Virus record (IMG/VR): IMGVR_UViG_3300034284_000127
Span: 1-53,652 of that record
Length of the DNA: 53,652 bases
Direction: 5' to 3' (one strand)
From: a virus
Each line of letters begins with the position of its first letter. The stretch's first letter is position 1. The notes under the pieces are model-generated. The model was not told where the DNA came from and searched no databases. It saw nothing but the letters and a program-made list of their open reading frames with translations. Below, in pieces: positions 1-53,652 of this stretch. The position numbers and the translations under genes are program-made.

Positions 1-2
1 AC

Positions 3-1049
3 TACTATGTTAACGCATTGAATGACCGTTCACGTTATGTATGGTGGACTTCACATATTTCTGGTAACTCAAGTTGGGGTAGCGCTGCTGCAGGCACAAC
101 ATTTGATGCCGCAAACGGTACAAGAAACCCAGTTTATGCTTCTCTTGCAGGTGGTGCTGATGGTACTATTACTGCTGCTAGTACAATTACTGCATACGGA
201 CTGTTTGTTAATCCAGATTCCGTTGATATTTCATTAGTTGTTTCTGGTAGTGCTGATGCTACTGTTGAGGCATACTTGATTTCAAGTCTTGCTGAAGTGC
301 GTAAAGACTGCTTGGTGTTCTTGTCACCATCTAAAGCTTCTGTTGTAGATAACGCTGGTTCAGAATTGACTTCAGTAATTGCTTACCGTGATGCATTGAC
401 TTCAACTTCATATGCAGTTATGGACTCTGGTTACAAATACCAATTCGACAAGTACAATGACGTATACCGCTGGGTTCCATTGAATGGTGACATTGCAGGT
501 ATCTGTGCTCGTACAGACCTAGAGCGTGACCCATGGTTCTCTCCAGGTGGTGTTAACCGTGGTATCGTTAAGAACGTTATCAAATTGGCATGGAATCCAA
601 CTAAGGCTGAACGTGATAGCTTGTATGTTAAAGGCGTTAACCCAGTTGTTACATTCCCAGGTGAAGGTACTATCTTGTTTGGTGACAAGACAATGTTGGC
701 TCGTCCATCAGTATTTGACCGAATCAATGTTCGCCGTTTGTTCGTTGTGCTTGAAAAGTCTATTGCTCGTGCAGCTCGTTCTTCAATGTTCGAATTCAAC
801 GACCAATTCACAAGAGCTCAGTTTGTAAACTTGGTTGAACCATACCTCCGTGATATTCAGGGTCGCCGTGGTATTACTGACTTCCGTGTTGTTTGTGATG
901 AAACAAATAACACAGCAAACGTAATTGATTCAAACCAATTCGTTGGCGATATCTATATTAAACCTGCCCGTTCAATTAACTTTATTCAACTTAACTTTGT
1001 TGCAGTTCGCACAGGCGTTACATTTGAAGAAGTTGTTGGCCGCTTCTAA
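3..1049 (+). CDS. 18: Tail sheath protein, C-terminal part (gp18-like), cut by the window edge
   Basis: This subunit would polymerise around the tail tube and contract at infection. The frame is open to the window edge, so the start lies upstream; the TTG at 18 is not taken as a start. The visible ~348 residues end in the conserved sheath C-terminal domain: an arginine-rich helix (INVRRLFVVLEKSIARA), then RGRRGITDF-like and IYIKPARSINFIQLNF strands that form the inter-subunit handshake in T4 gp18. The tail tube gene follows 26 nt downstream, the standard T4 order. Family assignment is strong; the N-terminal domains are not in view. Confidence 0.95.
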   Translation, partial: YYVNALNDRSRYVWWTSHISGNSSWGSAAAGTTFDAANGTRNPVYASLAGGADGTITAASTITAYGLFVNPDSVDISLVVSGSADATVEAYLISSLAEVRKDCLVFLSPSKASVVDNAGSELTSVIAYRDALTSTSYAVMDSGYKYQFDKYNDVYRWVPLNGDIAGICARTDLERDPWFSPGGVNRGIVKNVIKLAWNPTKAERDSLYVKGVNPVVTFPGEGTILFGDKTMLARPSVFDRINVRRLFVVLEKSIARAARSSMFEFNDQFTRAQFVNLVEPYLRDIQGRRGITDFRVVCDETNNTANVIDSNQFVGDIYIKPARSINFIQLNFVAVRTGVTFEEVVGRF

Positions 1050-1055
1050 TAAATA
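1048..1055 (+). promoter_or_regulatory. Possible T4-type late promoter (AATAAATA)
   Basis: AATAAATA overlaps the sheath stop codon and differs from the T4 late consensus TATAAATA only at the first base. It sits 20 nt upstream of the tail tube ATG, leaving room for the visible AGGAG ribosome-binding site. In this AT-rich sequence a one-mismatch match can occur by chance, so the call is tentative. Confidence 0.4.
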
Positions 1056-1075
1056 GAGAAACAGGAGAATATTAA

Positions 1076-1621
1076 ATGGCTTTTAATGTAAACGAATTCC
1101 GCTCACAGTTAACTGGAGACGGTGCCCGTCCAAATTTATTTGAAGTTTCGTTGCCGTTCCCTGCGTTCTCTGTTCCAGGAAACGCACAAGCAAAAACAAC
1201 TTTCATGTGTAAATCAGCACAATTGCCTGGCTCAACGCTAGGTGTTGTGCCTATGAATTACTTTGGTAGAGAGTTGAAGTTTGTAGGTAACAGAACTTTC
1301 GCAGATTGGACAATCACAATTATCAATGATGAAGATTTCGTCATTCGTAATGCTTTCGAACGCTGGATGGCTGGTATCAATTCACATGGTACTAATGTCC
1401 GTAACCCAGCTGCTTTGACACCAGGCGGTTATACTGTAGATGGTACAGTTACACAGTATGGTAAAAAAGGCGACTCTCTGAAGAAGTACAAGTTTATTGG
1501 CTTGTTCCCTTCAGACATTACTCCAATCGATGTTGATTGGGGTTCTAATGATACGATTGAGGAGTTTTCCGTGTCTCTCACCTATCAATGGTGGGAATCA
1601 GTATCAGACAATGTGATTTAA
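1076..1621 (+). CDS. 19: Tail tube protein (gp19-like)
   Basis: This subunit forms the hexameric rings of the inner tail tube through which DNA passes. At 181 residues it is close to the T4 gp19 length (~163). Typical family features are the N-terminal FEVSLPFP strand, a central LPGSTLGVVP segment, FADWTITIINDEDFVIRNAFERW in the middle and a C-terminal FSVSLTYQWWE strand (quoted segments are separate). The start has ACAGGAG seven bases upstream. It lies between the sheath and portal genes and is followed by a strong intrinsic terminator. A second tube-fold protein is encoded at 8215-8754. Confidence 0.93.
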   Translation: MAFNVNEFRSQLTGDGARPNLFEVSLPFPAFSVPGNAQAKTTFMCKSAQLPGSTLGVVPMNYFGRELKFVGNRTFADWTITIINDEDFVIRNAFERWMAGINSHGTNVRNPAALTPGGYTVDGTVTQYGKKGDSLKKYKFIGLFPSDITPIDVDWGSNDTIEEFSVSLTYQWWESVSDNVI

Positions 1622-1652
1622 GGAGAAGGACTTCGGTCCTTTTCCATTTTTT
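1622..1652 (+). terminator. Intrinsic terminator with TTCG tetraloop after the tail tube gene
   Basis: GGAGAAGGAC and GTCCTTTTCC form a ten-pair stem (one G-T wobble) closed by a TTCG loop, followed by A and six T. It starts directly after the tube stop codon and would end the sheath-tube transcript. The portal gene begins only 15 nt later, so portal expression needs read-through or an unrecognised promoter. Confidence 0.88.
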
Positions 1653-1666
1653 AGAATGGATATAAT

Positions 1667-3325
1667 ATGGCAATAAAATTATTCGGGTTTACACTCGGAG
1701 AAAAGGACATTGTTCAGGAACAAAAACCTGAACAAGCTTCCTTTACGCTTCCAACAAGTGCAATGGATGATGGTGCAGTTACCATTACCCAGAATGCTTA
1801 CTATGGAACATACGTAGATTTAGAAGGTGCAGTTCGTAATGAACTGGAACTAATTACCCGCTATCGTGAGATGGCAAACCACCCTGAGTTAGAAATGGCC
1901 ATTGATGATATCGTCAATGAAGCTATCACTCATGATGTTACTGGTCGTACTGTTGACATTGTTTTAGATAAACTAAAGCAACCAGAATCAATTAAGAAAA
2001 AGATTATTGAAGAATTCAATACTGTTCTTAAACTTTTAAACTTCAATAACCTTTCTGATGACTTGTTCAAACGTTGGTATATTGATGGTAGAATTTATTA
2101 CCATGTTGTGGTCGATGAGAGTCAACCTAAACAAGGTATCCAAGAGTTAAGATATATTGATCCACGTAAGATTCGTAAAGTACGTGAGATTAAAAAAGAT
2201 AGAGACCCTAAAACAGGTACTCAAATTATTAAGTCTATTGCCGAATACTATGTCTATAATGACAAGGGTACTACGACACAACAATATAGCGCACAAGTAT
2301 CTCAAGGTATTCGTATTGCGCCTGAGTCCATTCTAAATGTGACTTCTGGTTTGATGGATGCTAAGAATACATTTGTGATTTCTTATTTACATAAGGCTAT
2401 TAAGCCTCTGAATCAGTTGCGTATGATTGAAGATGCGGTTGTTATTTACCGTATTTCAAGAGCACCTGAACGCCGCATTTTCTACATTGACGTTGGTAAC
2501 TTACCAAAAGGTAAGGCTGAACAATACTTGCGTGATGTTATGGTTAAGTATCGTAACAAGATGGTGTATGATGCTCAGACTGGTGAGTTGCGTGATGACC
2601 GTAAACACATGTCTATGCTTGAAGACTTCTGGTTGCCTCGCCGTGAAGGTGGTAAAGGTACAGAGATTACTACACTACCTGCTGGCCAAAACCTTGGTGA
2701 GTTGGAAGATGTTAAGTATTTCAGACAGAAACTTCTTCAGTCATTGAATGTGCCTATCAGCCGTTTAGAACCACAACAAGGTGGTATGATTGGTGTTGGT
2801 CGTACAACAGAAGTTACCCGTGATGAAGTTAAGTTCACTAAGTTTATTATTAGATTGCGTAATAAATTCTCTCAAATCTTTGACCATGCTTTGCGAACAC
2901 AGTTGGTACTGAAAGGTATCTGTACTGCTGACGAATGGGATGAATTCAGAGAAGTAATCTATTATGATTACAAGAAAGATAATAACTTTACCGAAATGCG
3001 TGATGCAGAGTTGTTGCAAACTAGAGTACAACTGTTGCAAGTGGTTGACCCATATATTGGTCGTTACTACTCCGCTGATTGGGTTAGAAGAAACATTCTA
3101 CAAATGTCTGATGAAACCATTGATGAAATGGACAAACAGATTGCTGTAGAAGAAAAAGATGGAACTGGCGGACCGACAATGCCTATTCCTGGCCAAGAAC
3201 AACAGGCCACTAATGAAGATTATCCTCCAGAGGATAATACAATTGATGATAAATCCGCAGAATCTAAAACACCAACTTTAGATGCTGAAGTGGATAAATT
3301 TTCATCGAGACTAAATAGAAAATAA
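1667..3325 (+). CDS. 20: Portal vertex protein (gp20-like)
   Basis: This would be the dodecameric portal, which nucleates prohead assembly and serves as the DNA packaging channel. At 552 residues it is close to T4 gp20 (524). Family segments are clear: GTYVDLEGAVRNELELITRY near the N-terminus, a KRWYIDGRIYYH stretch, ELRYIDPRKIRKVREI, LEDAVVIYRISRAPERR-like text in the crown/stem region, and an acidic C-terminal tail ending in KFSSRLNRK. No good Shine-Dalgarno precedes the ATG; the bases in front read GATATAAT. The next gene overlaps its stop region. Identification is secure. Confidence 0.95.
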   Translation: MAIKLFGFTLGEKDIVQEQKPEQASFTLPTSAMDDGAVTITQNAYYGTYVDLEGAVRNELELITRYREMANHPELEMAIDDIVNEAITHDVTGRTVDIVLDKLKQPESIKKKIIEEFNTVLKLLNFNNLSDDLFKRWYIDGRIYYHVVVDESQPKQGIQELRYIDPRKIRKVREIKKDRDPKTGTQIIKSIAEYYVYNDKGTTTQQYSAQVSQGIRIAPESILNVTSGLMDAKNTFVISYLHKAIKPLNQLRMIEDAVVIYRISRAPERRIFYIDVGNLPKGKAEQYLRDVMVKYRNKMVYDAQTGELRDDRKHMSMLEDFWLPRREGGKGTEITTLPAGQNLGELEDVKYFRQKLLQSLNVPISRLEPQQGGMIGVGRTTEVTRDEVKFTKFIIRLRNKFSQIFDHALRTQLVLKGICTADEWDEFREVIYYDYKKDNNFTEMRDAELLQTRVQLLQVVDPYIGRYYSADWVRRNILQMSDETIDEMDKQIAVEEKDGTGGPTMPIPGQEQQATNEDYPPEDNTIDDKSAESKTPTLDAEVDKFSSRLNRK

Positions 3326-3336
3326 TGGAGATTAAA

Positions 3337-3519
3337 ATGGAAGTTCAAGATTTTATTAATAGTGTTGCCACAGGCAATGCATCTGAAGCAAAAGACACTT
3401 TGAATGATTTGCTATCAGCACGAGCCTTTGATGCTTTGGCAGCAAAGAAAATTGAAATTGCTCAATCTTTGTTCAATGATAAGCAAGCAGAGACACCAGA
3501 AACTACAGAAGCAGAATGA
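3337..3519 (+). CDS. 67: Small prohead core protein (gp67-like)
   Basis: This 60-residue protein resembles T4 gp67, a minor scaffold-core component removed by the prohead protease. The pattern SVATGNASEAKDTLNDLL followed by ARAFDALAAKKIEIAQSLF parallels the T4 NDLVAARKLF...IDLIKEEKIAIARNF helix pair, and the C-terminus is acidic (ETPETTEAE), as in the family. An ATG at 3325 overlaps the portal stop, but the ATG at 3337 has GGAG six bases upstream and begins like the family, so it is preferred. Gene order portal-67-x-68-21 agrees with T4. Confidence 0.75.
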   Translation: MEVQDFINSVATGNASEAKDTLNDLLSARAFDALAAKKIEIAQSLFNDKQAETPETTEAE

Positions 3520-4295
3520 AATCGTTAAACGAATTTAAGTCTATTGTTGAAGAAGAAAAGTCGGACTATTCCAAGTTCGATGTTTTAGTTCGTGCTGGTC
3601 TGGCCAATAAGGCACAGATGCAACGAATTCATGCCGTGTTGGATAAAATGAAAGAAGAAAGACCTACTTTCAATAATGCAGACCGCATGATTGTCCAAAA
3701 CCTTTTCAATAAAATGGTAGACTTAATTTCGAATAACAAACAGATTAACCAACAAGCTCGCCGTTCAATTAAAGAAGTTACTGACGTAATTGACACGGCA
3801 GACTTTAAGGTTAGTCCAAGTGGTCGTAAATTAAAAGCACACAAGGTTGAATTTGATACTGAAGTTAAAGAGTCTATTCAACTTGAAGGTGTAGATACAC
3901 CACGTGACCCTCCTGCTGTTCTTGTACTAAAGCGCAAATCTATTCGTATGTATCCAGACAATACTAGAATTGCCCTTTATTATAACAATACATTGGACAA
4001 ATACTTTTCGATCCCTTATGGACCAAAAATTGATGCACCAATCCAATCTGAAGAAACTCAGATTCAAGAATCAGTTATGGATGCTTTGCATAGAATTGTA
4101 AAGACCAAACAACACGAACCAGTTCAATTTGCCGATGGTACAAAGATGAAAGTTGACCACTATACTGCGTCAGCAATTACTCAAGTACATAAAGCTTTGA
4201 ACGATGATAATAAAAAGAAGTATGAGTCGATGGTAAATAAGTCTAAAGAACATTTAGGCCGTGCTTCTGATTTTGCATTTAGGCATATGAAATGA
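3516..4295 (+). CDS. Head-region protein of unknown function with internal-protein-like N-terminus
   Basis: This 259-residue protein has no function I recognise. It lies between the gp67- and gp68-like core genes and overlaps both by four bases (ATGA), so it is translated with the prohead core. Its N-terminus MKSLNEFKSIVEEE resembles the capsid-targeting peptide of T4 internal proteins (MKTYQEFIAE), with IVE as a possible gp21 site. The body is charged and probably helical (RRSIKEVTDVIDTADF), with a beta-rich centre (PAVLVLKRKSIRMYP, RIALYYNNTLDKYFSIPYG). By context it is an inner head or core protein; an enzymatic role is not excluded. Confidence 0.6.
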   Translation: MKSLNEFKSIVEEEKSDYSKFDVLVRAGLANKAQMQRIHAVLDKMKEERPTFNNADRMIVQNLFNKMVDLISNNKQINQQARRSIKEVTDVIDTADFKVSPSGRKLKAHKVEFDTEVKESIQLEGVDTPRDPPAVLVLKRKSIRMYPDNTRIALYYNNTLDKYFSIPYGPKIDAPIQSEETQIQESVMDALHRIVKTKQHEPVQFADGTKMKVDHYTASAITQVHKALNDDNKKKYESMVNKSKEHLGRASDFAFRHMK

Positions 4296-4726
4296 CCTTT
4301 GTGGAATCTATTATACATAGAAAGTTGGATGAAGCAAGAGAAACAATTCATGCTCGTCTTAATGAAATCGTGTCTCAACGTCTTGAAGAAGCAAAGCGTT
4401 ATATTGCAGCCGACATGTTTGAAGAAGTTATTTTAGATGAAGCAAGTTCAAACATTATTAAAATGGGTAGAATTCAAAAGATTCGCCGTAGAATTAGAAG
4501 AAATGCTAAAGGTCGTATTGTCGTTCAAAAGAATGTTAAACGTTCAGGCATTAAAGGTTACAGAATTTCGGGCAATACACTTAAACGTATATCTGCTACA
4601 TCACGCCTTCATAAAGCGAGAATGTTAAAGCGTTCTTGGAAAACAACACGTAAAGCTAAATTGCGCCGTTCATTGTTAAAAAGAAAAATGTCAATGCGTA
4701 GGCGCTCATCCATGGGAATAAAATAA
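4292..4726 (+). CDS. 68: Prohead core protein (gp68-like)
   Basis: This 144-residue protein has an amphipathic acidic N-terminal helix region (LDEARETIHARLNEIVSQRL) and a very basic C-terminus with many RR and KR pairs. The transition motif NIIKMGRIQKIRRRIRR, then SGIKGYRISGNTLKRIS, matches the gp68 prohead core family as I remember it. Its place just upstream of the protease and scaffold genes agrees. It overlaps the preceding stop by four bases. The basic tail could contact DNA or the acidic scaffold; that is inference. Confidence 0.72.
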   Translation: MTFVESIIHRKLDEARETIHARLNEIVSQRLEEAKRYIAADMFEEVILDEASSNIIKMGRIQKIRRRIRRNAKGRIVVQKNVKRSGIKGYRISGNTLKRISATSRLHKARMLKRSWKTTRKAKLRRSLLKRKMSMRRRSSMGIK

Positions 4727-4727
4727 A

Positions 4728-5084
4728 ATGGCACTAGAAGTTACAAACTCACTAAGAGGTCCATCTGTTATCAGATGCGTTGAACCTGGAACATACACTA
4801 TCAATCTTACAGATTTGAGAAAAAATACAGTTATAGAAACAGTAACATCTGCCGATATTAAGCGTGTTACATGGTCAACGAATGGCAGTATTACTATTGT
4901 TCGTAATATTACTCCAGTCTTGTCACTACAAGGTTCTGGTGAAATGAGATTTGATGAATTTGGCCACTCGATTGCAAATAACAATACAGCTAATGTTGTT
5001 GTTACGATTGCAACTGGCGGCACTTTGGTTATGGAATTAAGTAAGCAAGCTACATTCTCTGTAGATGTTAATACTGGAGCATAA
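4728..5084 (+). CDS. Small beta-rich virion protein, unknown
   Basis: This 118-residue protein has alternating hydrophobic and polar strands and no catalytic motif (TYTINLTDLRKNTVIETV, ITIVRNITPVLSLQGSGEM, ANVVVTIATGGTLVMEL). Similar small proteins occur in the capsid block of environmental T4-likes. By position between gp68 and gp21 it is probably a head-associated structural protein, for instance a decoration or neck component. The start follows the gp68 stop after one base, suggesting translational coupling. The specific role is unknown. Confidence 0.6.
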   Translation: MALEVTNSLRGPSVIRCVEPGTYTINLTDLRKNTVIETVTSADIKRVTWSTNGSITIVRNITPVLSLQGSGEMRFDEFGHSIANNNTANVVVTIATGGTLVMELSKQATFSVDVNTGA

Positions 5085-5088
5085 CCCA

Positions 5089-5739
5089 ATGAAATTAATT
5101 ACCGAAACAATTGAAAGTGTTAAGTACCTATCAGAAGCTTCTGAGAATGGTAAAAAACACTTGTACATTGAAGGCACATTCCTAGTTGGCGATAAAGTAA
5201 ATCGTAACAATAGAATGTATAAAATGAACACGTTACGTGAAGAAGTAAAGAGATATAATGAAGAATACATTAAAACAAACCGTGCTTTAGGTGAACTAGG
5301 CCACCCTGACACACCATCTATTAACTTAGAACGTGTGTCACATAAGATTGTGTCCTTAGATGAAGATGGCAACACCTTCTATGGTAAAGCATTAATTCTA
5401 GAAACTCCTTACGGTCAAATCGTAAAGAATTTTATTGAGAACAATATTCAAGTTGGAGTGTCATCGAGAGCTATGGGTTCTGTTGTGCAAACAAGAGAAG
5501 GATACAACCTAGTTCAAGACGACCTTAAACTTGCCACGGCAGCTGACATTGTTGCCGACCCATCAGCCCCTGGCGCTTTCGTCAATGGTATTATGGAGAA
5601 TAAAGAATGGATGTTTGTTGAAGGCCGTTTCGTAGAAATGGACTTTGATGATGCTAAAAAACAAATAAGAGCGGCTTCTTCCAAACAAATAGAGGAAGTT
5701 GCGCTAAAATTATTTGAAAATTACTTACGAAAACTTTAA
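5089..5739 (+). CDS. 21: Prohead protease (gp21-like, herpesvirus-type serine protease fold)
   Basis: This 216-residue maturation protease would cleave scaffold, core, capsid and internal proteins after h-x-E sites. Likely catalytic residues are His72 in ELGHPDTP and Ser125 or Ser126 in VGVSSRAMG, with Asp153/Asp157 in TAADIVADPSAPGAF downstream, in the order expected for the S77-like family. The ATG at 5089 is chosen because MKLITETIES begins there with GGAG ten bases upstream. The N-terminus contains ITE and LSE, candidate self-processing sites. It sits directly upstream of the scaffold gene, as in T4. Confidence 0.93.
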   Translation: MKLITETIESVKYLSEASENGKKHLYIEGTFLVGDKVNRNNRMYKMNTLREEVKRYNEEYIKTNRALGELGHPDTPSINLERVSHKIVSLDEDGNTFYGKALILETPYGQIVKNFIENNIQVGVSSRAMGSVVQTREGYNLVQDDLKLATAADIVADPSAPGAFVNGIMENKEWMFVEGRFVEMDFDDAKKQIRAASSKQIEEVALKLFENYLRKL

Positions 5740-5742
5740 TTT

Positions 5743-5750
5743 TATAAATA
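5743..5750 (+). promoter_or_regulatory. T4-type late promoter TATAAATA before the scaffold gene
   Basis: An exact TATAAATA lies between the protease and scaffold genes, 22 nt before the scaffold ATG, with AAAGGAG in between. T4 late promoters consist of this -10 octamer alone and are read by host polymerase with gp55, gp33 and the clamp. A gp55 homologue is encoded at 17329-17868, which supports the reading. It would drive scaffold and major capsid. Confidence 0.85.
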
Positions 5751-5772
5751 AGAAATCAAAAGGAGATTCCTA

Positions 5773-6771
5773 ATGGCAAACAGTAAACTAATGGAAGCCG
5801 CAGCCGATATTCTTGCAGGAAGCAAGAAGACAGCCTCAAGCATGCCAGCCCAAAAACTGCCTGGTGAGGTTCAAGACCTCGGTGGCCCAACTAATACAGA
5901 TGCTCATCCAATGGGTGACTCTGAGAAGATTGATGCTACCAAAGGTGCTAAGAGCGCTACACCACCAGCTACAAAACCATCAGCAGCTTCTGCTGACACT
6001 CAGAACAAGCCAGTTGGTGGCAAAAAAACTATGAGTGAAGAAGAAATAACACATGACATGAATTCGTTGTTCTCAGATGACGATACCATTTCAGAAGATT
6101 TTAAATCCAAAGCTGCAACAATTTTTGAAGCTCGTGTCTTTGACCGTGTATCTCAAATTGAAGAAGAAACAGAAGAACGATATGCCGGCATGCTTGAAGA
6201 AGCAGTTGAGACTATCAAGGCCGACTTGACCGAAAAGGTTGATGACTACCTTTCTTATGTTGTTGAGCAATGGATGGCAGACAATGAAATTGCAGTTGAA
6301 TCCGGTCTTCGTGCCGAATTGACTGAAGACTTCATTGGCGGCTTGAAGAATTTGTTCACAGAACATTACATCGATGTTCCTGCTGACAAAGTGGACCTAG
6401 TTGAAGAACTTTCTACTAAAGTGGAAGAACTAGAGTCTAAACTTAATGAAGAAATTGAAACAGGTATTCAATTGAAGAAATCGCTCATTGAATCCCATAA
6501 AGCAGAAATTGCACATGAAGTCTGTGATGGACTTGCAGCTACTCAAGCTGAAAAAGTAAAAGCACTTGCAGAGAGTGTTGATTTTTCTACAGAGGAAGAA
6601 TACAAAGAAAAGCTTGAGACAATCCGTGAGAACTATTTCCCATCTGGCACTAAAAAGGCTGATGTGAGAGACCTACATGAGCAAGTAGAAGATGGTAGCG
6701 AGAAACAAGTAACCGCTGCTGATCCATACGTTGCTTCTGTCATGCAAGCAATTTCGAAAACTAAAATTTAA
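5773..6771 (+). CDS. 22: Prohead scaffold core protein (gp22-like)
   Basis: This major scaffold is expected to fill the prohead and be degraded by gp21. At 332 residues it is acidic and highly helical, with a coiled-coil stretch (VEELSTKVEELESKLNEEIE) and many LxE/IxE-type sites. The N-terminal ~90 residues are Ala/Pro/Ser/Thr-rich and probably disordered. It ends with VASVMQAISKTKI. It lies between the protease and the capsid, as in T4, and has its own late promoter and a good AAGGAG. T4 gp22 is shorter (269); the extra length is mainly the N-terminal linker. Confidence 0.9.
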   Translation: MANSKLMEAAADILAGSKKTASSMPAQKLPGEVQDLGGPTNTDAHPMGDSEKIDATKGAKSATPPATKPSAASADTQNKPVGGKKTMSEEEITHDMNSLFSDDDTISEDFKSKAATIFEARVFDRVSQIEEETEERYAGMLEEAVETIKADLTEKVDDYLSYVVEQWMADNEIAVESGLRAELTEDFIGGLKNLFTEHYIDVPADKVDLVEELSTKVEELESKLNEEIETGIQLKKSLIESHKAEIAHEVCDGLAATQAEKVKALAESVDFSTEEEYKEKLETIRENYFPSGTKKADVRDLHEQVEDGSEKQVTAADPYVASVMQAISKTKI

Positions 6772-6797
6772 TTAAACAAATCCACAAGGAGAATTAT

Positions 6798-8138
6798 ATG
6801 TATTTGTCAGAAAGTCTACAAAAGAAATGGGAAGGCGTACTGGAGCACCCAGACCTCCCAGCTATTAAAGATCCATACCGTAAGGCCGTTACTGCTGTCG
6901 TGCTTGAGAACCAAGCCGTTGAAATGCAGAAATCTGCTGGTATGTTGTATGAAACAGCACCAACGAACTCTATGGGTTCTACAAACGGTGGTTTCCAAGG
7001 CGGTTCAGCTGCTGCAGGTCCTGTTGCCGGTTTCGATCCAATCCTTATCAGCTTGGTTCGCCGTTCATTGCCTAACCTGATTGCTTATGATATCTGCGGC
7101 GTTCAGCCAATGACTGGACCTACAGGTCTTATCTTCGCAATGCGTACTAAGTATGCAGGTCAATCCGGTACTGAAGCCTTCTTCAACGAAGCTAACACTG
7201 GTTTCTCTGGTTTGGGTACCTCTGGTAACCAAGCATTTGCAGAAGGCACATTGCCAACAGAAATCTTCACAGGTAATGCCGCTGCTGTTGGTGCTATGTC
7301 AACAGCTCGTGCTGAAGCCTTGGGTGATGGCGCTGCTGCTAACGCATTCCAAGAAATGGCATTCTCTATTGAGAAAGTTACTGTTACTGCAAAGACTCGT
7401 GCTTTGAAGGCAGAATACTCAATGGAACTTGCACAAGACTTGAAAGCAGTCCACGGTTTGGACGCAGAAACAGAATTGGCAAACATCTTGTCTTCTGAAA
7501 TTCTTGCTGAAATTAACCGTGAAGTGGTTCGTACAGTTTATGCATCTGCTAAAATCGGTGCACAAGTTGGTACAACTACTGCTGGTGTGTTCAACCTTGA
7601 CACAGACTCTAATGGTCGTTGGATGGTCGAAAAAGTTAAAGGTTTGGCATTCCAAATCGAGCGTGAAGCTAATACTATTGCCAAGACTACTCGTAGAGGC
7701 AAAGGTAACATCATGATTTGTTCATCTGATGTTGCTTCCGCTTTGGCAATGGCTGGTATCCTTGATTATCAATCTGCTCTCAGCTCACAAGTTAGCTTGA
7801 CAGTTGATGACACAGGTAACACATTCGCTGGTACCATCTTCGGTCGTATCAAGGTCTATATTGACCCATACTTCCCAGCTAACTTCTCTAGCGAATTCGC
7901 TGTTGTTGGTTACAAAGGTACTAATGCCTATGACGCTGGTCTGTTCTACTGCCCATACGTACCGTTGCAAATGGTTCGTGCAGTTGATACGGGTACATTC
8001 CAACCAAAAATTGGTTTCAAAACTCGTTACGGATTGGTTGCAAACCCATTCGCAGAAGGTACTAACCAAGGTTTGGGTGCATTGAACACTCAAGCTAACA
8101 ACTACTACCGTGCATTCCGCATCAGCAACTTGATGTAA
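6798..8138 (+). CDS. 23: Major capsid protein (gp23-like, HK97 fold)
   Basis: This 446-residue protein would build the hexamers of the head. Family landmarks are LVRRSLPNLIAYDICGVQPM, GPTGLIFAMRTKY and, in the N-terminal arm, the cleavage region SAGMLYETAPTNSMG. T4 gp23 is cut by gp21 after Glu65 in an LTEAEIGG context; the equivalent here would be after Glu52 in MLYE, giving a mature protein of about 394 residues. The C-terminus (YYRAFRISNLM) is also typical. CAAGGAG precedes the ATG. Codon choice is biased towards CGT, GGT and AAC, as expected for a highly expressed gene. Confidence 0.97.
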   Translation: MYLSESLQKKWEGVLEHPDLPAIKDPYRKAVTAVVLENQAVEMQKSAGMLYETAPTNSMGSTNGGFQGGSAAAGPVAGFDPILISLVRRSLPNLIAYDICGVQPMTGPTGLIFAMRTKYAGQSGTEAFFNEANTGFSGLGTSGNQAFAEGTLPTEIFTGNAAAVGAMSTARAEALGDGAAANAFQEMAFSIEKVTVTAKTRALKAEYSMELAQDLKAVHGLDAETELANILSSEILAEINREVVRTVYASAKIGAQVGTTTAGVFNLDTDSNGRWMVEKVKGLAFQIEREANTIAKTTRRGKGNIMICSSDVASALAMAGILDYQSALSSQVSLTVDDTGNTFAGTIFGRIKVYIDPYFPANFSSEFAVVGYKGTNAYDAGLFYCPYVPLQMVRAVDTGTFQPKIGFKTRYGLVANPFAEGTNQGLGALNTQANNYYRAFRISNLM

Positions 8139-8143
8139 TCTAA

Positions 8144-8161
8144 ACCTCCGTTAAGAGAGGT
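8144..8161 (+). repeat. Short hairpin after the major capsid gene
   Basis: ACCTC and GAGGT form a five-pair stem around an eight-base loop just after the capsid stop. There is no T-run, so it is not a terminator alone. It precedes the strong terminator at 8166 and may protect the capsid mRNA 3' end; that role is inference. Confidence 0.4.
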
Positions 8162-8165
8162 ACTT

Positions 8166-8197
8166 AAAAGAGGGACAGAAATGTTCCTCTTTTTTTT
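8166..8197 (+). terminator. Intrinsic terminator after the major capsid gene
   Basis: AAAAGAGGGAC and GTTCCTCTTTT pair over eleven positions (one wobble) around the loop AGAAAT, followed by a run of eight T. It would end the scaffold-capsid transcript, and a new late promoter starts five bases downstream. Confidence 0.92.
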
Positions 8198-8201
8198 GCT
8201 T

Positions 8202-8209
8202 TATAAATA
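8202..8209 (+). promoter_or_regulatory. T4-type late promoter TATAAATA touching the next start codon
   Basis: An exact TATAAATA follows the capsid terminator. Counting the octamer as -13 to -6, +1 falls on base 8215, the A of the ATG of the next gene, so the transcript is predicted to be leaderless. Confidence 0.8.
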
Positions 8210-8214
8210 ACCAT

Positions 8215-8754
8215 ATGACAGCAATAACAAGAGCCCCAACTAATCCAAACTTTCTTCAACCGAATAAGTTTCAGTTGAACTTCTCACGCACACCTAATGT
8301 ACAATACTTTGTGCAATCACTAGGCGTACCTGGTATATCATTGTCTGAAATCCCTACGACCAATCCTTTCCTTGACATATTCTCACCGGGCGAAAAGGCC
8401 ATTTATGATTTGTTAAGTGTTACCTTTTTGATTGATGAGGAAATGAAATCGTGGTTGGAGATACACGATTGGATCCGTGCAATGACCTTCCCTAAAGAGT
8501 TTGAAGAATACCAAAAGTTGCCTAGACTTAATAAGTATGCGAGTATGGCTAATCAAAAAATGCCACAATTCTCTGATGCAACTATTACCTTGTTGTCTTC
8601 AAGTAATAAACCTTATTACAGGTTTAAATTCCATGATGTTTTCCCAACATCTATTTCTACCTTTGTTATGGCGGCAACTGATGACCCATCCAACCCAATG
8701 ACGGCCGATGCCACATTCAGGTATAGTTATTACGATATTGAAAAACTATACTAA
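8215..8754 (+). CDS. Tail-tube-fold structural protein (possible tail completion protein gp3)
   Basis: The 179 residues share the pattern of the tube protein at 1076-1621: an N-terminal FQLNFSR strand, a VPGISLSEIP segment, LLSVTFLIDEEMKSWLEIHDW in the centre, FHDVFPTSIS, and a final ATFRYSYYDIEKLY strand. It therefore looks like a tube-fold paralogue. In related phages the gene between the capsid gene and uvsY is often annotated as tail completion protein gp3 (T4 gp3 is 176 residues), which fits size and place. A baseplate-side tube initiator is the alternative. No ribosome-binding site is visible; the message may be leaderless. Confidence 0.7.
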   Translation: MTAITRAPTNPNFLQPNKFQLNFSRTPNVQYFVQSLGVPGISLSEIPTTNPFLDIFSPGEKAIYDLLSVTFLIDEEMKSWLEIHDWIRAMTFPKEFEEYQKLPRLNKYASMANQKMPQFSDATITLLSSSNKPYYRFKFHDVFPTSISTFVMAATDDPSNPMTADATFRYSYYDIEKLY

Positions 8755-8760
8755 AAACAC

Positions 8761-8789
8761 TTGACATTTAGTTACACTTAGTGTAACCT
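8761..8789 (+). promoter_or_regulatory. Sigma70-type promoter for uvsY with overlapping dyad
   Basis: TTGACA (8761-8766) is followed after 17 bases by TAACCT (8784-8789), a consensus -35 with a weak -10. The palindrome GTTACACTTAGTGTAAC (8771-8787) fills the spacer and runs into the -10, as an operator would. The ATG of uvsY is 22 bases downstream. Confidence 0.6.
8771..8787 (+). promoter_or_regulatory. Perfect 17-nt dyad, candidate operator
   Basis: Two perfect eight-base arms (GTTACACT and AGTGTAAC) flank a single central T, between the -35 and -10 of the uvsY promoter. Size and symmetry suit a dimeric helix-turn-helix repressor. There is no T-run, so a terminator is unlikely. The cognate protein is unknown. 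Confidence 0.5.
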
Positions 8790-8810
8790 TCCGATAAGAG
8801 GAATTTTATT

Positions 8811-9248
8811 ATGAAACAGTTAGATGAGTTACTAGAAACATGGCGGCAAGATTGTGATATCGACCGCACAGAGCCTGCTAGGGCATTGTTAGATATCCCC
8901 AAACTACACAGTAAGTATTTGAATATACTTTCAAGGCATCGTTTGCTTTCAAAAGAATCTGAGTTTAAGTATAACAAGATGAAGAAGTTGAAGTGGGAAT
9001 ACTACACAGGTAAGTTAGACGATGACGACCTTGCTAAGTATGGATGGAAACCATTTCCATTTCTACTTAAATCCGACATCACTACATATATGGATAGTGA
9101 TGAGGATATGAACAAACACTTGGCACACAAGGCGATGCATGATGAAATCGTTGACGTATGTACATCTATTCTCAAAGAGCTAAATAGTAGAACGTTCCAA
9201 TTAAGGGACTTTATAGCATGGGAAAGATTCATACAAGGTGTCGGTTGA
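8811..9248 (+). CDS. uvsY: Recombination mediator UvsY-like
   Basis: UvsY loads the UvsX recombinase onto gp32-coated single strands. This 145-residue protein (T4 UvsY: 137) has the family layout: a short N-terminal helix ending DCDIDRTEPARA, then KLHSKYLNILSRHRLL, a basic KYNKMKKLKWEYYTGK stretch, and a C-terminal SRTFQLRDFIAWERF helix. It is followed with an 11-base overlap by the uvsW helicase, an arrangement shared with T4-like relatives. It has its own promoter with a dyad and an AAGAGG ribosome-binding site. Confidence 0.85.
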   Translation: MKQLDELLETWRQDCDIDRTEPARALLDIPKLHSKYLNILSRHRLLSKESEFKYNKMKKLKWEYYTGKLDDDDLAKYGWKPFPFLLKSDITTYMDSDEDMNKHLAHKAMHDEIVDVCTSILKELNSRTFQLRDFIAWERFIQGVG

Positions 9249-10707
9249 TTTAATATTACATCATAAGGATGAGGCATTCATCCGTTTTGAGTGTGACAGA
9301 AACATAGCTCAAGAGTTATCAGACTATTTCACATTTCATGTTCCAGGTTACCAGTTTGTTCCTGCCTATAAGAATAGGCTTTGGGACGGGAAAATTAGGC
9401 TGGCAGACCTGAGAACATTTTTAATCTATCGTGGATTAATTCCTTACATTGAGAAGTTTTGTGAGGAACGAGAATACAAACTCGCATTAGACCCTATCAT
9501 TAGTGTCACAGAAAACTTCTCCGCAATTGAGGCAGAACAATTTGCCAAGTCTTTGAATCTACCACATGAGGTTAGAGACTATCAATTGAAATCTTTTATT
9601 CAAGCAGTCCGTAATAAGAGGTTGTTATTATTATCACCAACTGCATCAGGTAAGTCTCTTATACTTTACCTTATCATTCGTTATTTGCAAATGGCGGATT
9701 ACAAACGTGGCCTGTTAATCGTACCAACTACATCACTAGTTGAACAGATGTATTCTGATTTTGCATCTTATGGTTATGATTCAGACCAGTATTGCCACAG
9801 ACAGTATGCAGGTAAAGACAAACACACAAATAAGTTTTTGACCATTACAACATGGCAATCAATATACAAAAACGAAAAAGATTACTTTGAACAATTTGAT
9901 TTTGTTCTTGGTGATGAAGCACACCAGTTCAAAGCTAAATCTTTAACAACAATTTTATCTGGTTGTACCAACACAAAATATAGAATCGGTACAACTGGTA
10001 CACTAGATGGCACACAGACACACAGACTGGTACTAGAAGGTCTATTTGGTCCTGTTTACAAAGCAACTACAACTGCTGAGTTGATTGATAAAGGACAACT
10101 TGCCTCATTTAAAATTAAGTGTTTGATTTTAAAATATCCAGATGCAATTTGTAAAGAGGCTAGGTCTTGGGATTATAACCAAGAAATGGAATACATTGTA
10201 AAGAATAATGCACGTAATGAATTTATTAAGAACCTTGTTATGTCATTGAAAGGCAACTCTCTTGTTTTATTTCAGTTCGTAGAGAAACATGGTAAGAATT
10301 TATATGAGATTATCAAACAAGAAGCTGGTGATAGAAAAGTATTCTTTGTTCACGGTGGTACAGACGTAGATATTAGAGAATCAATAAGGGCGATTACAGA
10401 GAAAGAAATAGACGCAATCATTGTGGCTTCATATGGTACTTTCTCCACAGGCGTGAATATTCGCAACCTACATAATATTATATTCGCATCACCTTCAAAG
10501 TCGAGAGTTAGAAACTTACAATCGATTGGTCGTGGTCTTCGTTTAGGTGAAAATAAAGAACAAGCAGTTTTGTTCGATGTGGCTGATGACTTTAGAATAG
10601 GCAAATTTGCCAATTTTACATTGAAACATTTTGCCGAACGTGTTAAAATATATGATGAAGAAAAATTTAATTACAAATTTTACAATATAGAGTTAAAAAA
10701 TGCCTAA
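9238..10707 (+). CDS. uvsW: UvsW-like SF2 recombination helicase
   Basis: This branch-migration helicase processes recombination intermediates and R-loop origins. The 489 residues (T4: ~502) show an N-terminal DNA-binding domain (VPAYKNRLWDGKIRL, ~41-55), Walker A SPTASGKS at 133-140, DEAH at 226-229, IGTTGTLDG as motif III, and a second RecA-like lobe with ASYGTFSTGVNIRNLHN and SIGRGLRLG (motif VI). The start is a GTG overlapping uvsY, because no in-frame ATG lies near the conserved N-terminus. It ends overlapping the next gene, suggesting coupled translation. Confidence 0.93.
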   Translation: MSVDLILHHKDEAFIRFECDRNIAQELSDYFTFHVPGYQFVPAYKNRLWDGKIRLADLRTFLIYRGLIPYIEKFCEEREYKLALDPIISVTENFSAIEAEQFAKSLNLPHEVRDYQLKSFIQAVRNKRLLLLSPTASGKSLILYLIIRYLQMADYKRGLLIVPTTSLVEQMYSDFASYGYDSDQYCHRQYAGKDKHTNKFLTITTWQSIYKNEKDYFEQFDFVLGDEAHQFKAKSLTTILSGCTNTKYRIGTTGTLDGTQTHRLVLEGLFGPVYKATTTAELIDKGQLASFKIKCLILKYPDAICKEARSWDYNQEMEYIVKNNARNEFIKNLVMSLKGNSLVLFQFVEKHGKNLYEIIKQEAGDRKVFFVHGGTDVDIRESIRAITEKEIDAIIVASYGTFSTGVNIRNLHNIIFASPSKSRVRNLQSIGRGLRLGENKEQAVLFDVADDFRIGKFANFTLKHFAERVKIYDEEKFNYKFYNIELKNA

Positions 10708-11134
10708 CCTTTTAGAAACAAATATCAAAATCGTAAGATTACAAAGTGGTGAGGACATTATAGCTGATTGCATGGCAACAGAAGATGAAGAAATTATTTC
10801 ACTAAAACAACCAATGCATATCATATTCAAAAGAATTGCATCTGGTAGAAGTGTTATGATGATGATGCCTTGGTTGCCTATTGAATTGATTAAAGAGAAT
10901 GTGGCCAACGTATATGGTGCAGACATTCTAACCATGATAGACCCTAAAGATGATTTGATTGAGTATTATCATAACTCAGTTAATGATGAAGACATGACAA
11001 AAGCTACAAGTGCTTCTATTCGCCCACAACTATTTGACGAGTATGATGATGATGAAGAACCAACTGACGAAGAATTAGATGAAGAAGAACTCGAAGAATT
11101 GTTAGAAGAAAAGAAACAAAGTAAAATACATTAA
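10700..11134 (+). CDS. Small Sm-like-pattern protein with acidic tail, unknown
   Basis: The first ~95 residues of this 144-residue protein are compact and beta-rich (IKIVRLQSGEDIIADCM, LKQPMHIIFKR, MMMMPWLPIEL, ADILTMIDPKDDLIEYYHN). The last ~35 are almost all Asp/Glu. The order of a GE-DIIA strand, a K-P strand, a loop with a proline-containing MMP/FSP step and a final D/E-L---Y helix matches the protein at 33443-33739, so I regard them as paralogues. The strand pattern recalls Sm/Lsm RNA-binding folds, but I see no decisive motif. It follows uvsW with an eight-base overlap. Confidence 0.6.
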   Translation: MPNLLETNIKIVRLQSGEDIIADCMATEDEEIISLKQPMHIIFKRIASGRSVMMMMPWLPIELIKENVANVYGADILTMIDPKDDLIEYYHNSVNDEDMTKATSASIRPQLFDEYDDDEEPTDEELDEEELEELLEEKKQSKIH

Positions 11135-11151
11135 GTTATTGAGGACATATT

Positions 11152-12666
11152 ATGGCAAACGTGACATTCGTGGTACCAAGTAGTGCTAAAAAGGCCTATC
11201 AGGATTTAGCAAACTACCACTCAGCAATTGAACCACCAACATGGGCGTGTTTACTTGCTCAATCAGTTAGAGCAAAAGGACATGAGCCTTGTATTCTGGA
11301 CTTTGATGCAACACCAAAGACAGACGAAGATGCGGCAGAATCAATTGCCGATACAAAACCAAAGTTGGTAGTATTTGTTCTCTACGGACAAAATCCAAAC
11401 TCAGGCACCACAATGATGATTGGTGCCACATCATTAGCAAAACAATTACGTATTAGTCATCCAAATCTAAAGATTGCTTTTGTTGGCTCACATGTGTCTG
11501 CATTACCACATGAAGTAATTAAATATAACTTTGTTGACTTTGCTTTTATTAATGAAGGTGTTCATGCCCTCCACGCATTGTTACAAACAGATTTAGTTAA
11601 TGAGTTGGATAAAGTTCCAGGTATTTGGTACAAACAACATTCATTACATAGACCATCAGCGCCTGCTAAAGTTGTTGAAACTAGAGACATGGACATTATG
11701 ATGCCGGGTTATGCATGGGACTTATTACCTAAAAGAGAAAACCTATTAGACACATATCGTGCTCACTATTGGCATACAAACTTCTTAGATGAAGGAAGAA
11801 CACCATTTGCGGCAATTTACACATCATTAGGTTGCCAATTTGCATGTAACTTCTGTATGATTAACATTGTCAACAGAACTTCTTATGATATGGGAACAAC
11901 ATCGGCTGATTCTAAAGGTATGAGATTTTGGTCTCCAGAATTGGTATTAAAAGAATTCGAAGCCTTGTACAATTCAGGTGTTAGAACAATTCGTATTACA
12001 GATGAAATGTTTTTTCTTAATAAGAAGTTCTATGTGCCGATTCTACAAGGCATTATTGACCGTGGTTTAAAATTTAATATGTGGGCATATGCTCGTGTTG
12101 ATTCTATTCGTAAAGACCAACTTGCATTATTTAAAAAGGCTGGTGTAAATTGGTTAGCATTAGGCATCGAAGCAGGTAATCAAAACGTTAGACTTGAGAT
12201 TGATAAAGGTCGTTTTGAACAAGTTGATATCCGCCAAGTTGTGAGTGATATCAAAGATGCTGGCATCAATGTACTTGGTAACTATATGTTTGGTTTTCCA
12301 ACAGACACATATGAAACAATGCAAGAGACATTAGACCTTGCGCTTGAGTTGAATTGTGAACATGCCAACTTCTATGCAGCTATGGCTTTGCCTGGTAGTC
12401 CATTGTATATGCATGCTAAAAGTAATAACTGGGAATTGCCGCAATCATTTGAAGAATATGCCTTCTTATCATATGATTGTAAACCAATGCGTACTAACAC
12501 ATTGACAGGTGCGGAAGTATTGAAGTTTCGTGATGATGCATGGCACACATACTTCTCTAATGAAAACTTTATTAATTTGGTAGATGATAAATTTGGTGCT
12601 CAGTCTAAACAAAATGTAGAAAATATGGCCCAAATTCGTTTGAAAAGGAAAATTCTAGGTGACTAA
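11152..12666 (+). CDS. Radical SAM enzyme, B12-binding-like type
   Basis: This 504-residue protein starts with a Rossmann-like domain (ANVTFVVPSS, KPKLVVFVLYGQNP, LKIAFVGSHVSALP) of the kind found in B12-binding radical SAM enzymes, although the classic DxHxxG cobalamin motif is not evident. The core carries the [4Fe-4S] motif CxxxCxxC as GCQFACNFC (Cys228, Cys232, Cys235), then RITDEMFFLN, LALGIEAGNQ and GNYMFGFPTDT, as in the Elp3/MiaB-like superfamily. It opens a run of sugar-metabolism genes and overlaps the E1-alpha-like gene by eight bases. The substrate is unknown; methylation or C-C chemistry on a sugar or lipid is inferred. Confidence 0.85.
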   Translation: MANVTFVVPSSAKKAYQDLANYHSAIEPPTWACLLAQSVRAKGHEPCILDFDATPKTDEDAAESIADTKPKLVVFVLYGQNPNSGTTMMIGATSLAKQLRISHPNLKIAFVGSHVSALPHEVIKYNFVDFAFINEGVHALHALLQTDLVNELDKVPGIWYKQHSLHRPSAPAKVVETRDMDIMMPGYAWDLLPKRENLLDTYRAHYWHTNFLDEGRTPFAAIYTSLGCQFACNFCMINIVNRTSYDMGTTSADSKGMRFWSPELVLKEFEALYNSGVRTIRITDEMFFLNKKFYVPILQGIIDRGLKFNMWAYARVDSIRKDQLALFKKAGVNWLALGIEAGNQNVRLEIDKGRFEQVDIRQVVSDIKDAGINVLGNYMFGFPTDTYETMQETLDLALELNCEHANFYAAMALPGSPLYMHAKSNNWELPQSFEEYAFLSYDCKPMRTNTLTGAEVLKFRDDAWHTYFSNENFINLVDDKFGAQSKQNVENMAQIRLKRKILGD

Positions 12667-13258
12667 AGATGATTTAATTAATTTCGAGAACCGAATTGCC
12701 GATAGATTCAACAATGGTGATATTAGAGCACCAGTTCATCTTTATTCTGGCAATGAGGAACAAATGATTGAGATAATGAAAGACGTTAGACCTGATGATT
12801 GGGTATTCTGTTCTTGGCGCTCACACTATCAATGCCTTCTAAAAGGTGTTCCAATGAATAAAGTGGAAGAAGAAATCGTAAAAGGCCACTCTATTACATT
12901 GTGTTTTACCGATTACAATATTTACTCCTCTGCTATTGTTGGTGGTGTTTTACCAATTGCGGTGGGTACTGCTATGTCACTTAAACGTGATAAGAAAGAT
13001 GCAATGGTATATTGTTTCTTAGGTGATATGACTTCTGAAACAGGTATTGCTCATGAGTCTATTAAGTATGCCTTGAACCATAATTTGCCAATTAAGTTTA
13101 TCATTGAAGATAATAGTAAGTCTGTATGTACCGACACAAGAGATGCTTGGGGTTTTAAAGAATTAACTTTCGAAAATGCTATTAATGATAAAATTGTTTA
13201 TTACAAATATGATAACAAGTACCCACATGCAGGTGCTGGAAAGAGAGTGCAGTTTTGA
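12659..13258 (+). CDS. TPP-dependent dehydrogenase E1 alpha-like subunit
   Basis: This 199-residue protein resembles the E1-alpha subunits of 2-oxoacid dehydrogenases, which bind thiamine diphosphate and decarboxylate a keto acid. The TPP motif is visible as LGDMTSETG (Gly122, Asp123) with IIEDN (Asn152) about 28 residues later; upstream DDWVFCSWRSHYQCLLKGVP and AIVGGVLPIAVG are typical. It is much shorter than cellular E1-alpha (~350). The start is GTG, overlapping the radical SAM stop by eight bases. The next gene encodes the matching beta part, so the pair should form one enzyme. Confidence 0.8.
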   Translation: MTKDDLINFENRIADRFNNGDIRAPVHLYSGNEEQMIEIMKDVRPDDWVFCSWRSHYQCLLKGVPMNKVEEEIVKGHSITLCFTDYNIYSSAIVGGVLPIAVGTAMSLKRDKKDAMVYCFLGDMTSETGIAHESIKYALNHNLPIKFIIEDNSKSVCTDTRDAWGFKELTFENAINDKIVYYKYDNKYPHAGAGKRVQF

Positions 13259-13785
13259 AATACTTTGATGAATTAAAACGTAGCATGGAATGGCTTGCGA
13301 CACATGAACGTGTGTTGTTTATGGGTCAGGCAGTAGCAGAACCAGGTACAGGCATGTCAAACACTTTGAAAGATATTGACCGCAGTAAGCTATTAGAGTT
13401 ACCTGTTGCAGAAGATATGCAGATGGGTATGACTTTAGGTATGGCATTGAGTGGTCATATTCCAGTTAGCATCTATCCAAGATGGAACTTTCTATTATGT
13501 GCGACCAATCAGTTGGTGAGTCACCTAGATAAAGTGTCAGCAATGTCTGATTATAAAGTAAAGACTATTATTCGTACAAGTATTGGTTCAGAAAGGCCAT
13601 TACATCCACAGGCACAACACGTTGGTGATTTTACTGATGCATTTAAATTGATGTGTAAAACGGTAGATATTATTAAACTTGAAAATCCTAAGGATATATT
13701 CCCTGCTTATGAACTTGCGTTATTGAGAGATGATAACCGTTCTACAATTATTGTTGAGTACGGAGATTATTATAATGAAAAATGA
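13255..13785 (+). CDS. TPP-dependent dehydrogenase E1 beta-like subunit, short form
   Basis: This 176-residue protein matches the pyrimidine-binding (N-terminal) half of E1-beta subunits: RVLFMGQAVAEPGTG, LPVAEDMQMGMTLGMALSG with the likely cofactor-activating Glu53, ATNQLVSHLDK and IIRTSIGS. The C-terminal transketolase-C domain of normal E1-beta (~325 residues) is absent. Translation probably starts at a TTG within TTGA, overlapping the alpha stop; a later ATG at 13285 would remove ten residues. It is overlapped by the GHMP kinase start. With the alpha gene it would form a minimal TPP enzyme, perhaps acting on a nucleotide sugar or keto acid. Confidence 0.75.
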   Translation: MKYFDELKRSMEWLATHERVLFMGQAVAEPGTGMSNTLKDIDRSKLLELPVAEDMQMGMTLGMALSGHIPVSIYPRWNFLLCATNQLVSHLDKVSAMSDYKVKTIIRTSIGSERPLHPQAQHVGDFTDAFKLMCKTVDIIKLENPKDIFPAYELALLRDDNRSTIIVEYGDYYNEK

Positions 13786-14765
13786 TTATCACTAAAACAC
13801 CATATCGTTTATCTCTATTTGGTGGCGGCACAGATTATCCTGCATGGTATAGTAAACATCCATGCAGGATTTTATCAGCTGCAATGGCAAACTATTGTTA
13901 TATTACTGTTAAAGAGTTACCGCCATTCTTTGAACATAAAACAAGAGTGGTTTACTCCAAAATTGAAAGCGTTAACACAGTAGATGAGATAGACCATCCT
14001 TCTGTTAGAGCATGTTTACAACACATGGGGATTACAGGAGACATTTCTATTGTGCATGATGGAGACTTACCTGCACGTTCTGGCATAGGCTCCAGTTCTT
14101 CATTCACAGTTGGTCTATTGAATGCTCTACATGAATATAAGAATAAACCTTTTGGGTCTTTAAATTGCCTGGCAAAAGAAGCCATACACATTGAACAGAA
14201 TGTTCTAGGTGAGAATGTAGGCATACAAGACCAAATCATGGCTGCATATGGCGGTATTCGTGTTATTAAAATGAATGAAAATGGTTGGTCAACAGAAGAA
14301 TTAAAATTAGATTCTAATTACATTAAAAATCTAGAGTCTCATATCATGCTTGGGTTTTCTGGAGTAAGTAGATTTTCAGGAGAACATTCTTGTAAAGTTG
14401 TTACCAAAATTAAAGAAGATAAAATTCATAGTCAACTGACAGATATGGCAGCACTTGCGGACAGCGCCATAAATAGTATTACCAGACATTGTAGTGTAGA
14501 AGAAATTGGAAAGTTACTACACGAAGGGTTTACTATCAAACAATCCATTGGTACAGAACCATGGATTGATGATATCTACCAACATTCTTTACAATGTGGC
14601 TCATTAGGTGGCAAACTAATGGGTGCTGGCGGTGGTGGTTTTTTTATGTTTTTAGTACCACCTGAGAGACAAGGAGAATTTAAAAAACAAATGAGTTCTA
14701 TTAAAGTGTGGGTGCCATTTAAATTTGATACAAATGGTAGCCAAATTATACATCAATCAAACTGA
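13782..14765 (+). CDS. GHMP-family sugar kinase (HddA-like)
   Basis: This ATP-dependent kinase has 327 residues and resembles D-glycero-D-manno-heptose 7-phosphate kinase. It begins with the substrate motif TPYRLSLFGGGTDYPAWY, has the GHMP ATP loop LPARSGIGSSSSFTVG (SSSS at 104-107) and a C-terminal GGKLMGAGGGGFFMF glycine-rich motif. It overlaps the E1-beta stop by four bases, so the cassette is translated as a unit. The likely product is a sugar 1-phosphate for nucleotide-sugar synthesis; the exact sugar cannot be read from sequence. Confidence 0.85.
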   Translation: MIITKTPYRLSLFGGGTDYPAWYSKHPCRILSAAMANYCYITVKELPPFFEHKTRVVYSKIESVNTVDEIDHPSVRACLQHMGITGDISIVHDGDLPARSGIGSSSSFTVGLLNALHEYKNKPFGSLNCLAKEAIHIEQNVLGENVGIQDQIMAAYGGIRVIKMNENGWSTEELKLDSNYIKNLESHIMLGFSGVSRFSGEHSCKVVTKIKEDKIHSQLTDMAALADSAINSITRHCSVEEIGKLLHEGFTIKQSIGTEPWIDDIYQHSLQCGSLGGKLMGAGGGGFFMFLVPPERQGEFKKQMSSIKVWVPFKFDTNGSQIIHQSN

Positions 14766-14773
14766 GGTTTATT

Positions 14774-15943
14774 ATGAAATTTCCATTAATGCGAAATAAT
14801 ATTTTGAGAAGTGAGTTAGATGCCGTCATTGAGCATTTGAAACAAGATGATCCAATTCTAACCAATGGCCCTAATTGCCGAGCATTCGAAGAAGAATGGT
14901 CTAAGTGGTTAGGCGTTAAGTATTCTGTTTTTGTTAACTCAGGTGCTTCTGCCAATCTGTTGTCAATGACCTTATTGAAGATTCAACACCCATTTGGTGG
15001 TGAAATCATTGTACCACCTTTGACATGGGTATCAGATATAGCTTCTGTATTGCAATGCGGATTCACACCAGTGTTTGTTGATATTGACCCAAGAACATTG
15101 GCAATGGATACAAAAGGTATTATTAATGCCATCACACCAAACACTAAGGCAGTTTTCTTATCACATATCCAAGGTTTTAATGGCCTTACTGATGAATTGT
15201 TGGATGAATTAAAGAAACGAGATATTCCTTTAATTGAAGATGTGTGTGAATCACATGGTGCAACACATAAAGGTAAGAAACTAGGGTCTTTTGGTTGGAC
15301 TTCTAATTTCTCATTCTACTATGCTCATCACATGACCACAATTGAAGGCGGTATGGTTTGTACCAATGATGAAGAAACTTATCAGACCTTGAGAATGTTA
15401 AGGTCACATGGTATGGTTCGTGAGCTATCTAACCAAGACTATAAAGATTGTTGGATTGAAGATAATCCCGGTTGTAATCCAGAATTCATTTTTGCTTACC
15501 CGGCTTACAATATGCGTAACAACGAAATAGGCGGCATACTTGGTCGAAAACAGTTGCCAAACTTAGATGAAAATGTTAAAATAAGGAACTTTAACAATGA
15601 AAGGTTCTTACGTAACATAGATTCAAACAAATACTTTACTGATTTTGAGCTAGAAGGTGCTAGTAACTATGCATTCAACCTAGTGTTAAAAGATAAAGAT
15701 AATGTTCGTTTGGCTAATCTTATGAAGACCTTGAAAGAATCTGGAGTTGAATTCAGAAGAGGCAGTGCTGGTGGTGGTAATCAATTAAGACAACCTTATT
15801 TGAAAAACTTAATGCCTCCTGCACACTACGAAGAATTTAAAAACACGGAACATATTCACTTCTATGGATTCTACATTGGTAATTTTCCATCAATGACAGT
15901 AAATGAAATTGATGAGATTTGTGAAATAATTAATAAGGTATAA
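14774..15943 (+). CDS. DegT/DnrJ/EryC1-type PLP enzyme with His in place of the PLP lysine (sugar 3-dehydratase-like)
   Basis: This 389-residue fold-type I PLP enzyme shows family motifs: FVNSGASANLLSM (cofactor phosphate loop), PPLTWVSDIASVLQCG, FVDIDPRTLAMD and IEDVCESHGATHKGKKLG (Asp156 to the pyridine nitrogen). At the position of the Schiff-base lysine the sequence reads SFYYAHHMTTIEGGM, with His185. RfbH and ColD, which deoxygenate C3 of 4-keto-6-deoxy sugars, have the same HH. Hence a dehydratase rather than an aminotransferase is the better guess. RBS is weak (GAGG). The epimerase follows after one base. Confidence 0.82.
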   Translation: MKFPLMRNNILRSELDAVIEHLKQDDPILTNGPNCRAFEEEWSKWLGVKYSVFVNSGASANLLSMTLLKIQHPFGGEIIVPPLTWVSDIASVLQCGFTPVFVDIDPRTLAMDTKGIINAITPNTKAVFLSHIQGFNGLTDELLDELKKRDIPLIEDVCESHGATHKGKKLGSFGWTSNFSFYYAHHMTTIEGGMVCTNDEETYQTLRMLRSHGMVRELSNQDYKDCWIEDNPGCNPEFIFAYPAYNMRNNEIGGILGRKQLPNLDENVKIRNFNNERFLRNIDSNKYFTDFELEGASNYAFNLVLKDKDNVRLANLMKTLKESGVEFRRGSAGGGNQLRQPYLKNLMPPAHYEEFKNTEHIHFYGFYIGNFPSMTVNEIDEICEIINKV

Positions 15944-15944
15944 A

Positions 15945-16871
15945 ATGGCAAATATTTTAGTGACAGGCGGTGCAGGGTATATTGGTTCTACACTTGTACC
16001 AATTCTTTTAAGTAAAGGACATAACGTAACTGTACTTGATAACTTTATGTATGGCCAAACGTCTTTGAACCAATTGGCACACTTGAAAAACTTTAATGTG
16101 TTTAGTGGTGATGTTCGTATTAAATCTGACATTGCACCAATGTTAAAACAAGCTGATGTTATTATTCCATTGGCTGCATATGTTGGTGCACCATTGTGTA
16201 ACAAGGATCCAATTGGTGCATCTTCTACCAATAAAGATGCCATCTTTTTGATGCTTGATAACTTGTCACAGAATCAAGTCGTATTGATGCCTACAACTAA
16301 TAGTGCCTATGGTACAGGTACATATTGTACCGAAGAATCATCATTGAATCCTATTTCACTTTATGCCAAAGATAAAGTTGAAGTCGAGAAACGTTTGATG
16401 GATCATCCTAACTCCATTAGTTACCGATTGGCAACAGTATTTGGTATGTCACCACGTATGAGAATTGATTTGCTTGTCAACGATTTTGTACACCGAGCCG
16501 TTAATGATGGATGTGCTGTGTTATTTGAAGGCCATTTCAAACGTAACTATGTTCATGTACGTGATGTTTCTAATGCATTTGTACATGCGCTAAATAACTT
16601 TGAAGACATGAAAGATGAAATCTACAATGTGGGTTTATCAGAGGCTAATGTTTCTAAATGGGAACTGTGTGAAGTGATTAAGAAATATATTCCTAGTTTC
16701 ACATTTTTGGAAGCTGAAGTTGGTAAAGACCCTGACCAACGAAACTATATTGTATCTAATGAAAAGATTGAGGCAACTGGTTTCAAAACTCAACACACAT
16801 TAGATTCAGGTGTTGAAGAACTCATTAAGGGTTATCGTATGATTAACAACCGTAAATATGGTAATGTTTAA
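15945..16871 (+). CDS. NAD-dependent sugar epimerase/dehydratase (extended SDR)
   Basis: This 308-residue extended short-chain dehydrogenase has the NAD-binding TGGAGYIGSTL motif (Gly8, Gly11, Gly14), an acidic Asp32 after the second strand, PTTNSAYG as the catalytic Ser region, and the YxxxK pair Tyr140/Lys144 in SLYAKDKVE. It would epimerise, dehydrate or reduce a nucleotide sugar and is the natural partner of the PLP enzyme just upstream. The next ATG lies at its stop codon (overlap of one base). Which sugar is handled is unknown. Confidence 0.87.
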   Translation: MANILVTGGAGYIGSTLVPILLSKGHNVTVLDNFMYGQTSLNQLAHLKNFNVFSGDVRIKSDIAPMLKQADVIIPLAAYVGAPLCNKDPIGASSTNKDAIFLMLDNLSQNQVVLMPTTNSAYGTGTYCTEESSLNPISLYAKDKVEVEKRLMDHPNSISYRLATVFGMSPRMRIDLLVNDFVHRAVNDGCAVLFEGHFKRNYVHVRDVSNAFVHALNNFEDMKDEIYNVGLSEANVSKWELCEVIKKYIPSFTFLEAEVGKDPDQRNYIVSNEKIEATGFKTQHTLDSGVEELIKGYRMINNRKYGNV

Positions 16872-17269
16872 TGGAATACAATAAGAAGAATTTAAAATTG
16901 GTGTCAGATATCATTATTAGAAATCTATCACCAGACTTATTACCTAAGAAATGGGTTGAACGTAATTCAAACAACCCAATGTTTGGCCATTGTCATACCG
17001 CTTCTGGTTGCCTACAGAAAGTATTTGGTACAAAGAATATTAAACTATACCGTGCTTTAGATGATGAACAAATCTGGCATTGGTGGGTAGTAGATGTTAA
17101 CGGAGATTTGATTGACCTGACTGCCGAACAATACTATTCTCAAGGGAGAAACCCACCCTACAATGATGGGACCAAGGCATCGATACTAGGATTTGACTAT
17201 CGTAAACGTGTCTTGAGGTTACTGGAAAAGGTAACTAAAGAATTATCTGAAAACGGAACACCGCTATGA
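16871..17269 (+). CDS. YunG-like protein, possible cysteine hydrolase fold
   Basis: This 132-residue protein has conserved-looking Cys41 in FGHCHTASGCLQK, His70 in QIWHWWVVDVNG and Asp82 in DLIDLTAEQYY, the order of a papain/NlpC-like triad, plus a final GFDYRKRVLRLL. Similar small phage proteins are annotated as YunG-like. A peptidase, amidase or transglutaminase-like reaction is possible but unproven. It is coupled to the epimerase by start-stop overlap, while the sigma factor gene follows after 59 bases with no clear promoter. Confidence 0.65.
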   Translation: MEYNKKNLKLVSDIIIRNLSPDLLPKKWVERNSNNPMFGHCHTASGCLQKVFGTKNIKLYRALDDEQIWHWWVVDVNGDLIDLTAEQYYSQGRNPPYNDGTKASILGFDYRKRVLRLLEKVTKELSENGTPL

Positions 17270-17328
17270 TATGCTTATTTGAAGTTGTTGTCAAGCGCTA
17301 ATACAGGCAAATGTGAAAGAATATTATT

Positions 17329-17868
17329 ATGACTGAAAAGAAACCTAAACACTATATTAACAACCCAGACTTCCTTGCCGCCTTGGTAAAGTATAGAAGT
17401 CAATGTGATGAGGCTAAGACTTTAGGTAAAGAAGACCCCAAGATACCAAACTATATTGGTGAATGTTTCTTAAAGATTGCAGAACACCTATCACGTAAGC
17501 CAAACTTCATCTCCTATTCCTTCCGTGATGAGATGATTGCCGATGGTATTGAAAACTGCCTGATGTACTTCAGAAACTTTGACCCGGTAAAGAGTAACAA
17601 TCCATTTGCTTATTTCACTCAAATAGTGTATTATGCTTTCTTACGCCGTATTATGAAAGAGAAAAAACAGCTCTATGTCAAATACAAGGCAACACAACAG
17701 ATTGGTATACTAGACGAATTTGAAATGTTTGAAGATGCAGATGGGCATCAGAAACAGTTCCAATTATATGACAATATCTCCGAATTCATTTTCAACTTTG
17801 AAGAAAGTAAGAGAAAGAAGAAAGAGGGTAAAGCTAAAGGTCTGGAAAAGTTTATTGAAGAAATATGA
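17329..17868 (+). CDS. 55: Late transcription sigma factor (gp55-like)
   Basis: This 179-residue protein (T4 gp55: 185) is the minimal sigma-like subunit that recognises TATAAATA late promoters with host core polymerase. Matches include YINNPDFLAALVKY near the N-terminus, FRDEMIADGIENCLMY and FDPVKSNNPFAYFTQI, the sigma-region-2-like core, and a variable charged C-terminus where gp55 contacts the clamp. Exact TATAAATA boxes at 5743 and 8202 fit its presence. It overlaps gp47 by four bases. Confidence 0.93.
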   Translation: MTEKKPKHYINNPDFLAALVKYRSQCDEAKTLGKEDPKIPNYIGECFLKIAEHLSRKPNFISYSFRDEMIADGIENCLMYFRNFDPVKSNNPFAYFTQIVYYAFLRRIMKEKKQLYVKYKATQQIGILDEFEMFEDADGHQKQFQLYDNISEFIFNFEESKRKKKEGKAKGLEKFIEEI

Positions 17869-18935
17869 AATTAGTTATTCTTGGTGACACACACTTTGGT
17901 GCTCGTGGTGATTCGTTAGATTTCCACAGATTCTTCCAAAGATTTTATGATGAGGTATTTTTCCCATACCTATTAGAGAATGATATTAAGGTAGTTGTAC
18001 AGTTGGGTGATTTGTTTGATAGACGCAAGTTTATTAATTTCAATTCACTCTATCTTGCTCGCAAATACTTTTTTAATAAGCTCAAAGAACACAACATTAC
18101 AATGTACACTCTATTAGGTAACCATGATGTTGCCTATAAGAATACACTTGAAGTTAATTCATCAAGTATGTTATTGAAAGAGTATGATAATGTCACGGTG
18201 TTCGATGAGTTCGCCACAATCGATTTTGGTGGTGTTCCTATCGATGTGATACCATGGCTATGCGATGACAATGAAGATGAAATCTTTACCAAAATCAAAG
18301 AATCGAAATCACAAATTTGTTTTGGGCATTTTGAGATTTCAGGCTTTGAGATGGATAGAGGCAATGTTAGCGATGTAGGTATTGACAAGAAGACATTAAA
18401 CAAGTATGATATGGTCATTACTGGTCACTTTCATCACAAATCGGATGATGGGAATATCTTCTACACAGGCACTCCTTATGAGATGACTTGGGCAGACTAT
18501 CAGGATGATAAAGGCTTTCATGTCTTTGATACTGATACTAGAAATATGGAGTTCATAGTAAATCCAAATCGTATGTTCCGAAAGGTAATGTATGATGATT
18601 CAAAACAAGACTTTGAATCTTGGAAACAATATGACTACCCATCTTTGAAAGACTGTTATGTGAAAGTTGTTGTTATCAATAAACAAAATCCATATTTGTT
18701 TGATAATGTATTAGACAACCTATACAAAGCAGGCCTATCTGATATTTCTATCGTAGAAGATTTTACTGATACCGCATTTGATACTGACCAAGATATTATT
18801 GACCAAGCGGAAGATACAATGACAATACTTTCAAAGTACATTGATAACCTTCAATTGCAGGTTGAACCAGAGAAATTAAAAAACATAATGCGTGAACTCT
18901 ATGTTGAGGCATTGAATACAGAAGTAGCTGAATGA
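17865..18935 (+). CDS. 47: Recombination endonuclease subunit gp47-like (SbcD/Mre11 family)
   Basis: This calcineurin-like phosphoesterase pairs with gp46 to resect DNA ends and degrade host DNA. The 356 residues carry all metal motifs: LGDTHFG (Asp8, His10), LGDLFDRR, LGNHD, and VITGHFHHKS near residue 190. T4 gp47 is 339 residues. Start and stop each overlap the neighbouring genes by four bases, giving a tight 55-47-46 unit. Confidence 0.95.
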   Translation: MKLVILGDTHFGARGDSLDFHRFFQRFYDEVFFPYLLENDIKVVVQLGDLFDRRKFINFNSLYLARKYFFNKLKEHNITMYTLLGNHDVAYKNTLEVNSSSMLLKEYDNVTVFDEFATIDFGGVPIDVIPWLCDDNEDEIFTKIKESKSQICFGHFEISGFEMDRGNVSDVGIDKKTLNKYDMVITGHFHHKSDDGNIFYTGTPYEMTWADYQDDKGFHVFDTDTRNMEFIVNPNRMFRKVMYDDSKQDFESWKQYDYPSLKDCYVKVVVINKQNPYLFDNVLDNLYKAGLSDISIVEDFTDTAFDTDQDIIDQAEDTMTILSKYIDNLQLQVEPEKLKNIMRELYVEALNTEVAE

Positions 18936-20644
18936 TTATTTTTCGTAAGGTTCGTTGGAAGAATTTACTTTCAACGGGCAACCACTTTACTGAGATACAA
19001 CTTGATGGTAACTCCAACACATTAGTTGTTGGTGAAAATGGATCAGGTAAAAGTACAATGCTTGATGCATTGTGTTTCGGCCTGTTTGGCAAAGCATTTC
19101 GTAATGTTAACAAGCCACAATTGTTGAATTCAATCAATCAAAAAGATTGTGTCGTTGAAGTTGAGTTTGATGCCAATAATAAATCATATAAGATTATTCG
19201 TGGTATTAAACCAAATGTGTTTGAGATTCAACAGAATGGTGACTTGTTAAACCAAGATGCGGCTGCAAGAGACTACCAAGAATTCTTAGAGAAGTTCATT
19301 CTCAAAATGAATTACAAATCTTTCACACAGATTGTTATTCTTGGTTCGGCATCATTCACGCCATTCATGCAGCTATCATCTTCTGACCGCAGAACTATTA
19401 TTGAAGACTTACTTGACATTCAAATCTTCTCTACAATGAATGGGTTGGTAAAAGGTAGATTATCAGCCAATAAAGATTCAACTTCAAATAAGAAGTATGA
19501 TATTGATTTGACAAAACAAAAATATGATTTAGAAAAGAAACATATTGATGAGTTGAAACAGAACAATGATGAGAAAGTGAAACAATATGAAGGTGAGATT
19601 GAACGTAATAATCAAACCATACAAACCTTACATGCAGAAATTGCTAATGCCTCAACATACGTTGCAGACTACTCTACCAAGGTGGCATTACAGGTTGAAA
19701 CTGAGAATAAGGTTAAAAAACTTGGTAAGCTTGAATCACAAATTGAAAGCAACTTATCCAAATTTCAGAAAGATATCAGTTTCTTTTCACACAATGATGA
19801 TTGTCCAACGTGTAGGCAATCCATTGCCGCCGAGTTTAAAGAAGGACAAATACAGTCCCTACAAACCAAGACTGAACAATGTGAACACGGGTTAAAAGAA
19901 CTAGAAACGAAACTGTTAGAAGAACAGTCTAAGTTGAATGAGATTGCTGAAGTACAGAGAGCTATTCAGAAGTTACAAATTGATATTGCAACAAAGAACA
20001 CTACCATTGTAGAAGTTAACAAGTATATTGTTAAGATGCAAAAAGAGGTAGAGTTATTGAAAGAGACAAAAGGTTCAACACAGCTACAAGAAACACAGCT
20101 GCAAGAACTCGCAAGTCAGTTGAAACAACTAGAATCAGACTTAAAAGAATTGATAGAAGAAAAAACATATTATGAAACGGCAACGTCATTGTTAAGAGAT
20201 ACTGGTATTAAGACCAAGATTATCAAACAGTATTTGCCTATCATCAATAAGTTGGTCAACAAATATTTATCATCACTAGATTTCTTTGTAAACTTTAACC
20301 TAGATGAATCATTTAAAGAAACAATCAAATCAAGGCATCGTGATGACTTTTCTTACCACAACTTTTCTGAAGGTGAGAAACAACGTATTGATATGGCCTT
20401 GATGTTAACATGGCGTGCTGTTGCTAAGTTAAAGAACTCATCTAATACCAACTTGTTGATTTTGGATGAAACATTTGATTCTTCATTAGACACTACTGGT
20501 ACGGAAGAATTGATGAAGATTCTACACATGCTTGAGGGTGTTAACCTATTTGTTATTAGCCACAAGGGTGACATTCTACAAGATAAGTTTGCTAACGTAA
20601 TTAGATTCGGTAAAGAAAAGAATTTTTCAAGGATAATAAAATGA
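18932..20644 (+). CDS. 46: Recombination endonuclease subunit gp46-like (SbcC/Rad50 ATPase)
   Basis: This 570-residue ATPase would clamp DNA and drive the gp47 nuclease. It shows Walker A GENGSGKST at 34-42, a long coiled coil interrupted by the zinc hook CPTC (Cys291, Cys294), the ABC signature FSEGEKQRIDMAL, and Walker B NLLILDETFD near the C-terminus. T4 gp46 is 560 residues. The next gene's ATG overlaps the stop (ATGA). Confidence 0.96.
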   Translation: MIIFRKVRWKNLLSTGNHFTEIQLDGNSNTLVVGENGSGKSTMLDALCFGLFGKAFRNVNKPQLLNSINQKDCVVEVEFDANNKSYKIIRGIKPNVFEIQQNGDLLNQDAAARDYQEFLEKFILKMNYKSFTQIVILGSASFTPFMQLSSSDRRTIIEDLLDIQIFSTMNGLVKGRLSANKDSTSNKKYDIDLTKQKYDLEKKHIDELKQNNDEKVKQYEGEIERNNQTIQTLHAEIANASTYVADYSTKVALQVETENKVKKLGKLESQIESNLSKFQKDISFFSHNDDCPTCRQSIAAEFKEGQIQSLQTKTEQCEHGLKELETKLLEEQSKLNEIAEVQRAIQKLQIDIATKNTTIVEVNKYIVKMQKEVELLKETKGSTQLQETQLQELASQLKQLESDLKELIEEKTYYETATSLLRDTGIKTKIIKQYLPIINKLVNKYLSSLDFFVNFNLDESFKETIKSRHRDDFSYHNFSEGEKQRIDMALMLTWRAVAKLKNSSNTNLLILDETFDSSLDTTGTEELMKILHMLEGVNLFVISHKGDILQDKFANVIRFGKEKNFSRIIK

Positions 20645-21216
20645 GTGAAATACTAAGAATTGATACTAGTGCTGGTGTAACAAAAGCAACAGACACTATT
20701 GAAGACCTGCCTTTATATAATGATAATCATCCTATGTTAAAGGCTGTTATTCCAGAATATAGAATACAGTTGCCTAACCCATTGATGACCAAATTGGTTA
20801 AAAGGTTGAAACAAACAAAACTAAAATATGGCGGCATTGGCCTTTCTGCAAACCAATGTGGTGTTATGGAAAGAGTATTCGTTATTGGGTATGAAGAAAC
20901 TAATATGGTTTGTATCAACCCTAAAATCATTGATGCTTCGGCAGACTTGATTAAAGACAATGAAGGTTGCCTCTCTTTCCCTGGTTTATATGTTAAGATA
21001 TCAAGGCCTAGTTGGTTGGAAGTAGAGTACGTTACTGAAAATGGCGAACTAATACGACAAAGAATTGAAGGTCTGACTGCAAGATGTTTTGCACATGAAT
21101 TGGATCATATGAATGGTACTAAGTTTACCGAACATGTTGGTCCAGTTGCACTCAGACTGGCTAAAGATAAACAAGAAAAACGCATTAAGAAACATGTGCG
21201 AAATAGAAAGAAATAA
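20641..21216 (+). CDS. def: Peptide deformylase
   Basis: This metal enzyme removes the formyl group from nascent N-terminal methionines. All three motifs are present in 191 residues: GIGLSANQ (65-72; usually GxGLAAxQ), EGCLSFPG (Cys110, metal ligand) and HELDHMNG (152-159, HExDH). Phage deformylases are common in environmental T4-likes. It has a longer C-terminal basic tail (KDKQEKRIKKHVRNRKK) than the smallest phage forms. It is coupled to gp46 and to the DUF4338-like gene by overlaps. It may support rapid synthesis of phage proteins. Confidence 0.93.
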   Translation: MSEILRIDTSAGVTKATDTIEDLPLYNDNHPMLKAVIPEYRIQLPNPLMTKLVKRLKQTKLKYGGIGLSANQCGVMERVFVIGYEETNMVCINPKIIDASADLIKDNEGCLSFPGLYVKISRPSWLEVEYVTENGELIRQRIEGLTARCFAHELDHMNGTKFTEHVGPVALRLAKDKQEKRIKKHVRNRKK

Positions 21217-22493
21217 TGGCATACGGATTTGACCCAAAAGATGATGTAGATACGCAATGGACAAAATGGCATGCAGACTTTAAAGAGCCTGCTGTTTTGA
21301 CTGATGAGACTTTACGTGAGAAAATCATTAGTGACCTTACATTTGTATCAAAGATGGATGTCAAAGAATATACATTATACCAAAAATGGTGTGAAGTGCA
21401 AGACAGATATCCTACAATGACTGTTAATGATTTGTGGGAAGGTGAGAAGGTTGTATTACAGAGTGATGTTCAACGTGATGCTATTGATGACATTAAGAAC
21501 AACTTTTGGATTCCAGAAACACTTGAAGATTATCTGAAACTTGAACCTGAAATGATTTACACAAACAAAGGTGAGAACTTGCCTGAATTGTGGAATTGTA
21601 TTCGCACCTTTTCTTCTACAATGAAGAACAACTCTAACATTGGCCGCAATCTAAACTTCATCATTCGTGATAAGGTAACAAAGAAGTATCTTGGTGTTAT
21701 TTGTATTTCATCAGACTTTCTTGATTTGACACCAAGAGATAATCACATTGGTTGGCCAAGAGAACTTAAAACACAAGGCGGTATGATTAACCATACTGCA
21801 ATTGGTTCTACAATTGTTCCATTGCAGCCACTTGGTTTTAATTATGTTGGTGGTAAATTACTGGCACTTCTATGTCTTGCCGATCCTGTACAAGAATTGT
21901 GGAAGAAATTATATGGCGACACATTAGTTTCTGTAACTACAACTTCATTGTATGGTAGAACTAAGGCTGATGGACTTTCTCAGTATGATGGTCTAGACCA
22001 CTGGCAGAAAATGGGATTTACGGCAGGTTCGGTATCATTTGAACCAGAAAAAGAAACACGATATGATATTCGTGATTGGTTGAAAACAAAACATACACGT
22101 AAATACTTTGAATGGTATGTTGCAAAGAAGCCAAGCGGACAACCACATAAGCGTGACCATAAGAATCGTTCACTTCAGTTTGTTTATTCTAAATTGAATA
22201 TTCCTAAAGAGTTGATTCGTACAGACCATGCTCGAGGCATTTATTGGTCGCCACTATACGATAACTCTATTGATTACCTTAATAAGAAAATTGGTGATGA
22301 TGACTTGGTTAAATCATTTGATACAAGCGTTGAAGCCTTAGTTGATATTTGGAGAACTAAACATGCCAAACCACGTATCAAACAATTGGCCAAAAAAGGC
22401 CGTAACAATAACGAAACCTTGTTCTATGACGACCTCTGTTATCTAACATGGGAACAGGCAAAAGAGAAGTATCTTTGCCAAGTTGGTCGTTAA
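21216..22493 (+). CDS. DUF4338 (DruA-like) domain protein, copy 1
   Basis: This 425-residue protein carries a central domain that I match to DUF4338, the domain of the DruA protein of Druantia defence systems: IRDKVTKKYLGVICISSDF, DNHIGWPRE, STIVPLQPLGFNYVGGKLL, then TTTSLYGRTKADGLSQYDG. A second gene (38997-40112) repeats the same landmarks. The glycine-rich LGFNYVGGKLLALL stretch recalls the acyl-CoA loop of GNAT-like folds, a weak analogy. N- and C-terminal parts are unrelated to anything I recognise. It overlaps the deformylase gene by one base and is the last gene before the RNA/promoter region. Confidence 0.68.
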   Translation: MAYGFDPKDDVDTQWTKWHADFKEPAVLTDETLREKIISDLTFVSKMDVKEYTLYQKWCEVQDRYPTMTVNDLWEGEKVVLQSDVQRDAIDDIKNNFWIPETLEDYLKLEPEMIYTNKGENLPELWNCIRTFSSTMKNNSNIGRNLNFIIRDKVTKKYLGVICISSDFLDLTPRDNHIGWPRELKTQGGMINHTAIGSTIVPLQPLGFNYVGGKLLALLCLADPVQELWKKLYGDTLVSVTTTSLYGRTKADGLSQYDGLDHWQKMGFTAGSVSFEPEKETRYDIRDWLKTKHTRKYFEWYVAKKPSGQPHKRDHKNRSLQFVYSKLNIPKELIRTDHARGIYWSPLYDNSIDYLNKKIGDDDLVKSFDTSVEALVDIWRTKHAKPRIKQLAKKGRNNNETLFYDDLCYLTWEQAKEKYLCQVGR

Positions 22494-22498
22494 AACGC

Positions 22499-22527
22499 TT
22501 GACAAACAGCCTATATAATTATATAAT
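22499..22527 (+). promoter_or_regulatory. Consensus sigma70 promoter for the tRNA-like RNA
   Basis: TTGACA and TATAAT are both perfect, with a 17-base spacer, which is rare in the window. The predicted start is near 22534, four bases before the tRNA-like element. No open reading frame follows directly, so it appears to serve an RNA. Confidence 0.85.
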
Positions 22528-22537
22528 AGACACAAAT

Positions 22538-22600
22538 GCGGAGAGTCCGAGACAGCCCGTCCCAACGGGCAGACAGGTTTAACTCCTGTTATCCGCTCCA
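22538..22600 (+). ncRNA. tRNA-Gly(CCC)-like small RNA lacking a normal D-arm
   Basis: The 63 bases can fold as follows: GCGGAGA with TATCCGC as acceptor stem (one G-A mismatch), discriminator T and encoded CCA at the end; ACAGG/CCTGT as T-stem with loop TTTAACT (consensus TTCRANY except C56); and GCCCG/CGGGC with loop TCCCAA containing CCC. Only a three-pair GTC-CGA-GAC mini-hairpin lies where the D-arm should be, and the anticodon loop has six bases instead of seven. Bacterial glycine identity features (G1-C72, C2-G71, G3-C70, U73, C35, C36) are kept. It may be a degenerate tRNA or a tRNA mimic. Confidence 0.5.
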
Positions 22601-22605
22601 TTCCT

Positions 22606-22621
22606 AAGTCCCATGCGACTT
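22606..22621 (+). repeat. Small hairpin downstream of the tRNA-like RNA
   Basis: AAGTC and GACTT pair around CCATGC six bases after the encoded CCA. It lacks a T-run; it could assist 3' processing or termination of the RNA. Confidence 0.3.
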
Positions 22622-22626
22622 CCCAA

Positions 22627-22646
22627 CTGTTGTTTTTACGCAACAG
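22627..22646 (+). promoter_or_regulatory. Inverted repeat CTGTTG-N8-CAACAG upstream of a promoter
   Basis: The six-base arms flank TTTTTACG and end four bases before the TTGACA of the next promoter. The same TGTTG...CAACAGG element precedes the cobS promoter at 25011-25028. It is either an upstream operator or a weak terminator for the RNA. Confidence 0.5.
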
Positions 22647-22650
22647 GCTC

Positions 22651-22678
22651 TTGACAAATCCTCCAGTTTTGATATAAT
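22651..22678 (+). promoter_or_regulatory. Consensus sigma70 promoter for the VWA/metalloprotease-like gene
   Basis: TTGACA and TATAAT are separated by 16 bases. The predicted start is near 22685, with AAAAAGG before the ATG at 22706. The spacer contains CCTCC, as does the cobS promoter. Confidence 0.83.
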
Positions 22679-22705
22679 GGTTAGATAAATTCAAAAAGGT
22701 TTTGC

Positions 22706-25009
22706 ATGACAGCATTTACAGTAGAACAAAAATCTCAGCTTGCCAAGTTGATGGCAACTGAGAACCTTACCATTCAACATTCAAAAATCCATACTGCCAA
22801 ATTTGACCCAACTAAACGGATTCTTTATCTTCCTATGTGGAAAGATATGTCAAGTTTCATGTATGATTTGCTTGGCGGCCATGAGGTCGGTCATGCTCTT
22901 TATACTCCTGCGGATGGTTGGCATGATGTTGTTACCGATAAAAACAGAGGTAAGAATTATAAAGCTTTCCTTAATGTGATTGAAGATGCTCGCATTGAGA
23001 AAAAAGTTATTCGTAAATATCCAGGCCTTAAATCATCATTCCGTAAAGCATATGCTGAATTAAGTGACCGTGATTTCTTTGGCATCCAACATCGTGACAT
23101 TAACCATATGTCATTCATTGACCGATTGAATATCTATACCAAGAGCCAATACAGCGAAAACATTAGATTTTCTGTTGAAGAAATGCAAATGATTGGTGAA
23201 GTTCAAATGCTTGAAACATGGAATGATGTGCTTCGGGTAACTGAAAAGATTTATGGTTATTGTAAGAATGAACAATTTGAATTATCAATTGGTGATGATT
23301 TTGAATATGACGCTGAAGGCAATCCCTTAGATGAAGATGATACCAATTCCGATTATGATTATGATACTGAATTGGATAATGGTGAATCTGGCGACAGCGA
23401 AGATTCGGATGAAACCTCAGATGAAACTACCGATGAAGAAACCGATGGTAACTCTGATGGTGAAGGTGACGATTCCGATTCTGATGATGACGGCAACAAT
23501 GTGAATCGTGATAAAGATTCGCAAATGTCCAATTTCGATTCAGAAGATTTTGATCCAGAATGTGTAACTGACGATAACTACCGCAAAAACGAAGTGACAT
23601 TGCTTGATGAAAAATGCAAGCCTTATGTGTACGCTAATATGCCTACACCTATTTTGTCTAAAATTATCACACCTGCAAAACGGGTTCAAGAGTTGTTGAC
23701 ATTAGATTTTGCAAATCAGGTTAAAGATGGTTATATAACAGATGAAAGAATCAATGGTTTTGTACAAGAATTTCGTAATAGAAATGAACGTTACATTGCA
23801 TTGCTTGCCAAAGAGTTTGAAATGCGTAAGGCTGCCAAATCATTCAGTAAGGCAAAGCAATCGGATACTGGTGATGTTGATGTTAACAAACTGGCTTCAT
23901 ACCGTTTTGATGACAATATCTTCCGTAAAATCATGCAAGTGCCAAAAGGCAAATCACATGGTTTGATTCTGTTGCTTGATTATTCTGGTTCTATGTCAGA
24001 TAACATGGCAGGTTCTATTGAACAAATCTTGGTTCTTTCCATGTTCTGCCGTAAAGTAAACATTCCATTCCATGTTTATGCATTCAGTAATGATTCTTCC
24101 ACATGGTCAATTGATAATCCCAAGACTACTGCTGTACCACTTAGCGTTCTTGGAAATCCTATGGAAGTTCGTCAATGTTTTATGTACCAATCTGGTGAAT
24201 TAAAATTTGAAGCTATTTCATTGCGTGAATATTTAAATTCTAAAATGACAAATGCTGAATTTACCAAGGCCTTGCGTAACATGGTATTGTTGAAAAAGTC
24301 CTATGAAGGCGGTCGTTATGCTCGTGTTGTGCAAAGACCACATTCTGAAAGACTTTCAAATACTCCTTTGACAGAAGCTTTGGTTGCAACACAAGCAATT
24401 ATGAAAAACTTTAAACGTAGCAACAATTTGGATATTACAAACTTGGTAATTATCCATGACGGTGATGCTGACTCCACTAATTGTGTGGCAAATGATGAAG
24501 GTGGTTACAATTGGTTTCATCCATTGTATGAGAATGTTATCCTTCAAGATAACAAATTAAAATACCAGAAGCTAGTTAAGTCTAACAACTTAAGCAATGA
24601 AATGTTTGTTTCGGTTGCTGAGTGGTTTACCGCTACAACCAACTCTAAGATTTTTGGTTTCTTTATTGTTCCTCCTCATCGTTCAAAGGGCATCATTAGA
24701 CATTACTACCATAATGAAAATAGATTACCTCTATACACTAAGCGTTCTGATGCTAACATAGATGCTGAGTTGATTAAACAACTGAAGCGTAAATTGGATA
24801 CTCAGAAGTTTTTACATTCATTCAATCCTGGTTATGATTCGTTCTTCCTAATTTCTGGTGGAAATGATTTAATGACCAATGATGGTGAAATTGAGGTTGA
24901 TGGTAAACTTACAGCATCTAAGCTCAAGAATGCTTTTATGAAGTTCAATAAAGGCAAACAGATTAACCGAGTGTTAGTCTCCAAGTTCATTCAAGGCATT
25001 GCTGCCTGA
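22706..25009 (+). CDS. CobT-like protein: HExxH metal site plus von Willebrand A domain
   Basis: The N-terminal part of this 767-residue protein contains GGHEVGHALY (HEVGH at 59-63) and NVIEDARIEKK (Glu93), a gluzincin-like zinc site. Residues ~195-280 are a long Asp/Glu/Ser/Thr tract, as in CobT. The C-terminal part has the MIDAS motif LLLDYSGSMSD (Asp425, Ser427, Ser429). The next gene is the CobS-like AAA+ ATPase, so the pair resembles the chelatase-type or MoxR-VWA chaperone systems. In phages the role is unknown; cobalt insertion is unlikely without CobN. The own promoter and AAAAAGG site support the start. Confidence 0.8.
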   Translation: MTAFTVEQKSQLAKLMATENLTIQHSKIHTAKFDPTKRILYLPMWKDMSSFMYDLLGGHEVGHALYTPADGWHDVVTDKNRGKNYKAFLNVIEDARIEKKVIRKYPGLKSSFRKAYAELSDRDFFGIQHRDINHMSFIDRLNIYTKSQYSENIRFSVEEMQMIGEVQMLETWNDVLRVTEKIYGYCKNEQFELSIGDDFEYDAEGNPLDEDDTNSDYDYDTELDNGESGDSEDSDETSDETTDEETDGNSDGEGDDSDSDDDGNNVNRDKDSQMSNFDSEDFDPECVTDDNYRKNEVTLLDEKCKPYVYANMPTPILSKIITPAKRVQELLTLDFANQVKDGYITDERINGFVQEFRNRNERYIALLAKEFEMRKAAKSFSKAKQSDTGDVDVNKLASYRFDDNIFRKIMQVPKGKSHGLILLLDYSGSMSDNMAGSIEQILVLSMFCRKVNIPFHVYAFSNDSSTWSIDNPKTTAVPLSVLGNPMEVRQCFMYQSGELKFEAISLREYLNSKMTNAEFTKALRNMVLLKKSYEGGRYARVVQRPHSERLSNTPLTEALVATQAIMKNFKRSNNLDITNLVIIHDGDADSTNCVANDEGGYNWFHPLYENVILQDNKLKYQKLVKSNNLSNEMFVSVAEWFTATTNSKIFGFFIVPPHRSKGIIRHYYHNENRLPLYTKRSDANIDAELIKQLKRKLDTQKFLHSFNPGYDSFFLISGGNDLMTNDGEIEVDGKLTASKLKNAFMKFNKGKQINRVLVSKFIQGIAA

Positions 25010-25010
25010 G

Positions 25011-25028
25011 TGTTGTATTAATACAACA
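25011..25028 (+). promoter_or_regulatory. Perfect 18-nt palindrome upstream of the cobS promoter
   Basis: TGTTGTATTAATACAACA is fully self-complementary and ends six bases before TTGACA. It shares TGTTGT and ACAACAGG with the element at 22627-22646. It lies two bases after the preceding stop codon. Operator or mRNA 3' hairpin are both possible. Confidence 0.55.
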
Positions 25029-25034
25029 GGGTGG

Positions 25035-25062
25035 TTGACAATACCTCCTGTTGTGTTATAAT
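25035..25062 (+). promoter_or_regulatory. Consensus sigma70 promoter for the cobS-like gene
   Basis: TTGACA and TATAAT are separated by 16 bases, with CCTCC in the spacer as in the 22651 promoter. The predicted start is near 25069, twenty bases before the ATG. Confidence 0.83.
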
Positions 25063-25088
25063 ATACCCTATATTATGAAAGATTTATT

Positions 25089-26255
25089 ATGACAGCTCGT
25101 ACTGAAATCCGTGAAAAGTTTATGTCCACTCTGCAAGCACTTGGCAAAGCCGAAGTGACTAAAGCAGAAATCAAATCCATTTGTGCAACTCTTGGCATTT
25201 CTGGTGCTCAATGGTTTACCAAAGAAGAATCGAACCGTGTTGGTCGTGGTAAATACCTTGTACCTAATCCCGCATTAATATCAATGCAAGCCAATGTTGT
25301 GCCTATGAAAAAACCAGTTGAACAATCAAATCATAGAATTGTTAATGTAGTTACTGACCTTGATACTACAAACTTAATTCCAACACCATATCGCAATTAT
25401 GTCCCATTCGGTGACTTTGACGATATTGTTTCAATCGTGAAATCAAATCGATTCTTTCCAGTATTCATTACTGGTCATTCAGGTAATGGTAAAACAATGT
25501 CTATTGAACAGGCCTGTGCAAAGGCTCGCCGTAAATTCATTTGCGTATCAATGACACCTGAAACTGATGAAGGTGATTTGCTTGGTAACTATGTGTTGAT
25601 TGATGGTAATATGGAATGGCGTGATGGTCCTGTAACAACAGCGGCTCGTCAAGGCGCTGTGTTATGTATTGATGAAATCGATTATGGTGCTCAGAACCTT
25701 TCCTCTTTGCAACGTGTACTTGAAGGCAAACCTTTCATGTTGAAAAAGAAAGGTGAATTGATTACACCTGCTGAAGGTTTCACCGTGTTTGCTACTGCAA
25801 ATACTAAAGGTAAAGGTTCAGATGATGGTCGTTACATGTTCACCAATGTTTTGAACGAAGCGTTCCTTGAGCGTTTCCCCAATACATACGAACAACAATG
25901 GCCACCAACTAATATTGAAAAGAAAATCATTAAGAAAGAATTGGTTTCTGTTGGTCGTGATGATGAAGACTTTGCCGACAAACTGGTAATGTGGGCAGAT
26001 ACCATTCGTAAAACATTCTTGGATGGTGGTTGTGATGAAGTGATTTCCACTCGCCGTTTGGTACACATTGTGAATACATTTGGTATTCATGGTGATAAAA
26101 TGAAATCTATTGGCTTGTGCTTAAACCGTTTTGATGATGACACAAAGGCAAGTTTTGTTGATTTGTATACCAAGATTGATGCAGGTATTAATCCTGATGC
26201 GCCACCTGTTATTGTGCCTGAAACCACACAACAATCGGAAGAAATTCCATTCTAA
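25089..26255 (+). CDS. cobS: CobS-like AAA+ ATPase (MoxR type)
   Basis: This 388-residue AAA+ protein has Walker A GHSGNGKT (129-136), Walker B LCIDEID (192-198), sensor-like ATANTKGKG and an arginine-finger-like LERFPN. Residues 10-60 form a small helical DNA-binding-like domain (AEIKSICATLGISGAQW). Homologues are widespread in cyanophages and other marine T4-likes. It would use ATP to remodel a target with the CobT-like VWA protein encoded just upstream. Ribosome-binding bases are weak (GAAAGA). Confidence 0.87.
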   Translation: MTARTEIREKFMSTLQALGKAEVTKAEIKSICATLGISGAQWFTKEESNRVGRGKYLVPNPALISMQANVVPMKKPVEQSNHRIVNVVTDLDTTNLIPTPYRNYVPFGDFDDIVSIVKSNRFFPVFITGHSGNGKTMSIEQACAKARRKFICVSMTPETDEGDLLGNYVLIDGNMEWRDGPVTTAARQGAVLCIDEIDYGAQNLSSLQRVLEGKPFMLKKKGELITPAEGFTVFATANTKGKGSDDGRYMFTNVLNEAFLERFPNTYEQQWPPTNIEKKIIKKELVSVGRDDEDFADKLVMWADTIRKTFLDGGCDEVISTRRLVHIVNTFGIHGDKMKSIGLCLNRFDDDTKASFVDLYTKIDAGINPDAPPVIVPETTQQSEEIPF

Positions 26256-26261
26256 TAAATG

Positions 26262-26283
26262 CGGCAGAGATTATTCTTTGCCG
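26262..26283 (+). repeat. Nine-pair hairpin between cobS and the next promoter
   Basis: CGGCAGAGA and TCTTTGCCG pair (one G-T) around TTAT. No T-run follows on the + strand. Like the repeats at 22627 and 25011, it sits just upstream of a TTGACA promoter. Confidence 0.5.
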
Positions 26284-26292
26284 TAAAAAGTG

Positions 26293-26321
26293 TTGACACA
26301 CTCACTTAAACGTGTTATAAT
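26293..26321 (+). promoter_or_regulatory. Consensus sigma70 promoter for the winged-helix-like gene
   Basis: TTGACA and TATAAT with a 17-base spacer. The predicted start is near 26328, giving a 72-base leader that holds the pseudoknot at 26331-26378. Confidence 0.84.
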
Positions 26322-26330
26322 ATATCATAT

Positions 26331-26378
26331 TTTGAGAGAATGAATCTCCTCTCAAATACTTCCCCTCAATTGAGATTC
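26331..26378 (+). promoter_or_regulatory. Predicted H-type pseudoknot in the 5' leader
   Basis: Stem 1 is TTTGAGAG (26331-26338) with CTCTCAAA (26349-26356), eight perfect pairs. Its loop contains GAATCTC (26342-26348), which pairs perfectly with GAGATTC (26372-26378). The stems abut with no intervening base, the classic coaxial arrangement. GTTTTTATT follows, so the second stem could also act as a terminator-like attenuator. The coding ATG is 22 bases further on. Confidence 0.6.
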
Positions 26379-26399
26379 GTTTTTATTATGGAGACTACT

Positions 26400-26672
26400 A
26401 TGTCCGCTAAATCTAAAGTCCTCGCCTATCTTTCCAAGACTGGTTCTTACAACACATTGACACCTACCAAGATGCAATCTGTTTTCGGTGTTGCAAATCC
26501 TTCCGCAACCATCAATGAATTGCGTAACGAAGGCTATGCAATCTACTTGAACAGCCGTGTTACACCATCTGGTGACAAGGTTTCGTTCTATCGTTTGGGC
26601 ACACCAACTAAACGTGTAGTTGCTGCTGGCATCGCCGCAATTCGTTCACAAGGAACACGTGCTTTTGCCTAA
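26400..26672 (+). CDS. Small winged-helix-like protein
   Basis: The 90 residues read as a helix-turn-helix with a wing: KVLAYLSKTGSYNTLTPTKM, FGVANPSATINELRNEGYAI, then strands SRVTPSGDKVSFYRLG and an Ala/Arg-rich tail. This looks like a small DNA- or RNA-binding regulator. The ATG at 26400 is chosen because GGAG lies six bases upstream; an upstream in-frame ATG at 26340 falls inside the predicted pseudoknot. It has its own strong promoter, a structured leader and a strong terminator, so it is a stand-alone, probably highly expressed gene. Function unproven. Confidence 0.7.
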   Translation: MSAKSKVLAYLSKTGSYNTLTPTKMQSVFGVANPSATINELRNEGYAIYLNSRVTPSGDKVSFYRLGTPTKRVVAAGIAAIRSQGTRAFA

Positions 26673-26692
26673 TTCTTTATAGAATAACACTC

Positions 26693-26729
26693 AGAGGAGG
26701 GATATATAATAGTATCCCTCCTCTTTTTT
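26693..26729 (+). terminator. Strong intrinsic terminator
   Basis: AGAGGAGGGATA and TATCCCTCCTCT form a perfect twelve-pair stem around an eight-base loop, followed by six T and more A/T. It isolates the winged-helix-like gene from the glycosyltransferase downstream. Confidence 0.94.
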
Positions 26730-26745
26730 ATTTTATGGATACATT

Positions 26746-27561
26746 ATGGAAATTGAAGTTAAACTTGAAGAACTAAAAAAGGCAAAGTTGTTTATTGCTA
26801 CACCAATGTATGGTGGCATGTCACACGGCCTTTATGTTAAGTCTTGCTTAGACTTACAAACTACAATGGCGAAATACGGAGTTGAAACTAAGTTTTCATT
26901 CCTGTTTAATGAATCGCTAATCACTCGAGCTAGAAATTATTTGGTTGACGAATTCTTGCGCTCTGGTTTTACACACTTATTGTTTATCGATTCTGATATT
27001 CATTACAGTCCGCAAGATGTGTTAGCACTTCTAGCACTTGATAAGGATGTTATTGGTGGTCCTTATCCTAAGAAATCTATCAACTGGGGTAATATCGCTT
27101 CTGCGGCACGTACACATCCAGGTTTGGAACCTAGAGAGCTTGAGAACCTTGTTGGCGAATATGTCTTCAACGTTGTTAAAGGCACATCACAATTTACTGT
27201 AACAGAACCACTTGAAGTTATGGAAATTGGTACAGGTTTCATGTTGGTTAAGAGTGAAGTGTTTGAGAAAATGGAAAAACAATATCCAACTATCAAATAC
27301 AAACCAGACCATGTTGGCCAAGCAAACTTTGATGGCTCACGATACATCCATGCTTTCTTTGATACAGTAATTGATACCAAAGATAGTATTACAGGCGGTG
27401 GTTCTGAACGTTATCTAAGTGAAGACTATATGTTCTGCCAAATGTGGCGCAAGATGGGTGGTAAAATCTTCTTGTGTCCATGGATGAGAACACAACACAT
27501 TGGTACATATGCCTTTACTGGTAATATGCCTGCTGTTGCACAGTACACAGGAAAACTATGA
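26746..27561 (+). CDS. GT-A-fold glycosyltransferase-like protein
   Basis: This 271-residue protein opens with KLFIATPMYGG and contains LLFIDSDIHYSPQDVLAL (DxD-like metal and nucleotide-sugar site), VIGGPYPKK and IGTGFMLVKSEVFEKM, typical of GT-A glycosyltransferases in large phages. It ends in a cluster with SEDYMFCQMWRKMGGKIF and histidine HIGTYAF. The acceptor could be DNA, protein or a glycan; nothing in the sequence decides. The pyrophosphohydrolase-like gene overlaps its stop by four bases. Confidence 0.75.
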   Translation: MEIEVKLEELKKAKLFIATPMYGGMSHGLYVKSCLDLQTTMAKYGVETKFSFLFNESLITRARNYLVDEFLRSGFTHLLFIDSDIHYSPQDVLALLALDKDVIGGPYPKKSINWGNIASAARTHPGLEPRELENLVGEYVFNVVKGTSQFTVTEPLEVMEIGTGFMLVKSEVFEKMEKQYPTIKYKPDHVGQANFDGSRYIHAFFDTVIDTKDSITGGGSERYLSEDYMFCQMWRKMGGKIFLCPWMRTQHIGTYAFTGNMPAVAQYTGKL

Positions 27562-27911
27562 CGCCAAGGTTTGATGAAGAAGATACGGATGTAGTAAAAG
27601 CTTCTCAAACCGCCACTACTGGTGGTCGCAAATTCGATGGTAACAAGCTAGAATACGGCTTGTTACCGCCGAAGGCATTAGAAGCTACTGTTGACGTTCT
27701 TACATTTGGTGCCCAAAAGTATGAGCGTGATAATTGGAAAAAAGTACCTGATTCAAAACGCAGGTATTTTGATGCCCTACAGAGGCATTTATGGGCTTGG
27801 AAAACGGGTGAAATTGAAGATGTTGAATCTGGCAAACATCACCTTGCTCATGCTATGTGTTGCCTCATGTTTCTATATGAACATGATACAATCCATTCTG
27901 TGAATGATTAA
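27558..27911 (+). CDS. DUF5664-type dATP/dGTP diphosphohydrolase-like protein
   Basis: This 117-residue all-helical protein resembles the family described as dATP/dGTP diphosphohydrolase N-terminal domain: GGRKFDGNKLEYGLLPPKAL, FGAQKYERDNWKK, RYFDALQRHLWAWKTGE and HHLAHAMCCLMFLYEHD. Acidic and His side chains (His94/His95 region) could hold metal. It probably tunes the dNTP pool at the front of the replication module. Overlaps the glycosyltransferase by four bases and is followed by the clamp. Confidence 0.75.
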   Translation: MTPRFDEEDTDVVKASQTATTGGRKFDGNKLEYGLLPPKALEATVDVLTFGAQKYERDNWKKVPDSKRRYFDALQRHLWAWKTGEIEDVESGKHHLAHAMCCLMFLYEHDTIHSVND

Positions 27912-27928
27912 TTTTTTTGGAGTATATT

Positions 27929-28615
27929 ATGAAACTATCGAGTGAAACCCTTTCCGTCTTAAAGAATTTTGGTACTATTAACCAAGGTCTGTTCTTTAAA
28001 ACTGGTAAAACCCTAAAGACCGTATCGTCACACAAGAACATTCTTGCACAAGTGACAATCAATGAAGAAGTGCCTACAGATTTTGGTGTTTATGACCTAA
28101 ACAACTTTTTGTCGGTTGTTTCTTTACACAAAGATGACCCATCATTTGAGTTTGATGAAAAACATGTTGTAATCGTTGGCAACAAAGGCCGTTCTAAGAT
28201 TAAGTACCGCTTCTGTGACCCTACAATGATTAACACGCCACCAGAAAAAGAACTGACAATGCCTGAGGCTGAAATTACTTTCAACCTAACGTCAGAAGAT
28301 TTTGATTGGATTCTCCGTGCGGCATCTGTGTTGTCTTCACCACAAATTGCTATTGAATCTGATGGTACAGAAGTAAACATTGTGACATTAGACACACAAA
28401 ATGATTCTGCTCATACTGATGCATTGAAACTTGATACTGTTGGTAATGGTAGTAAGTATCGTATGATTTTCAAAACAGAAAATGTTAGCAAGATTTTGCC
28501 TGGAACATATGATGTATCCATTTCATCAAAAGGCATCTCACATTTCAAAAACAAAAATGTAACATTGCAATACTGGATTACTACAGAACAAGGTAGTAAA
28601 TTCTCCAAAGAATAA
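27929..28615 (+). CDS. 45: Sliding clamp (gp45-like)
   Basis: This would form the trimeric clamp for polymerase processivity and, in T4, the mobile activator of late transcription with gp33/gp55. The 228 residues equal T4 gp45 in length and align at the start (MKLSSETLSVLKNFGTINQG against the T4 MKLSKDT...LLKNFATIN) and at FGVYDLNNFLSVVSL. The ATG at 27929 has TTGGAG seven bases upstream and gives the family N-terminus. It heads the 45-44-62-regA order known from T4. Confidence 0.95.
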   Translation: MKLSSETLSVLKNFGTINQGLFFKTGKTLKTVSSHKNILAQVTINEEVPTDFGVYDLNNFLSVVSLHKDDPSFEFDEKHVVIVGNKGRSKIKYRFCDPTMINTPPEKELTMPEAEITFNLTSEDFDWILRAASVLSSPQIAIESDGTEVNIVTLDTQNDSAHTDALKLDTVGNGSKYRMIFKTENVSKILPGTYDVSISSKGISHFKNKNVTLQYWITTEQGSKFSKE

Positions 28616-28654
28616 TTGTTCTTTTTTTTATTATGATTTATGTGAAAGGTTCCT

Positions 28655-29587
28655 ATGGAACATCTATTGTGGACAGAGAAGTATCGGCCTCAAACAATCG
28701 AGGATTGTATTCTACCAGAAAGGTTGAAAAAACCATTCCAAGAATACGTGAATCAGAAAAACATTCCCAATCTTCTGCTGGCTGGTGGGGCAGGAGTAGG
28801 GAAGACAACAGTAGCGAAAGCCATGTGCAACGAAATCGGTTGCGACTACATGGTAATCAATGGTTCTGACGAATCAGGTATTGACACATTCAGAACCAAG
28901 ATTAAGAATTATGCCTCGTCAATGAGTTTAACTGGTGGCCGCAAGGTCATCATCATTGACGAAGCTGATTATTTGAATCCTAATTCTACACAACCAGCCT
29001 TACGTAATGCTATTGAAGAATTTGCAAGCAATTGTTCATTCATTTTCACATGTAATTACAAGAATCGTATCATTGAACCATTGCATTCACGTTGTGCAGT
29101 TATTGAATTCTCGTTGAAGAATGGTGAGAAAGCCAAGATGGCCTCTGCGTTCTTTAAGAGAGTTCAGAATGTTTTGCAAAGTGAAAATGTTGAGTATGAA
29201 GACAAGGTTATTGCTGAGTTAACAAAGAAACACTTTCCAGATTTTCGCCGTATTCTAAATGAGTTACAGCGTTACTCACAGTTTGGTAAAATCGATACAG
29301 GCATTCTTGCTCAAATCGGTGATGTTTCTATTGATGAAGTTGTAAAGTTTATCCGTGATAAGGACTTTGGTGCTATTCGTAAATGGGTTGCAACCAATGA
29401 AGTGGATTCTGGTACATTATTCCGTAAGATTTACGATTCGATGTATGATGTAATGAAACCTCAATCTATTCCACAAGCAGTATTGATTCTTGCTGACTAC
29501 CAGTACAAGTCTGCTTTTGTGGCCGACCATGAGATTAATACAGTTGCTTGCTTGACAGAAATCATGGTGAATTGTGAGTTTGTATGA
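28655..29587 (+). CDS. 44: Clamp loader large subunit (gp44-like)
   Basis: This AAA+ ATPase would open and load the gp45 clamp with gp62. The 310 residues (T4: 319) have the WTEKYRPQTIEDCILP N-terminal box, Walker A GGAGVGKT (44-51), Walker B VIIIDEADYL (D102, E103) and a CNYKNRIIEPLHSRC sensor/arginine-finger region (SRC motif). A small membrane protein gene overlaps its stop by four bases and separates it from gp62. Confidence 0.95.
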   Translation: MEHLLWTEKYRPQTIEDCILPERLKKPFQEYVNQKNIPNLLLAGGAGVGKTTVAKAMCNEIGCDYMVINGSDESGIDTFRTKIKNYASSMSLTGGRKVIIIDEADYLNPNSTQPALRNAIEEFASNCSFIFTCNYKNRIIEPLHSRCAVIEFSLKNGEKAKMASAFFKRVQNVLQSENVEYEDKVIAELTKKHFPDFRRILNELQRYSQFGKIDTGILAQIGDVSIDEVVKFIRDKDFGAIRKWVATNEVDSGTLFRKIYDSMYDVMKPQSIPQAVLILADYQYKSAFVADHEINTVACLTEIMVNCEFV

Positions 29588-29874
29588 TTTTAGATTTATT
29601 CAAACCTACAGTAGAATGGATTAAAAATGACTGGTACAGTAATCGTTTTCGTTTTGGCGTTGAGCTTATTGCTTGGGGTATCAGTATTGGGTGTTCTATT
29701 ACCATGGCTCTCACAGTCCCGAATCCTCCCCTACTATATCTTTACCCTATTTGGATTGTCGGCTGTGGTCTCTACGCTTGGGCTGCTTGGACTCGCAAAT
29801 CTTTTGGCATGTTGGCTAACTACATGCTTTTGGTAACAATTGATTCTGTTGGATTGATTAGGATGCTAACATGA
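29584..29874 (+). CDS. Small three-helix membrane protein, unknown
   Basis: This 96-residue protein has three hydrophobic segments (about 24-45, 48-69, 76-95) and a charged N-terminus (KPTVEWIKNDWYSNRFRFG). The motif PLLYLYPIWIVGCGLYAWAA suggests packed transmembrane helices. It sits between the two clamp-loader genes with ATGA overlaps on both sides, so it is co-translated with gp44 and gp62. No function is recognised; holin-like, membrane anchor for replication, or transporter fragments are all guesses. Confidence 0.65.
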   Translation: MILDLFKPTVEWIKNDWYSNRFRFGVELIAWGISIGCSITMALTVPNPPLLYLYPIWIVGCGLYAWAAWTRKSFGMLANYMLLVTIDSVGLIRMLT

Positions 29875-30254
29875 GTCCATTTGATTATGTCAATTCAATC
29901 CTACAAAACAAGAAACAGTTAATTGTAGATGAGGCTACAGAAAAGGAATATGCACCTTTTCTAGTCAATCGCAGTCTTTCCTATCATAAAGACTGTATCA
30001 TGTATGCAAATGAGATGAACCGGAGGCACTTCCTCGATAAAAAACTACAGAATGATTTCCTTCTAAATACGGTAAGGTCACAGAAAAGACCATTTGCTAA
30101 GTGGGCTAAAGTTGAAAAAAGTGAAGATTTAGAATGTATAAAGCAAGTCTATAATTTCTCCAATTCTAAAGCTCGTGACGCCTTGCGTCTCCTTAGCAAA
30201 GAACAAATCCAAGAATTAAAAGAAAAAACCGACACCGGTGGATTAAGGAAATGA
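29871..30254 (+). CDS. 62: Clamp loader small subunit (gp62-like)
   Basis: This non-catalytic partner of gp44 stabilises the clamp-loader pentamer. At 127 residues it is shorter than T4 gp62 (187) but has the family start SPFDYVNSILQNKKQLI and the LVNRSLSYHKDCIMYANEMN segment, followed by LQNDFLLNTVR and KRPFAKWAK. Gene order 44-x-62-regA supports it. A double-stop-spaced start of regA follows after one base. Confidence 0.9.
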   Translation: MSPFDYVNSILQNKKQLIVDEATEKEYAPFLVNRSLSYHKDCIMYANEMNRRHFLDKKLQNDFLLNTVRSQKRPFAKWAKVEKSEDLECIKQVYNFSNSKARDALRLLSKEQIQELKEKTDTGGLRK

Positions 30255-30255
30255 T

Positions 30256-30660
30256 ATGGTTGATTTATCAAAGTTCGTTGAGGTTATTCTTAACGAACAG
30301 GATGATTTTTTAAAGGTTCGTGAAACCCTAACAAGAATTGGTGTATCCTCTCGCAAAGAGAAAGTGTTATACCAATCTTGCCATATTCTGCATAAGCAGG
30401 GTAAGTATTATATTGTACACTTTAAAGAATTGTTTGCATTAGACGGAAAACCATCTAATATTTCTGAGAATGATATTCAAAGACGTAATGCTATTGCCAA
30501 TTTATTAGAAGAATGGGGTCTGATTAAAATCTTGAATAAAGAAATTATGACTGACAACATTGCACCATTACATCAAATTAAAATTATAGCTTTCAAAGAG
30601 AAAGACCAATGGGAACTTATTGCTAAGTATAACATTGGTAAGAAAACTCAGGATTATTGA
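30256..30660 (+). CDS. regA: Translational repressor RegA
   Basis: RegA binds around start codons of early phage mRNAs and blocks ribosome access. This 134-residue protein matches T4 RegA (122) closely: DDFLKVRETLTRIGVSSRKEK, KVLYQSCHILHKQGKYYIVHFKE, and LLEEWGLIKIL (quoted segments separate). The likely RNA-binding loop and helix A are therefore conserved. In T4 it represses many genes including 45, 44 and itself, so the same could apply to the upstream genes here; that is inference. Confidence 0.96.
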   Translation: MVDLSKFVEVILNEQDDFLKVRETLTRIGVSSRKEKVLYQSCHILHKQGKYYIVHFKELFALDGKPSNISENDIQRRNAIANLLEEWGLIKILNKEIMTDNIAPLHQIKIIAFKEKDQWELIAKYNIGKKTQDY

Positions 30661-30674
30661 TATGGTGATACATT

Positions 30675-30857
30675 ATGAAAACAGAACCAAAAAAAGTACA
30701 ATTGAAAAACCTCTACACGGGTGATATTGTGTGGACGGATAATTATAATGATGTTAACAAAATAAATGAAGTTGAGTTTATACTTGTCTATAAAGAGAGT
30801 AACCCACAACGAAAGTATTTTGTTAACCGCTTGGCATTCGAAACGCTAACTAAATAA
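30675..30857 (+). CDS. Small conserved-looking protein, unknown
   Basis: The 60 residues MKTEPKKVQLKNLYTGDIVW onward show a beta-rich pattern with GDIVWTDNYNDV, EFILVYKES and KYFVNRLAFETL. It lies just after regA with GGTGA seven bases upstream of the ATG. I recall short proteins of this pattern beside replication genes in other T4-likes but know no function. The structured intergenic RNA region begins right after its stop. Confidence 0.6.
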   Translation: MKTEPKKVQLKNLYTGDIVWTDNYNDVNKINEVEFILVYKESNPQRKYFVNRLAFETLTK

Positions 30858-30862
30858 TTAAA

Positions 30863-30952
30863 CCCACTCGGGATGGGACAAGGTGGGAGGTAACCTTGTT
30901 AAACACCTTCAACGAACCCACCTTAGGGCCGTTTGATGCTACGGTAACAAGG
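30863..30952 (+). ncRNA. Structured intergenic RNA region with alternative pairings
   Basis: AAGGTGGG (30880-30887) pairs perfectly with CCCACCTT (30917-30924), but GTGGG can instead pair with CCCAC at 30863-30867. CCTTGTTA (30894-30901) pairs with TAACAAGG (30945-30952) or, in part, with ACAAGG at 30878-30883. CCGT/ACGG (30929/30941) forms a small hairpin. No good ORF or promoter is seen. It could be a leader-borne switch for hsp20 or a separate RNA. Confidence 0.45.
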
Positions 30953-30986
30953 CGTCCGTGCAATTGAACTGCCACACGTTAGTTGG

Positions 30987-31027
30987 TCCAGTATAAAGTA
31001 AGCTGGATGATATGCCTTCGGGGTATC
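30987..31027 (+). promoter_or_regulatory. Two leader hairpins upstream of the hsp20 thermometer
   Basis: TCCAG (30987) pairs with CTGGA (31003), and GATATGCC with GGGTATC around a TTCG loop (31009-31027, one bulged G). They precede the short hairpin that holds the hsp20 ribosome-binding site, as the helper hairpins do in ROSE-type leaders. Confidence 0.45.
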
Positions 31028-31038
31028 AATTTTATCAA

Positions 31039-31053
31039 CTCGCTTAATAGGAG
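31039..31053 (+). promoter_or_regulatory. ROSE-like hairpin masking the hsp20 ribosome-binding site
   Basis: The bases CTCGCT-TAAT-AGGAG place the ROSE signature U(U/C)GCU (TCGCT, 31040-31044) opposite AGGA (31049-31052) with a four-base loop. This allows U-A, C-G, the G-G pair and an outer U-A and C-G with one extra C, the known ROSE geometry. The ATG of hsp20 is six bases after AGGAG. ROSE elements regulate small heat-shock genes in proteobacteria. Confidence 0.55.
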
Positions 31054-31059
31054 AAAACT

Positions 31060-31530
31060 ATGACTCGCTTTACAACATTGTATCCTCAGTTTGTTGGATT
31101 TGACCAATTGTTTAATGAGCTCGAAAGACTCGTTGAAGGTCAAGCACCGACACGCAACACTTCTTTTCCACCACATAACGTAATCAAAGTAGATGACAGT
31201 CATTATGTCGTTGAACTGGCCGTTGCTGGTTTTGCCAAGGATGAAATCGACATTGAGTTGGACGATGGACTTCTTGTTGTCAAAGGTGAAAAGAAAGATA
31301 AGGACACCGAAGTAACATATATCCATCGTGGTATTGGTACTCGTTCGTTCACAAAATCTTTAACAATTGCTGATACAGTTGAAGTCCGTGGTGCAGAATT
31401 CAAGGATGGAATTTTGCGAATTGGTTTGGAGAATGTAATTCCTGAACACAAGAAACCACGTAAAATTGAAATCGGTAATGGATTAAAGTTACCTAAACCA
31501 CAACTGCTTCAAGAAAAAGAAACAGTTTAA
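31060..31530 (+). CDS. hsp20: Small heat-shock protein (Hsp20/alpha-crystallin)
   Basis: This ATP-independent chaperone has 156 residues. The alpha-crystallin domain runs from about residue 28 to 125, with YVVELAVAGFAKDEIDIELDD, LLVVKGEKK and FTKSLTIAD, and GILRIGLEN as its last strand. A C-terminal KIEIGN supplies the I-x-I motif that docks dimers together. Such genes are common in environmental T4-likes. It is preceded by a long structured leader with a ROSE-like hairpin and followed by a TTCG-loop terminator. It may help fold capsid or tail proteins during infection or under heat. Confidence 0.93.
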   Translation: MTRFTTLYPQFVGFDQLFNELERLVEGQAPTRNTSFPPHNVIKVDDSHYVVELAVAGFAKDEIDIELDDGLLVVKGEKKDKDTEVTYIHRGIGTRSFTKSLTIADTVEVRGAEFKDGILRIGLENVIPEHKKPRKIEIGNGLKLPKPQLLQEKETV

Positions 31531-31533
31531 TTG

Positions 31534-31554
31534 ATGGAGCTTCGGCTCCATTTT
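31534..31554 (+). terminator. Intrinsic terminator with TTCG loop after hsp20
   Basis: ATGGAGC and GCTCCAT form seven pairs around TTCG, followed by TTT. The T-run is short but the stem is strong. The next gene starts nine bases downstream. Confidence 0.8.
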
Positions 31555-31562
31555 AATATATT

Positions 31563-32351
31563 ATGTCATTACTTGTTCTCAGTCATTTCCATAAAGATTT
31601 TCCAATTAACCTCAATTCGTCTTGGTTGATTCCATCCTTTGCGGGTGATAAACTATCAATTAAGGCAGTTGATGCTACAGAAGAAATCAAAGACTTCCGA
31701 CACTACTATGTTGGTGTAAGTGACGAACAATTTTATCGTGCAATGGGTGCTCAAGCAACTGAGTATATGATGTTAAAGTCTTCAACAAATCTTCCTGATT
31801 ATGTTGGATGTTTAACCTATCGTAGATATCTTTTGCTGAACGACCAGATACCACAAGATAAAGTCAATATGCCTCCGACACAAGAGGTTGCTGACCAATT
31901 TGGTACAAAAGAAGAAAAAGATTTGATTGAAGAACTATTCAAGTCATATGATGTAATCACCAATAAGAATGTTACCTTTAATTGTTCAATCGAGCAACAA
32001 TACTTAATGTATGAACTGCCTGAACATTGGTTCCTATTCAAAGAGGCTATTACAAAATTATGTCCTGAATATGTAAATGATATGTCGTGGTTTACAGAGA
32101 ACAACTCAATGCACGCTGAAACATCCTATATTATGAAACGTGAATGCTTTGTTAAGTATGCTACTGAGTTGTTCCAAATATTAAAGTATGTTTTCGATAA
32201 TTGTAGTGAAGTTTATCCAGTACAAGATGGAAGATGTAGTGAAATATATCCTTGGAGATATCCTGGTTATTTGGGTGAAAGGTTTTTACCTTTCTTTGTT
32301 TATGCAAATAAATTGAAAGCGAAGCAATTTCCACTTGCTATTTTAATATGA
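31563..32351 (+). CDS. DUF4422-like glycosyltransferase
   Basis: This 262-residue protein matches the DUF4422 pattern: YVGCLTYRRYLLLND (usually HYRRY), a central QYLMYELPEHWFLFKEAI, MHAETSYIMKRECFVKYATE and GYLGERFLPFFVYANKL near the C-terminus. These proteins are thought to be glycosyltransferases of polysaccharide clusters. In the phage it may decorate virion or host surface; unproven. It overlaps the deaminase start by four bases, and no good ribosome-binding site is visible after the terminator. Confidence 0.7.
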   Translation: MSLLVLSHFHKDFPINLNSSWLIPSFAGDKLSIKAVDATEEIKDFRHYYVGVSDEQFYRAMGAQATEYMMLKSSTNLPDYVGCLTYRRYLLLNDQIPQDKVNMPPTQEVADQFGTKEEKDLIEELFKSYDVITNKNVTFNCSIEQQYLMYELPEHWFLFKEAITKLCPEYVNDMSWFTENNSMHAETSYIMKRECFVKYATELFQILKYVFDNCSEVYPVQDGRCSEIYPWRYPGYLGERFLPFFVYANKLKAKQFPLAILI

Positions 32352-32806
32352 AACAGAAATTTATAGATGCACACATGAAAGTGGCTGAAGTATATGCAGG
32401 ATTATCTTCAGCAAAGAGACTTCAAGTTGGTGCAATTATTGTAAAAGATGACCGCATCATTTCTATTGGCTACAATGGTATGCCAAGTGGATGGGATAAC
32501 AACTGTGAATATGTTGCTGATGTTCATCCTAGTGATCCTAGATATGATTACAATAATTTTAGCAAAGAACTTAAAACCAAACCAGAGGTACTACATGCCG
32601 AAACCAATGCAATCGCTAAATTGGCTAGGACTACTGAGAGTGGTTTAGGTGCTACTATGTTTGTAACTCATGCGCCTTGTATTGATTGTGCCAAGTTGGT
32701 TTTCCAAAGTGGTATCAATAGTGTTTATTATCGGAATAGTTATCGTGATGATGACGGAATTGAATTTTTAAAGAAGTGTAACGTAGAGGTAATTAAATAT
32801 GACTAG
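32348..32806 (+). CDS. cd: Deoxycytidylate deaminase
   Basis: This zinc enzyme converts dCMP to dUMP for thymidylate synthesis. The 152 residues contain the metal motifs LHAETNAIAKL (His and catalytic Glu) and APCIDCAKLV (two Cys ligands), and the nucleotide-binding VGAIIVKDDRIISIGYNGMP. It overlaps the MazG-like gene by eight bases, forming a small nucleotide-pool unit ahead of the polymerase gene. Confidence 0.93.
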   Translation: MKQKFIDAHMKVAEVYAGLSSAKRLQVGAIIVKDDRIISIGYNGMPSGWDNNCEYVADVHPSDPRYDYNNFSKELKTKPEVLHAETNAIAKLARTTESGLGATMFVTHAPCIDCAKLVFQSGINSVYYRNSYRDDDGIEFLKKCNVEVIKYD

Positions 32807-33164
32807 TGTTTTTAAAGATGTTGAAACGTTTATGACGGCTGCAGGCCAAACTACAGATACGGATAATGGTGAACAAGCATTGTTGTACCGAAGGCTAATC
32901 AATGAAGAATACCACGAATTCATTGATGCTGTTAGTAAGAATGATGATGTTGAAACCATCGATGCCTGTTTTGATACTATGTGGGTAATCATTGGGTATA
33001 TGAAGTCTCGTGGTTGGGACACAAAGGGTGTTTGGGATGAAGGTTCCCTTAGTAACCTAAAGAAGATTGATAGCAAAACTAAAACGGTAATCAAACGTGA
33101 AGACGGCAAAGTTCTTAAACCTGAAGGTTGGAAGAAGCCAGATTTCACCAAGTTTGCCAAGTAA
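32799..33164 (+). CDS. MazG-like nucleotide pyrophosphohydrolase
   Basis: This 121-residue all-alpha NTP-PPase-like protein shows LINEEYHEFIDAV (EExxE metal site) and ETIDACFDTMWVIIGYM (second acidic motif), the order of the dUTPase/MazG/PRA-PH superfamily. Substrates could be dNTPs or ppGpp-like signals. The GKVLKPEGWKKPDF tail is typical of phage members. It follows dCMP deaminase closely. Confidence 0.85.
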   Translation: MTSVFKDVETFMTAAGQTTDTDNGEQALLYRRLINEEYHEFIDAVSKNDDVETIDACFDTMWVIIGYMKSRGWDTKGVWDEGSLSNLKKIDSKTKTVIKREDGKVLKPEGWKKPDFTKFAK

Positions 33165-33168
33165 AAGC

Positions 33169-33197
33169 TTGCAATTTATTAAGAAGTCTGTTATAAT
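33169..33197 (+). promoter_or_regulatory. Sigma70-type promoter
   Basis: TTGCAA and TATAAT are separated by 17 bases, right after the MazG-like stop codon. The predicted start is near 33204, with AAGAGG before the ATG at 33228. Confidence 0.7.
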
Positions 33198-33227
33198 ACA
33201 TTATCGTATATTTTTTAAGAGGTAAAT

Positions 33228-33446
33228 ATGAATTTACGTGAAGTGGCCAAAAGGTTGGTCAATGAGTACAAAATGCCTCATGCGGACAGATATGAACTGT
33301 TCTTGCGTGAGTTTGATAACAAGGTCGAGGTTGTTGGTTGGATGCAAGACCCAACCATTGATGCTCACAAGTTTAACGGCCGTGAGATGCTTATCCCAAA
33401 ACGTTGGGTTACCATTGGTGTAGTTGATGCGGAGGTTCGTGTATGA
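33228..33446 (+). CDS. Small protein of unknown function
   Basis: The 72 residues begin MNLREVAKRLVNEYKMPHAD with a likely helix, then KVEVVGWMQDPTIDAHKFN and LIPKRWVTIGVVDAEVRV, an alpha/beta pattern without known motif. It has its own sigma70-type promoter and AGAGG site and overlaps the next gene by four bases, so it belongs to the polymerase unit. Confidence 0.6.
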   Translation: MNLREVAKRLVNEYKMPHADRYELFLREFDNKVEVVGWMQDPTIDAHKFNGREMLIPKRWVTIGVVDAEVRV

Positions 33447-33739
33447 ATCTCCAATTAATTACTTTCAAAACAAACCACACCCTTTTGGCTGAGGTTGTGG
33501 AAGAATCAGGTTATATTCTGGTAAAGAAACCTGTTCAATGCATCATGCAACCAACTAAAGATGGCCCTATGATGGCATTCTCTCCTTTTATCCAATTCTG
33601 TGAAGAATTTGAAACTGGTATCAGAATCAATAATGAGGACATTCTTTGTACCACAACTCCTTTACGGGAATTGATGAATCAGTATAGTGAAATGTTTGGG
33701 TCTGGCATTCAAATTGCCACATCTATTCCAAAATTCTGA
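33443..33739 (+). CDS. Small Sm-like-pattern protein, paralogue of 10700-11134
   Basis: The 98 residues read LQLITFKTNHTLLAEVV, YILVKKPVQCIMQ, MMAFSPFIQFCEEF, INNEDILCTTTPLRELMNQY. The order of strand, KP strand, proline step and final DI-----P--EL---Y helix follows the protein downstream of uvsW, without its acidic tail. I infer an Sm-like barrel, possibly RNA-binding. It lies just upstream of the DNA polymerase gene, whose ATG is 12 bases after its stop. Confidence 0.62.
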   Translation: MNLQLITFKTNHTLLAEVVEESGYILVKKPVQCIMQPTKDGPMMAFSPFIQFCEEFETGIRINNEDILCTTTPLRELMNQYSEMFGSGIQIATSIPKF

Positions 33740-33745
33740 TATAAT
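33737..33745 (+). promoter_or_regulatory. Extended -10 promoter touching the polymerase start codon
   Basis: TGATATAAT is a perfect extended -10 (TGnTATAAT). With the hexamer at -12 to -7, +1 is base 33752, the A of the polymerase ATG. No -35 at the right distance is seen. A leaderless transcript is predicted. Confidence 0.5.
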
Positions 33746-33751
33746 GTATGA

Positions 33752-36292
33752 ATGACTAATCAATATTACACTAACGTTGTCGGTGTTGGCAACAATATTT
33801 TCTATCGTGGTGTAAAAGACGGCCGGCGTGTTAAGTATAAAATTGCTTACACGCCGACTTTGTTTTTACGCTCTAATAAAACCACTAACTTCAAAACACT
33901 TGAAGGTGAATATCTTGAGCCTATGAAGTTCGAAGGTATGCGTGAGGCTCGTGATTTCGTTAAACGTTATGATGGTGTTCAAGGCTTTGATGTATTTGGT
34001 AATGCCAACTTTCAATATGCTTTCATTGCTGACCAACACAAAGGTATGATTGATTGGGACATTAACCATGTTTCAATTGCAGTTATCGATATTGAAGTTG
34101 GTTCTGAAAATGGTTTCCCTGACCCATATCAAGCAAATGAACCTATCACAGCTATTTGTGTCAAGTATTTGAATGGTGTTGCAACTGTATTTGGTTGTGG
34201 TGAGTTTAGAAATGACCGTGAAGATGTTATCTACACCAAGTGTGATGATGAATATGACCTGTGTAAAAAGTTTTTGGCCTTTTGGTCAGAAAATTGTCCA
34301 GATGTAATTTCTGGTTGGAATGTTAAGTTCTTTGATATTCCATATCTTGTGAATCGTATCACTAAAATTCTCGGTGATGACGATGTTAAGAAACTATCAC
34401 CATGGAATTATATCAATAGTCGTAAGGCTGTTGTGAACAATCGTGAGCTAATTGCATATGAATTCACAGGTGTTTCCACATTAGATTATATTGAATTGTA
34501 CAGATGGTATGCGCCAGGTGGTAAATCACAAGAGTCATATCGTTTGGATAATATTTCACAAGTTGAATTGGGTGAAGGTAAGATTTCATATGATGAGTTC
34601 GATAACTTGCATCAGTTGTATCGTTTAGATTACCAAAAGTTTATTGAGTACAACATCAAAGACGTAGAGTTGATTTTCAAACTAGAGAACAAGTTGAAGT
34701 TGATTGAGTTGGGCTTGACTCTTGCTTATGATACCAAAACAAACTACGAAGATATCTTTGCACAAACTCGTATGTGGGATTCTTTGATTTACAATTACTT
34801 GTTGGACAAAAAGATTATTGTTCCTCCTAAAGTTGTAAAGAGTAAGACTGCGGCCTTTGAAGGTGCCTATGTTAAAGACCCACAAGTCGGTATGCATAAC
34901 TATGTGGCATCATTTGACTTGAACAGTTTGTATCCTCACCTGATGATGCAATATAACATTTCACCTGAAACATTGGTTGAGCCACATGATTATACTCCTG
35001 AGATGAGACAAATCATTTCTTCTGGTGTAAGCGTTGATAAATTGTTGCTTAAAGAAGTTAATCTATCAAATATGAGTGGTGTAACTATTACTCCAAATGG
35101 TCAATTCTTCTCAACAACTAAAAAAGGTTTCTTACCTCAGATGCTAGAAGAAATGTATGTGGATCGTTCAAAGTTTAAGAAAATGATGATTCAAGCTAAG
35201 AAAGATTATGAAGTTGAGACTGATCCTAATAAAAAGTATGAACTGAAAAACAAGATTGCTCGTTATGATAACCTGCAATTGGCCAAGAAAGTCTCTCTCA
35301 ATAGTGCTTACGGTGCTCTAGGTTCCCAGTATTTCAGATTCTATGACCTTAGAATGGCCTTGGGTGTTACTACTGCTGGTCAATTTTCTATTCGTTGGAT
35401 CGAAGCTAAAATTAACCAGTACATGAACAAGTTGCTAGATAGTGATAAAGACTATGTGATTGCTTCTGATACTGATTCGATTTACCTCCGTCTTGGTGAA
35501 TTGGTTGAAAAAGTTTATGGTAAGAAAAGTGGTGTGCCTGAACAAAAGATTATTGAATTCATGGACAAAGTTTGTGAAGAAAAACTTCAACCACACATAG
35601 ATAAATCTTATACAGAGTTGGCTGATTATGTTCATGCCTATGCTCAGAAGATGCAGATGAAACGTGAAGGTTTGGCTAACAAAGGTATTTGGACTGCCAA
35701 GAAACGTTACATTCTAAATGTGTTTAATAATGAAGGTGTGCAGTACAAAGAACCTAAGATGAAAGTCATGGGCCTTGAGATGATTAAGTCATCTACACCT
35801 GCTGCCATCCGTGAGAAGATGAGAAAATCAATTGACATTATGATTAACGGCACCGAATCCGATATTCATAAATTCATTGAAGATTTCAGAAATGAATTTA
35901 AGCAGTTGCCGGCTGAAGATATTTCTTTCCCCCGTGGTCTGAATGGTCTGAAAGAATACTCTGACAATGTGACTCTATATAAGAAGGGTACACCAATCCA
36001 TGTGAAGGGTGCTATTCTTTATAACACCAAACTGAAAGCAATGAAACTTGATAAAAAGTATGCATTGATTCAAGAAGGTGAGAAGATTAAATTCACATAT
36101 TTGAAACAACCAAATCCCATGAAAGATACGGTTATTTCATACCCAAATAGATTGCCAGTGGAGTTTGGCTTGCAAGAGTTTATTGATTATGATATGCAAT
36201 TCAATAAGGCATTCCTTGAACCAATTAAAGTAATTTTAGATTGCATGAATTGGACAACAGAACAACAGAATTCCTTAGAGAGTTTTTTTTAA
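33752..36292 (+). CDS. 43: DNA polymerase (gp43-like, family B)
   Basis: This replicative polymerase of 846 residues (T4: 898) has an N-terminal 3'-5' exonuclease with VIDIEVGSENG (Asp113, Glu115), SGWNVKFFDIPYLVNR and a later YNIKDVELIF. Polymerase motifs are ASFDLNSLYPHLMM (Asp389), KKVSLNSAYGALGSQY and IASDTDSIYL (573-576). The C-terminus ends QNSLESFF, a plausible clamp-binding peptide. No Shine-Dalgarno precedes the ATG. UvsX follows after 12 bases with an AAAGAGG site. Confidence 0.97.
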   Translation: MTNQYYTNVVGVGNNIFYRGVKDGRRVKYKIAYTPTLFLRSNKTTNFKTLEGEYLEPMKFEGMREARDFVKRYDGVQGFDVFGNANFQYAFIADQHKGMIDWDINHVSIAVIDIEVGSENGFPDPYQANEPITAICVKYLNGVATVFGCGEFRNDREDVIYTKCDDEYDLCKKFLAFWSENCPDVISGWNVKFFDIPYLVNRITKILGDDDVKKLSPWNYINSRKAVVNNRELIAYEFTGVSTLDYIELYRWYAPGGKSQESYRLDNISQVELGEGKISYDEFDNLHQLYRLDYQKFIEYNIKDVELIFKLENKLKLIELGLTLAYDTKTNYEDIFAQTRMWDSLIYNYLLDKKIIVPPKVVKSKTAAFEGAYVKDPQVGMHNYVASFDLNSLYPHLMMQYNISPETLVEPHDYTPEMRQIISSGVSVDKLLLKEVNLSNMSGVTITPNGQFFSTTKKGFLPQMLEEMYVDRSKFKKMMIQAKKDYEVETDPNKKYELKNKIARYDNLQLAKKVSLNSAYGALGSQYFRFYDLRMALGVTTAGQFSIRWIEAKINQYMNKLLDSDKDYVIASDTDSIYLRLGELVEKVYGKKSGVPEQKIIEFMDKVCEEKLQPHIDKSYTELADYVHAYAQKMQMKREGLANKGIWTAKKRYILNVFNNEGVQYKEPKMKVMGLEMIKSSTPAAIREKMRKSIDIMINGTESDIHKFIEDFRNEFKQLPAEDISFPRGLNGLKEYSDNVTLYKKGTPIHVKGAILYNTKLKAMKLDKKYALIQEGEKIKFTYLKQPNPMKDTVISYPNRLPVEFGLQEFIDYDMQFNKAFLEPIKVILDCMNWTTEQQNSLESFF

Positions 36293-36304
36293 AAAGAGGT
36301 TAAA

Positions 36305-37360
36305 ATGAGTTTACTTGAGAAATTGAAAAAGAATTCGACAATTAAAGATAGTGCAATTCTATCTAAGTCTAAATTCTTCACAGAAAAAGATATGATTCCG
36401 ACTGCCGTGCCAATGATTAACGTTGCACTATCTGGTCGGTTAGATGGCGGCATTACACCAGGCCTTACAATGTGGGCAGGTCCATCTAAACACTTCAAGA
36501 CAGCGTTTAGTTTGTTGATGGCTAAATCTTACATGGACAAATATCCAGAAGCAATTCTATTGTTCTATGATTCAGAGTTTGGTACACCAGTTAAATACTT
36601 TGAAACATTTGGTATTGATATGGATCGTGTGTTGCATACACCATTGACCAATATTGAACAGTTGAAGTTTGATATTATGCAACAGTTTGAAAACATTGAA
36701 CGTGGTGATAAACTTATGGTTATCCTCGATTCAATTGGCAATTTGGCTTCGAAGAAAGAAGTTGAAGATGCTCTTGAAGGCAAATCAGTTGCAGATATGT
36801 CTAGAGCAAAACAAGTTAAGAGTTTGTTCCGTATGGTAACACCACACTTAACCATTAAAGATATTCCTATGGTTGTTGTGAATCACACATACAAAGAAAT
36901 TGGAATGTTCCCTAAAGATATTGTTGGTGGTGGTACAGGTTCATATTACTCAGCTGACAACATTTATATTCTCGGTCGTCAACAAGACAAAGAAGGTACT
37001 GAAATTGTTGGTTATCATTTTATTATCAATGTCGAAAAATCACGTTATGTTAAAGAAAAATCTAAAATTCCTATCTCTGTATCTTTTGACGGTGGCATCA
37101 GCCGTTACTCTGGTCTGCTTGACCTTGCTATTGAATCCGGACATGTGGTTAAACCTGCCAATGGTTGGTATGCAAAAGTAGACCAAGCAACTGGTGAAGT
37201 TGGTGACAAGAAACGAATTGCTGACACAACGTCAGCTGAATTCATGGAACCAATTTTAAAAGATCCGAAATTTAAACAATTCATTAAACACAAATATGAA
37301 ATCGCTTATGGCAGCATTATGGGAGAAACTCCCGTGGTCGAAGAAACCGAAGAAAGTTGA
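36305..37360 (+). CDS. uvsX: RecA-like recombinase (UvsX)
   Basis: UvsX forms filaments on single-stranded DNA and drives strand invasion and recombination-dependent replication. The 351 residues carry Walker A GPSKHFKT (59-66), KLMVILDSIGNLASKKE as Walker B, and VVVNHTYKEIGMFPKDIVGGG (L2-like; quoted in part). The order polymerase-uvsX-41 is seen in related phages. A small gene starts within its last 53 bases in another frame. Confidence 0.96.
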   Translation: MSLLEKLKKNSTIKDSAILSKSKFFTEKDMIPTAVPMINVALSGRLDGGITPGLTMWAGPSKHFKTAFSLLMAKSYMDKYPEAILLFYDSEFGTPVKYFETFGIDMDRVLHTPLTNIEQLKFDIMQQFENIERGDKLMVILDSIGNLASKKEVEDALEGKSVADMSRAKQVKSLFRMVTPHLTIKDIPMVVVNHTYKEIGMFPKDIVGGGTGSYYSADNIYILGRQQDKEGTEIVGYHFIINVEKSRYVKEKSKIPISVSFDGGISRYSGLLDLAIESGHVVKPANGWYAKVDQATGEVGDKKRIADTTSAEFMEPILKDPKFKQFIKHKYEIAYGSIMGETPVVEETEES

Positions 37361-37646
37361 GTATCGGTTCCAACAAAGTGAGTCTGATGACTCAACTTTG
37401 GTAGAAATCACATCGGGTGAATACACCGGTGTGGTTTACTCTTATGGTATGGTTAAATTGAAGCCCGAATCGGTGATACCGATACTTCAGTTTAACTATA
37501 ACATTTATCATTCAGGTCAACATGACAAGCAGGCCTTGCAAAATAATGATAATTTTGTTACAATCATAGGTGACATACTTACAGAAATTATTATACAAAA
37601 TGAATCGACTAGAACAAACGATACTGAAGAATCTGATATACAATGA
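37308..37646 (+). CDS. Small protein of unknown function bridging uvsX and 41
   Basis: This 112-residue frame overlaps the end of uvsX by 53 bases and the start of gp41 by 47. The protein has a tryptophan-containing start (MAALWEKLPWSKKPKKVEYR) and beta-rich LVEITSGEYTGVVYSYGMVKL, then LQFNYNIYHSG and FVTIIGDILTEIII. Proteins with the GEYTGV-Y-YG pattern occur beside uvsX in cyanophage-type genomes. Several in-frame starts exist (37296, 37308), none with a strong ribosome-binding site, so the exact start is uncertain. Function unknown. Confidence 0.65.
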   Translation: MAALWEKLPWSKKPKKVEYRFQQSESDDSTLVEITSGEYTGVVYSYGMVKLKPESVIPILQFNYNIYHSGQHDKQALQNNDNFVTIIGDILTEIIIQNESTRTNDTEESDIQ

Positions 37647-39000
37647 GGACTTTACCCGTAAAGTTTTGCCATTCATCAAGTCGGATTACTTTGCCGACAA
37701 TACAGAGAAGGTAGTATTCAAAGAAATCTTTGAGTTTGTAAACAAATACAAAAATCTACCGACTCATGAATCTCTCATCATTAATTTCACCGAGAGTAAA
37801 AAACTAACTGAACCTGAAGTAAGACAATCAATTGAACTTCTTAAAGAATTACATTCAAGTAAAGAAGAAAAGGTTGAGAGTAAATGGTTAATTGAGCAAA
37901 CTGAGAAGTTCTGCCAAGATAAAGCCATCTACAATGCCATCATGGAATCAGTATCAATCCTTGATGACAAACACGGAGATAAACCTAAGGGTGAGATTCC
38001 AAAACTACTGAGTGATGCTCTTGGTGTTTCTTTTGACCAACACATTGGCCATGATTACATGGCAGATTATGATTCTCGTTTTGATTTCTATCACAAGGTA
38101 GAATCTCGTATCAAGTTTGACCTTGATATCTTCAATAAGATTACAAAAGGCGGACTGCCGACCAAGACCTTGAACATTGCACTTGCAGGTACTGGTGTTG
38201 GTAAATCATTGTTCATGTGTCACGTTGCCGCTGGTTGCTTGAATCAAGGTCATAATGTTTTGTACATTACAATGGAAATGGCCGAAGAACGTATTGCAGA
38301 ACGTATCGATGCTAATTTGCTAAATATTGATTTGAATGAACTTCACACAATCAGTAAAGAAGACTATGAACGTAAATTCAAGGTGTTACAAAACAAGGCT
38401 CATGGTAAATTGATTATCAAAGAATATCCAACTGCTAGTGCTTCATCACTACATTTCAGAGCATTGTTAAGTGAATTGCATCTGAAGAAGAACTTTGTTC
38501 CACATATTATCTTTATTGATTATTTGAACATTTGTGCATCTTCACGTATCAAGGCAGGTGGTTCTGTTAACTCTTATACTTACATCAAGTCTATCGCTGA
38601 AGAACTGCGTGGTTTGGCTGTTGAACACAATGTGCCAATTGTTTCTGCAACACAAACAACTCGTAGTGGTTTCAGCAATTCGGATCCAGGCCTTGAAGAT
38701 ACTTCAGAATCATTTGGTTTGCCTGCAACTGCCGACTTTATGTTTGCATTGGTGACTAATGAAGAATTGCAACAATTAAACCAAATCTTGGTGAAACAAT
38801 TGAAGAATCGATACTCTGACCCTAACAACTTCAAACGATTCGTTGTTGGTGTTGATAGAGCAAAGATGCGGCTGTATGATGCAGAAGATTCAGCACAGGC
38901 AGATATTGTTGATGCAGGTCAAGTTGAAGATAAACCTTTGAATACATTTGGAAACCGTGAGAAGAAATTCAGTAAGAATTTTGGTGGACTTAAAGTATGA
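37600..39000 (+). CDS. 41: Replicative DNA helicase (gp41-like, DnaB family)
   Basis: This hexameric helicase unwinds DNA at the fork and recruits primase. The 466 residues (T4: 475) start NRLEQTILKNLIYNEDF and carry VGHDWM-like HIGHDYMADYDSRFDFY, Walker A GTGVGKS (197-203), LYITMEMAEERIAERIDAN and IIFIDYLNICASSRI, all as in T4 gp41. The ATG at 37600 is chosen over an upstream GTG because it gives the family N-terminus. The C-terminal KKFSKNFGGLKV is phage-typical. It overlaps the second DUF4338-like gene by four bases. Confidence 0.95.
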   Translation: MNRLEQTILKNLIYNEDFTRKVLPFIKSDYFADNTEKVVFKEIFEFVNKYKNLPTHESLIINFTESKKLTEPEVRQSIELLKELHSSKEEKVESKWLIEQTEKFCQDKAIYNAIMESVSILDDKHGDKPKGEIPKLLSDALGVSFDQHIGHDYMADYDSRFDFYHKVESRIKFDLDIFNKITKGGLPTKTLNIALAGTGVGKSLFMCHVAAGCLNQGHNVLYITMEMAEERIAERIDANLLNIDLNELHTISKEDYERKFKVLQNKAHGKLIIKEYPTASASSLHFRALLSELHLKKNFVPHIIFIDYLNICASSRIKAGGSVNSYTYIKSIAEELRGLAVEHNVPIVSATQTTRSGFSNSDPGLEDTSESFGLPATADFMFALVTNEELQQLNQILVKQLKNRYSDPNNFKRFVVGVDRAKMRLYDAEDSAQADIVDAGQVEDKPLNTFGNREKKFSKNFGGLKV

Positions 39001-40112
39001 CATTAACTAAAGAACAAGCCGTACATTGTGCAAATGTATTCTCCAACTACTTTGATAAGTTTGGTCGTATTGATGAATACATGAGAGAACAGAAACTAAA
39101 TTCAATGGCCGAAAGACCATTTACTTTGCCTGGCATGGGACCAGAAGAAGATTTGTTTTCTGATTTCACTATGTCACCTGCTGATATGGAATTTGAAATC
39201 ATGGAGTTACCACAAGATAGGTGGGACATTTATCTCAATATGATTTCAAGTCACTCAAACATGACCAGTATTCCTGGTCGGTGTTTAAGATTGGCAATTT
39301 GGGAAAAGAAATCACAGAAGTGGGTTGGTTTTATTCGTCTTGGTTCTCCTGTTATCAATTGTAAACCACGCAACGAAATGCTTGGCCAAGTATTCACGCA
39401 ACATGAAGGTGGTGCTCAATTGTTCAATCAATGTGCCGCTATGGGTTTTGTGATTGTACCTGCACAACCATTTGGTTTCAATTATCTCGGTGGTAAATTA
39501 CTTGCAGCCATTTGTACAACACATGAAGTACGTAGAATGTTGGATGAAAAGTATAAGATGACCACCTGCTTGTTTGAAACAACCAGTTTGTATGGTTCTT
39601 CAAAGGCAGTATCACAGTATGATGGTATGAAACCTCTGATTCGTTTCAAAGGTTTAACTGATAGTGATTTCTTGCCGATGTTACATGGTAAAACTTATAG
39701 TGACCTCAAAGAATACATTGAGAATATCATTGGTGAACCACTTGCACCAGAAGGTGCTTCTTCACGCAAGTTGAAGATTTCTAATGCAATGGTGTCTATG
39801 ATTAAGATTGGCCTCAAAGGCACACCAGAGGCTACTAAGTTTGCACAGACGATTGAGAATGCCAAGAATCTGAATGAACAGAAACGTTACTTCATTTCAG
39901 ACTATGGTTTTAAGAACATGGTTGATTTTGTAAATGGAAAGACTGACAAGTTAATTCCAGGTGAGAACTATGAGAAACATAATCTGGCCAATATTACAGA
40001 GTGGTGGCGTAAGAAGGCTATCAATCGATTTGAGACCTTGAAGACAGAAGGTCGTATTCGTACAGAACAAGAAGTCTGGACTGGTGATAAAGTGCTTGAC
40101 ATAATTCGGTAA
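38997..40112 (+). CDS. DUF4338 (DruA-like) domain protein, copy 2
   Basis: The 371 residues repeat the landmarks of the protein at 21216-22493: LRLAIWEKKSQKWVGFIRLG, FVIVPAQPFGFNYLGGKLLA, then FETTSLYGSSKAVSQYDGM. The flanking sequences differ, so the copies are old paralogues. The domain corresponds to DUF4338 found in Druantia DruA. It is translationally coupled to the gp41 helicase, which suggests action during replication. No catalytic residues can be assigned; a GNAT-like or nucleic-acid-binding role is speculative. Confidence 0.66.
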   Translation: MTLTKEQAVHCANVFSNYFDKFGRIDEYMREQKLNSMAERPFTLPGMGPEEDLFSDFTMSPADMEFEIMELPQDRWDIYLNMISSHSNMTSIPGRCLRLAIWEKKSQKWVGFIRLGSPVINCKPRNEMLGQVFTQHEGGAQLFNQCAAMGFVIVPAQPFGFNYLGGKLLAAICTTHEVRRMLDEKYKMTTCLFETTSLYGSSKAVSQYDGMKPLIRFKGLTDSDFLPMLHGKTYSDLKEYIENIIGEPLAPEGASSRKLKISNAMVSMIKIGLKGTPEATKFAQTIENAKNLNEQKRYFISDYGFKNMVDFVNGKTDKLIPGENYEKHNLANITEWWRKKAINRFETLKTEGRIRTEQEVWTGDKVLDIIR

Positions 40113-40129
40113 TTCTGGTAGGATAAATA
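40096..40129 (+). promoter_or_regulatory. Overlapping sigma70-type and late-type promoter candidates
   Basis: TTGACA (40096-40101) with TAGGAT after 17 bases (40119-40124) forms a sigma70-type promoter. GATAAATA (40122-40129) is one base off the late consensus. The predicted starts are about 40131 and 40135, both inside the hairpin that precedes the next gene. Confidence 0.55.
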
Positions 40130-40146
40130 CTCCAAAAAGGAGTATT
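40126..40146 (+). promoter_or_regulatory. Hairpin enclosing a ribosome-binding site
   Basis: AATACTCC and GGAGTATT form eight perfect pairs around AAAAA. The 3' arm contains the GGAG ribosome-binding site of the gene starting at 40148. In transcripts reading through from gp41 the site would be buried; transcripts from the local promoters lack most of the 5' arm. Confidence 0.65.
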
Positions 40147-40147
40147 G

Positions 40148-41479
40148 ATGACACCAGCAGATTTAAAGAAAGAAGCCGGCAAAGGTCCATATAAAGGAAT
40201 TGCACGTAGTCAAATTATTAAATTGAAAATTGCTGACGGAAAAGAGTTTACTTTAAACAATGGAGCTAAAGTAAAAGGCACCAATTGGGATGAGAAAACC
40301 TATACTCTATTTGTCGGCACTCGTAAAATTTCTTTGAAAGAGGTTAAGAAAGACCCCGACTTTGGCGGTGGTGGTTCTGGTGCTGGTGCTGATGTTACTG
40401 CTATCGTTGAATGTGGTCAAGCATTAGTTTGTTCCTTGATTTATAATGTGATAAAAAAAGAAATTAAATGGGAAGATTTGACGTATGATGGCCTACAAAA
40501 GGCAATGCAATATTGCGATTTGTCTGAAACCTTTGATACAATCATAGACCGTTCACCTCCAGAGTGGGTACAATCATATGTAAAATCAGCAAACATATTG
40601 TATAGAAATTATAAAATGTCTGGAACACCTGTGTATTTTCATAGAGGTTCTAAATTTATGAACGAAGTATATTCTGGAAAAAAGATTGTATTTGATGCTG
40701 ATAAAAAATCAGATAACCCACAAGCACCAGGTTCTTTTTCTGATGACAAATGGAATCCAGGAGATATTTGGATGACCACTTTAAAAACTGTGCCAAAAAT
40801 TAGTACCGATTCTTGGGCTTCATTGAACAAAGACATTTATGACTTAGCTAGAGCCAAAAAATTAGTTGGTGTGTCTTTAAAAAAGGTTGGCGCTTCAGCA
40901 CACATTGAAGAATATAACGCATTATCGGCTAAACAAACAAAAGAATATCGATATGCCAGTTTCAGAGTAACATCTGCTTCAGAACGTGGCCCATTACCTC
41001 CATTCTTCAATTCTATTGACTTGTACATGTCCATTGGCGATAGAGAAGTACAGTTTCGAGCTACATCTGGTGAAGCCAGCTGGCAAGGAGAAATTAAAGG
41101 AGCAACAGCTGCCGGTGGTAAAATTGGTGGTGGTAATGTCAACTTCTATTTGAAAAAATATGTTGGTAAAGGTTTATTTGATAAGAGTGAAGATGAAGTT
41201 TTAAAATTCGTTAAGACAAAAGACTTTTTTCCAGAATTTTATGCACTATATAAAAAACACTTTGATGGCAAAATATTACCATATGAAGAATTTGTTATGA
41301 ATGCTAATAATAAACAAAAAGATTCAAAAGGATATCTGTTCTCTAAATATATGAACATGAAATTTATTGATATATTCCTAAGTGCAAACACGGCTACTCG
41401 TAATAAAATTGCTACCGACTTTGTGAGATATGCTGCTTCGAATACAGACCAAAGTTCCTTTTTCGTAAAAATATCCTAA
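40148..41479 (+). CDS. Conserved phage protein with KWNPGDIW motif, unknown
   Basis: This 443-residue protein contains VYFHRGSKFMNEVYSG, then DDKWNPGDIWMTTL, LNKDIYDLARAKKLVGVSLKKVG and a C-terminal KYVGKGLFDKSEDEVLKF region. I recall the KWNPxDIW signature from uncharacterised proteins of large phages but know no function. Residues ~60-85 hold a glycine-rich GGGGSGAGAD linker. It starts after a ribosome-binding hairpin and a promoter pair and heads a four-gene unit with the ligase-fold candidate, suggesting late expression. The ATG at 40148 is preferred over the TTG just before it because of GGAG spacing. Confidence 0.6.
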   Translation: MTPADLKKEAGKGPYKGIARSQIIKLKIADGKEFTLNNGAKVKGTNWDEKTYTLFVGTRKISLKEVKKDPDFGGGGSGAGADVTAIVECGQALVCSLIYNVIKKEIKWEDLTYDGLQKAMQYCDLSETFDTIIDRSPPEWVQSYVKSANILYRNYKMSGTPVYFHRGSKFMNEVYSGKKIVFDADKKSDNPQAPGSFSDDKWNPGDIWMTTLKTVPKISTDSWASLNKDIYDLARAKKLVGVSLKKVGASAHIEEYNALSAKQTKEYRYASFRVTSASERGPLPPFFNSIDLYMSIGDREVQFRATSGEASWQGEIKGATAAGGKIGGGNVNFYLKKYVGKGLFDKSEDEVLKFVKTKDFFPEFYALYKKHFDGKILPYEEFVMNANNKQKDSKGYLFSKYMNMKFIDIFLSANTATRNKIATDFVRYAASNTDQSSFFVKIS

Positions 41480-41480
41480 A

Positions 41481-42713
41481 ATGAAATTCACACAATTTTT
41501 AACCGAATCAAAAAAAGAAGGTGCTAACCTTCACCTAGAACACATTGAAGATGAAGTTCTGAATCGTGGTGTATCTGGTGTTAGAGATGCAATCAACTTC
41601 TTGCAATCTCTCCGTGACATGCTCGCAGGCCATTCTAATTCTAAAGTGAACCTAACTACAAAATGGGATGGTGCACCTGCTATTTTCTGTGGTATTAATC
41701 CAGACAATGGCAAATTCTTTGTTGGTACTAAAGGTGTATTCAATGCCAATCCTAAGTTAAACTACACCGATGCAGACATTGATGCAAACCATGCTTCAGA
41801 AGGATTAAACTCCAAACTTAAAGTTGCATTACGTTATTTGCCAAAATTAGGCATTAAGGGTGTATTACAAGGCGACATGATGTTTGCTAAAGGTGATATA
41901 CAGAACAAAACAATTGATGGTGAAGACTACATCACATTTCAACCAAATACAATTGTCTATGCTGTGCCTGCTGATTCTAAGTTAGCACAAATGATGTTGG
42001 CTGCTCAGATGGGTGTGGTGTTTCATACTTCATATACAGGTAAAACATTCTCTGATATGAAAGCCTCATTCAACATTGATATTAAGAATCTTACAACAAC
42101 CAAAGATGTTTGGTTCCGTGATGCTTACTTTGTTGATGCTTCAGGCACTGCCTCATTTACCGAAGAAGAAACAAGAACTGTCACATCTATTCTGTCTCAA
42201 GCAGGCAGAACTTTTCAAACAATCAATTCATTAAACTTGAATCGTATTTCAACAAGTGATGTTATTCTTACATACATTAAAACATTCAATAACACCAAAG
42301 TGCGTGAAGGTCTGAAGATTAAAGACACAAGAGCTCACACACTAGAGTTGATTCGTTGGGTTGAGGCTAAATTGAACAAAGACATTATTGATGCCAAGAA
42401 GGAAGAAACCAGACAGAAACGTATCAAAGAGAAAACAGAGATTATGCGTTTCTTCCGTAATGCGTCAACAGACTTGAAAAACATTTTTGATTTGATGAAT
42501 CAGTTGGTTGATGTTAAGAATATGATTGTTAAGAAGTTGCAACAAATGAAACAAGTAACCAATACATTCTTACGTACTGATGATGGTTTCAAAGTTACCA
42601 ATCCAGAAGGTTTTGTGGCAGTTGATAGGTTAAAAGGTAATGCTGTTAAGTTGATTGATAGACTGGAATTTGCTCATGCTAACTTTAATGCCGCTAAGAA
42701 TTGGAGCAAGTAA
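41481..42713 (+). CDS. Ligase/nucleotidyltransferase-like protein (DUF6267-type) with capsid-targeting-like N-terminus
   Basis: The N-terminus MKFTQFLTES resembles the gp21-cleaved targeting peptide of T4 internal proteins. Residues 58-66 read LTTKWDGAP, the KxDG motif of covalent nucleotidyltransferases (candidate Lys61). Further matches are GVLQGDMMF (128-135, like motif III), a hydrophobic TFQPNTIVYAVP strand, and near the C-terminus EGFVAV (376-381) and AVKLI (like motifs IV and V). The family is annotated DUF6267 in relatives as far as I recall. Residues ~280-370 are a charged helical insert (KKEETRQKRIKEKTEIMRFF). Catalysis is inferred from motif order only. Confidence 0.62.
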   Translation: MKFTQFLTESKKEGANLHLEHIEDEVLNRGVSGVRDAINFLQSLRDMLAGHSNSKVNLTTKWDGAPAIFCGINPDNGKFFVGTKGVFNANPKLNYTDADIDANHASEGLNSKLKVALRYLPKLGIKGVLQGDMMFAKGDIQNKTIDGEDYITFQPNTIVYAVPADSKLAQMMLAAQMGVVFHTSYTGKTFSDMKASFNIDIKNLTTTKDVWFRDAYFVDASGTASFTEEETRTVTSILSQAGRTFQTINSLNLNRISTSDVILTYIKTFNNTKVREGLKIKDTRAHTLELIRWVEAKLNKDIIDAKKEETRQKRIKEKTEIMRFFRNASTDLKNIFDLMNQLVDVKNMIVKKLQQMKQVTNTFLRTDDGFKVTNPEGFVAVDRLKGNAVKLIDRLEFAHANFNAAKNWSK

Positions 42714-42991
42714 TGGATAAGAAATTTGATTTAACCGAAATCTTAGCCGAGTATGGTGAAGACGACTTTGGATTTACGGCAACTGACGAAGAAGAATACA
42801 ATGCGGTTATTGCGGAAAAAGATGAAACAGTTGAAGAATACAAAGCAAGATTAGAAGCAGTTGAAAAGTTGATTCTGCCTTTCTTAACTAGGTTGTTAAA
42901 GACTGCTGACCAACCGATTATTAAGTGGCCTAACCGCAAGCCGGCATTAGAGGCACAAATTCAAAAGATATTAAACCTAACACGAGGTTGA
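42713..42991 (+). CDS. Small acidic conserved-looking protein, unknown
   Basis: The 92 residues start DKKFDLTEILAEYGEDDFGF and continue with a helical EYKARLEAVEKLILPFLTRLL and a WPNRKPALEAQIQKILNLTRG end. The ATG at 42713 overlaps the preceding stop by one base and has GGAG six bases upstream. Similar short proteins follow the DUF6267-type gene in relatives, which suggests a functional pair. No function known. Confidence 0.65.
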   Translation: MDKKFDLTEILAEYGEDDFGFTATDEEEYNAVIAEKDETVEEYKARLEAVEKLILPFLTRLLKTADQPIIKWPNRKPALEAQIQKILNLTRG

Positions 42992-42992
42992 A

Positions 42993-43328
42993 ATGAAATT
43001 TACCGAATTCGATGAACTAATGGAAGCAGCCTATGCAGGCAATATCGGTATCATGGAACTGATTAAGTTTAAAAGTAATGCTAGTCCAGAACAGAAAAAA
43101 CAGTTTGATGACCATGTGAAGAACAAGCGCCACAAAGACGCATGGAAGATGGTCCAAGACGTTACAGGAGTCAAACTACATAAGAGTGTGCATGAAGAAA
43201 TTAAACCTGATATCCTGCCTAAATCTGGCGCAGGTGCATGGGGAACAGATACTCTGGCAAACAACTATAAAAAAGGCACGCCAGGCCAAAACATTACCTC
43301 ATTTAAAGACTACAAGACAACTAAGTAA
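42993..43328 (+). CDS. Small protein with internal-protein-like N-terminus
   Basis: The 111 residues begin MKFTEFDELMEAAYAGNIGI, with FDELME fitting an h-x-E cleavage site. The body MELIKFKSNASPEQKKQFDD and HKDAWKMVQDVTGVKL is helical; the tail GAGAWGTDTLANNYKKGTPG is flexible. It closes the unit started at 40148. I infer a packaged or core-associated protein from the N-terminus; function unknown. Confidence 0.62.
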   Translation: MKFTEFDELMEAAYAGNIGIMELIKFKSNASPEQKKQFDDHVKNKRHKDAWKMVQDVTGVKLHKSVHEEIKPDILPKSGAGAWGTDTLANNYKKGTPGQNITSFKDYKTTK

Positions 43329-43345
43329 ACCAACTGGAGTATATT

Positions 43346-44182
43346 ATGAAAGATTTGATAATCGGTGCAAGTACCAACTATGATTGGGACAAATTAAAAT
43401 ATTGGATTAATTCCATTAATAAATCGGGATTTGAAGGTGATAAAGTCCTGATTCTAATGAACTGTGATGCCGCCACAGTTAAAAAAGTTAACGCAGCAGG
43501 TTTTAAAGTTATTGGATTCAATCAAGATTCCGATGGTAACTTGACCTACAAATCAGAAATGCCAATCCACGTTGAGCGATTTGGCCATATCTACGAATAT
43601 CTCCGCAAAAATGAATATCGTTACGTCATTACGACAGACGTAAAGGATGTTATTTTCCAATCCAACCCTATTGACTTCTTAGAAGCAAATTGCCTTAGAC
43701 ATAATCTGGTGTTTTCTTCTGAGAGCATGTTATACAAAGACGAACCTTGGGGCAACCAAAACCTGTTGGAGACTTTTGGCCCTTATGTACACGGAATTTA
43801 CAAAGAAAATGAAATCTATAATGTTGGTGTTCTTGCTGGTACTGGCTCTGCGGTGCGTGATTTGGCAATTAACATCTTCACCATGGCAGCAAACTGTCCG
43901 ATACCAATTTGCGACCAATCAACATTTAACTTCATGGTCTCTATGAGTCCTTATAAAGAAACTTCTCTTTATACTCAATCAGAAACAGGTTGGGCTTGCC
44001 AGTTGGGCACAACAGCAGACCCTAGTAAGATTAATCAATTTAAACCACATCTGTTAGAACCATCTCCTTCTATGTACCGAGGTATTGTGACCACATCAAA
44101 AGGAATTCCATACCATATTGTTCATCAATATGATAGAGTGCCTGAAATGCGCCGGATGATTGAGGAGAAATACGGTGAGTAA
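43346..44182 (+). CDS. Glycosyltransferase-like protein, GT-A type
   Basis: This 278-residue protein begins KDLIIGASTNYDWDKLKYWI and contains YRYVITTDVKDVIFQSNP (acidic DxxD-like nucleotide-sugar site), LVFSSESMLYKDEPWG and IYNVGVLAGTGSAVRDLAINIF, as in nucleotide-diphosphosugar transferases. It opens the second glycan cassette, with GGAG before the ATG. The acceptor is unknown. Confidence 0.65.
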   Translation: MKDLIIGASTNYDWDKLKYWINSINKSGFEGDKVLILMNCDAATVKKVNAAGFKVIGFNQDSDGNLTYKSEMPIHVERFGHIYEYLRKNEYRYVITTDVKDVIFQSNPIDFLEANCLRHNLVFSSESMLYKDEPWGNQNLLETFGPYVHGIYKENEIYNVGVLAGTGSAVRDLAINIFTMAANCPIPICDQSTFNFMVSMSPYKETSLYTQSETGWACQLGTTADPSKINQFKPHLLEPSPSMYRGIVTTSKGIPYHIVHQYDRVPEMRRMIEEKYGE

Positions 44183-44885
44183 CGCATTAGTAATGGCAGG
44201 TCATGTAAGAACCTTTAAAAGTATCGCAGAAGAACTAACACATTTTATTCGCTTCAATGAATTGGATGTGTATCTGTATATTTGGGATGAAGGCAACCAA
44301 GATGAAATTGATTTTGTTGTTAAGACTTTGAAGCCAATTAAATGGAAGGCAGAGAAGAATGAAATTTATCTGCCAGAATTCCTTGAGGCTGAACAAAGAA
44401 TCGTAACAAAAAATCCAAAAGAACTTATTACACCAGATAAAAACTTTGCAACACTATCGATGCACTTTGCACGTAGAAAAGCATTTGAGTTGATTGAAAA
44501 AGAATATGATAATGTTGTATTCTCCAGATTTGATACACATATGAATGCCTTCAGAATCAAAGCAATTGTTTCTGAATTTCCTGATGCAGTTGTTACACCA
44601 ACCAATGAGCAGTATGGTATGGTGTCTGATATCTTTGCTATTGTTCCATGGAAATATGCAGACAACTACTTCTTCTACCCACGAGCAGAAGATATCTTGT
44701 CACGTAGATTCAATAAGAAAATGAAAGAATGGTTATCAGTTAAATTCTATTGGGAAAATGCTCAAAGAGATATCCGTTTACATGATGAGAATAGATATTG
44801 CCCACACATGTTGTGTATGAGAAACTTTTTTGAAACAAACACACCATATACTGTTGTTGATTTGCCTGTATTTTTAAGAAGATGA
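44175..44885 (+). CDS. Glycan-cassette protein, glycosyltransferase-like
   Basis: The 236 residues start at GTG (44175) after GAGGAGAAA, giving SNALVMAGHVRTFKSIAEEL; a TTG further up is less likely. The pattern DVYLYIWDEG, FARRKAFELIEKEY and VVFSRFDTHMNAF parallels the next gene (CLSGQARSFK, DIFIHTWEAEG, IKSRTDYALN), so the two are distant paralogues. Both look like a GT-A-like family acting on sugars. Overlaps the preceding stop by eight bases. Confidence 0.6.
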   Translation: MSNALVMAGHVRTFKSIAEELTHFIRFNELDVYLYIWDEGNQDEIDFVVKTLKPIKWKAEKNEIYLPEFLEAEQRIVTKNPKELITPDKNFATLSMHFARRKAFELIEKEYDNVVFSRFDTHMNAFRIKAIVSEFPDAVVTPTNEQYGMVSDIFAIVPWKYADNYFFYPRAEDILSRRFNKKMKEWLSVKFYWENAQRDIRLHDENRYCPHMLCMRNFFETNTPYTVVDLPVFLRR

Positions 44886-44886
44886 T

Positions 44887-45585
44887 ATGAAAATTGCTTT
44901 ATGTTTATCTGGCCAAGCCAGAAGTTTCAAACAAGGTTATGAATACTATAAAAGAAACCTATTAGACAAACACGATGTGGATATATTCATTCACACATGG
45001 GAAGCTGAAGGCCTTGAAGAACTCCGTCAGTTGTATAAACCTGTAAAGATGGTGGTTGAGAAACCATTGGTTGGTGATTTTGATAAGAAGTACACAAACA
45101 CACCAAATGCACAGGCACACCCATCACGCTTCACGGTGGCTATGTTGTATTCTATTTTCCAAACTATGTTGTATAAGACAGAACAGGAAATGGATAAAAA
45201 GTTTCTGTATGATTGGGTTATCAAGTCACGTACAGATTATGCCTTGAATGTGGAGATTCCATTTGCAGATTTGGATCCAACTAAGTTGTATATTCCAAAT
45301 TGCAGAATGGTGCCTGAACGTGATTTTGGTAATGACCAATTTGCATTTGGTAATTCAAATGTGATGAATCGTAGAATGTCAATTTACTTGAATATGGAAC
45401 ACTACTATGACCAAGGTGTTCAGATGATTGGTGAAGATATGATGAGAGCTCATCTACACCACCACAGTCTTATTGGTGAGAATCTAGTTTATGTGAACAT
45501 GAACAACCCATTTCCACCTGGCCAATTTAACGGCACTTGGCATAGTTTAATTAGGGATGATGCTGCCGAATGGAAGAAAAAGTAA
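44887..45585 (+). CDS. Glycan-cassette protein, paralogue of the preceding gene
   Basis: This 232-residue protein has KIALCLSGQARSFKQGYEYY, VDIFIHTWEAEGLEEL, DWVIKSRTDYALNVEIPFAD and FGNDQFAFGNSNVMNRRM, the order of a glycosyltransferase-like family in phage and bacterial polysaccharide loci. RTDY probably lies at the metal site. The kinase gene begins inside its last 16 bases. Donor and acceptor unknown. Confidence 0.6.
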   Translation: MKIALCLSGQARSFKQGYEYYKRNLLDKHDVDIFIHTWEAEGLEELRQLYKPVKMVVEKPLVGDFDKKYTNTPNAQAHPSRFTVAMLYSIFQTMLYKTEQEMDKKFLYDWVIKSRTDYALNVEIPFADLDPTKLYIPNCRMVPERDFGNDQFAFGNSNVMNRRMSIYLNMEHYYDQGVQMIGEDMMRAHLHHHSLIGENLVYVNMNNPFPPGQFNGTWHSLIRDDAAEWKKK

Positions 45586-46310
45586 TTAAAGAACTTAAAG
45601 GACATTCTGGTAGTAAAATCTATCTAATGTCTGATAAGTATAAAAAATTCATTAGAAAAGTTGGTAACACAGAAAGAAACTACGAGAGGTTAATTTCTCT
45701 CGCTGGTTATTATCCTGTACCTAACATCTTTGAATACAAAGACCCCGTGTTGGATATGGAATATATTCATGGCCTAGACATGAAGAACTATTTGTTATCT
45801 GGTTCAACACAGAATTTAACCAATTTTCTATTAGATATATTAAGTAGTTTTGCGGATAGTGTGGTTGACAAAGACTACACAGAAGTGTATAATAAGAAGT
45901 TGGAATGGGTTGATAAAGAAGATTTGCCTTTTACCAAAGATGAATTGATTGCTAAGTTGCCTAAAATTCTACCACAGTCACAGTATCATGGTGATTTGAC
46001 TTTGGAGAATATACTGCATACAAGCAACGAATTCTATATGATTGACGCAGTTACTATTGAATATGATTCATACATATTTGATATTGCTAAACTCAGACAG
46101 GATTTAGAATGCAAATGGTTTCTACGTGATACAAACCTGATGTTAGATGTTAAGTTGTCAAGCATTCAGAAAAGAATTCTAAAAGAGTTTCCATTAGCCA
46201 ACAATGATTATATTCTAATATTGATGTTGTTGCGAGTATACCTACACACAAAACCAGGCGACATGGAAAGACAATTTATAGTGAAAGAGATTAATAGATT
46301 ATGGAAGTAA
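45570..46310 (+). CDS. APH/choline-kinase-like small-molecule kinase
   Basis: The 246 residues have the catalytic loop SQYHGDLTLENIL (His140, Asp142, Asn147) and metal motif FYMIDAVTIEYDS (Asp159, in place of the usual DFE/DWE context), followed by YIFDIAKLRQDLE, as in aminoglycoside phosphotransferase and choline-kinase-like enzymes. It overlaps the nucleotidyltransferase gene by ten bases; kinase and NTP-transferase pairs make activated head groups (LicA/LicC, AmgK/MurU). The likely product is a phosphorylated sugar or alcohol for attachment to a glycan. Confidence 0.78.
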   Translation: MEEKVIKELKGHSGSKIYLMSDKYKKFIRKVGNTERNYERLISLAGYYPVPNIFEYKDPVLDMEYIHGLDMKNYLLSGSTQNLTNFLLDILSSFADSVVDKDYTEVYNKKLEWVDKEDLPFTKDELIAKLPKILPQSQYHGDLTLENILHTSNEFYMIDAVTIEYDSYIFDIAKLRQDLECKWFLRDTNLMLDVKLSSIQKRILKEFPLANNDYILILMLLRVYLHTKPGDMERQFIVKEINRLWK

Positions 46311-46999
46311 TTGTACCGGCCGCAGGCCTATCAACTAGGTTTCCAAATATGAAACCAAAATATCTTCTGTTAGATAAAAATGACAGAATGATGTTAGCTA
46401 AATCCATCAACCCATATTTGTCTGAGGGTCACAATGTTACTGTTGGTATTCTTCAGGCACACATTGACAAATACGATTCTTACAACCTTTTAAAGGCTCA
46501 GTTTGGTGATAAGATTAACATTATTGTTATTCCAAAAGTAACAAGTGGTCCTGCTGATACTGTTTATCAGATTATTAAGGCTGCAAATATACCTGAAGAC
46601 TCTGAGTTTTTGATTAAAGACTGTGATAGTTACTTCACACATACCAATACACCTGGCAACTATGTCTGTATTAGTAGAATTGCAAACCATTTCATGTTAA
46701 GTAATTTGGCTGCCAAGAGTTTCGTGGTTTCAAATGAACAAGGCATTATTACTGATATCATTGAGAAGAAAGTGGTATCTGATAAGTTTTGTGTTGGTGG
46801 TTATAAGTTTGAATCCATCAAACTCTATGTTGATACATATGAGAAATTAAATAGTAATGTACATAATGAAATTTTTGTTTCACACATCATACAAGAATGC
46901 CTAATGAACGATTGTATCTTCTTTGAGAAGGATGTACAAGGTTATAATGATGTTGGAACAATAGAAGATTGGCGAAAATATAATGAGTCTCTTACCTGA
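46301..46999 (+). CDS. Sugar/choline-phosphate nucleotidyltransferase-like protein
   Basis: The 232 residues open EVIVPAAGLSTRFPNMKPKY, the NTP-binding signature of nucleotidyltransferases (GxSxRF...KPK). FLIKDCDSYF (the DxD metal site, near residue 108) and YNDVGTIEDWRKY at the end agree. The kinase just upstream would supply its phosphorylated substrate. A CDP- or UDP-activated product is expected. Overlaps the following gene by 17 bases. Confidence 0.8.
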   Translation: MEVIVPAAGLSTRFPNMKPKYLLLDKNDRMMLAKSINPYLSEGHNVTVGILQAHIDKYDSYNLLKAQFGDKINIIVIPKVTSGPADTVYQIIKAANIPEDSEFLIKDCDSYFTHTNTPGNYVCISRIANHFMLSNLAAKSFVVSNEQGIITDIIEKKVVSDKFCVGGYKFESIKLYVDTYEKLNSNVHNEIFVSHIIQECLMNDCIFFEKDVQGYNDVGTIEDWRKYNESLT

Positions 47000-47693
47000 T
47001 AAAAACCTAATCATTGTCACATCGGCATTGGCACCAAACATAGGTGTTATTCCAAATGAAGACAGATATAAACAAACGATTGATTCGTTGGTGTCTCTAC
47101 GTAAACACTTTCCAAATGATATCATTTTATTTACTGATGGTTCACCAAATGAAGTTGACCAAAAATGGTTAGAAAACATTTCAAACCATGCCGACATTAT
47201 GGCAGTGTGGCACCAAGACAAAGATGTGAACCACTATGCAAGCGGTGGTATGAAAAGTCAGGCTGAACTTGTGTTGTTAATGAAAACAATTAATGTGTTG
47301 TACAACAATCCAGACTTGATGAGTATGATGCATAGTGTTAAACGTATCTTTAAATACTCGGCACGTACAGTATTGCTTGATGAGTTTGATTTAAAAGAGT
47401 ATGATGGTCTATTTGGAAAGTATGTGTTTAAGAAGGCCATTCCATCTTGGATGCCTGATGAAGCTAAGTTGATGTTAACAGACCACTTGTACATCACTAG
47501 GATGTATTCATTGTGCCCATCATTGGTGAAGGATTACATGGCAACTTTGATGGCTTGTTTAGAAAATACTAATCAAGGAATGGATACAGAACACGCACAC
47601 CACATGAACATAGATAAACGATACGTGATTGAATTTGATAAACTGCATTGTTCTGGCATAATGGCCAGTACAGGCGCAACTGAGGTATATTAA
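46983..47693 (+). CDS. Glycan-cassette protein of unknown function
   Basis: The 236 residues include KNLIIVTSALAPNIGVIP, DRYKQTIDSLVSLRKHFPND and IILFTDGSP, an alpha/beta start like nucleotide-sugar enzymes, and a later MKSQAELVLLMKTINVLYNN. No catalytic motif is certain. It lies between the nucleotidyltransferase and methyltransferase and is translationally coupled to both, so a transferase using the activated product is plausible. Confidence 0.55.
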   Translation: MSLLPDKNLIIVTSALAPNIGVIPNEDRYKQTIDSLVSLRKHFPNDIILFTDGSPNEVDQKWLENISNHADIMAVWHQDKDVNHYASGGMKSQAELVLLMKTINVLYNNPDLMSMMHSVKRIFKYSARTVLLDEFDLKEYDGLFGKYVFKKAIPSWMPDEAKLMLTDHLYITRMYSLCPSLVKDYMATLMACLENTNQGMDTEHAHHMNIDKRYVIEFDKLHCSGIMASTGATEVY

Positions 47694-47694
47694 T

Positions 47695-48378
47695 ATGGAT
47701 TTAAAAGAATACTGGCTAAACAACAACGGCAAAAAGATTACAAAGTGGACTCATTACTTTTGGGTATATGACCGACACTTTGCGGCACTACGAGATAAAC
47801 CAATTAAGATGTTGGAGATTGGTGTATTGAATGGTGGTTCATTGGAAATGTGGAAGAAATACTTCCATCCTGATAGTACAATCGTAGGTATTGATATTAC
47901 ACCTAGTTGTAAAGACTTTGAAGATGCTGAGAATAATGTTCATGTCCGCATCGGTGACCAATCTGATCCAGAATTCTTACAAAGCCTTGTAGATGAATTT
48001 GGTGAGTTTGATTTGGTTTTGGATGATGGCAGTCACCATGTTGACCATGTGAACAAAACATTCCAGTCCTTGTATCCAAAGATTGCTAAAGATGGTGTTT
48101 ACTTCATTGAAGATACACATGCGGCATATTGGAATTCTCATGGAGGTTCTATTGACCATCCAGATTCAATCAACAATGTGGCCAAGACCATGATTGATAA
48201 GTTGAATGCAGACCACACCAAAGGTCAAATTGCACCAGATTTCTTCACACATGAAACAAAGTGCATGTCGTGTTATGATAGTATTGTGGTGTTTGAGCGT
48301 GGTAATGTGGGTGCTAAAATTCCACAAGAGTATGGTGGACCAAAATCTGATGAGGTTTTGATTATCAGAACTCACTAA
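47695..48378 (+). CDS. SAM-dependent methyltransferase (class I, sugar O-methyltransferase-like)
   Basis: The 227 residues contain MLEIGVLNGGSLEMWKKYF (motif I), IVGIDITPSC with Asp at the end of strand 2, and FDLVLDDGSHHVDHV followed by VYFIEDTHAAYW, as in the cephalosporin-hydroxylase/MycE-like O-methyltransferases, where DDGSHH binds metal. It probably methylates a sugar hydroxyl in this cassette. No good ribosome-binding site; starts one base after the previous stop. Confidence 0.75.
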   Translation: MDLKEYWLNNNGKKITKWTHYFWVYDRHFAALRDKPIKMLEIGVLNGGSLEMWKKYFHPDSTIVGIDITPSCKDFEDAENNVHVRIGDQSDPEFLQSLVDEFGEFDLVLDDGSHHVDHVNKTFQSLYPKIAKDGVYFIEDTHAAYWNSHGGSIDHPDSINNVAKTMIDKLNADHTKGQIAPDFFTHETKCMSCYDSIVVFERGNVGAKIPQEYGGPKSDEVLIIRTH

Positions 48379-48418
48379 ATACTAAATAAGACATTAACAA
48401 CTGCTGCAGAGGCGGGAC

Positions 48419-50605
48419 ATGAAATTTAGAGAATTTATTACTGAGAATAAAGAGAAACATGCGGTCATGGCGTTTGGCCGTATGAATCCACCTACAACCG
48501 GACATGAAGTCTTGGTCAATAAGGTTAAATCGGTTGCAAAACAAGTTGGTGGTTCCCATCACATCATTCTGTCTCATTCACAAGATGCCGCTAAGAATCC
48601 TCTTACTGCGGCACAAAAAGTAAAACATGCCAAAAGGTTCTTTCCAGATACAAACATATCTGTTGCAACCAAAGAAGAACCAAACTTCCTAACACAAGCA
48701 GCCAAGTTACACAAACAAGGTGTAACACATCTACACATGGTCGCAGGCGCTGACCGTACCGCAGAGTACCACAAACTGTTGCACAAATACAACGGGACAC
48801 ATGAAGGTGCTCTTTTCAACTTCAAAAAGATAACTGTACATAACGCAGGTGAACGTGACCCTGATGCTGAAGGTACAGAAGGCATGTCCGCTTCAAAGAT
48901 GCGTAAACATGCAGGCTCTGGTAATTTTGATGACTTTAAACAAGGCATTCCAAAACATGTGCCAGAACACCATGCGAAAGAATTATTCCGTGATGTTCGT
49001 AAAGGCATGAGCATTAAAGAGTCTATTGACCTTAACGAAGAATTTGAAATTCTTTTGGAAGGCGTACACGACCAATCCATCTTCAAAGCTATCTTCTTAG
49101 CAGGTGGTCCTGGTTCTGGTAAAGATTATGTGTTAGACAATACACTTGATGGTCAAGGTTTAACAGAAATTAATTCAGACAAGGCACTTGAGTTCTTAAT
49201 GGACAAAGAAGGTCTTGATAAGATGATGCCTGTTGGCGAAACAGAGAAACGTGACTTTGTTCGTGGTCGTGCAAAGAACATTACAGAGTTGCGTCAACAA
49301 CTTGCACTATTAGGTCGCAATGGTTTGATTATCAATGGTACAGGTGATGATGTAGCTAAAACAAAACGCATCAAAGACCAATTAGAAAAACTTGGTTACG
49401 ATACTGCCATGTTGTTGGTGAATACAAGAGATGATATCTCCGCTCAAAGAAATATTGAACGTGGCCAACGTGGTGGTCGTGCGGTACCAGAACCAATTCG
49501 TAAAGAAAAGTGGGATAGTGTACAGTTAGCACGTACTGAATATGCTCAAATGTTTGGTGATAAGTATAAAGAATTTGATAACTCTGAAGACTTGAGGCAA
49601 GCTGATCCTGAAACAGTTAAGGCAAAGAAGTCTGAGCTGTTACAATTATATACAGGTTTTAAAGAATTCGTTTCTACACCACCACAGTCAGAAGAATCTA
49701 AATTTTGGGTTGCTAATGAGTTGGATAAGAAAGACACTTTACCAGTTCAAACTGATGGTGCTGAACAACTGCCTGCGTCTGATGATGCAACTGGTGAAGA
49801 AGCTAGAAAACTCGGTCTACAATACTATGGTTTTGGTAGATATGGCAGAAATGGTAAAGTTACACATCGTTCTGTACATGGTCAATTGGTTTTGGTCAAT
49901 AAAGAAGAACCAAAACAACCAAAGATTCCTGTGAGTAGTTCATCACAGAAACCTGTTAAACCGGTTGTTAAAGAATCATCTGATTTGATATATGAAGATG
50001 GTTTGTTACGAGACAAGGCCGGTAAATTGCGTGTCTTCATGCTTAGAAATACTGCAGCAAAAGAAGCACACACTAAAAATGGAACCATTATTAAACACAA
50101 TAATGGTTATGTTGTTAAACTTAATGGAGAAAATAAAAATGCTAAATTATCTGAAGAAATTATTTCAAACCAAACCAAAAGAACAAGCTCCTTTGGTGAG
50201 TCCAGTTCTGGAAGAAATCGTAGTACCGGTGCCAGTGATAGAACCAACACCGGAACCAGTGCCAGTTCCAGTACAGGAAGTTGTTGTGGAACCAGCACCT
50301 GCACCTGTGACACCAAGCCAACCACCGAAGAAACAACCCGTAGCAAAATCACACTTGCAGAAATCCGCACCCGCCAAAAAGAAAAAGTAATTGAGTCTAT
50401 CAATAATGGTGAATCTGGTCTTTCGATGGCTGCATCTGGTGAGAACCTTGGCCGTGATACAACAAGAATTAAGACACTAAAGAAACCATTAGAAGAACTG
50501 ACTGGCGATGAAACAACCATGAGTATCGGTGACCAAAAAGAAGGCGAACTGAAACGAATTGGTATTAATCTTAAAACATTTAAATCTAAAAAGGTTATAG
50601 GATGA
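48419..50605 (+). CDS. NMNAT-like nucleotidyltransferase fused to a P-loop domain, with capsid-targeting-like N-terminus
   Basis: This 728-residue protein starts MKFREFITENKEKHAVM, an internal-protein-like peptide ending in ITE. Residues 17-200 form a nucleotidylyltransferase: MAFGRMNPPTTGHEVL with TTGH at 26-29 (T/HxGH motif) and GMSASKMRKHA at 155-165 (ISxxxxR-like). Residues 222-400 form a P-loop domain with AIFLAGGPGSGKDYVL (229-236; Asp instead of Ser/Thr after Lys) and LIINGTGDD. This resembles NadR's NMN adenylyltransferase plus kinase order. Residues ~575-630 are a Ser/Thr/Cys tract that overlies a frame in another phase; the end (KITLAEIRTRQKEKVIESI, FKSKKVIG) is family-typical. GCGGGA precedes the ATG. 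Confidence 0.75.
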   Translation: MKFREFITENKEKHAVMAFGRMNPPTTGHEVLVNKVKSVAKQVGGSHHIILSHSQDAAKNPLTAAQKVKHAKRFFPDTNISVATKEEPNFLTQAAKLHKQGVTHLHMVAGADRTAEYHKLLHKYNGTHEGALFNFKKITVHNAGERDPDAEGTEGMSASKMRKHAGSGNFDDFKQGIPKHVPEHHAKELFRDVRKGMSIKESIDLNEEFEILLEGVHDQSIFKAIFLAGGPGSGKDYVLDNTLDGQGLTEINSDKALEFLMDKEGLDKMMPVGETEKRDFVRGRAKNITELRQQLALLGRNGLIINGTGDDVAKTKRIKDQLEKLGYDTAMLLVNTRDDISAQRNIERGQRGGRAVPEPIRKEKWDSVQLARTEYAQMFGDKYKEFDNSEDLRQADPETVKAKKSELLQLYTGFKEFVSTPPQSEESKFWVANELDKKDTLPVQTDGAEQLPASDDATGEEARKLGLQYYGFGRYGRNGKVTHRSVHGQLVLVNKEEPKQPKIPVSSSSQKPVKPVVKESSDLIYEDGLLRDKAGKLRVFMLRNTAAKEAHTKNGTIIKHNNGYVVKLNGENKNAKLSEEIISNQTKRTSSFGESSSGRNRSTGASDRTNTGTSASSSTGSCCGTSTCTCDTKPTTEETTRSKITLAEIRTRQKEKVIESINNGESGLSMAASGENLGRDTTRIKTLKKPLEELTGDETTMSIGDQKEGELKRIGINLKTFKSKKVIG
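50139..50390 (+). CDS. Nested Pro/Val-rich small ORF in a different frame
   Basis: This 83-codon frame lies wholly inside the previous gene, shifted by one base. It starts at ATG with GGAG ten bases upstream and encodes MLNYLKKLFQTKPKEQAP, a PVPV/EPTPEPVPVPVQ-type repeat and a lysine-rich end (QKSAPAKKKK). Codon choice (CCA, GTT, GTA, GTG) is normal for this genome in this frame, while the host frame shows rare ACC/AGC/TGC codons exactly here. This suggests selection on the nested frame. Alternatives are a frameshifted extension or a low-complexity artefact. Confidence 0.5.
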   Translation: MLNYLKKLFQTKPKEQAPLVSPVLEEIVVPVPVIEPTPEPVPVPVQEVVVEPAPAPVTPSQPPKKQPVAKSHLQKSAPAKKKK

Positions 50606-50895
50606 AATCATTTAAAGCATTCATAACAGAAACGCCTGCTTGGACACGTAAAGAGGGCAAGAACCCTGAAGGTGGTTTAAACCGCAAGGGTATTGAATCT
50701 TATCGCCGTGAAAATCCAGGTTCTAAACTATCGATGGCAGTTACAACTAAGCCATCAAAATTGAAGCCTGGTTCTAAGGCCGCAAATCGTAGAAAATCAT
50801 TCTGTGCTCGTATGGGCGGCATGGAAGGCCCAATGAAAAAACCTAATGGTGAACCAACTCGCAAAGCCCTTGCACTCAAAAAATGGAATTGCTAA
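50602..50895 (+). CDS. DUF6321-type small basic protein with targeting-like N-terminus
   Basis: The 97 residues begin MKSFKAFITETPAW and continue with GGLNRKGIESYRRENPGS, LKPGSKAANRRKSFCARM and KPNGEPTRKALALKKWNC, a pattern I associate with DUF6321 proteins of large phages. Very basic, with two Cys in SFCARM and WNC. The ITE at residues 8-10 fits a gp21 cut. Probably a DNA-associated internal virion protein. Overlaps the preceding stop by four bases. Confidence 0.72.
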   Translation: MKSFKAFITETPAWTRKEGKNPEGGLNRKGIESYRRENPGSKLSMAVTTKPSKLKPGSKAANRRKSFCARMGGMEGPMKKPNGEPTRKALALKKWNC

Positions 50896-51498
50896 ATGTC
50901 AACTAACACAACATTCAAAATCTTTACCGACAAAATGGGCGGTACAAGAGCCAACACATATATTGGTACAACTGGTGAAGTATTTTATGATGTAGACGGC
51001 ACATCAGCAATGAGGCTATCTAATGGCGTAACACCTGGTGGTATACCATTTGGCGTTTCTTCTGTTAGTGCATCATATGCTCCTGAATTTAAAACTGTTT
51101 CTGGTAATACGTTACCTGGTACCGTAACAACTGGCGCTTATGTTAAACAAGGTGCAATTGTTCATTTTAGAGTCAATGTTAATTTTGCAAATACATCAGA
51201 TTTTGGAAGTGCTAGTCAATATAAACTAACATTGCCTTTTCCTGCGGCAGCAACAGTAACAATTCGTGGTGGATCATTGCACAGTAAACCTGCTAATCCA
51301 GCAAACAATGCAATATATCACATTGCTGGAATTACTGACATTGAAGAACCTGCTTCTTCAAATACGGAGATGTTACTTTATTATTCTGGTAGTACAACAG
51401 ACTTAGCATGGAAATCAACTACGCCAGTTAATGCAACATCAAATGTTAGCCATTTTGATATTAGTGGTGCTTATGAAACGTCATCACTAACCGTATAA
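50896..51498 (+). CDS. Virion or fibre-like structural protein
   Basis: The 200 residues are Thr/Ser/Gly-rich and beta-structured. Near the N-terminus, TTGEVFYDVDGTSAMRLS and GVTPGGIPFG match a repeat seen at the base of phage fibre and other structural proteins (GExFYD...LRxSDGxTPGG). The rest (VTTGAYVKQGAIVHFRVN, YKLTLPFPAAATV) looks like a jelly-roll-like or fibre tip domain. It lies among the internal-protein-like genes. Exact location on the virion is unknown. Confidence 0.62.
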   Translation: MSTNTTFKIFTDKMGGTRANTYIGTTGEVFYDVDGTSAMRLSNGVTPGGIPFGVSSVSASYAPEFKTVSGNTLPGTVTTGAYVKQGAIVHFRVNVNFANTSDFGSASQYKLTLPFPAAATVTIRGGSLHSKPANPANNAIYHIAGITDIEEPASSNTEMLLYYSGSTTDLAWKSTTPVNATSNVSHFDISGAYETSSLTV

Positions 51499-51527
51499 TT
51501 TAATAAAAACAAAAACAGGAGAAACTC

Positions 51528-53069
51528 ATGTATTCAGATAACAAACAAATTCGTGATGTAGCAGATGTTGCTGCACGAATCATGGCTGGTTTACCACCAC
51601 TTGAAGAAAAATTGCATCCAAATCAACAAAAGATTGATGTGGTTGACGATGAAAAGATTGATGGTAAAGATTTTGCCAAACTTCGTAAGATGAAGAAGGA
51701 AGAAATCGAGATTGAAGAAGAAAGTCATCAATCTAAGACTACAATGAAACACATTCCAAATCCAACACCTGCACAAAAACAAGCAGCTAAAGATATTAAA
51801 CCCGGCGTTGGCGGTTATCGTGACCGTATTGATATGCTTAAAAGTGCCGGCGTTAAAGAGGAAGTTGAAGCAATCGATGAAGTTAAGATGGCTGATTTGC
51901 CATCAACTAAAGTTCAAGGTCGTGCATATGGTTCATCTAAACCAGAAGCAAGTGCATTTGATGTACTAAAAGGACCAAAAGATAAAGAATTGAAATCTAT
52001 TGAGTCTGAGAAGAAGAAAAAGAAAATGTCTGAAATGGTTGCCACATATAAAGATGGCGGCATGAAGGCATTCTTTGAGTCTATTGAGAAAGAGGAAATG
52101 ATTTCTGAAGAACCTGATTCTGCTCAATTTGCAAAAGAATTGGAAGACCAAAAGAAACGTGCAGCTGGTACTAAACCACAAGCTGAAGTTGCTAAACCAT
52201 CCGTTCAAGCAGTTCAACAAGAAAGAATTGAAATTACCGATGAAATGATTTTTGAAGTTCTTGAAAATGCTGGTATTGATTTTGAATCATTGAGTGATGA
52301 TGAATTGCAAATAGCTGCAAATGAGGCATATGAAGTTCTTCATGAAATTTCAACAAAGACTTTAGCTAAAGCCGCTAGTGCTGCTTCTGACCCTGATGCA
52401 GACTATCATTATGGTAAGTCACACGACCCGCAAAAGTTTGCAGACCATGCTAAAAAGACTAAAGATGCAAAATCAGCAGCTGCTGTTCAAGGTGCCGCTG
52501 ATGCGAAAGGCCACTATACAAGACCAGGGCATAGTCTTGGGTCCTATGATAAACTTGCACACAGAACTCCTGCTCGTGTGACTGGTGTTGGAAAAGCAAA
52601 TAAACAAGATGTTAACAAATTAAAAAAGAGTATAAGTCTAAATGCTGAAGCAACTGAACAAGACATTTACGTTATCGATGCAGATTTGGCTAATGGTGTA
52701 GATGCTGTTAACATTGAAGAACGTACATTGACTGCCGGTGAGACAAAGAAGAAAGAAGAAATTGTTAAATCTATGAAAAAAGGTTTGGCAGGTTTCAAAG
52801 AGCGTTATGGTGACCGTGCTAAGAATGTCATGTATGCAACCGCCACTAAAAATGCCATGAAAGAAGAAAAAGAAGACCATCATCAAAAAGGTTACGACCA
52901 TGTGCGTGAGCCTATTTCTGATGAACCATATCTCGATAATGCTCGTGTAAGATTTAACGAATTAAAAAAACAAAATCCTCATAAAAAAGGATCTCAAGAG
53001 CACAAAGATTGGCATTCTGGAGCATCAGCTGCATATGAAGAACATAAAGACATATTAAGAGGCAAATAA
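51528..53069 (+). CDS. Large charged virion-type protein, unknown
   Basis: The 513 residues are Lys/Glu-rich and mostly helical or disordered. The start MYSDNKQIRDVADVAARIMAGLPPLEE is followed by KIDGKDFAKLRKMKKEE-type text (quoted apart). ITDEMIFEVLENAGIDFESL is a compact helical segment near residue 238, and LTAGETKKKEEIVKSMKKGL with FKERYGDRAKNVMYATATK near residue 410 is a module common in phage structural proteins. AACAGGAG precedes the ATG. Probably packaged or head-associated; function unknown. Confidence 0.62.
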   Translation: MYSDNKQIRDVADVAARIMAGLPPLEEKLHPNQQKIDVVDDEKIDGKDFAKLRKMKKEEIEIEEESHQSKTTMKHIPNPTPAQKQAAKDIKPGVGGYRDRIDMLKSAGVKEEVEAIDEVKMADLPSTKVQGRAYGSSKPEASAFDVLKGPKDKELKSIESEKKKKKMSEMVATYKDGGMKAFFESIEKEEMISEEPDSAQFAKELEDQKKRAAGTKPQAEVAKPSVQAVQQERIEITDEMIFEVLENAGIDFESLSDDELQIAANEAYEVLHEISTKTLAKAASAASDPDADYHYGKSHDPQKFADHAKKTKDAKSAAAVQGAADAKGHYTRPGHSLGSYDKLAHRTPARVTGVGKANKQDVNKLKKSISLNAEATEQDIYVIDADLANGVDAVNIEERTLTAGETKKKEEIVKSMKKGLAGFKERYGDRAKNVMYATATKNAMKEEKEDHHQKGYDHVREPISDEPYLDNARVRFNELKKQNPHKKGSQEHKDWHSGASAAYEEHKDILRGK

Positions 53070-53652
53070 ATGAAAACGTGGTCTGAGTTTCTTACTTTAC
53101 GTGAAAGGTGTTGGCCTGGTTACAAATCTGTGCCAGGTAAAAAAGCATATTCACCTGGTTCTTGCGTAAAAGAATCTCCTACTATTGAAGAAGATTTGCG
53201 TAAATGGTTTAGTAAAACGGATCCAAAAGGTGGTTGGAAAAGGATCAATAGTAAGGGTGAAGCAATTGGCCCTTGTGCAAGAGAACCTGGTGAACCTAAG
53301 CCTAAGTGTATGTCTAACGAAAAGAGAGCTTCTTTAAGTAAAAAAGAAAGAGCATCTGCCGTTGCGTCTAAAAGAAAACATGACCCTAATCCTGAAAGAA
53401 AGGGTCCACCAATAAATGTGTCTAACTTTGGAAAAGGAAAGATAAGCGAAGATATGGAAAACTTAAACGAAAAAAATGTACCAACAAGTCCAGAAAAATG
53501 GGCTCAGGCAAAAGCACAGGCTAAATCTAAGTTTGATGTTTACCCTTCTGCTTATGCCAATGGTTGGGCTGCAAAGAAATATAAAGCAATGGGTGGCGGT
53601 TGGAAATCAGTCAATGAAGTTAAAGAAGTTGGAGATGATCCAACTGGTGATA
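53070..53652 (+). CDS. DUF5872-type basic protein with targeting-like N-terminus, cut by the window end
   Basis: The frame opens MKTWSEFLTLRERCWPGY one base after the preceding stop and is still open at the window end (194 codons seen). LRE fits the cleavage pattern. Residues ~43-115 (DLRKWFSKTDPKGGWKRIN, GPCAREPGEPKPKCMS, KKERASAVASKRKHD) match the DUF5872 pattern of small Cys-containing basic domains. Then SPEKWAQAKAQAKSKFDVYP and SAYANGWAAKKYKAMGGGWK repeat a module common in large phages. Probably an internal, DNA-associated virion protein. Confidence 0.75.
   Translation, partial: MKTWSEFLTLRERCWPGYKSVPGKKAYSPGSCVKESPTIEEDLRKWFSKTDPKGGWKRINSKGEAIGPCAREPGEPKPKCMSNEKRASLSKKERASAVASKRKHDPNPERKGPPINVSNFGKGKISEDMENLNEKNVPTSPEKWAQAKAQAKSKFDVYPSAYANGWAAKKYKAMGGGWKSVNEVKEVGDDPTGD

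Follow-up and report, generated by a model that had tools for sequence, protein, structure and literature searches.

The question raised by this locus is whether a long phage gene carries a second, separately translated gene in another frame, or whether the second frame is open only as a by-product of the first. The sequence examined was an IMG/VR viral metagenome record of 53,652 bases, which is called the window here. T4-like phage genes in the window, i.e., portal, head protease, scaffold, major head protein, tail tube, DNA polymerase, and helicases, were recognized using PHROGs. The features of the locus were assigned as follows.

48419..50605, + strand: outer gene, 728 aa, nucleotidyltransferase and P-loop kinase (PHROG/Pfam profiles, Foldseek of the AlphaFold2 model)
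50139..50390, + strand: nested gene, 83 aa, ATG at 50139 and stop TAA at 50388-50390 (ORF reading and relatives)
50126..50129, + strand: Shine-Dalgarno (SD)-like GGAG, 9 nt 5' of the nested ATG (read in the sequence)
48375..48388, + strand: two CTAAATA motifs resembling T4-type late promoters, 37 and 44 nt 5' of the outer ATG (motif only)
50602..50895, + strand: next gene, DUF6321 protein, with a capsid-targeting-sequence (CTS)-like N-terminus MKSFKAFITE (ORF and profile matches)

The nested ORF is in phase +1 relative to the outer ORF 48419-50605 and lies wholly within this longer same-strand gene, as embedded genes do. The translation reads MLNYLKKLF...PVPVIEPTPEPVPVPV...KKKK and is laid out as an N-terminal amphipathic helix (residues 2-9), a disordered Pro/Val/Glu-rich middle, and a Lys-rich tail. 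AlphaFold2 predicted the same single helix (residues 2-9) and disorder in the remainder. The frame of the window is open already from 49992 (132 codons), and the start kept by relatives is 50139. The first-pass annotation had described a nested frame at 50139-50390 with its own GGAG and ATG, a Pro/Val-rich stretch, and a KKKK end, and re-reading gave exactly these coordinates and this ORF. The odd outer-frame tract that it had seen over the overlap was found again as a Ser/Thr/Gly/Cys tract with an atypical codon score (-0.021). The "normal codon choice" claimed for the nested frame holds only in part, i.e., the score is above that of this frame in the rest of the outer gene (+0.055 vs -0.18) but under that of typical genes (+0.21). 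Codon usage was also considered as a guide to the older frame and was uninformative; nested and outer frames score alike across 35 relatives.

The outer protein begins with a nucleotidyltransferase domain (phrog_3041, phrog_395) of NMNAT/NadD-like fold, and its second domain is a P-loop kinase, Zeta_toxin/AAA_33 (PF06414, PF13671). After the kinase come a small domain, a disordered linker housing the nested gene, and a C-terminal tail. Foldseek with the AlphaFold2 model recovered adenylate and polynucleotide kinases and NadD/NMNAT enzymes. Residues 571-644 showed pLDDT <50 and were predicted as disordered, and the overlap covers about residues 574-656. With the overlap in this disordered stretch, the host protein would tolerate the nested gene. 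Constrained outer motifs were ITLxEIRxRQKEK in the group of the window and YxFRTYxE..NFxKDKE in a deep group.

With the outer amino acids fixed and synonymous codons drawn at random, the probability that the +1 frame is open over the span was 0.27 for the window alone. At this probability the window alone proves nothing, and the proof is given by relatives. Over 39 divergent representatives the joint open-frame probability was ~10^-44, a figure that is biased since the representatives were picked for having the ORF. The remaining alternative frame was open in 0/39 representatives.

Scans of IMG/VR gave >200 loci with 181 distinct outer genes, of which 161 were complete. The nested +1 ORF was present in 148 of these 161 and amounted to 133 distinct nested proteins, and the family was found in uncultivated lake and sea phages. 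The nested ORFs of relatives have 51-119 aa and a common plan, i.e., Met, helix, Pro/Glu/Thr/Val-rich middle, and Lys/Ser-rich tail. Helix variants include MLNYLKKLF, MLKKILDWLK, MFKKILDWFKK, and MKYIHLIILRLKQF, and a profile built from 38 nested proteins showed the recurrent N-terminal helix and a KSxSxKS-type tail. Amphipathicity of the helix is no more than moderate (mean moment 0.54 vs 0.34 in shuffles; 20/39 below p 0.1). The mean Pro fraction of the middle region is 0.16, and the net charge over the final 25 residues is ~+7.7. An SD word precedes the nested ATG in 153/153 cases, compared with 369/4083 (9%) of the remaining +1 ATGs of these genes, with SD being part of the selection score. 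Length, SD, N-terminal pattern, and Lys/Arg content entered the score by which nested ORFs were picked, which somewhat inflates the frequencies of these features. The nested ATG and stop were kept in relatives together with the architecture, while the outer frame stayed intact. Sequencing error or compensating indels, by which the Pro-rich frame would belong to the outer protein, were ruled out, because the arrangement is common to independent contigs with intact outer frames, down to ~41% outer identity.

Selection was analyzed in both frames. Substitutions per position were counted in 60 disjoint close pairs, a few of them near-duplicate, and two-frame effect classes in 59 pairs. At outer codon positions 1/2/3, the overlap showed 0.083/0.059/0.110 substitutions and the sequence outside 0.062/0.036/0.210. 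Since position 3 is lower in the overlap while positions 1 and 2 are higher, the mutation rate is not simply low there. By class (rates x1000, overlap vs flank), outer-synonymous changes that are nested-nonsynonymous were reduced to half (34.5 vs 68.4), and those making a nested stop occurred at 5.2 vs 65.6, i.e., 2 were seen where ~25 were expected at the flanking rate. Outer-nonsynonymous changes occurred at 25.6 vs 12.3 when nested-synonymous and at 15.0 vs 12.8 when nonsynonymous in both frames. In the overlap, outer-nonsynonymous changes were 1.7-fold commoner where nested-silent, whereas no bias was seen outside (0.96). The overlap is dual coding rather than a mutational cold spot. The synonymous-site check proposed earlier for relatives was passed, the substitution patterns showing constraint in both frames. 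The earlier reading of overprinting is supported by these patterns and by the kept start, stop, and architecture. Its corollary, that the linker frame had been shaped by the nested protein, was half right; the outer frame is constrained too, and the nested gene does not depend on this outer gene.

The last point comes from the same gene in other places. In L203 and L227, the enzyme gene has no nested ORF, and the C-terminal module with the nested +1 ORF is joined to another N-terminal part, ~500 aa long. The nested ORF reads MIITFLKNLL...KKHPLEAP...SPSKKS in these loci.

L203:4723-6723 and L227:4309-6246: fused C-terminal module with embedded gene, RxFMLRxxAAKEAH... to ...GDQKEDELKKKGISL

The deep group (L064, L069, L083) has the same nested architecture as the window, yet around the overlap its outer sequence is unrelated.

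A profile of the nested protein (A3) was used as query over large contigs. It gave one confident match per positive genome; G029 had one additional weak partial match (E 0.04). In the genomes of L076, L244, L247, and L251, the sole confident match was a free-standing gene (E 4e-5 to 9e-8), located between gp23 (major head) and gp19 (tail tube), the neighbors being identified by PHROGs. In these four, the nested ORF is missing from the enzyme gene together with a large part of the overlap segment, but YxFRTYxE and NFxKDKE, the outer motifs on either side, persist. Eleven distinct free-standing homologs were found, with the same start Met as the nested copies. Each of the 11 is preceded by an SD-like word and by TAAATA at 30-40 nt, and most stand behind a terminator-like hairpin. 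Common to nested and free-standing proteins are an N-terminal MxKFIKSFF helix, a Pro-rich middle, and a Lys-rich tail, and an HPLD motif occurs in several members of both sets but not in all. Profile-profile comparison gave a probability of 94.8% over the N-terminal 17 columns. In the reverse search, the free-standing profile recovered 3/18 nested copies, each correctly placed, and it had no match in six named phage records without the gene. Homology of the two sets is thus suggested by the 17-column N-terminus, a motif of partial membership, and position, in a family that is short and of low complexity. Because the family also stands free beside the major capsid gene, the nested product would act in trans, independent of the outer protein.

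Two explanations without a separate gene were weighed. A Ser/Thr-rich outer linker could make the +1 frame automatically Pro/Val-rich and stop-free with no second protein, and the open-frame probability of the window would allow this. The substitution classes in the two frames reject such a composition effect, as the outer-synonymous rate is halved and nested stops are avoided. Moreover, the helix-Pro-Lys plan is the same over unrelated outer sequences, including the other outer gene in L203/L227, and the free-standing homologs have their own promoter-like motif, which leaves the by-product explanation very improbable. Programmed +1 frameshifting would instead give the enzyme an alternative Pro/Lys-rich tail and no separate small protein. 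It would fit the members whose frame is open 5' of the ATG, the window with its 132 codons included, but the frame of many relatives is not open until just 5' of the ATG. The SD and ATG are conserved, and the free-standing homologs begin at exactly the same Met; we give frameshifting hardly any credence. We therefore consider, with high confidence, that the nested ORF is a real, separately initiated, and selected gene, a judgment that does not extend to its function. The outer late transcript would be read from two starts, i.e., the outer start and the internal Shine-Dalgarno/ATG giving the 83-aa protein, and the outer protein would tolerate the overlap through its disordered linker.

Not all relatives carry the nested gene. 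Intact outer genes without it had been named by the first-pass annotation as contrary evidence; such relatives exist, but they form coherent clades, one of them with the free-standing gene. A nested ORF is missing from 13 of the 161 complete outer genes; in two of these cases it lies within another gene, and in one it is a free-standing gene. The sequence read for the other 10, several of them on short contigs or from distant phages, showed no relocated copy. Neither a nested nor a free-standing copy was found in L321 and L322 (G039, G041); loss of the gene or excessive divergence could account for this. Among cultured phages and named records, HTVC008M, DLP6, Melnitz, C48C1, AG-345-L05, and ACG-2014b have the outer homolog and no nested or free-standing copy. 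When the proteins of both sets were compared by tblastn with 50,697 phage records, no match was obtained, with sensitivity limited by low-complexity filtering. PHROG and Pfam gave no significant match for either set, only sub-threshold ones at chance level.

The direction of movement was examined by trees. For the outer nucleotidyltransferase domain, the tree placed the free-standing clade as one group (100/98) within nested-bearing lineages (98/98, 95/94), and the innermost joins were weaker (92/79 and 91/83). The gp23 tree was compatible with a nested ancestor and not decisive. The simplest reading of the trees would be a nested ancestor and one move out, since the opposite would need two entries into the same linker and frame. 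In the common ancestor of these phages, the gene would probably have been embedded in the enzyme linker, one clade then moving it out beside gp23 with its own promoter while the linker shrank, and another having the C-terminal module with the gene fused to an unrelated gene; for this whole history our confidence is evenly balanced. If it is true, the same gene can be traced entering or leaving an overlap.

We infer late timing, and the nested ORF is very likely a late gene. The CTAAATA pair upstream of the outer gene is a candidate late promoter that would serve outer and nested proteins; the motif occurs 9 times in the window against 9.8 expected, i.e., at expectation, and not once on the - strand. 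Clues to function are the late-promoter-like motifs, the gp23/gp19 neighborhood, the basic tail, and the short amphipathic helix. Our best guess from these clues, given about an even chance, is a head-associated basic protein. The N-terminal helix would dock on capsid, scaffold, or inner membrane, and the cationic tail would contact DNA. A small protein for host takeover or anti-defence, placed in cytoplasm or membrane and not in the head, is possible but doubtful. Like many phage accessory proteins, the family is fast-evolving, disordered, and lineage-restricted. Against such a role are the late-type promoter motif and gp23-gp19 position of the free-standing copies, and the gene is near-universal in the clade, unlike an accessory gene.

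A lysis or membrane factor was also considered, like the embedded Pro-rich o-spanin Rz1 in Rz. Rz1 of lambda is a lipoprotein that pairs with the protein whose gene embeds it (PMC6139136). The nested protein is likewise small, Pro-rich, and embedded in the +1 frame, of a kind often missed by gene callers, and its helix is possibly membrane-active. Spanins too occur embedded, overlapped, or separated in different phages with one function (PMC6139136). But the nested protein has no Cys lipobox, as Cys occurs in 3/39 representatives and is absent from the window protein, and almost no stretch of transmembrane grade was found in nested proteins. The outer protein is a soluble nucleotidyltransferase-kinase unrelated to lysis, not a membrane i-spanin. 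Spanin identity was rejected, because lipobox and i-spanin partner are both absent and only the Pro-rich region fits; a lysis factor of any kind is improbable. Unlike Rz1, the family is also found in another outer gene or alone beside gp23. A sliding-clamp-binding peptide at the nested N-terminus, weighed on pattern only, had no support.

A head-associated protein would resemble the T4 internal proteins IPI-III (PMC3012670) in general character, i.e., small, Lys-rich, late, and head-linked, the last two presumed for the nested protein. It differs from them in that a capsid-targeting sequence with a terminal gp21 cleavage site is lacking. In the profile, by eye, the window and most relatives have no suitable Glu after the helix for an [LI]xE site.

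Overprinted phage genes were already known, and spanin genes are known as embedded and separate (PMC6139136, PMC8227390). As in other overprinted viral genes, e.g., of phiX174 (PMC8227390), two proteins share one DNA stretch, both under purifying selection and of unusual composition. Here, in contrast, the outer protein is modular and only its disordered linker is overlapped, the phage genome is large (>150 kb), and one family switches between nested and free-standing sites. Literature searches in open-access full texts on embedded and overlapping genes of phages turned up no description of this family. The unusual feature is that one family is nested in two different outer genes and is also free-standing. 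Escape from or capture into an overlap is usually argued from single cases, whereas these arrangements make the direction and cost of dual coding directly measurable. A group of uncultivated T4-like phages that is frequent among the searched contigs thereby gains an unannotated, probably late protein family. Nearly all retrieved members of the clade keep a gene that is missed wherever gene calling does not allow nesting.

Some further observations were made on the locus. At L061:4556-4879, the same +1 site holds a very different Trp-rich nested ORF (MSIWDYEITWRIVLWWENLQAWFY...) in place of the usual protein, possibly unrelated or strongly diverged. In L211 and L214, another nucleotidyltransferase N-terminus (YGGGFQPFHAGH) is joined to the same C-terminal part, and the nested gene is retained. 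The outer and DUF6321 proteins have MKxFxxF[LI]xE-like starts (48419-48445, 50602-50631, and the outer genes of relatives), which resemble the T4 capsid-targeting sequence with its [LI]xE prohead-protease site. Judging from this start, the outer enzyme may be packaged and injected. Its NMNAT/NadD-like domain and P-loop kinase (48419-50605) form a NadR-like combination, and its role could be NAD salvage or counter-defence.
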